From the IMG/VR virus record IMGVR_UViG_3300021437_000095, positions 1-21,660 of that record: a DNA stretch of 21,660 nt. The stretch is one strand, 5' to 3'. The notes beneath the pieces were generated by a model. The model was given only the letters and a program-made list of their open reading frames with translations. It did no database searches and was not told the origin of the DNA. This document shows positions 1 to 21,660 of the stretch, in pieces. Position 1 is the stretch's first letter; the number at the start of each line of letters is the position of its first letter. Both the position numbers and the translations under genes were made by a program. This DNA comes from a virus.

Positions 1-431
1 TGTCCGAAGCGAACCTGTCCGGAGCGAACCTGTACGGAGCGAACCTGTCCATAGCGAACCTGTCCAGAGCGGACCTGTACGGAGCGGACCTGTACGGAGC
101 GAAAGGCGCAGATAAGGTTATTGCAATGACGCGCATTTTGCCCGAGGGCACATTGATTGGATGGAAGAAATTGCAAAGCGGTGTTATTGCCAAGCTGATG
201 ATTCCTGAATACGCCAAGCGCTCCCATGCGTTTGGTCGCAAGTGCCGTGCCGAATTTGCCGAAGTGCTGGAATTGATCGGCGCGGACGTTGGTTATAGCC
301 AGCATGATCCGCACTTTGCCTATCGTGTTGGCGATGTGGTTAAGTCGCACGAATGGTCAGAAGATTGGCAGGAAGAATGCGCGGGCGGTATTCATTTCTT
401 TATCACTCGCCTAGAAGCCGAGGCGTACTAA
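1..431 (+). CDS. Pentapeptide-repeat protein, C-terminal part (5' end outside window)
   Basis: The frame is open from the left edge (first whole codon at 3). It begins with about seven pentapeptide repeats of the form A(N/D)L(S/Y)G, encoded by near-identical 15-nt units, so a right-handed quadrilateral beta-helix is expected there. The repeats end near 105. A globular C-terminal domain of about 100 residues follows (GWKKLQSGVIAKL, AKRSHAFGRKCRAE, GGIHFFITRLEAEAY), a domain often found after pentapeptide repeats in phage proteins (I recall it as DUF5758; the name needs checking). An ATG at 126 is in frame, but the repeats upstream show that the real start is outside the window. The stop overlaps the ninB start by one base (TAATG), so the two are translationally coupled. 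Function unknown; DNA mimicry is known for some pentapeptide proteins but nothing here proves it. Confidence 0.85.
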   Translation, partial: SEANLSGANLYGANLSIANLSRADLYGADLYGAKGADKVIAMTRILPEGTLIGWKKLQSGVIAKLMIPEYAKRSHAFGRKCRAEFAEVLELIGADVGYSQHDPHFAYRVGDVVKSHEWSEDWQEECAGGIHFFITRLEAEAY

Positions 432-799
432 TGCGCTTCTGGCTCAACCATTCAACCGCTCGAAACCGGGCGTTAGAGGCCATAAAACAGGCTCCAGAGG
501 GCTATCGCGTCACGGTAGACCCTCCAGGGCGCACCACGGAGCAGAACGACCGTCTGCACGCGATTTTGCAGGACATAGCCGAGCAGCAGGAATGGCACGG
601 CGAACGGTTGACGGTTGAGGAGTGGAAGCGGCTTTTTTCGGCGGCGGTGTTTCGGGAAAAGATGCTTCCGGGCCTGAACGGCGGGATTGTGATTGTGCCG
701 AAATTCACGCGGCGCATGACTAAGCCGGAGTTGTCCGAGTTGATGGAGTTTGTAACGGCGTGGGCTACAGAGAACGGGATTGAACTACATGGCTTTTAA
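431..799 (+). CDS. ninB: NinB-like recombination protein
   Basis: A 122-aa protein of the lambda NinB (Orf) family, single-stranded-DNA-binding recombination mediators that can stand in for host RecFOR functions. Family features visible are an N-terminal segment with a QAPEGYRVTVDPPGRTTEQN stretch, the central LTVEEWKRLFSAA motif, the LPGLNGGIVIVPKFTRRMT segment, and the C-terminal ELMEFVTAWATENGIELHG helix. The start is the ATG at 431, in a TAATG overlap with the gene before; the frame also extends upstream to 353, but that would overlap the pentapeptide gene heavily. Its end overlaps the next gene by 11 nt. Length is slightly under that of the lambda protein. The family call is secure; activity is inferred from the family. 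Confidence 0.9.
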   Translation: MRFWLNHSTARNRALEAIKQAPEGYRVTVDPPGRTTEQNDRLHAILQDIAEQQEWHGERLTVEEWKRLFSAAVFREKMLPGLNGGIVIVPKFTRRMTKPELSELMEFVTAWATENGIELHGF

Positions 800-1067
800 G
801 TCTCGTCATTTGCAGCGCATGGCAAACGGGCAAGCCTGCATCGCTTGTGGCGCGGATGACGGCACGGTTGTACTGGCCCACAGGAACGAACACAAAGCCA
901 GAGCAAGCGGGATTGATGTATGGGCGCTAGACCTTTGTTTTAGGTGCCACGCTGAATACGATCAAGGCTCAATGAGCCGCGAGGAAAAGCGCAGATTTTT
1001 TAACGATCATTACCCCGAGCAGGTCTTGCGGTGGATAAATCGGGGATTTTTGAAGGTGACAGCATGA
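789..1067 (+). CDS. DUF1364-like zinc-binding phage protein (possible HNH-type nuclease)
   Basis: A 92-aa protein starting at the ATG at 789 (an in-frame TTG at 780 would only add three residues). It has a CxxC pair (CIACG), a central LAHRNEHKARASGIDVW segment, and a second knuckle CFRCHAEYDQG, so four Cys plus His probably bind one zinc. This arrangement resembles the DUF1364 family commonly found beside ninB/ninG in lambdoid phages and thought to have an HNH-like fold. Position right after ninB supports a role in recombination or replication. Start and end overlap both neighbours (11 nt with ninB, ATGA with the next gene). The nuclease role is inference; no classical HNH triad is evident in full. 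Confidence 0.7.
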   Translation: MAFKSRHLQRMANGQACIACGADDGTVVLAHRNEHKARASGIDVWALDLCFRCHAEYDQGSMSREEKRRFFNDHYPEQVLRWINRGFLKVTA

Positions 1068-1366
1068 CTATACGAAGCGACATAAAAGACACGCTACGCG
1101 GCGGCCCTTTGTCGGCAGAGGCGCTGGCAGCAACAACCGGGCATCCGGTCGGCAGCATTGCGAATGCTTGCAACTACCTGCACGCAGAGGGCGCAATCCG
1201 CAAGGTCAAAGGGGGATTTGCTCTTTCACTGGTCAAAGCCGCGCCGCCGATGATTTCAAGGCTAACGACGCCTGCATGGGTGCCGCCGAAGCCGTTGCAT
1301 CGTCCGACGTTTCATGCGCCAGGGTGCGTGGTACGCGAGAAATTGACGGGGAGGGTGCTGGCATGA
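1064..1366 (+). CDS. Winged-helix DNA-binding small protein
   Basis: A 100-aa protein. Residues 3-55 look like a winged helix-turn-helix: IRSDIKDTLRGGPLSAEALA, then a recognition-helix-like VGSIANACNYLHAEGAIRKV, and a short wing KGGFAL. The C-terminal half is proline-rich and basic (PAWVPPKPLHRPTFHAPG) and probably disordered. The start at 1064 forms an ATGA overlap with the preceding stop and follows GAAGGTGA; a longer reading from 1031 is possible but less likely. It may be a transcriptional regulator of this operon or a replication-region DNA-binding protein; the sequence does not decide. Confidence 0.65.
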   Translation: MTIRSDIKDTLRGGPLSAEALAATTGHPVGSIANACNYLHAEGAIRKVKGGFALSLVKAAPPMISRLTTPAWVPPKPLHRPTFHAPGCVVREKLTGRVLA

Positions 1367-1662
1367 GCCATACACCGGGACCGTGGCATTGGGAGGCCGA
1401 TTCAGTAAAAGGCGACTGTTTCAACCGCATTCGTTATCGAGTGACCGCTGTAGGAAAAACCATTACGCAGGTTTACTACAGCAGTTTTGAAGGTGGGACA
1501 ACAAATGCAGAAAATGACGCCCGCCTGATAGCCGCCGCGCCAGAGTTGCTTCAATGCCTTGAGGCGTTGCTGAAGGTTTGCGACGAAGAACTTGACCCGA
1601 AGCGCACGCCGGAAATGCGTGAAGCACGCGCCGCAATCAAACGCGCAAAGGGGGAAGCATGA
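1363..1662 (+). CDS. Small phage protein of the HTPGPW...ARLIAAAPELL type
   Basis: A 99-aa protein with the signature of a very common phage family of unknown function. The N-terminus is SHTPGPWHWEADS, followed by a small beta-rich part, then NAENDARLIAAAPELLQCLE and a C-terminal helix ending in AIKRAKGEA. The start is the ATG at 1363 in an ATGA overlap with the gene upstream; the frame extends to 1168 but that extension only shadows the preceding gene. No catalytic motif is visible. It sits in the run of translationally coupled small genes. Confidence 0.75.
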   Translation: MSHTPGPWHWEADSVKGDCFNRIRYRVTAVGKTITQVYYSSFEGGTTNAENDARLIAAAPELLQCLEALLKVCDEELDPKRTPEMREARAAIKRAKGEA

Positions 1663-2183
1663 GCGCCCAAGTCGCAGCCGCGCCGGTGGGCGAGATGAAA
1701 GCGTCATTGCTTGTGGACGGGCTGATTATCCCTGTCGTGGAGAAAGAACTACCGATCGGCACAAAACTCTACGCCGCCCCACCAGTAGCCGCGCCGGAGC
1801 CTATCGCAGTTGTATATACGCACTTGCAATATTCGCCGCAAGAGCATGGGAGATACATGAGTTGGCTGCGTAACCCTTCCGACATTGCTCACGGCACGTT
1901 GCTCTACGCCGCCCCACCCGCGCCAGTAGCCGCGCCGGAGCCTGTGGCGTGGGCGTGTTTCTATCCCGGTGGAATGCTAAATGTTGATCTAGTTGGCACG
2001 TACGACGATTGCCAATTTTGGGCAACGTCTGAGGATCGTCAGGCGCAATGGATTGTCCGTCCGTTGTATGACAGCACTGATCGGGTTGCCCAGTTGGAAG
2101 GGCTGCTGCGGGAGGCTGTCAACAAAACGTATTTGTCGGCGGATTTGAGAGAGCGCATCCGCGCCGCGCTGGAGGGGAAATGA
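1659..2183 (+). CDS. Repeat-containing phage protein with LYAAPP modules
   Basis: A 174-aa protein built from about three related units. The first ends GTKLYAAPPVAAPEP, the second GTLLYAAPPAPVAAPEP, and the third ends in IVRPLYDS. The linkers are encoded by two nearly identical DNA segments (1767-1802 and 1902-1942, the second with a 6-nt insertion), so the gene grew by internal duplication. The last about 30 residues form a helix (RVAQLEGLLREAVNKTY) that may be coiled-coil. Proteins with a VAW...PLY module are common in phages of proteobacteria and have no known function. A GGGGGAAG Shine-Dalgarno precedes the ATG at 1659, which overlaps the previous stop (ATGA). Confidence 0.7.
   Translation: MSAQVAAAPVGEMKASLLVDGLIIPVVEKELPIGTKLYAAPPVAAPEPIAVVYTHLQYSPQEHGRYMSWLRNPSDIAHGTLLYAAPPAPVAAPEPVAWACFYPGGMLNVDLVGTYDDCQFWATSEDRQAQWIVRPLYDSTDRVAQLEGLLREAVNKTYLSADLRERIRAALEGK
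1767..1942 (+). repeat. Direct repeat inside the LYAAPP gene
   Basis: Segments 1767-1802 and 1902-1942 are almost identical apart from a 6-nt insertion in the second, and are spaced 135 nt apart. Both encode LYAAPP(AP)VAAPEP. They mark an internal duplication and could recombine to change the number of modules. Confidence 0.75.
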
Positions 2184-2371
2184 CTATCACGCTTCATGCA
2201 TGGATGTTTCCTACTGCGATCACCGTTTTTGGACTGCCTATCGCGTGGCTTTGGTGTAAAGCGATGGGCGATTTCGACGGCAATTTCCCCGGCTTAATGT
2301 TCGCTCTTTGCATACCCGCATGGGGCGTTGCAACGCTGTGCGCATGGATGACTTGGATACTGACGCTATGA
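2180..2371 (+). CDS. Small membrane protein, two predicted helices
   Basis: A 63-aa protein with two hydrophobic segments, roughly residues 8-26 (FPTAITVFGLPIAWLWC) and 38-60 (GLMFALCIPAWGVATLCAWM), joined by a short acidic loop (MGDFDGNFP). It is predicted to sit in the inner membrane. The start at 2180 is an ATGA overlap with the gene before, after GAGGGGAAA. No family recognised. Being an early-operon membrane protein it could be a superinfection-exclusion type factor, but there is no direct evidence. Confidence 0.6.
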   Translation: MTITLHAWMFPTAITVFGLPIAWLWCKAMGDFDGNFPGLMFALCIPAWGVATLCAWMTWILTL

Positions 2372-2628
2372 CCAAACCGACAATGCCGATGCCTGACACA
2401 ACCGTCTATGGGCCTGATCGTTTCTGCGCTCCCAAACACGTCTATTTCCACAAAAACGTGCTTGCGTTCAACAAGGCATGGGCGGCGTATCACGAAGCCG
2501 AACTCGGCAGGGTGAAGGCCGAGCGCGAACATGCCATAGACGAAGTCGAATGCCTTTGGATGGCGATTACTAGCCATTGTTCCAGCGAAACGATCAAAGC
2601 CATTGAGGCTGAACTGGTGACGAAATGA
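2368..2628 (+). CDS. Small phage protein, function unknown
   Basis: An 86-aa soluble protein starting at the ATG at 2368 (ATGA overlap); an in-frame ATG at 2308 would overlap the membrane-protein gene by 60 nt and is less likely. It starts with a flexible TKPTMPMPD stretch, then has a helical and acidic second half (HEAELGRVKAEREHAIDEVE) that could form a coiled coil. No catalytic residues or family recognised. It is coupled both ways (ATGA at both ends). Confidence 0.6.
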   Translation: MTKPTMPMPDTTVYGPDRFCAPKHVYFHKNVLAFNKAWAAYHEAELGRVKAEREHAIDEVECLWMAITSHCSSETIKAIEAELVTK

Positions 2629-2945
2629 AACGATACAGTGCAGAGTTGAACCTGATGAACGAAGCCGCTTACATGATGGAAAACCCGTTAGGTAAGTGGT
2701 GCAAATTCGCGGATCATGAAGCCGACCTTTACATGGCACGCGCCGACAAGTCGCAAACACTGATGGAAGCGGAACGCGCAATGGCGCAGATACGCGAGGC
2801 GACGGCAAAGATTGTGGCTGAGCGCGATGCGGCGGTGGCTCGCATGCGTACCGCCATCAACATGCTTGATGCGGGCCACACCAAGGATCAAGTGCGCGTA
2901 TGGCTTGAAGGTTATTGCGACGCCGCACGCAAGGAGGGAGCATGA
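2625..2945 (+). CDS. Small helical phage protein, function unknown
   Basis: A 106-aa, almost entirely alpha-helical protein with a long heptad-like stretch around residues 45-80 (TLMEAERAMAQIREATAKIV), followed by a basic C-terminal helix (VRVWLEGYCDAARKEGA). Coiled-coil oligomerisation is likely. The start at 2625 is an ATGA overlap with the upstream stop. Nothing in the sequence indicates an enzymatic role. Confidence 0.6.
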   Translation: MKRYSAELNLMNEAAYMMENPLGKWCKFADHEADLYMARADKSQTLMEAERAMAQIREATAKIVAERDAAVARMRTAINMLDAGHTKDQVRVWLEGYCDAARKEGA

Positions 2946-3277
2946 CCTCACACGCTGAACTCAGCCGCGACCTCGCGCTGGCAATTGGCTACTACCCGGA
3001 GAGTGTGCAATTCAAATGGGGGCGTTTGCACGTATTTCGCGCCTGGAGCGAAGTCGATCCGCGCCCACTGTGGCACAGATTTGACTACCGCGACCCATCC
3101 GTCGCCATGCCGCTGCTCAAGTGGCTGATTACCGAACAAGAAGCCGGGGCGTCTGGTGCCGCATCAGGCGAGGCGTTTTGCATATGGGTCCGCGTCGGCA
3201 AGGCAATGCGTCGATTTGCTTTTGATACCCTCGAAGAAGCCATTGCCCGCGCAGTGATCGCGGTGGGGAGGAAGTGA
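2942..3277 (+). CDS. Small phage protein, function unknown
   Basis: A 111-aa protein starting at the ATG at 2942 (ATGA overlap, preceded by AAGGAGGGAG, the strongest Shine-Dalgarno in this operon). The N-terminal half (LSRDLALAIGYYPESVQ, FRAWSEVDPRPLWHRFDYRD) resembles phage proteins that take a short aromatic-rich fold; the C-terminal half (AFCIWVRVGKAMRRFAFDTL) has a conserved-looking beta-helix-beta pattern. No function can be given. The strong ribosome site suggests it is made in larger amounts than its neighbours. Confidence 0.6.
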   Translation: MTSHAELSRDLALAIGYYPESVQFKWGRLHVFRAWSEVDPRPLWHRFDYRDPSVAMPLLKWLITEQEAGASGAASGEAFCIWVRVGKAMRRFAFDTLEEAIARAVIAVGRK

Positions 3278-3582
3278 TGGACGAAGCAACGATTAGCCAG
3301 ATATGGCGCGATGCCGAAAAGCGCGAAAAGGATTGGCGCGAGGCTGGCGAAAAAGTACACCTTGATGCCATGTTCCAGTGCTATCAGGCGCTCAAGGCTT
3401 GCGGGTGGCAAAACGCGATCTATTGCCCAAAAGACGGTACGCGCTTCCTCGCCATCGAAGCCGGTAGCACCGGAGTATTCCCCTGCACATATCAGGGTGA
3501 GTGGCCCGATGGTACGTATTGGACCGAAGCGCATGGTGATCTGTGGCCGAGTCACCCGATTCTTTGGAAGCCAATGCCATGA
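3277..3582 (+). CDS. Small phage protein resembling the DUF551 type
   Basis: A 101-aa protein. A charged N-terminal helix (QIWRDAEKREKDWREAGEKV) is followed by a compact beta domain of the type seen in DUF551-like phage proteins (IYCPKDGTRFLAIEAGSTG, WPDGTYWTEAHGDLWPSH, ending ILWKPMP). The same general layout (PKDG ... HW.P.P) occurs in the gene at 5030. The ATG at 3277 shares one base with the previous stop (TGATG); a GTG three bases earlier is also possible. GGGGAGGAAG lies just upstream. Function unknown. Confidence 0.6.
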   Translation: MDEATISQIWRDAEKREKDWREAGEKVHLDAMFQCYQALKACGWQNAIYCPKDGTRFLAIEAGSTGVFPCTYQGEWPDGTYWTEAHGDLWPSHPILWKPMP

Positions 3583-3845
3583 CCTACCTAATCGCCATCA
3601 CCGAGTCCGGAGAAACCGCAGACGGGCGGTACAAGCTGGTGCCGGTTACTCCGCCATTGGAGTTAGGCGTTAGAGGCGCGGCCTTGGTGAATTCTTACGA
3701 TTTCATGCTATCCGCCGCCTCCATAGACGTTGCGGGGATGGCTGTGAAGGTGCCGGAGCGGCGTGCGTTGCGTGCTACCGATGGCATAGATGCTTGCAAT
3801 GCTTGCTGGAATGACGCGATTGACGCACTGGGGATCAAGCCATGA
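3579..3845 (+). CDS. Small phage protein, function unknown
   Basis: An 88-aa protein starting at the ATG at 3579 (ATGA overlap); the frame extends to 3543 but that portion shadows the preceding gene. It has a beta-rich N-terminus (TYLIAITESGETADGRYKLV) and a C-terminal helix with two Cys (DACNACWNDAIDALGIKP). No family or catalytic motif recognised. Confidence 0.55.
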   Translation: MTYLIAITESGETADGRYKLVPVTPPLELGVRGAALVNSYDFMLSAASIDVAGMAVKVPERRALRATDGIDACNACWNDAIDALGIKP

Positions 3846-4111
3846 CGCCCGAACAGATAGACAAGCTATGGAATCGCGCACTAGCCGAGTCTGTAGCGGC
3901 AGGCGAAGAATTCACGCGCTACAGGTTCGCGGCAATGGTTGAATCCGCCGCTGTTCGTCGGTGCGCGGAGATTGTGCGTACTCAGAACGTGTCGAACCTT
4001 GACCTATCTGTGAAGCGAGGCCCATTCACCATTCAGACTGACGCGACAAAATCGTGCGCGGAGAACTTGGAAGCTGCCATCAAGGCCGAGTTTCCGGGGG
4101 CATTTGAATGA
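3842..4111 (+). CDS. Small phage protein, function unknown
   Basis: An 89-aa, mostly helical protein (TPEQIDKLWNRALAESVA, FAAMVESAAVRRCAEIV). Short phage proteins with this EQI..LW..A ... F..MVE.A pattern are frequent in similar operons and have no assigned role. ATGA overlap with the previous stop. It is the last of the tightly coupled run: the next recognised gene is 107 nt further on. Confidence 0.6.
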   Translation: MTPEQIDKLWNRALAESVAAGEEFTRYRFAAMVESAAVRRCAEIVRTQNVSNLDLSVKRGPFTIQTDATKSCAENLEAAIKAEFPGAFE

Positions 4112-4152
4112 AACACCTCCTTATCGAACTGTCACAGACTGAAAACGCATGA
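4108..4152 (+). CDS. Possible 14-codon coupled mini-ORF
   Basis: An ATG at 4108 overlaps the preceding stop in the same ATGA pattern used through the operon and opens a 14-residue peptide (MKHLLIELSQTENA). It may be a leader peptide, the remains of a deleted gene, or chance. It has no typical coding features beyond the coupled start. Confidence 0.2.
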   Translation: MKHLLIELSQTENA

Positions 4153-4218
4153 TTTTGTCAAACAACCAACCGCCCCGGATTTCGGAATTTTGCCCCTTGT
4201 TGAGAGGATAAATTAGAT
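4112..4218 (+). promoter_or_regulatory. Intergenic gap before the methyltransferase gene
   Basis: This 107-nt stretch interrupts the coupled operon. It is AT-richer than its neighbours and holds a short palindrome (TTCGGAA, 4181-4187 region) and a GAGAGGA Shine-Dalgarno about 10 nt before the ATG at 4219. I looked for a sigma70-type promoter: TTGTCA near 4155 has no good -10 partner at 16-18 nt, so a promoter is possible but not supported. Confidence 0.3.
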
Positions 4219-4803
4219 ATGAGAGTGTTAGTTGCTTGCGAGTTTTCCGGCACTGTACGGCGTGCGTTTCGAGCGCTTGGACATGATGCCTGGTCATGCG
4301 ACTTGCTGCCAGCAGAGGATCAATCGGAGTTTCATTTTCAACATGATGCCATCCACATTGCCCGTTACATGGGCCCGTGGCAATTGATGGTGGCTCATCC
4401 GCCATGCACTGATTTGGCTGTTAGTGGCGCTAGGCATTTTGCCGCGAAAAAAGCAGACGGCAGGCAAGATGCGGCACTTGCATTCGTTCAGGCGTTGATG
4501 GATGCACCTATACCAAGAATAGCGATAGAGAACCCTATCAGCATCATTTCATCGCGCATCCGCAAGCCGGATCAGATCATCCAGCCTTGGCAGCACGGGC
4601 ATGGGGAAACGAAAAGTACGTGTTTGTGGCTAAAAAACCTGCCGAAGCTGGTGCCGACGAATATTGTTGATGGGCGCGAGGCAAGGATTCACAAGATGTC
4701 GCCCGGCCCCAATCGATGGAAAGAACGCAGCAGGACGTTTGAGGGAATCGCGCAGGCAATGGCGCACCAGTGGGGCGGCGACATCAGGCAGCAAGCCGCC
4801 TAA
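4219..4803 (+). CDS. DNA (cytosine-5) methyltransferase-like protein, short phage form
   Basis: A 194-aa protein. The N-terminus (residues 3-11, VLVACEFSG) matches the glycine-rich AdoMet motif I of C5-methyltransferases. Residues 60-63 are HPPC, the place of the catalytic PC motif IV, with Cys63 as the possible nucleophile. Residues 104-106 are ENP, corresponding to motif VI (ENV in most). Residues 168-174 (KERSRTF) sit where the QRR-type motif VIII would be, and the C-terminal helix (FEGIAQAMAHQWG) resembles the end of the family. It lacks a sizeable target-recognition domain: typical enzymes are 300-400 aa. Such short proteins are widespread in phages. It could methylate phage DNA against restriction or be a non-classical paralogue; the HPPC and ENP variants argue for caution. 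GAGAGGA precedes the start. Confidence 0.7.
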   Translation: MRVLVACEFSGTVRRAFRALGHDAWSCDLLPAEDQSEFHFQHDAIHIARYMGPWQLMVAHPPCTDLAVSGARHFAAKKADGRQDAALAFVQALMDAPIPRIAIENPISIISSRIRKPDQIIQPWQHGHGETKSTCLWLKNLPKLVPTNIVDGREARIHKMSPGPNRWKERSRTFEGIAQAMAHQWGGDIRQQAA

Positions 4804-4871
4804 TTTATCGCCACCCTGGCGAAAATCCGCCCCAGTGAAGGGGCATAATTGCAACGTGTTAGACAGGTTAC
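4804..4871 (+). other. Two hairpins ahead of the tRNA-like RNA
   Basis: Just after the methyltransferase stop there is a perfect 6-bp hairpin with a 3-nt loop (TCGCCA/TGGCGA, 4808-4822) and then a 5-bp hairpin (GCCCC/GGGGC, 4829-4844, loop AGTGAA). Neither is followed by a T-run, so they are not classical terminators on either strand. They may be part of a longer structured transcript with the tRNA-like element that starts at 4872. A CATAAT box at 4844-4849 lacks a convincing -35. Confidence 0.4.
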
Positions 4872-5015
4872 GGGCGGCGCGGCGTGGATAGCGACACGCT
4901 TGCGCGAAGGACTGACTCCGGAACGACCGGATCGCTAGGGGCGTTTAAAAGGACACTGGCCCGTCCTCGCGCCGCTCAACGTCAGAGCAGGTTCAAATCC
5001 TGCCGCCGCCCACCA
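4872..5015 (+). ncRNA. tRNA-like structured RNA with 8-bp acceptor stem and encoded CCA
   Basis: No ORF of note is here, but a cloverleaf-like fold is visible. Acceptor strands 4872-4879 (GGGCGGCG) and 5004-5011 (CGCCGCCC) pair over 8 bp, followed by discriminator A5012 and CCA at 5013-5015. A canonical T arm is 4987-5003 (GCAGG, loop TTCAAAT, CCTGC), stacked directly on the acceptor, giving the 8+5 geometry known from bacterial tRNA-Sec. Two bases after the acceptor comes a D-like arm (4882-4886 GCGTG with 4895-4899 CACGC, 8-nt loop). Instead of an anticodon arm there is a 71-nt domain closed by a 10-bp helix with one bulged A (4902-4912 with 4963-4972) and containing inner hairpins at 4917-4931 and 4939-4962. 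An alternative D-like hairpin (GCTC/GAGC, 4974-4988) competes with the T arm. No anticodon can be assigned, so it is not an ordinary tRNA; it also lacks the tmRNA hallmarks (no GGATTCGAC, no tag frame). Confidence 0.6.
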
Positions 5016-5029
5016 ATGAAAGGATGAAT

Positions 5030-5230
5030 ATGGAATGGCAACCGATTGAGACTGCGCCGAAGGATGGGGGCGCAGTTTTGTTGTGGGTTAACGATGATTA
5101 TGAGTTTGGGTGTTTTAACCGTGGGTGGCACATTTTCAACAATGGTTATTACACCGACGGTGGGTATGGGCGCAACTATCCCTGTAATCCATCCCACTGG
5201 ATGCCGCTTCCCCCACCGCCGAAAGGATGA
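5030..5230 (+). CDS. DUF551-like small phage protein
   Basis: A 66-aa protein with the family opening EWQPIETAPKDGGAVLLW and the closing segment PSHWMPLPPPPKG. DUF551 proteins are very common in phages; no biochemical function is established. The ATG at 5030 is preferred over the one at 5024 because the AAAGGA ribosome site (5018-5023) is then six bases away. The gene begins 15 nt after the CCA of the tRNA-like RNA, so its ribosome site lies immediately downstream of that structure, and both are probably on one transcript. Confidence 0.7.
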   Translation: MEWQPIETAPKDGGAVLLWVNDDYEFGCFNRGWHIFNNGYYTDGGYGRNYPCNPSHWMPLPPPPKG

Positions 5231-5232
5231 TG

Positions 5233-5460
5233 ATGAAAGACGATGACGTTTTGGAACGCCCCGAATTTGATGCGATGGCGAAGAAAATCTTTGGTTTGGT
5301 CAAGGGGACTATGGCTTATGGATGGGTGGAATATGCCTACCAAGCCGGACGCCGTGCCGGTGCGATGGACATGCGGGAGAGGGCGGCGTTGGAAGCGGAA
5401 GATTGCGATTATGTGCATCACGCAGCAGAGCAAATCCGCGCCCTGCCGGTGGAGGAATGA
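5233..5460 (+). CDS. Small phage protein of the AGRRAGAM.MRERAA type
   Basis: A 75-aa protein with a helical core (WVEYAYQAGRRAGAMDMRER) and the ending QIRALPVEE, a pattern often seen in small phage proteins of unknown role. Three successive ATGs (5227, 5230, 5233) are possible starts; 5233 lies six bases from the AAAGG site at 5222-5226 and is preferred, while 5227 would overlap the previous stop. It is the last plus-strand gene before the convergent junction. Confidence 0.6.
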   Translation: MKDDDVLERPEFDAMAKKIFGLVKGTMAYGWVEYAYQAGRRAGAMDMRERAALEAEDCDYVHHAAEQIRALPVEE

Positions 5461-5481
5461 CAATCGCGGCTATGTCCTAAC

Positions 5482-5537
5482 TCGCCACATATCGCGCATT
5501 AAGCCCGTAACGCTAGGCTATACGTCATATGTGGCGA
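5482..5537. repeat. 11-bp inverted repeat at the convergent junction
   Basis: Perfect inverted arms TCGCCACATAT (5482-5492) and ATATGTGGCGA (5527-5537) flank a 34-nt spacer that itself contains a small AGCC/GGCT pairing. The right arm touches the 3' end of the minus-strand tRNA. Lying between two operons that run towards each other, it could form a stem that slows polymerase from either side or protects RNA 3' ends. There is no T-run after either arm, so it is not a textbook intrinsic terminator. Confidence 0.6.
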
Positions 5538-5605
5538 ACGCCAGCGGGAGTCGAACCCGCATTCAACCGGATGACCGGGAGTCTTACCAGTTAGATGATG
5601 GCGTT
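5537..5605 (-). tRNA. Aberrant tRNA with a 4-nt anticodon loop (no assignable anticodon)
   Basis: On the minus strand a 69-nt cloverleaf is clear. Acceptor AACGCCA pairs with TGGCGTT over 7 bp; the D arm carries the invariant A14, G18-G19 and A21; the T arm is GCGGG with loop TTCGACT and CCCGC, with a normal 5-nt variable region before it. The anticodon arm reads CCGG-TCAT-CCGG: four pairs with a loop of only four bases, exactly three fewer than the standard seven. CCA is not encoded (the next bases are CGCC). Loop bases TCAT could be read as U33 plus a CAT anticodon, but positions 37-38 would then be paired. The first base overlaps the stop codon of the 47-aa gene upstream, so processing from the late transcript would cut within that stop. 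It may be a degraded tRNA or an RNA with a non-translational role. Confidence 0.75.
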
Positions 5606-5747
5606 AGTTGAGCGCAAGCAATAGCCCGAGATTGGCAATGGCATAGCCTGCAAACATGATGCAATGTCCAACGTCACCGCGCCGCCCGAGGTCAATGGCG
5701 GTGCCTATGTAGGCCAGCGTTACGAAGATGACAAGCCAAGTACTCAT
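5604..5747 (-). CDS. Small membrane protein, two helices
   Basis: A 47-aa protein starting at the ATG at 5747, which overlaps the HNH stop (ATGA). It has two hydrophobic helices (about residues 2-17, TWLVIFVTLAYIGTAI, and 29-46, CIMFAGYAIANLGLLLAL) joined by a basic DLGRRGDVG turn. Small phage proteins with an AGYAIAN.GL.LAL ending are common in late regions; role unknown. A longer frame from 5834 exists but would lie within the HNH gene. Confidence 0.6.
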   Translation of the reverse strand: MSTWLVIFVTLAYIGTAIDLGRRGDVGHCIMFAGYAIANLGLLLALN

Positions 5748-6406
5748 GGCATATCTGGCCAGCGATGGCAATTCTTCCTGAGGTTTTCTTTCTCTGGAAG
5801 AATCTGCAAATTGGCCTCCCAATGCAAACCACATACTATTTTTCCGTTTAGCGGAACTATGTGATCAACGTGAATTTGTTCTCCCGCATCGCGCATTTCT
5901 TTTGCCCGCTTGTAAATTTCTTTGATTGCCATTTCGTTAGCCCATTGCGGGGTTGCGTCTTGCAACCTTGCCGCCCTAGTCTGCGTATAGAACGCCAACA
6001 AATATTTGTGATCGGCTTTCCACGCTTTGATTCTGGCATTACAAGCGTCCCGATTCCGGGCGCGATAAGCAGCTTCAGCCGCCAGAGTTTTATCTGGATT
6101 TAACTTGCGCCACCGCGCTTTTCTAGCGTTCTGCTCATCCTTTGTCCGTGTTGCATACTCTTTGCACTGCTCTAGGATTTGCTCTCGGTTCTCAATGTAA
6201 TGCTGTCGGTTGTAATTTAGATACCGCTCTCGGTTATCCTCGCGCCAAACTTTGGTCCGCGTCTTGTACCGCTCCTTGTTGCGCAAATAATGCGCTTTCA
6301 CATAAGCGGCTTGACATGGCTTGCAATAACTTCCGGGCTTGCCATGTTTCTTAGGAAAAGAATCAAACGGCTTGATTTGTTTGCACGCAGGGCATAGTTT
6401 TTCCAT
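5744..6406 (-). CDS. HNH endonuclease with N-terminal zinc ribbon
   Basis: A 220-aa protein. The N-terminus has two CxxC knuckles (Cys5/Cys8 and Cys28/Cys31), a probable zinc ribbon, followed by a long basic region of repeated YN/RNRE-like units (residues 40-140) that probably binds DNA. The C-terminus holds the HNH motif VDHIVPLNG (Asp181-His182) with the N-rich closing part LHWEANLQILPEKENLRK. This is the usual layout of stand-alone phage HNH nucleases, some of which home into intergenic sites. It lies in the distal accessory block of the late operon. The ribosome site upstream of the ATG at 6406 is weak. Confidence 0.85.
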   Translation of the reverse strand: MEKLCPACKQIKPFDSFPKKHGKPGSYCKPCQAAYVKAHYLRNKERYKTRTKVWREDNRERYLNYNRQHYIENREQILEQCKEYATRTKDEQNARKARWRKLNPDKTLAAEAAYRARNRDACNARIKAWKADHKYLLAFYTQTRAARLQDATPQWANEMAIKEIYKRAKEMRDAGEQIHVDHIVPLNGKIVCGLHWEANLQILPEKENLRKNCHRWPDMP

Positions 6407-6440
6407 GCGAGTTTAGACATGGATTCATAACGTAAGTTCA

Positions 6441-7415
6441 CTACACGCGAATTAGGTTGCCCCTGTATTCAACGTGCTCTTCATCCCATTTCTGCACAAG
6501 TTCAGGCATCATCAATTTGCCGCCTTTAATCGTTAGCACCACAAAGCCAGAGCGCCAATTAGTAGGGCCGGATTCAAGATAATGTACAAACTGATCACCG
6601 TCGGTATCGGCCATGGTGCCACAATCAACCCCGTAGCGCGTTCCTGTCATATCGGTCCAAGGCGTAACTTTCAGAGAATGCAAATGCCCCGTAACAAACG
6701 ATTTTCCAGATTTCAAAGTATTGTTATAGACAGCGTGTAGTCCGTTTGCCCAGCGATGTTTAATGCAAATATCATCGTTGACATCCAAGCGCCAACACGG
6801 CGTCCACAAAGGGAAATAATCCTTCAGGTGATATCCGGGCAATCCCTCATATTCTGGAACCAGTGCGGCTAAACGGCTTTCCATGCGTAGATCATGATTG
6901 CCTGCCGCCCAAATTAATTTAGCGCCTCTGGCGTGCTTCTCTATCTCGCCCGTATAGGCTTGCACCGCTTCCAGTTCGTCTTTTACTTTGGGGCGATTTG
7001 ATTCAAGAAACCCAATGGCCGGGAATCTTCCAATGCGGGAACCATCGAACCAATCGCCATTAGCCACAATCCCCACAGGCGCGGGGTCAAAGTGCTTTAC
7101 GAAGTAATGGAAAGCCCGTTGTACCGTAGTTAGCGGTCCCGGCCAAATGTGAGCATCTGAGCCGACCAGGATCACGCCATCTTGAATGCCCCAAGTAACA
7201 ATCGCCTTATTGGCCGAATGTATTGGCGCGGTGTTGTGGCGCGGTATTGATGGGCAATAGACAGGGGCACGCCAATCGTGCTTTTTCTCAATGTTTCGGC
7301 GGCGGCGATGAATGTTCCGCTCATCAATGCCTAGATGCTTTGCCACCTTTGCAGCGCTTTGGAGGTCTGTCCAAAGCGCCATGAATTCCTGATCGCTAAC
7401 CGTTGCTTTCGCCAT
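6441..7415 (-). CDS. HTH plus calcineurin-like metallophosphatase
   Basis: A 324-aa protein, start at 7415 (overlapping the previous gene by 20 nt; an earlier in-frame ATG at 7526 would overlap it by 131). Residues 7-45 form a helix-turn-helix (DLQSAAKVAKHLGIDERNIH followed by a basic RRRR). Residues 80-250 carry the metallophosphoesterase motifs in order: Asp87/His89 (GSDAHIW), Gly120-Asp121..Asp124 (GDWFDG), GNHD at 172-175, His220 in IKHRWANG, and GHLH at 243-246, which would bind two metal ions. The set is complete, so activity is expected; substrate unknown (nucleic acid or nucleotide is plausible given the HTH). Phage proteins with this fusion are known but uncharacterised. Confidence 0.88.
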   Translation of the reverse strand: MAKATVSDQEFMALWTDLQSAAKVAKHLGIDERNIHRRRRNIEKKHDWRAPVYCPSIPRHNTAPIHSANKAIVTWGIQDGVILVGSDAHIWPGPLTTVQRAFHYFVKHFDPAPVGIVANGDWFDGSRIGRFPAIGFLESNRPKVKDELEAVQAYTGEIEKHARGAKLIWAAGNHDLRMESRLAALVPEYEGLPGYHLKDYFPLWTPCWRLDVNDDICIKHRWANGLHAVYNNTLKSGKSFVTGHLHSLKVTPWTDMTGTRYGVDCGTMADTDGDQFVHYLESGPTNWRSGFVVLTIKGGKLMMPELVQKWDEEHVEYRGNLIRV

Positions 7416-7665
7416 TCGGGATAACTTTCGGTTTCCGCTTTTTGCGTAGGGGCTTGATCGTTCTGACCATGCCGCGAGGGATTTGGAATCTCCCATTGAC
7501 GAATTGCCCATCCGTTGTATGAGCAATCACCAAATACTTTTCCGTTTCGGCTACAAGAAAACCGACTGTGGTAACGATTTGCGCGACTGGCTTTTCGTCT
7601 GCCGGATCAGTCCAGCCATGCTCAAGGGCTGACGCATCATCCCAAGTGATGAGGACTAACTCCAT
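7396..7665 (-). CDS. Small phage protein, function unknown
   Basis: An 89-aa protein. The opening ITWDDASALEHGWTD, the central TTVGFLVAETEKYLVIAH and the IPRGMVRTIKPL ending follow a pattern I recognise from many phage operons (an SH3-like small beta barrel is likely). The C-terminus is strongly basic (KPLRKKRKPKV), suggesting nucleic-acid contact. It shares one base with the upstream gene's stop (TAATG) and overlaps the phosphatase start by 20 nt. Confidence 0.65.
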   Translation of the reverse strand: MELVLITWDDASALEHGWTDPADEKPVAQIVTTVGFLVAETEKYLVIAHTTDGQFVNGRFQIPRGMVRTIKPLRKKRKPKVIPNGESNG

Positions 7666-7874
7666 TAGTGGAGTCTCGGCTTAACTTCAATCCAAAGCCG
7701 CTCGCAGCCCTCAAATACGATGCTGCGCCCGTCATCAAGGAATATTGCTGTTTGCCCGTTCATGATGCCAATGCCGGAAATGACAGCATTCAGGATGCTC
7801 TCGCAGGCCTCCTCATCGGTCATTTTGGGCAGCATTGCAGAGGCTAAATGTGCTTTCTTTCCCGAGCGGGACAT
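7665..7874 (-). CDS. Small phage protein, function unknown
   Basis: A 69-aa protein with a basic N-terminus (SRSGKKAHLASAML), a helix (TDEEACESILNAVISGI) and a beta-hairpin end (QTAIFLDDGRSIVFEGCERL). No family recognised. Both ends form TAATG overlaps, so it is translated with its neighbours. Confidence 0.55.
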   Translation of the reverse strand: MSRSGKKAHLASAMLPKMTDEEACESILNAVISGIGIMNGQTAIFLDDGRSIVFEGCERLWIEVKPRLH

Positions 7875-8059
7875 TACATTGCCTTCCGAGGTTCAAACCC
7901 TTTTATGCACTCGACGGAATACGCGGTAATGGATGGATCATCGGTCACGATGGGCGTTATCTCCCGTCGCTTTTCCATGCATTCGGGAAGGGTCTTAAAC
8001 GCCCCTGCGAGGCTTTGCGGGACGCCGCCGATCAGAGCAACTACTACCAGAAAGTACAT
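7874..8059 (-). CDS. Small exported protein with signal peptide
   Basis: A 61-aa protein. Residues 1-19 (MYFLVVVALIGGVPQSLAG) look like a Sec signal with probable cleavage after SLA or AGA. The mature part holds two Cys (CMEKRREITPIVTDDPS, and CIKGFEPRK) that could form a disulfide in the periplasm. Short phage proteins with a signal and the EC.......CIKG pattern are common and unstudied. A good Shine-Dalgarno (GAGGAA) lies upstream of the ATG at 8059. It is the first gene of a coupled block of four (8059 to 6441). Confidence 0.6.
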   Translation of the reverse strand: MYFLVVVALIGGVPQSLAGAFKTLPECMEKRREITPIVTDDPSITAYSVECIKGFEPRKAM

Positions 8060-8079
8060 GTTGCATTTCCTCGCGAGTT

Positions 8080-8111
8080 ATCGTAATCATACTACGATTT
8101 GGAACAATCGT
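8080..8111 (-). promoter_or_regulatory. Overlapping inverted repeats, possible operator/promoter
   Basis: In the 81-nt gap before the exported-protein gene there are three related half-sites: ATCGTA (8080-8085), TACGAT (8093-8098) and AATCGT (8106-8111), making two overlapping 6-bp inverted repeats. On the minus strand a TATGAT box (8091-8086) lies in the middle and could be a -10 for the downstream block; a matching -35 is weak (TTAGAC, 18 nt away). This would fit a regulated accessory promoter, but the evidence is only the symmetry. Confidence 0.3.
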
Positions 8112-8140
8112 CTAAATTTTCACCTCACGGATTGAGCAGA

Positions 8141-8683
8141 TTAGCCGACATGGTTAGCTTTAGCGAACACGCCGTTTTCCCTATGTTGTTGCCGCCTTAA
8201 AGGCAATGTTTTTTGATTCCCTAACCGCCCTACTTCACTAGGCGTCATCACAGGAGAAGTCAAGGCGCGCTCAACATTACATCCATTTTTCAATCGTCGT
8301 TTCACGGTTCCGGCTTTTATGCCGTACTGATCTGCAAGCAACTGCAACGCAATAACTTCACCTTGAAATTCGACGCGAAACGTATTTCTTCTATTGAGAA
8401 CTTGTTCTTTCCTTGACGCCCACAAACAGTTATCCGGCGCATAACCCAGCGCATTGTTTTTTCTTTCAAGCGTCAAGCCAGAAGGAACTTCGCCCATGTC
8501 AAAAAGGAAAGCGCGGAAGTCGTGCCACGCGTCACAAACTGAAATGCCTCTGCCGCCATAATTGACGTAAGCCGGGTTATTTTTGTTATTGCAACGCTGC
8601 ATCATTGAGCGCCACGCGGAATAGGTTTTTGAACGCTTGCCGCGCTGATTGTGTCCGTGGGTGGTAATATTCTTGGCAGCCAT
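8141..8683 (-). CDS. HNH/AP2-like phage DNA-binding protein with C-terminal HTH
   Basis: A 180-aa protein. Residues about 20-100 (TYSAWRSMMQRCNNKNNPAY, YGGRGISVCDAWHDF, DMGEVPSGLTLERKNNALGY, NCLWASRKEQVLNRR) match a widespread phage family related to HNH/AP2 mobile endonucleases. Residues about 110-143 (LLADQYGIKAGTVKRRLKNG ... ALTSP) look like the NUMOD-type helix-turn-helix that follows many homing nucleases. The strong site AAGGAG precedes the ATG at 8683 by seven bases. Probably a free-standing mobile gene inserted between the lysis cassette and the accessory block; catalytic activity uncertain because the classical HNH histidines are not clear. Confidence 0.7.
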   Translation of the reverse strand: MAAKNITTHGHNQRGKRSKTYSAWRSMMQRCNNKNNPAYVNYGGRGISVCDAWHDFRAFLFDMGEVPSGLTLERKNNALGYAPDNCLWASRKEQVLNRRNTFRVEFQGEVIALQLLADQYGIKAGTVKRRLKNGCNVERALTSPVMTPSEVGRLGNQKTLPLRRQQHRENGVFAKANHVG

Positions 8684-8724
8684 CTTCGCTCCTTAATAGC
8701 AATGGTGGTGAGGGGTAACGAGTG

Positions 8725-9228
8725 TTAGCGCACTCGTTGCTCCGACGAAATGTCGGATGCCCATTTGACAGCGAAATCAAGGCGAAGTTTTAACGCTGCG
8801 CCCTCTCCAACGAGCGTAAGAACTTCTCCCTCGTACTCTCTAAGCGCGGCATCAAACTGCCCCCGGTCAAAGCATCGTTGTCCTTCAGGACAAGTGGGAG
8901 AGGGGGCGGGGGCGGACAAGCCGTCGGTACTGGCACGGGCGCGGCGCAACCGCTCAAGATCAGCACCCAAAACAGTAAGTGCTTTGCTGTATGACTCATC
9001 GCTCGCCTTCGCTTTCTGTTCGTTCGCCGCTCTGGTAGCATCCGCTTCCTTTTGCGCCGCTTTACCTATGGCTTCGGTATTTACCCGAAACTGTAGGTAA
9101 TCTGCTTTTACCTGCTCAGTGCGTGCATTCGCTGTTTGCGAACCGCGAACGCAGCCGCTGATATAGGTCGCCCCCAAAATGAGGCCATACGCCCCCAATT
9201 TGAGGGCGTAGGGGGGAATGGGGATCAC
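8725..9228 (-). CDS. Rz-like i-spanin
   Basis: A 167-aa protein at the Rz position of a holin-endolysin-Rz cassette. The start is taken as the GTG at 9228 that overlaps the endopeptidase stop (GTGA); an in-frame GTG at 9282 also exists. Residues about 8-25 form one membrane anchor (LKLGAYGLILGATYISG), then a long helical, charged periplasmic part (ADYLQFRVNTEAIGKAAQKE, DLERLRRARAST) as expected for an inner-membrane spanin. A Cys pair (PTCPEGQRC) is present. The o-spanin gene is nested inside in another frame, which strongly supports the call. Together they would fuse inner and outer membranes in the last step of lysis. Confidence 0.8.
   Translation of the reverse strand: MIPIPPYALKLGAYGLILGATYISGCVRGSQTANARTEQVKADYLQFRVNTEAIGKAAQKEADATRAANEQKAKASDESYSKALTVLGADLERLRRARASTDGLSAPAPSPTCPEGQRCFDRGQFDAALREYEGEVLTLVGEGAALKLRLDFAVKWASDISSEQRVR
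8790..8999 (-). CDS. Rz1-like o-spanin lipoprotein, nested in Rz
   Basis: A 69-aa protein entirely inside the Rz gene in a different frame. It begins MSHTAKHLLFWVLILSGC, a signal peptide with lipobox (LSGC) whose lipidated Cys would be residue 18, followed by a proline-rich stretch (PVPVPTACPPPPPLP) typical of Rz1. The frame opens earlier (9041) but the ATG at 8999 gives the proper signal. The product is expected in the outer membrane and to bind the Rz C-terminus across the periplasm. Confidence 0.88.
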   Translation of the reverse strand: MSHTAKHLLFWVLILSGCAAPVPVPTACPPPPPLPLVLKDNDALTGGSLMPRLESTREKFLRSLERAQR

Positions 9229-9626
9229 GGATAGAAAACCCGGTTTCCAGACTTCGGCGCTATCGTTTGAACGTGGCACCACCCCTTGGTAGAGCCAGGA
9301 TGCTCAAGCCACAATTGCAAACGGTCCAAGACTTCCAGATGCGCCATACACCATGTATCTAAGTCGCCCTCCGGGTCGCTGATGTCTACCGCTTGCCCGG
9401 TCATGTGCTTTGACTTAAGCGCAGCATTTGGTGTTGCCGCATTTACTGCGGCAGGACGCCACCCGGAATTAACCTTGCGGATCTCCGAATCCTTGGTATC
9501 AAAGCGAAATTCGGATAGCAGCATGTTTGCCCGCTGTACCGTGACTTCGGCATTGCGCACGATGTCGGGCGTCAACTCTTGCGAGTATTGCTTATCCCGG
9601 CCCATCCAGTAATCACTTAGCGTCAT
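9225..9626 (-). CDS. Endolysin, peptidase M15 family (D-Ala-D-Ala/L,D-type)
   Basis: A 133-aa protein of the M15A (peptidase_M15_3-like) family that cuts peptide cross-bridges of peptidoglycan. Visible motifs are SGWR (54-57), the zinc signature SKHMTGQAVD (His74 and Asp81), and WCHVQ with the third ligand His118; a catalytic acidic residue lies between them. No signal peptide is seen, so release depends on the holin. Start ATG at 9626 (a GTG at 9629 is also possible); it overlaps the holin stop by 14 nt, and its own stop overlaps the Rz start. Length is usual for the single-domain phage form. Confidence 0.9.
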   Translation of the reverse strand: MTLSDYWMGRDKQYSQELTPDIVRNAEVTVQRANMLLSEFRFDTKDSEIRKVNSGWRPAAVNAATPNAALKSKHMTGQAVDISDPEGDLDTWCMAHLEVLDRLQLWLEHPGSTKGWCHVQTIAPKSGNRVFYP

Positions 9627-9984
9627 CACTTTCAGTCACCCCGAATTTCTTTGCCATGTATTGCTCAAACAGGAAAATCGCCCTGGTTCCCATGTGTCCC
9701 GAAATGCTGATAATCACCGCTTCCAGCAGTTTGGGAACCTCTGAGTATTCGCACAGCCAAAACGCAATCACGCCGACAAATGCGCTTGTGACCAACTCCC
9801 CTACAAACTCAGCGATATTGAATGCCCGCACATCGCCCCGCTTCATCTTCTGCCGGAAACTCACTATTCCGCCCGCCGAAGCCCATGCAATGACCCATGC
9901 GTATGCCGCCCATCCGTAGGCAAAGGGGTCTTTGATAGCGCCCGCTGACTGAGCAGCCGCCGAGGTAATGAGTAGGTCAAGCAT
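9613..9984 (-). CDS. LydA-type phage holin
   Basis: A 123-aa protein with three likely membrane segments (about residues 22-41, 61-79 and 85-105). The signature of the LydA / holin superfamily III group is visible: GGIVSFRQKMKRGDVRAFNI, then the SAFVGVIAFWLCE helix, then the GHMGTRAIFLFE segment. It sits directly upstream of the endolysin, as expected. The hydrophilic C-terminus (MAKKFGVTESDDAK) is cytoplasmic. AGGCGG lies upstream of the ATG at 9984. Its role is to form membrane lesions that let the endolysin out at the set time. Confidence 0.85.
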   Translation of the reverse strand: MLDLLITSAAAQSAGAIKDPFAYGWAAYAWVIAWASAGGIVSFRQKMKRGDVRAFNIAEFVGELVTSAFVGVIAFWLCEYSEVPKLLEAVIISISGHMGTRAIFLFEQYMAKKFGVTESDDAK

Positions 9985-10020
9985 GGTAAAGTCCGCCTTT
10001 CGGTCCTTTGGGGCGTGAAA

Positions 10021-10113
10021 ATGGAATTCACAGACTTCATGGTCTGGAAGGGTATTGCCATCGTTGTTGCCGTAGCGATATACGGCTTCCTAAAAGGGCT
10101 TACTGGGCGCTAA
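10021..10113 (+). CDS. 30-aa membrane peptide on the strand opposite the late genes
   Basis: In the 115-nt gap between holin and ejection-protein genes, the plus strand opens a 30-aa ORF at the ATG at 10021: MEFTDFMVWK, a hydrophobic run GIAIVVAVAIYGFL, then KGLTGR. That is a single membrane helix with charged ends, resembling tiny membrane proteins seen in other phages near lysis genes. A GGGGCG site lies a few bases before the start. It overlaps the end of the ejection-protein gene by 14 nt on the opposite strand. No minus-strand ORF fills this gap. Its expression needs a plus-strand promoter that I cannot see clearly. Confidence 0.45.
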   Translation: MEFTDFMVWKGIAIVVAVAIYGFLKGLTGR

Positions 10114-11704
10114 GTACCGGCGCAACTCTCTGCGCTATTCGCGGTATGTTTTCCAGCGCGTTACCCAGTGCAGGGTTTGTTTGGCCGAGCATCGAGTTTC
10201 GGAGCGCGTTGCTGTTTAGCAGCATGTTCGTTCCACGCCCTAAAGCCGCGCCAGCAGCCAATCCAGGCATTCCGCCTAATCCAAACGTGATAGCGCCGGT
10301 GGCAGCACGCTGCGCCGCCCCATGCTGCCCCTCCCGAGGCTTCAAGAAATCTGCGGCAATGTCGGCAAGTTCCTGCATGTCCTTGTTGCCGATGTTTTTC
10401 ATGTTGGCAATGCGGGCAATTGATATGTCGCCTTCCGATCCATTCTTTGCCAACTTGTCTAGCCTGAGCATGTTCCCGTATTGTTCGCGGGTCTTGGCGA
10501 ATGCTTTGGCAGCATCTTCACCCAAGGAACGGTCAAGCGCGTCCATCAACTTGCCTTTGAGTTGCCGCGCGTAATAGGCTTCGCTGGAATTGTTCTTGCC
10601 CATCGCATCAAGACGCTTTTTGATGTTGTAAGCAAGTTGTCCGTCTATATCGCCAGATTCAGCCGCTTTGATGATGTCATCAACTTTGTTGGTAATTATC
10701 TTGGCAAGGTCGGGCGGCAATTCGGAATGCGCAAGATTGGAGACTTCCGCAAGGTCTTGCGTCAACTTGGCATCTGGGCGAATGCTGTTGTTTTTAAGCA
10801 CGCGCTCAAACTCATTTCCGAGCGCATCGTCTGCATTGCGCAGAGCCTTTGTGACGTTTGTAGAGTCTTGCCCAAACGTAGTTGTGAGCGCACGGTTTAA
10901 CTGATTCTGCATCTTAGTATCCGTGGCGGCGCGGCCACTTCCGGGCACATACTCCAACGCAGATGCAATGGCGTTTAACGGCTTGCTATCAACAATGCGG
11001 TCTGCCGGGATATCGATCCCCCATTTGCTTTTGGCAAGGTCAGCAAGCCCCGCGCGTTCCGCCGATACGCCGCCGCCGCGCAAAGCATTCCCCGCCGCTT
11101 GAGCTCCCGCACCAACGGCTTTATCCACCACTGGAATAGCGCCGCCAATCACCGCGCCCGTTCCCGCATCATTGGGGTTAACAAGCCCCGCAGAAGCCCC
11201 GCCAAGCGCTGCGCCGCCTCCTACCCTTAATGCCATATCACCGGCACGTCCGAGTGCCGTAGTAGCCGCAGGAGCACCAAGGCTCAACCCGCCCGACGAA
11301 AGCGCGTTGATACCCTTTGCCACTGCCGGTAACGCTTGCGCCGCCGCAGGTAGCACGGCACGCGCCCCGTTAGCCAACGCGCCACCGGCACCGGCAGTCC
11401 CGGCAATCTCTGCGCCAATCTTGCCGCCTTGGTACATGAGCGAATCAGGCTGCGCACCCATTGACTGCAACCCGGAATCCATCTGCGCGCGCCGGTCATC
11501 GCGGCCAATGAAATCGTTTTGCACGCCCATTGCACGCGCCGCAGCGTCTACCGGAGTAAGCAGGGTCGCGCCGATTGAACCAGCACCACGGACAGCACCC
11601 GCCGCCAGGTTGCCGAGTCCTTGCATGAACCCGCTTTTTTCTTCAACGACAGGCGCAGATTCCCAAGCGCCGCCTTTTACCACCGGGGCGTCTTGCCATC
11701 CCAT
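10100..11704 (-). CDS. Ejection/DNA-transfer-type virion protein
   Basis: A 534-aa protein rich in Gly/Ala (residues about 25-210) with hydrophobic stretches (GAEIAGTAGAGGALANGA, GGGAALGGASAGLV, GAITFGLGGMPGLAAGAALG) suited to crossing or lining a membrane, and a helical charged middle (DDALGNEFERVLKNNSIRPD, KKRLDAMGKNNSSEAYYARQ). The N-terminus carries two short copies of W(Q/E)(D/S)APVV. Composition and position after the tail factors match the ejected internal proteins of P22-like and BPP-1-like podoviruses (equivalent to gp16/gp20/gp7 roles, not necessarily homologous). ATG at 11704 overlaps the upstream stop (TAATG). Confidence 0.65.
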   Translation of the reverse strand: MGWQDAPVVKGGAWESAPVVEEKSGFMQGLGNLAAGAVRGAGSIGATLLTPVDAAARAMGVQNDFIGRDDRRAQMDSGLQSMGAQPDSLMYQGGKIGAEIAGTAGAGGALANGARAVLPAAAQALPAVAKGINALSSGGLSLGAPAATTALGRAGDMALRVGGGAALGGASAGLVNPNDAGTGAVIGGAIPVVDKAVGAGAQAAGNALRGGGVSAERAGLADLAKSKWGIDIPADRIVDSKPLNAIASALEYVPGSGRAATDTKMQNQLNRALTTTFGQDSTNVTKALRNADDALGNEFERVLKNNSIRPDAKLTQDLAEVSNLAHSELPPDLAKIITNKVDDIIKAAESGDIDGQLAYNIKKRLDAMGKNNSSEAYYARQLKGKLMDALDRSLGEDAAKAFAKTREQYGNMLRLDKLAKNGSEGDISIARIANMKNIGNKDMQELADIAADFLKPREGQHGAAQRAATGAITFGLGGMPGLAAGAALGRGTNMLLNSNALRNSMLGQTNPALGNALENIPRIAQRVAPVLSAQ

Positions 11705-12999
11705 TACGGTTTCCTCCGAGTTACCCCGTTCGGGTCAATAAACGTCGCCCCTGAAGGTAGCGCGTTGTATTCGGCATCACCTTTGATCTTCGGAATTTGC
11801 GGCCCTTTTGCCGGGGCTTGAGGGGCTTCCGGTTTTGCGTAAGGCGTCGCGTTGATGTCTGCATACTTGGCCTGCAACGCTTCCAACGTATCAAGCGCGG
11901 CCATTCTGCGAGAAGTTGGTTGATTGCGGTCGCCAACTTGCGCGGCCATCTGGCGATAAAGCAAAACGTCTTTGTCAGATTGCGGCCCTTGCATACGCGG
12001 TACGTTGGAAACCATCCAACCTGCAAGGGTGTCGAGTTGCGAAGCGGCATCGGCTCCCGGCGTGGACTTGCCAAAGAATCCCGTTGCCTCATCGACTTTT
12101 GCGCCCATTCCGCTACTAGTCGCTTTCGGGATCAACTCCCGAGCCATTGCGATGCCTTGCTGCAACTGGCGATTCAATTTACCCGCCGCAACCGCCGATT
12201 CGCTAGGAACAGGCTTGCCGTCACCAAACGTCGCAGGCGTCGCAACCTTTGTGCCTTTGTTGACAAGCAGCAACCCCTGGTTCGGGTCGTTCACAAGCTG
12301 CGTTTGTGCCGCTTCTTTGGAGATTGCATTAGCTTCGCGGGCGCGGGAATCCGTCATGTTCTGACCGCGCCGCGCCGTTTCAGCCGACAAAGCGGCATCA
12401 GGGCTTACGGTCTTATCAAATTGCATGTTCTTGATAGCCGGATTGGTATAGGGGTTGATATCAACCGATACCTTCTTGCCGCCAATGTCCTGAATCTGGA
12501 AATTTGGCGTTCTCCGTTTGATAACATCGCCAGCCGTTGAAACAAGCGATTCTTGTAATTCAGGACTAAATTGAGCGGGCAACCGCGCCCCACGCTCACC
12601 CAACGAAGTACGAAGCGCATCCCATCCGGCTTGGTCTGCGACTTGTGCAACGCTGTCGCGGAACGCCGCCGCTTCCTTAACTTGGGTTTCTGCCCTGTTC
12701 TTGCCAATCACCGATTCTTTTTCACGCTTGGCGAGGTCTGCCGCATCGTTAGCCTGAACGCGCTTGTAGTCACCCCGCGCCATCAATGCCTCGCGGAATT
12801 TCTCAGGAACCCCGCCTGACTGTGCAAACGCTTGACGCGCCGCCGCTTCATCCGCCGCAGCCGCTTGCGCCTGTTGCATCTGCAAGGCGTTATGCTGCGC
12901 CCCCTGCAACGCAGAAAGCATGTTCACCCCCTGCATATCCGTCTGCGCTCGCAGCGCATTGGCCCGGTCTACGTTTTCCCACGGATCACGCCATGCCAT
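11704..12999 (-). CDS. Ejection-type virion protein, helical
   Basis: A 431-aa protein. Residues 10-140 are Ala/Gln-rich and helical (QGAQHNALQMQQAQAAAADE), likely coiled coil; the middle is mixed; residues 320-385 are helical again (LYRQMAAQVGDRNQPTSRRM). The C-terminus (GDAEYNALPSGATFIDPNG, then VTRRKP) matches a short motif repeatedly seen at the ends of phage virion proteins. AGGTGA lies just before the ATG at 12999. Most likely a partner of the two neighbouring ejection proteins; the exact role is unknown. Confidence 0.6.
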   Translation of the reverse strand: MAWRDPWENVDRANALRAQTDMQGVNMLSALQGAQHNALQMQQAQAAAADEAAARQAFAQSGGVPEKFREALMARGDYKRVQANDAADLAKREKESVIGKNRAETQVKEAAAFRDSVAQVADQAGWDALRTSLGERGARLPAQFSPELQESLVSTAGDVIKRRTPNFQIQDIGGKKVSVDINPYTNPAIKNMQFDKTVSPDAALSAETARRGQNMTDSRAREANAISKEAAQTQLVNDPNQGLLLVNKGTKVATPATFGDGKPVPSESAVAAGKLNRQLQQGIAMARELIPKATSSGMGAKVDEATGFFGKSTPGADAASQLDTLAGWMVSNVPRMQGPQSDKDVLLYRQMAAQVGDRNQPTSRRMAALDTLEALQAKYADINATPYAKPEAPQAPAKGPQIPKIKGDAEYNALPSGATFIDPNGVTRRKP

Positions 13000-13006
13000 A
13001 TTTCAC

Positions 13007-14518
13007 CTATGCGAGGTAGTTTTGGTTGCCGAAAGACTTCATGATTGACTGCCAATCCGTTGCCGGTTGCGTCAATCGGCTAGTCGTGTTCGCCAGAGAG
13101 TTATAGATATTGCTTCCCGCTTCCGCGCTATTCGCAGCCGCTTGCGGGGCAGAACCCGTTATCGCGCTCAACCCGCCGAAGTTGGCAAGTTGCTGCCGAG
13201 CGTTTCCAAGCTGGCCGTACAACCCCTGCGTTGCGTAGTTCTGGAGTTCCTGCAATGCGTGCCCGTTGCCGGTCGGGTTGCCTTGCGTCGAGAGGGAACG
13301 GGCAAGGGCATTCGTGCCCTGGTTGACGCTTGCTTGAATATCCGGCGAATTGGCGAGGAAAGCATTCGGGTCGTTGTACGATGACCACAGACGGTTGCGG
13401 TAGTCATCACCGGCTTGCCACGAACGATCGGCCAGCGCCTTCATATTGTCGGCGTATTTGTTGGCAGAGTAGGCGGACAGTGCACCAGTGCCTAGATTGC
13501 CCAACATCGAAGTCCAATCTGACGCGGTGCCATTGCCGCCTAAAATGTTGGAAAGCGCGGAACCTGTGCCGGTGCGTGGCGTGCCGCTACCGCCGCTAAC
13601 CATTGCCTTAATCGCGCTTTGCGTTCCGGGCGGTAGATTCGACAGGCTTCCTTTAATGCTCTCCCACAATCCCGGCCCTTGGTTACCGGGCGTCATGACG
13701 TTCCCGCTTCCCGGATTCGTCCCACCTGTAGACCAATCCGAGCCGGTATCGCCTAGAACACTGCCGCCAGAAGTATCGACAGGGGCGGAAGTATCCGGCC
13801 CCAGCGAGTTCATAATCTCGTCCCAAAAATCGCCCACGTTACCTCCCGCACCGCTTCCAGTTCCGCCCGCTGCCGCTTCGGGCACAAAGTTACCAACCCC
13901 GCCGGCAACACTTCCCAATCCGCCATTGCCCGCGCCCGCAGCAATCTCGCCCATCCAATCCGCGCCGCCAACGGCGAGCGGATCAGCAGCGCCACCAAGC
14001 GCACCGAGACCACCAAGCAAAGCCCCGCCGCCCATGCCGAGCATAAGCATAGGCCCGAGGGTATCCATGATGTCTTTAGGCTGTACCTGATGCGCCATGC
14101 CGGTACTCGCCGCCGCTTGGCTTTGGCTTTGCTCACCTGCGCGGAAATTCGGGTCGCTTAGATACGAATCAAACTTCCCGGCATATGCGGGGTTGATCTG
14201 CCCCAAGCCTTCAAGATAAGCGCGGGTATAGGTGTTATCACCCCACCAGTTTTGATCGTTTGCCGTCGCCCCGCTGTTATGCAGGTACGACTGCATCGCC
14301 TTATTCCAATCGGCATTGGTCAGCCCGTACTGTTGCCCGAGTTGGGACAGTAACTTGTTGGTGTTGGTCAGCGTGCCGCCATAACTGGAACGCTCGGGGA
14401 TGGCCTGATTCAGATAGGTTTGATACTGTTGCGGCGTGTAGAGAATCTTGTTCTCATAGTCCGCATCCGTCAGCGTGGACTCGTCGACTGGATTCCAGTT
14501 TTGGTCATAGACTGTCAT
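13007..14518 (-). CDS. Ejection-type virion protein, glycine-rich
   Basis: A 503-aa protein. Residues 1-140 are polar with Asn/Gln/Tyr; residues 150-330 are extremely Gly/Ala/Ser-rich (LMLGMGGGALLGGLGALGGA), with probable membrane-active segments; residues 370-500 are a conserved-looking helical domain (ADNMKALADRSWQAGDDYRN, LQELQNYATQGLYGQLGNAR). I associate that C-terminal pattern with internal virion proteins of BPP-1-like podoviruses. A strong GAGGGG site precedes the ATG at 14518. Function inferred from context: part of the DNA ejection channel. Confidence 0.65.
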   Translation of the reverse strand: MTVYDQNWNPVDESTLTDADYENKILYTPQQYQTYLNQAIPERSSYGGTLTNTNKLLSQLGQQYGLTNADWNKAMQSYLHNSGATANDQNWWGDNTYTRAYLEGLGQINPAYAGKFDSYLSDPNFRAGEQSQSQAAASTGMAHQVQPKDIMDTLGPMLMLGMGGGALLGGLGALGGAADPLAVGGADWMGEIAAGAGNGGLGSVAGGVGNFVPEAAAGGTGSGAGGNVGDFWDEIMNSLGPDTSAPVDTSGGSVLGDTGSDWSTGGTNPGSGNVMTPGNQGPGLWESIKGSLSNLPPGTQSAIKAMVSGGSGTPRTGTGSALSNILGGNGTASDWTSMLGNLGTGALSAYSANKYADNMKALADRSWQAGDDYRNRLWSSYNDPNAFLANSPDIQASVNQGTNALARSLSTQGNPTGNGHALQELQNYATQGLYGQLGNARQQLANFGGLSAITGSAPQAAANSAEAGSNIYNSLANTTSRLTQPATDWQSIMKSFGNQNYLA

Positions 14519-14527
14519 TTAGTCCCC

Positions 14528-14890
14528 TCATACAAGCATCCAGTTTGTTCCATCAGAGATAACGCGAAACACAGTCCAACGGACGGCGGTGGCTTGCGTC
14601 GCCGCTCCGTCAATGGTCTGTCCGCCCGTACATGCAACCGTCACGGCATTTCCAGACGCGTCTATTTTCTTGACTGTGTGCCGCCTGCCATCCGCACCGA
14701 CAGCGGTTTCGAGCGTGACCGTTATTGCGCCTGCGGTAGCATCGGCCAGGATGAGGTCATCTTTCGGGCCGACGCTATAGGCCGAGGTAACGACTTTCGG
14801 CTTAGTGCGCGGTGCGTTTTCCCTGCGCTGGCCGATCAAGTCCTCGTACGAAAACGCGCCTTGATCGATGTTTGGGAATTCGAAGTTCAT
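14528..14890 (-). CDS. Small virion-type beta protein
   Basis: A 120-aa protein. After a 30-residue N-terminal peptide (NFEFPNIDQGAFSYEDL) comes a compact beta domain of a kind common in phage tail-tip and fibre proteins: VTSAYSVGPKDDLILADATA, TVTLETAVGADGRRHTVKKI, GGQTIDG, and the ending VISDGTNWMLV. It is coupled to the gp10-like gene by an ATGA overlap, so a tail-tip or decoration role is plausible. I cannot give a specific name. Confidence 0.55.
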   Translation of the reverse strand: MNFEFPNIDQGAFSYEDLIGQRRENAPRTKPKVVTSAYSVGPKDDLILADATAGAITVTLETAVGADGRRHTVKKIDASGNAVTVACTGGQTIDGAATQATAVRWTVFRVISDGTNWMLV

Positions 14891-16623
14891 TGCGGGCTAA
14901 CGTCGAAGTCGATTTCCAGCGCTTGCGCCCGGAATGGAGCGTTGACGGAATCGGTAATTTTCCACGCCCTGCGGCGGCTTGAGCCAAGGCGCGTAATGCG
15001 CGGTCGAATGGTAGACATGTCTACATTGTGCGCAGAGCTAAAGGTCGCATAGTCATCGTCTGACCAACTTATCGCGGTATTGCCTGAGGTAGTTCTGATG
15101 TCACCAACAATCTGAAGCGCCTTGTAGAGTTTCCGCTTTGTGGTGCCGTGGTCAATGACTTGTGTTTGCACCGTCATCGTCATGGCACCTCCAAAGTCTT
15201 GCCAATCCAATTGCGCTGTGTATGCGATGTTGTTGCTTTTGTCTGCCGACACCAAATACCCAATTGATGCATTACCAGCAACGGCATTTATCCGCGCACC
15301 CGAAACAGAAATAACCCACCACACGCCAGTTTCAAGGCAATAAGCGTAAGACTCTCCCGAACTGCTAAATGTGTACGAAAGAACCAGATGCTGCATTCCC
15401 ATAAATGGAAGTACCCCGGCGAATCCATACAAATCAGGATTACCATTTAGAGTCTTATCTACCGCAGCATTTGAAACTTTTACTATCTGTGTGCCATTGA
15501 TTTTATAAACACCAACAGCACCACTATCCAATGACCGGCCAATAAAAAACACATCGTCATTGACCGCTCGGATTGTTTCCAGGACTGGGGAAACTGGCCC
15601 AAGCATGTACGCGCCCATTCGAATAGACGCGCCCAAAACTTTACTCAAAGGCGAGCCGGTGGCATTTCCGGCATTCCTGAAAAAATCAATGCTTCCATTT
15701 TGGAACGCAATCAAATAATCCTTTGACCGCGCAAGCCCTACCCCTCCGTCCGGGTAACTTGAAGCGTTGACAAATCCGGTAGCCGACCAAGAAGAAAGTG
15801 AATTGAGATCGCTATTCCAGATGTTTGCGTTCTTGTCCATCACGAACGCATAACCATCCATGTGAACCATGTTGCCGACAAGCCAATTATTGTAGGCAGT
15901 CATTGTGCCGGCAGAAACACTTTGTGATTGAGATACGGTGTACGTCCCAACCCCAGCCACAGCGGTTCCAACTGCGGTAATCGTTGTCGCATCAAAATAA
16001 ACGCCATTACCGCCTAGCCTGGCACCGATTGGCAGATTTGTGCCCGTAGAACTAACTGTGACTGTCAGCGTTGTTCCGGATATGCTTCCGGTTATGGTGC
16101 CAAGATTTATATTCGGCACAAAATCTGCATCAGTGATTTCTGTCCAAGCGCCAAACTCGCTAGTAAACCAAGCATGGTGCATATCATCCGATGATTTGCG
16201 CGCCATCACCACAAGGTAAGGCGTGCCCGATATCAAGGTTTCAGACAAGCACGCAGCGGGTCCACTAGGTGCAGCGACAGAAGTTCTTGTCCCGGCTATC
16301 GATCCGCCACCAATTGTCGTGCTCGCAATATCGACTACAGACAATGCGCCAGTGCTTGTGTTTTGAAAGCAAAATGTCGGGCGCTTATTTGCGGCCCCTG
16401 ACCACACAATGCTTCCGAATGTTCCGGTTGTACTGGCAGGGCCGATGGTGTTTCCAGTGAATCCGCCGCGCTTGTACAGCTCTATCGAACCTTCGCCGGT
16501 AATTGCGTTTTTTGTGATCTCTGGAAAGCAATTTACAAACCGCTGGTCATATGTGGAAAAACTACTCGGATTCGCGTTTCTGTTAATCAACGATCCGATC
16601 AACGGTATCCTCTGAACCGGCAT
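14887..16623 (-). CDS. P22 gp10-like tail accessory (packaged-DNA stabilisation) protein
   Basis: A 578-aa protein, start taken as the ATG at 16623 in a TAATG overlap with the lipoprotein gene (a TTG at 16641 is less likely). The opening VQRIPLIGSLINRNANPSSF, STYDQRFVNCFPEI and ELYKRGGFTG is characteristic of the gp10 family, whose hexamer extends the portal/gp4 channel and helps retain packaged DNA. A beta-propeller-like body follows. Residues about 175-245 hold an extra Ig-like beta module (SISGTTLTVTVSSTGTNLPI, YTVSQSQSVSAGTMTAYN) that is not part of the family core and occurs in many unrelated phage proteins. The C-terminal ending (RAWKITDSVNAPFRAQALEI) closes the family pattern. P22 gp10 is about 470 aa, so this one is larger. 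Confidence 0.82.
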   Translation of the reverse strand: MPVQRIPLIGSLINRNANPSSFSTYDQRFVNCFPEITKNAITGEGSIELYKRGGFTGNTIGPASTTGTFGSIVWSGAANKRPTFCFQNTSTGALSVVDIASTTIGGGSIAGTRTSVAAPSGPAACLSETLISGTPYLVVMARKSSDDMHHAWFTSEFGAWTEITDADFVPNINLGTITGSISGTTLTVTVSSTGTNLPIGARLGGNGVYFDATTITAVGTAVAGVGTYTVSQSQSVSAGTMTAYNNWLVGNMVHMDGYAFVMDKNANIWNSDLNSLSSWSATGFVNASSYPDGGVGLARSKDYLIAFQNGSIDFFRNAGNATGSPLSKVLGASIRMGAYMLGPVSPVLETIRAVNDDVFFIGRSLDSGAVGVYKINGTQIVKVSNAAVDKTLNGNPDLYGFAGVLPFMGMQHLVLSYTFSSSGESYAYCLETGVWWVISVSGARINAVAGNASIGYLVSADKSNNIAYTAQLDWQDFGGAMTMTVQTQVIDHGTTKRKLYKALQIVGDIRTTSGNTAISWSDDDYATFSSAHNVDMSTIRPRITRLGSSRRRAWKITDSVNAPFRAQALEIDFDVSPQ

Positions 16624-16757
16624 TATTTCCACCCCAAGCAATGAACCTGCGAACCATTGGCGCAGCGAATGTCAGCATCCGCGCCCGGTTGCCACAGGAT
16701 GAATTTGGAATGCCCCGAGCAACCCGCAAGAAGCACGCAGAGAAGCGCTATTCTCAT
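16623..16757 (-). CDS. 44-aa lipoprotein between gp4-like and gp10-like genes
   Basis: Too short for most gene callers but well supported. The ATG at 16757 overlaps the gp4-like stop (TAATG) and the stop overlaps the gp10-like start (TAATG), filling the gap exactly. The protein opens MRIALLCVLLAGCSG, a signal peptide with lipobox LAGC and a lipidated Cys13, followed by a 30-residue mature part with two more Cys (IRCANGSQVHC) and the ending LGWK. It would be a small membrane-anchored protein made with the tail factors. Possible roles: superinfection exclusion or a periplasmic inhibitor; unproven. Confidence 0.7.
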   Translation of the reverse strand: MRIALLCVLLAGCSGHSKFILWQPGADADIRCANGSQVHCLGWK

Positions 16758-17458
16758 TACGTCCCCGCGTAAATGTTGAACGTCCTGCGCGGTGGCAACG
16801 CACCGGCATCGATTTGCAGCCCGTAGTCCGGGTTGTTGATTCTGCGTACAGGCGCAAGCGTCTTTTTCGCCATCCGCGCAACTGAGGGCGACAGTTCCCC
16901 ATACTCGGGCGAAAACTCAGCCGCGAGGTTCCATATCAATGCGCGTGTGTATCCCGGCGGAAGGCTGACGTTATCCGTACCCGCCGCGAAGTTTTGCAGC
17001 GTTGCCGGATAGTTGATGTATAGCGTGCAGGGGGAGGAAACTACAGGCCAGAAATTGAGCGTTCCAGCAGGGAACGTGGGCTTGTAGTAGAGGTATTGAG
17101 GGTAGTAGCCCGTCAGGGACTTGAGGCGGATAGCGGCCCATTCCCGATCATCCAGAATGATCAAGGGAATGTCCGTGCCGTTGGGAATGCGAATCCATGC
17201 TTGCGGGATTGCATTGGGTCTTGCGACCGTTGACCACGTACCGCCTGAACCTATCGTCAGGGTTGATTCATTGGTCAGTGCGCGGTTATCTTCCGCGATG
17301 TAGTACACGTTCATCCGGTCGAGCGCCCACGACTCAAGCATGTTATTGAGCGTAGTCAAACCGTCCGAAAGTTGGGAAGTTGACGCGGTTTCACCATCCC
17401 CGACAATGTTGAGGATTTGCAGCGCCCGCGTGATGATTTGGTTAGCCGTTGTTGCCAT
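16757..17458 (-). CDS. P22 gp4-like head-tail adaptor
   Basis: A 233-aa protein. The N-terminal helical part (TTANQIITRALQILNIVGDG, LTTLNNMLESWALDRMNVYY) and the following beta part (EWAAIRLKSLTGYYPQYLYY, GTLNFWPVVSSPCTLYINYP) match the gp4 tail-accessory-factor family that binds under the portal ring and starts tail assembly. In P22, gp4 also has muralytic activity during infection; I do not see its catalytic residues clearly here. Next in line come gp10-like and ejection genes, the canonical order. GAGGAG lies before the ATG at 17458, which overlaps the methyltransferase end by 17 nt. Confidence 0.85.
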   Translation of the reverse strand: MATTANQIITRALQILNIVGDGETASTSQLSDGLTTLNNMLESWALDRMNVYYIAEDNRALTNESTLTIGSGGTWSTVARPNAIPQAWIRIPNGTDIPLIILDDREWAAIRLKSLTGYYPQYLYYKPTFPAGTLNFWPVVSSPCTLYINYPATLQNFAAGTDNVSLPPGYTRALIWNLAAEFSPEYGELSPSVARMAKKTLAPVRRINNPDYGLQIDAGALPPRRTFNIYAGT

Positions 17459-17987
17459 TGAAACTCCTCATCATTGCGGGATCAACATCGCCCACAAACG
17501 CGAAGCCGAACAGTTCGAGCGGTTGCCGGTGGATAAATACGCTCTTGAATCCAGCGTTTTCCAGTGCGGCGCGTAGTACCGGAGCGGTGAACCCCGTCTT
17601 GTGTTGCATGTGCGGATTGGTCGCAGTCAACTTCCGCATTCCGTAAATCATGTCCAACGACGTTATCGGGCCTGCGCTGGACTCATAGAGAACGTCCTCT
17701 GAGGCCGTTAATCCCTCAAGGTCAGGGACATTGACATGCAGATAGCCGTTAGGCTTGAGAACCCGCTTCCACTGCGCCAATGCAATCGGCACTTCATGCG
17801 AGTAAACATGCTCAAGATTGTGCGAGGAATACACACAGTCAAACAACCCCATTTCGGGAAGGTTGAGCATGGAAGCAACGACATCTGGCCTTACATCAGG
17901 ATCAATATCGAGTCTTACCTCGTGCCATTCATCAAACATTTCCGGCAGGGGCGAACCACCGCACCCTACATGGAGGATTCGAGGCAT
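17442..17987 (-). CDS. SAM-dependent methyltransferase (class I, Methyltransf_11-like)
   Basis: A 181-aa protein with class I Rossmann-type motifs: motif I LHVGCGGSPLP (residues 5-15), acidic strand-2 end RLDIDPD, motif IV-like FDCVYSSHNLEHVY, and the KRVLKPNGYLHVNVPDL segment. It looks complete. Such enzymes methylate small molecules, sugars or proteins; the HNLEH variant resembles sugar-type methyltransferases of glycan clusters. It overlaps the glycosyltransferase by 22 nt (strong GGGGGAAG site), suggesting they act on the same glycan, perhaps on a virion protein or host surface. Confidence 0.85.
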   Translation of the reverse strand: MPRILHVGCGGSPLPEMFDEWHEVRLDIDPDVRPDVVASMLNLPEMGLFDCVYSSHNLEHVYSHEVPIALAQWKRVLKPNGYLHVNVPDLEGLTASEDVLYESSAGPITSLDMIYGMRKLTATNPHMQHKTGFTAPVLRAALENAGFKSVFIHRQPLELFGFAFVGDVDPAMMRSFNGNNG

Positions 17988-18670
17988 TTACTTCCCCCTG
18001 GTTGAGACAGCATGAATTCGTGCAGATTGCCGGGAAACTCTTTATCCCCGGACCAGTGCGAAATATTGAGGTCCGGGATTAGCCAGATGTCTTCGCCCAT
18101 CGCCCGCCACCTACGCGAGAAAGCATAGTCCTCGCCCCACCACACGCGCTCAAATGCGCCGTGGTTGAACAGGTCGATTGATGGACTGTGATACGGGCCA
18201 AAGACCAATTCGGGATGCGCCTTGTATATCTTCTCCAAGGCTGCAACCGTGATCTTGAGGAACCCTGCGGGCACTTTGTCGGCCTTGAAGCATCCGTCAT
18301 CCCGCAACTGCGGGCGCATGGTGTCATCTACTTCCCACGCGCTCATGTATTCGATTTCGTCCTTCTTGTAGCGGTACGTACCTGCCACGACATCGCCCTC
18401 GGTTTCCAGCAAGCGCACCAGCGCGTCCGGTTGCCAACTAAGGTCGTAGTCGAGATAGACGATGCAATCCGGCTTATGGTCGAGTGCTTTGCGGGTCATG
18501 ATTGCCCGAGCGGCACTGACGTAGGGATTGCCTATCTCTTGTACATACAGTTCATCCCATCCCGCCTCTATCACCAACGGAATGGATTTCTCCATCGCAT
18601 CGATGTAGGGGCGGGTGGGACCACGAAGGGAAGGGGTACAGAAAACGACCTTCCGCTTCGTGTCACTCAT
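17966..18670 (-). CDS. Glycosyltransferase, GT-A fold (family 2-like)
   Basis: A 234-aa protein starting at the ATG at 18670 (TAATG overlap; an earlier ATG at 18688 is possible). The opening KRKVVFCTPSLRGPTRPYID and VSAARAIMTRKALD are followed by the metal/nucleotide-sugar DxD motif in CIVYLDYDLSWQPDALV (Asp74-Tyr75-Asp76), then GDVVAGTYRYKKDE and a C-terminal acceptor part with WWGEDYAFSRRWRAMGEDIW (ED as likely catalytic base). This is the usual pattern of small phage and bacterial GT-A enzymes. It sits between head and tail genes rather than in an accessory block, and is coupled to the methyltransferase. Confidence 0.85.
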   Translation of the reverse strand: MSDTKRKVVFCTPSLRGPTRPYIDAMEKSIPLVIEAGWDELYVQEIGNPYVSAARAIMTRKALDHKPDCIVYLDYDLSWQPDALVRLLETEGDVVAGTYRYKKDEIEYMSAWEVDDTMRPQLRDDGCFKADKVPAGFLKITVAALEKIYKAHPELVFGPYHSPSIDLFNHGAFERVWWGEDYAFSRRWRAMGEDIWLIPDLNISHWSGDKEFPGNLHEFMLSQPGGSKCLESSM

Positions 18671-18912
18671 TACGCTGCACCTTTCCACAAACCAAGCGCC
18701 GCAAGCGTGTTCATGATCTCAATGATCGCGGCTTTGGTCAGGGTGTCAATCGCGGTGCTAGACGCGGTAGACAGGAGCGAGGTCGCTTGCGCGGCCAGTG
18801 CGCGACGGGCAATAGGCGTGGTGCCGTAAAACCCGACATAGGAACCGGTGGTAGGACCGACAAGCAGCCCTTCCGCCGAGGAGGTATTGCCATCACCGAC
18901 TTGATAAGTCAT
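18670..18912 (-). CDS. Head-fibre-like small virion protein
   Basis: An 80-aa protein with the pattern VGFYGTTPIARRALAAQATS and the C-terminal helix AIIEIMNTLAALGLWKGAA. Phages with P22-like or other capsids often carry such a short protein directly after the major capsid gene; it may decorate the capsid. The GGAG site is eight bases before the ATG at 18912. It follows the intrinsic terminator behind the capsid gene, so its level is probably below that of the capsid protein. Confidence 0.6.
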   Translation of the reverse strand: MTYQVGDGNTSSAEGLLVGPTTGSYVGFYGTTPIARRALAAQATSLLSTASSTAIDTLTKAAIIEIMNTLAALGLWKGAA

Positions 18913-18928
18913 TTCTGAATCTCCAATG

Positions 18929-18949
18929 AAAAAGCCGCCCGAAGGCGGC
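18929..18949 (-). terminator. Intrinsic terminator after the major capsid gene
   Basis: On the minus strand GCCGCC-TTCG-GGCGGC (18949-18934) is followed by five T's (18933-18929). The stem is perfect with a UUCG tetraloop. It lies 22 nt past the capsid stop and before the head-fibre-like gene, so downstream late genes are either reached by partial read-through or by antitermination. Confidence 0.9.
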
Positions 18950-18970
18950 GATAAGAAAGTCCCGAAAGAC

Positions 18971-20152
18971 TTAGTTGCTCAACAGGCGGCAAGCCAGTTG
19001 CGGACGGATGGTCTTGTAGCCGTACAACACATCCAAACGAGTCGGGAAACGGTCGTTATTGATGTCGTACTGGCGCACAATCCGCATGGAAATGCCGTCC
19101 TGCACTTCGCGTGCGGCGAAGTCGACGCCTTGCGGCATCACGAGGTCAGCGGTAGCGAACGTGAACGCTTCCGGGTGGAACACCATCGAAGGTTTGTAGA
19201 CGCCAGAGGCGCTACCGATCTTCGTTACCGCACCGGTGTCAGTCGGGGAAGCCGACACGTTCTGCGTTGCGCCCGAGGTCACGATTGCCGGCGAAACGTT
19301 CAGCGTGGTGCCGCCGGCGGTAACCGCCGACGTCACGACAAACTGCTGAGCAACGCCGGTAGAAACCTTCGTTTCCGGGTGAACGCGGTTAACGCCCGCA
19401 AGGGTAACCACATCGCCAACAGCGAACGTCTTGGACGAACCGTTCGCAATGGTGATGGCCGAGCCGGTTTGCGATGCGCCGTTGATGGTGCAGTTGCTCG
19501 CGTCCGTGCCCGTGGTGCTGTTCGCAATCAGGGTGTTTTCGTAGAAATCAAACCCTGCGGTGCGCCCCATCATGCCCTCTTTGTACTGCTTCTGAATGGC
19601 TGCGGAGTCTTGGAACAGACCCTTCAACGCATCGATCAGGTCCACGTTATCCTGCGTGTTCAGCAGGGCAACGCGATCCGACATCGGCGCGAGGTTGTCA
19701 TTCAGAACCTTGCGACCGGTGAGCAGCTTGTTCATCGTCAGGGCCGAGCCGGTGTTGTTCACGACGTTGTAAACGTCATTCATCATCGACAAAGCGTCCG
19801 ATTCGATGTTCGCCGCCAGGACGGACATGGCCGGATCAAGGATGCGCTTGGCGAAATCGTCCAAGGACATCGTGAGGTCAACGCTGGTGAAGTTCAGGTC
19901 AACGCCCTTTTGGGTCGAAACCGTCAAGGTCGTGCTGGTCTCAGCGGTGTCTTGCGCCGACAGGGCCGCGCCAGTGCGCACGCTGTACTGATTCGGCAGG
20001 CGAATTTTCAGCGAGGTGCCGATTTTCGCGCCGGTCTTGGCGAACGAATCGTCGTACTCACGATAGACGTTGCCAACGAAGTTGAGTTTCTGGTGCAGGA
20101 TGCGCAAGGCTTCCCGCGTGACCGCAGTTGGGGTCAGAATGCTATTTGCCAT
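18971..20152 (-). CDS. Major capsid protein, P22 coat-like
   Basis: A 393-aa protein of the P22 coat family (HK97 fold with an insertion domain). The N-terminal arm and E-loop region (TPTAVTREALRILHQKLNFV, REYDDSFAKTGAKIGTSLKI, RLPNQYSVRTGAALSAQDTA) are clear, as is the P-domain part (LDPAMSVLAANIESDALSMM). Residues about 215-310 form a beta-rich insertion (TFAVGDVVTLAGVNRVHPET) corresponding to the telokin-like I-domain of P22 coat. The end (YDINNDRFPTRLDVLYGYKT, IRPQLACRLL) closes the family pattern. Slightly shorter than P22's 430 aa. An AAGGA site precedes the ATG, and a hairpin with a GGGA loop lies 23 nt upstream. Confidence 0.92.
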   Translation of the reverse strand: MANSILTPTAVTREALRILHQKLNFVGNVYREYDDSFAKTGAKIGTSLKIRLPNQYSVRTGAALSAQDTAETSTTLTVSTQKGVDLNFTSVDLTMSLDDFAKRILDPAMSVLAANIESDALSMMNDVYNVVNNTGSALTMNKLLTGRKVLNDNLAPMSDRVALLNTQDNVDLIDALKGLFQDSAAIQKQYKEGMMGRTAGFDFYENTLIANSTTGTDASNCTINGASQTGSAITIANGSSKTFAVGDVVTLAGVNRVHPETKVSTGVAQQFVVTSAVTAGGTTLNVSPAIVTSGATQNVSASPTDTGAVTKIGSASGVYKPSMVFHPEAFTFATADLVMPQGVDFAAREVQDGISMRIVRQYDINNDRFPTRLDVLYGYKTIRPQLACRLLSN

Positions 20153-20174
20153 GATTTTTCCTTAAAGGAGAGGT

Positions 20175-20188
20175 CCGCCTCCCGGCAG
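20175..20188 (-). promoter_or_regulatory. GGGA-tetraloop hairpin, copy C (before the capsid gene)
   Basis: Minus-strand CTGCC-GGGA-GGCGG forms five pairs including one T-G wobble. It has the same loop and pattern as the hairpins at 20221 and 21021, with a compensatory C-G pair replacing their T-A. It lies 23 nt before the capsid start, just ahead of its AAGGA site. Confidence 0.55.
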
Positions 20189-20220
20189 TCCCTTGACGCT
20201 TGATGCGCCGTGTTGCTGGT

Positions 20221-20234
20221 CTGTCTCCCGACAG
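20221..20234 (-). promoter_or_regulatory. GGGA-tetraloop hairpin, copy B (after scaffold stop)
   Basis: Minus-strand CTGTC-GGGA-GACAG, a perfect 5-bp stem with a GNRA-type loop, begins two bases after the scaffold stop codon. Together with its flanks it is identical over 16 bp (20220-20235) to the copy at the scaffold start, exactly 800 bp away. Confidence 0.6.
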
Positions 20235-20236
20235 TC

Positions 20237-21019
20237 CTATTTGCCCAACAGTGCCCGATGTCGCGCCCTGAGTTGTGCTTCCCGTTTCTTCAGCCATTCC
20301 GCAGGACTGTCCTTGTCGGACGGTTCGTCGGAATTGCTGGAGCCACCGGAACCGCTCAAGGGCTTGATAGGCCGTGGAGCGCCTGATTTCATTTTTGCGC
20401 CGTGTTCCGCCTCCAGCTTGGCAATCTCGCGGCCCAGTGCAACGGGCTTGAGGTTGAACAACCGCCATCCCTCTGCGGGATTTTGTCCAAGGTAGTAGGC
20501 GAGTTCTGCGCCATTGGCACCCAAATCCGAAAGAGCATCGAGCAACGCCCCATTGAAGAATGCATGAGCAGGGTCGCGGACTACTTCATCAAAGTCCGGG
20601 TATTTGTCTGCCGCTTTCTTCAATTCGGCGTCAAAAGTGCTGACCTTTTGCTGCTGTTCAGCCTTTGCGCGTTCTTCGGCTTGTGCTGCCGTGTGCTTCG
20701 ACAGAAGTTCTTGCGCCTTGAGTTCCGCCCGATGGTCTATCAACGCCAGCGCGTATTCGTTGTCATCCTTGAATGACTCACGTTTCGGCGCGGTGTCTGC
20801 GGGTTTTGCTTCAGGCTGCTTTGTGCGCTCAATGACATCAAGCGCTCTTTCGAGTTGACGCGCATACTCGTATTTCTCCCGAGTAAGTTTGTCAATTCGC
20901 TTCTGTACAGGATCAACTTTCGGCGGTTCCTGCGTCGCTTCAGGCGCTAGGCCAGAGGTTTCCGGTTGCGAAGCCGGTTGTGCCTGTTCTTCAACAGGTG
21001 CGCTTTCTTGGTCAGACAT
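20237..21019 (-). CDS. Scaffolding protein
   Basis: A 260-aa acidic, highly helical protein directly upstream of the coat gene, the classical scaffold position. The N-terminus is disordered and Glu/Gln/Pro-rich (SDQESAPVEEQAQPASQPET), then helices (RIDKLTREKYEYARQLERAL, QAEERAKAEQQQKVSTFDAE), and a basic C-terminal helix (AEWLKKREAQLRARHRALLG), as in P22 scaffold where the basic end binds coat. Start at the ATG at 21019: the GGGAG ribosome site lies inside hairpin copy A; the longer frame to 21058 would run into the terminator. It organises procapsid assembly and leaves the shell before or during packaging. Confidence 0.8.
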   Translation of the reverse strand: MSDQESAPVEEQAQPASQPETSGLAPEATQEPPKVDPVQKRIDKLTREKYEYARQLERALDVIERTKQPEAKPADTAPKRESFKDDNEYALALIDHRAELKAQELLSKHTAAQAEERAKAEQQQKVSTFDAELKKAADKYPDFDEVVRDPAHAFFNGALLDALSDLGANGAELAYYLGQNPAEGWRLFNLKPVALGREIAKLEAEHGAKMKSGAPRPIKPLSGSGGSSNSDEPSDKDSPAEWLKKREAQLRARHRALLGK

Positions 21020-21020
21020 T

Positions 21021-21034
21021 CTGTCTCCCGACAG
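21021..21034 (-). promoter_or_regulatory. GGGA-tetraloop hairpin, copy A (holds scaffold ribosome site)
   Basis: Minus-strand CTGTC-GGGA-GACAG ends one base before the scaffold ATG. The Shine-Dalgarno GGGAG is formed by the loop plus the first base of the 3' stem strand, five bases from the ATG. A protein that stabilises this hairpin would block initiation. Confidence 0.6.
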
Positions 21035-21047
21035 TAGCCGCCTCAAT

Positions 21048-21068
21048 AAAAAAACCACCCGAAGGTGG
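21048..21068 (-). terminator. Intrinsic terminator upstream of the scaffold gene
   Basis: On the minus strand CCACC-TTCG-GGTGG (21068-21055) is followed by seven T's. It ends the transcript of the fibre-like gene at the right edge and stands 29 nt before the scaffold start. Two further short hairpins (around 21075-21095 and 21106-21120) lie between the fibre-like stop and this terminator. Confidence 0.85.
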
Positions 21069-21123
21069 CTTTCTTAGCCCGAGGCGTAAGGGCTAGAACT
21101 TGTCAGGCATCCGGCCTGCGCGG

Positions 21124-21654
21124 TTAGAACACAAGCGTTGTATTGCTCAATTGCTTCCAACTATTGGCCGCGCCGGTCGCGTCGCAAACGCAAAGATTGT
21201 TTGTCACAATTGTTCCAGCAGCCGTACCACCGTTATGCTTTGCCAATGCGCCGGCAAGCCGAGCAATCTTGGTAATGTCAATTGGCATTGATGCGTCCGG
21301 GTTGCTGAAGTTGTACGTCCCAGTTTGATTGGCAAACAGCGTGCCAGTAAACGTCAACCCCGCCACATTCATTGTATACGTTGCGCCTGCCGATGAATAA
21401 AAATTAAACAATCCGGTTGTTGGGCTGATTGAATTCAAGCCGTTAATGTTGATGTTTAAATTTTGAGTGCCGGTGTTTGCAATAAGCGTTTGACCGCCGT
21501 TGAACTCGCACCCAATCACATTAATCGTTGGGGTAGCAACAAACGTCGATTCACTCATTAATCTAGAACCAGCCCCAAACCGACAACCGACAACTTGCAT
21601 GGTTGACAACGCCCCACCCGTGCTGATGAATGCCGCAGTTGTTTTGACCGCTTG
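21124..21654 (-). CDS. Fibre/tailspike-like beta-helix protein, C-terminal fragment
   Basis: The open frame runs from 21654 to the stop at 21124. It has beta-helix-like rungs (VVGCRFGAGSRL, VIGCEFNGGQTL, NININGLNSISP, MNVAGLTFTGTL), then a C-terminal region of a type found at the ends of phage fibres (IDITKIARLAGALAKHNGGT, NNLCVCDATGAANSWKQLSN). The first ATG is 21600 and a TTG lies at 21609, but the rung pattern continues upstream of both. An in-frame TGA at 21657-21655 sits at the window edge. So the real gene either starts at a non-ATG codon, is joined by a frameshift, or is a broken fibre gene; the neighbouring sequence is needed. Host recognition is the likely role if intact. Confidence 0.55.
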   Translation of the reverse strand, partial: QAVKTTAAFISTGGALSTMQVVGCRFGAGSRLMSESTFVATPTINVIGCEFNGGQTLIANTGTQNLNININGLNSISPTTGLFNFYSSAGATYTMNVAGLTFTGTLFANQTGTYNFSNPDASMPIDITKIARLAGALAKHNGGTAAGTIVTNNLCVCDATGAANSWKQLSNTTLVF

Positions 21655-21660
21655 TCAACT

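Follow-up and report, generated by a model that had tools for sequence, protein, structure and literature searches.

A possible tRNA-derived, non-decoding and oversized tRNA-like gene in an early operon of a P22-like phage

In the phage DNA analyzed here, positions 4872 to 5015 specify a 144-nt element in which a tRNA acceptor stem, T arm and CCA end enclose a large domain at the place of the anticodon arm. On the evidence presented below, the chances are about even that this element is a tRNA-derived, oversized tRNA-like gene that does not decode. The window, meaning the whole stretch analyzed, is the 21,660-base fragment of IMG/VR record IMGVR_UViG_3300021437_000095, and it comes from a P22-like podovirus to which no named phage is closely related. 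Small early genes occupy the plus strand to about position 5460. The structural genes lie on the minus strand, among them those for a scaffolding protein, a DNA-stabilization protein and, at 18971-20152, a P22-type coat protein. The element is intergenic within the plus-strand early operon, between the methyltransferase stop at 4803 and the DUF551 start at 5024, and no promoter was called for it. A 47-codon GTG frame across the element, without a relative, was rejected as a coding alternative. The features of this locus are as follows.

4219..4803, plus strand: upstream neighbor, phage DNA cytosine methyltransferase (phrog_757)
4872..4879, plus strand: 5ʹ strand of the acceptor stem, GGGCGGCG, fully complementary to 5004-5011; pairing at probabilities of 0.70-0.999
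4882..4899, plus strand: D-like arm GCGTG-GATAGCGA-CACGC, 5 bp with an 8-nt loop lacking GG, found by inspection; pair probability ~0.91
4902..4972, plus strand: 71-nt domain replacing the anticodon arm, closed by a 10-bp helix with a bulged A4907
4974..4988, plus strand: possible variable-arm hairpin GCTC-AACGTCA-GAGC; pair probability ~0.5
4987..5003, plus strand: canonical T arm GCAGG-TTCAAAT-CCTGC; 23-nt identity with an annotated tRNA of Agrobacterium phage Rivra
5004..5015, plus strand: acceptor 3ʹ strand CGCCGCCC (5004-5011), discriminator A and encoded CCA, from sequence and fold
5024..5230, plus strand: downstream neighbor, DUF551 protein (Pfam PF04448)
5536..5605, minus strand: second tRNA-like gene; Rfam tRNA score 36.5 bits, missed by ARAGORN

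An earlier note, made from the sequence alone, had described the acceptor stem, T arm, D-like arm and 10-bp domain-closing helix of the element, and all of these pairings were found where it placed them; its account of an 8+5 acceptor/T stack plus a big domain in the anticodon-arm place is a correct description. The D-like stem (4882-4886/4895-4899) starts two bases 3ʹ of the acceptor strand, and the helix that closes the large domain is composed of GCGCG/CGCGC (4902-4906/4968-4972) and AGGAC/GTCCT (4908-4912/4963-4967). The 71-nt domain can also be read as a 5-bp anticodon stem, GCGCG/CGCGC, bearing a 61-nt loop where 7 nt would be usual; a type II tRNA split, with this 5-bp stem, the 61-nt loop and a 14-nt variable region, fits the element. 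The minimum free energy (MFE) is -65.9 kcal/mol with or without a tRNA-like constraint, and the acceptor stem, D-like arm and domain-closing helix have high pair probabilities in the fold. The GCTC/GAGC hairpin competes with the T stem, leaving the outer T-stem pairs at a probability of ~0.5 and the T arm overall at 0.5-0.9.

The pairing of the element beats chance moderately. The whole fold has a z score of -2.77, and two of 200 shuffles were equally good. When the T arm and the 3ʹ strand of the acceptor were held fixed, a perfect 8-bp acceptor partner occurred at a frequency of 2.0% in shuffles and 2.8% in native stretches, and the combination of this partner with a D stem of at least five pairs occurred in 0.08% and 0.28%, respectively. 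The 8-mer GGGCGGCG is common in the window (10 copies counting both strands, one of them 99 nt upstream). The 10-bp helix, counted as Watson-Crick pairs in register, arose in 0.2% of shuffles, but it is not significant when GU pairs and any register are allowed (16%). When the interior was shuffled and the ends were retained, the MFE was unexceptional (25%).

The tRNA-like character of the element is supported by its score in a covariance model that allows for an insert, built from three RNAs with an insert in the anticodon region. In this model, 4872-5011 scored 32.9 bits, within the range of genuine phage tRNAs, and the second tRNA-like gene at 5536-5605 scored 23.9 bits. The element also has a 23-nt match to real tRNAs, located in its T arm and 3ʹ acceptor strand. 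Among the canonical features of elongator tRNAs, the T arm with a TTCRA loop, the acceptor stem and the CCA are present, and U8 (position 8 is C), the D-loop GG, U33 and a 7-nt anticodon loop are missing. ARAGORN gave no match at the element whether or not introns were allowed. The check proposed earlier, for a tRNA or tmRNA match in Rfam, was run and returned none for the element; in particular, no RF00005 (tRNA) match covers 4872-5015. As no closure of the anticodon loop yields U33, and as U8 and the D-loop GG are absent, the element is a tRNA body unable to decode.

Excision of the insert does not restore a decoding loop, as no splice choice yields U33 or a purine at position 37 with the observed stem. 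This result bears on the possibility that the element is an intron-bearing tRNA that is spliced to a working form, as in Lak megaphages, whose tRNAs contain unclassified "enigmatic" introns (Devoto et al. 2019, PMC6784885). Like those genes, the element is a phage tRNA gene enlarged by an unclassified insert, and a 342-kb phage discussed below has an oversized tRNA with a canonical D arm and CCA. However, the Lak tRNAs are reported to be otherwise ordinary and their inserts conserved in sequence, whereas the loop of the element cannot be restored and no relative of it was found. A group I intron was rejected (no group I match in Rfam; insert of ~54 nt), and the window holds no RtcB ligase gene. 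Splicing to a working tRNA is thus a very improbable account of the element.

The earlier note had also argued against two known classes of RNA, and rightly so in both cases. Bacterial tRNA-Sec and allo-tRNAs have 8/5, 8/4 or 9/3 acceptor branches (PMC7609411) and share with the element an 8-bp acceptor, a 5-bp T stem and a possible long variable arm. Unlike tRNA-Sec, the element has no anticodon loop and no UCA anticodon, its D arm is 5/8 rather than 6/4, and its best score for RF01852, 15.8 bits against a cut-off of 47, falls in another register (4939-5011). A 77-nt tRNA in the register suggested by this weak match (4939-5015) was rejected for three poor acceptor positions and a poor fold. 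The element resembles tmRNA in having tRNA-like ends and a larger domain replacing the anticodon arm, but it is 144 nt long, its third acceptor pair is G-C rather than G3:U70, a D-like stem is present, and neither ARAGORN nor Rfam reported a tmRNA match.

The position of the element behind the methyltransferase gene suggests where it may have come from. In other phages, homologous methyltransferases (56-70% amino acid identity) are followed directly by a tRNA-Leu, tRNA-Ser or tRNA-Ile gene: a canonical tRNA-Leu(CAA) in L172, L176, L177 and L179 (methyltransferase 69-70% identical), tRNA-Ser in L175 and L178, and tRNA-Ile in L171. In L180, L183 and L184, a degenerate sequence bearing a T arm lies within ~200 nt 3ʹ of the methyltransferase. 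These degenerate tRNA ends sit in short repeats of the AAGGACGC type, and the contigs of L180 and L183 encode tyrosine integrases. The neighborhood of the element is in keeping with an origin from a phage tRNA gene because the same methyltransferase precedes tRNA genes in these phages. Moreover, when the insert-free element was aligned with 111 tRNAs, the tRNA-Leu(CAA) of L172 was third best overall and the best among tRNAs not chosen by T-arm match, as the two better-aligned tRNAs and one tied with it had been fetched for that match. By these comparisons, the source was probably a type II (Leu/Ser-like) tRNA carried behind the methyltransferase gene. Eight acceptor pairs rather than seven are not expected from simple decay of tRNA-Leu.

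The DUF551 gene of the same operon has a conserved end to which the last bases of the element (CCCACCA...GAAAGGATGA) are similar, and this counts against a tRNA-derived reading. The direct repeat CCCACC...GAAAGGATGA occurs at 5009-5035 and 5212-5238, at two gene junctions, and the small genes of the operon have in common a conserved end and ribosome-binding site, a likely point of recombination.

A related alternative is that only the 3ʹ end of a tRNA was captured, for example as the core of an attachment site or a relic of recombination, and that its pairing with the 5ʹ half is fortuitous. This is evident as a concern from the distribution of tRNA likeness, which peaks in the last 29 nt, and from the 5ʹ half, which lacks the tRNA consensus (U8 and D-loop GG). 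The acceptor partner is found by chance in 2-3% of cases, and the same 8-mer lies just upstream. Near 2551 on the reverse strand of L188, a T arm belongs to a tRNA-Val(CAC)-like 3ʹ half with an encoded CCA and no tRNA 5ʹ half, a probable attachment site in a contig with a tyrosine integrase. Against such an origin, no tyrosine integrase is encoded in the window or in a 31.6-kb relative, the stretch before the T stem is unlike the half of a tRNA anticodon stem, and the acceptor and D stem together are expected at only 0.1-0.3%. Additionally, the exact 25-nt 3ʹ end occurs in 0 of 84,980 genomes, among which the genome of the host itself may not be included. Capture of a 3ʹ end is considered rather unlikely; together with the retained decoy discussed below, it is a main competitor of the tRNA-derived reading.

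Searches for relatives of the element by sequence returned none, in collections from which records very close to the window may have been withheld. The exact 3ʹ end is absent from viral contigs, and gapped patterns anchored in the acceptor stem, in T arms behind the methyltransferase end or in T arms ahead of the DUF551 start yielded no relative among 2.9 million viral contigs, with the element itself matched as the positive control. The acceptor-anchored pattern likewise found no relative of the phage element in genomes. Matches by blastn to phages and plasmids lay solely in ordinary tRNAs, at their T arm and the 3ʹ strand of their acceptor, and a single-sequence covariance model run on 100 loci recovered ordinary tRNAs at most. 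In L164, the nearest relative among phages (63% amino acid identity in the stabilization protein), the DUF551 gene is present without the element ahead of it. The suggestion of an undescribed phage RNA class is therefore unsupported insofar as it is built on the sequence of the element, since scans of viral and bacterial collections by 3ʹ end, acceptor and neighboring genes gave no relative. What stands of the class claim is a broader grouping by architecture, whose members have no common sequence.

This grouping is seen in a scan for perfect T arms whose 3ʹ neighbor pairs perfectly with a partner 76-260 nt upstream, with ordinary tRNAs left out and permuted 3ʹ ends as the control. In 20 further phage stretches, most of them tRNA-rich, five of 16 non-canonical T arms had a 7-bp partner, against 0.7 expected and none in 500 permutations. 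When samples were pooled without the window, an 8-bp partner was found for 8 of 41 (0.8 expected), a count that includes two of the Thermomicrobiales RNAs described below. The sample was not blind, as several of the scanned stretches came from records picked out for oversized candidates. Oversized tRNA-likes thus recur in unrelated phages above chance, and they have architecture, but not sequence, in common. The following are among them.

Starts 11545, minus strand, L173: 139-nt tRNA-like from a 173-kb phage; CCA present, D arm canonical, acceptor of 7 bp
10393-10507 (G018:70392-70506), minus strand, L210: 115-nt tRNA with canonical D arm, T arm and CCA; Rfam score 53 bits
6793-7020, L166 (the L053 contig): 155-nt oversized tRNA-like without CCA, with a 70-nt tRNA immediately after it

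The phage of L173 has 25 ARAGORN tRNAs in 12 kb. The L210 tRNA, from the 342-kb phage, carries ~42 extra nt in its anticodon loop. In L166, the 70-nt tRNA has a 4-bp anticodon stem, and large and small forms are adjacent as in the P22-like phage; a resemblance of the L053 element to 4872-5015 failed as homology. L186 has a 132-nt oversized form with an 8+5 stack and no CCA. In L200 and L217 (G009), a tRNA-Leu-like gene of ~117 nt has ~27-36 extra nt in the anticodon loop and is called by ARAGORN only if introns are allowed; another tRNA of the G009 phage was assigned a 4-nt anticodon. Apparent giants in L070 and L161-L163 were discarded as ordinary tRNAs or a tRNA 3ʹ end.

Chance matches of the acceptor pattern in genomes led to a separate set of RNAs in Thermomicrobiales, which are tRNA bodies with a conserved insert beside a TROVE gene. 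Their loci are as follows.

5122-5841, minus strand, L204 (G029:C25, a Thermomicrobiales MAG): Thermomicrobiales RNA locus
229-360, L230: Thermomicrobiales RNA locus
1480-1752, L232: Thermomicrobiales RNA locus

One of these tRNA bodies is Leu-GAG-like and one Asn-GTT-like, with inserts of 55-60 nt in or near the anticodon arm that have in common the sequence CCTTGCCC...GGGCCGAyGG...GAGGGTTATCG. The RNAs lie close to TROVE/Ro60 genes in three genomes, and a YrlA match, though weak (E 0.004), extends across the boundary between two tandem copies. They look like Y RNAs in an unpermuted tRNA form, and they are possibly of greater interest than the phage element.

That the element might itself be a Y RNA of the Ro60 type, in which a Ro-binding module replaces the anticodon arm of a tRNA body, is suggested by the same architecture and similar insert size in these three genomes. 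A tRNA-like domain is part of YrlA-type Y RNAs (PMC7790460), and Ro60-related proteins can be phage-borne (PMC7765460). YrlA/Y RNAs (RF02553) are, like the element, non-decoding, with tRNA acceptor, D and T arms and a foreign helix for the anticodon arm. However, YrlA is circularly permuted, has a closed acceptor in the Rfam model and carries a Ro60-binding module, whereas the element lacks the motif tested. The Thermomicrobiales motif (CCGAYGG...GGGTTAYCG, 3ʹ strand) is absent from the window, in which the sole CGAAGG is on the 5ʹ strand. RF02553 does not match the element, and no TROVE gene is found in the part of the genome covered by the 21.7-kb window or in its relative G001. Because the motif is absent and the window has no TROVE gene, the element is not filed as a Y RNA, an identity that would be most surprising.

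The second tRNA-like gene of the window, at the end of the late operon, has a 7-bp acceptor (AACGCCA/TGGCGTT), a good T arm and a shrunken anticodon arm, CCGG-TCAT-CCGG. It is directly adjoined by an 18-nt inverted repeat (5482-5499/5520-5537). Both tRNA-likes of the window thus combine wrecked anticodon arms with intact acceptor stems and T arms, a pattern consistent with retention as decoys: bodies without a cleavable anticodon that occupy or evade tRNA-cutting defenses of the host, or tRNA-processing enzymes. Some phage tRNAs are predicted to escape anticodon nucleases through changes in the anticodon loop (PMC10264068), and competitive inhibition of such a nuclease has been proposed for a tRNA-like Y RNA (PMC7790460). 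The former, like the element, are tRNA bodies with altered anticodon loops, but theirs are point changes that leave an anticodon assigned, whereas the element is unable to decode. Moreover, one would expect the recognized loop to be retained in a decoy aimed at an anticodon nuclease, the element is not conserved in other phages, and it has no known defense target. A retained decoy is therefore judged unlikely, and the earlier proposal of a sponge for tRNA-cutting host defenses is possible but unsupported, and the mimic role offered with it is unproven.

If the element is a tRNA-derived gene that does not decode, the ~54 extra nt would now lie inside the anticodon loop of a phage tRNA gene. It would be transcribed along with the early operon, its 5ʹ end would be cut by RNase P and its CCA end matured, processing to be expected of an intact acceptor stem, T arm and CCA. 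Such a gene would yield a stable, end-processed RNA unable to decode. Its use, if any, would likeliest be as a bystander or decoy for enzymes that recognize the acceptor/T half, and otherwise it may be a by-product of the rapid turnover of phage tRNA genes. A more speculative and unlikely idea is that phages unrelated to one another have repeatedly turned tRNA genes into RNAs that do not decode, with a structured domain put in place of the anticodon loop while the acceptor, the T arm and, in many cases, the CCA are retained. The element would then be one of these and would work on the tRNA-processing machinery as an adaptor or a decoy, a parallel to the Ro60 Y RNAs.

Standard tRNA finders discard or miss genes of this kind, and the descriptor used here, a T arm with a perfect distant acceptor partner and a permutation control, allows them to be counted. 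If oversized non-decoding tRNA bodies are truly transcribed, phages hold a hidden set of tRNA mimics, which would bear on why phages carry tRNA genes and how tRNA-cutting defenses are met.
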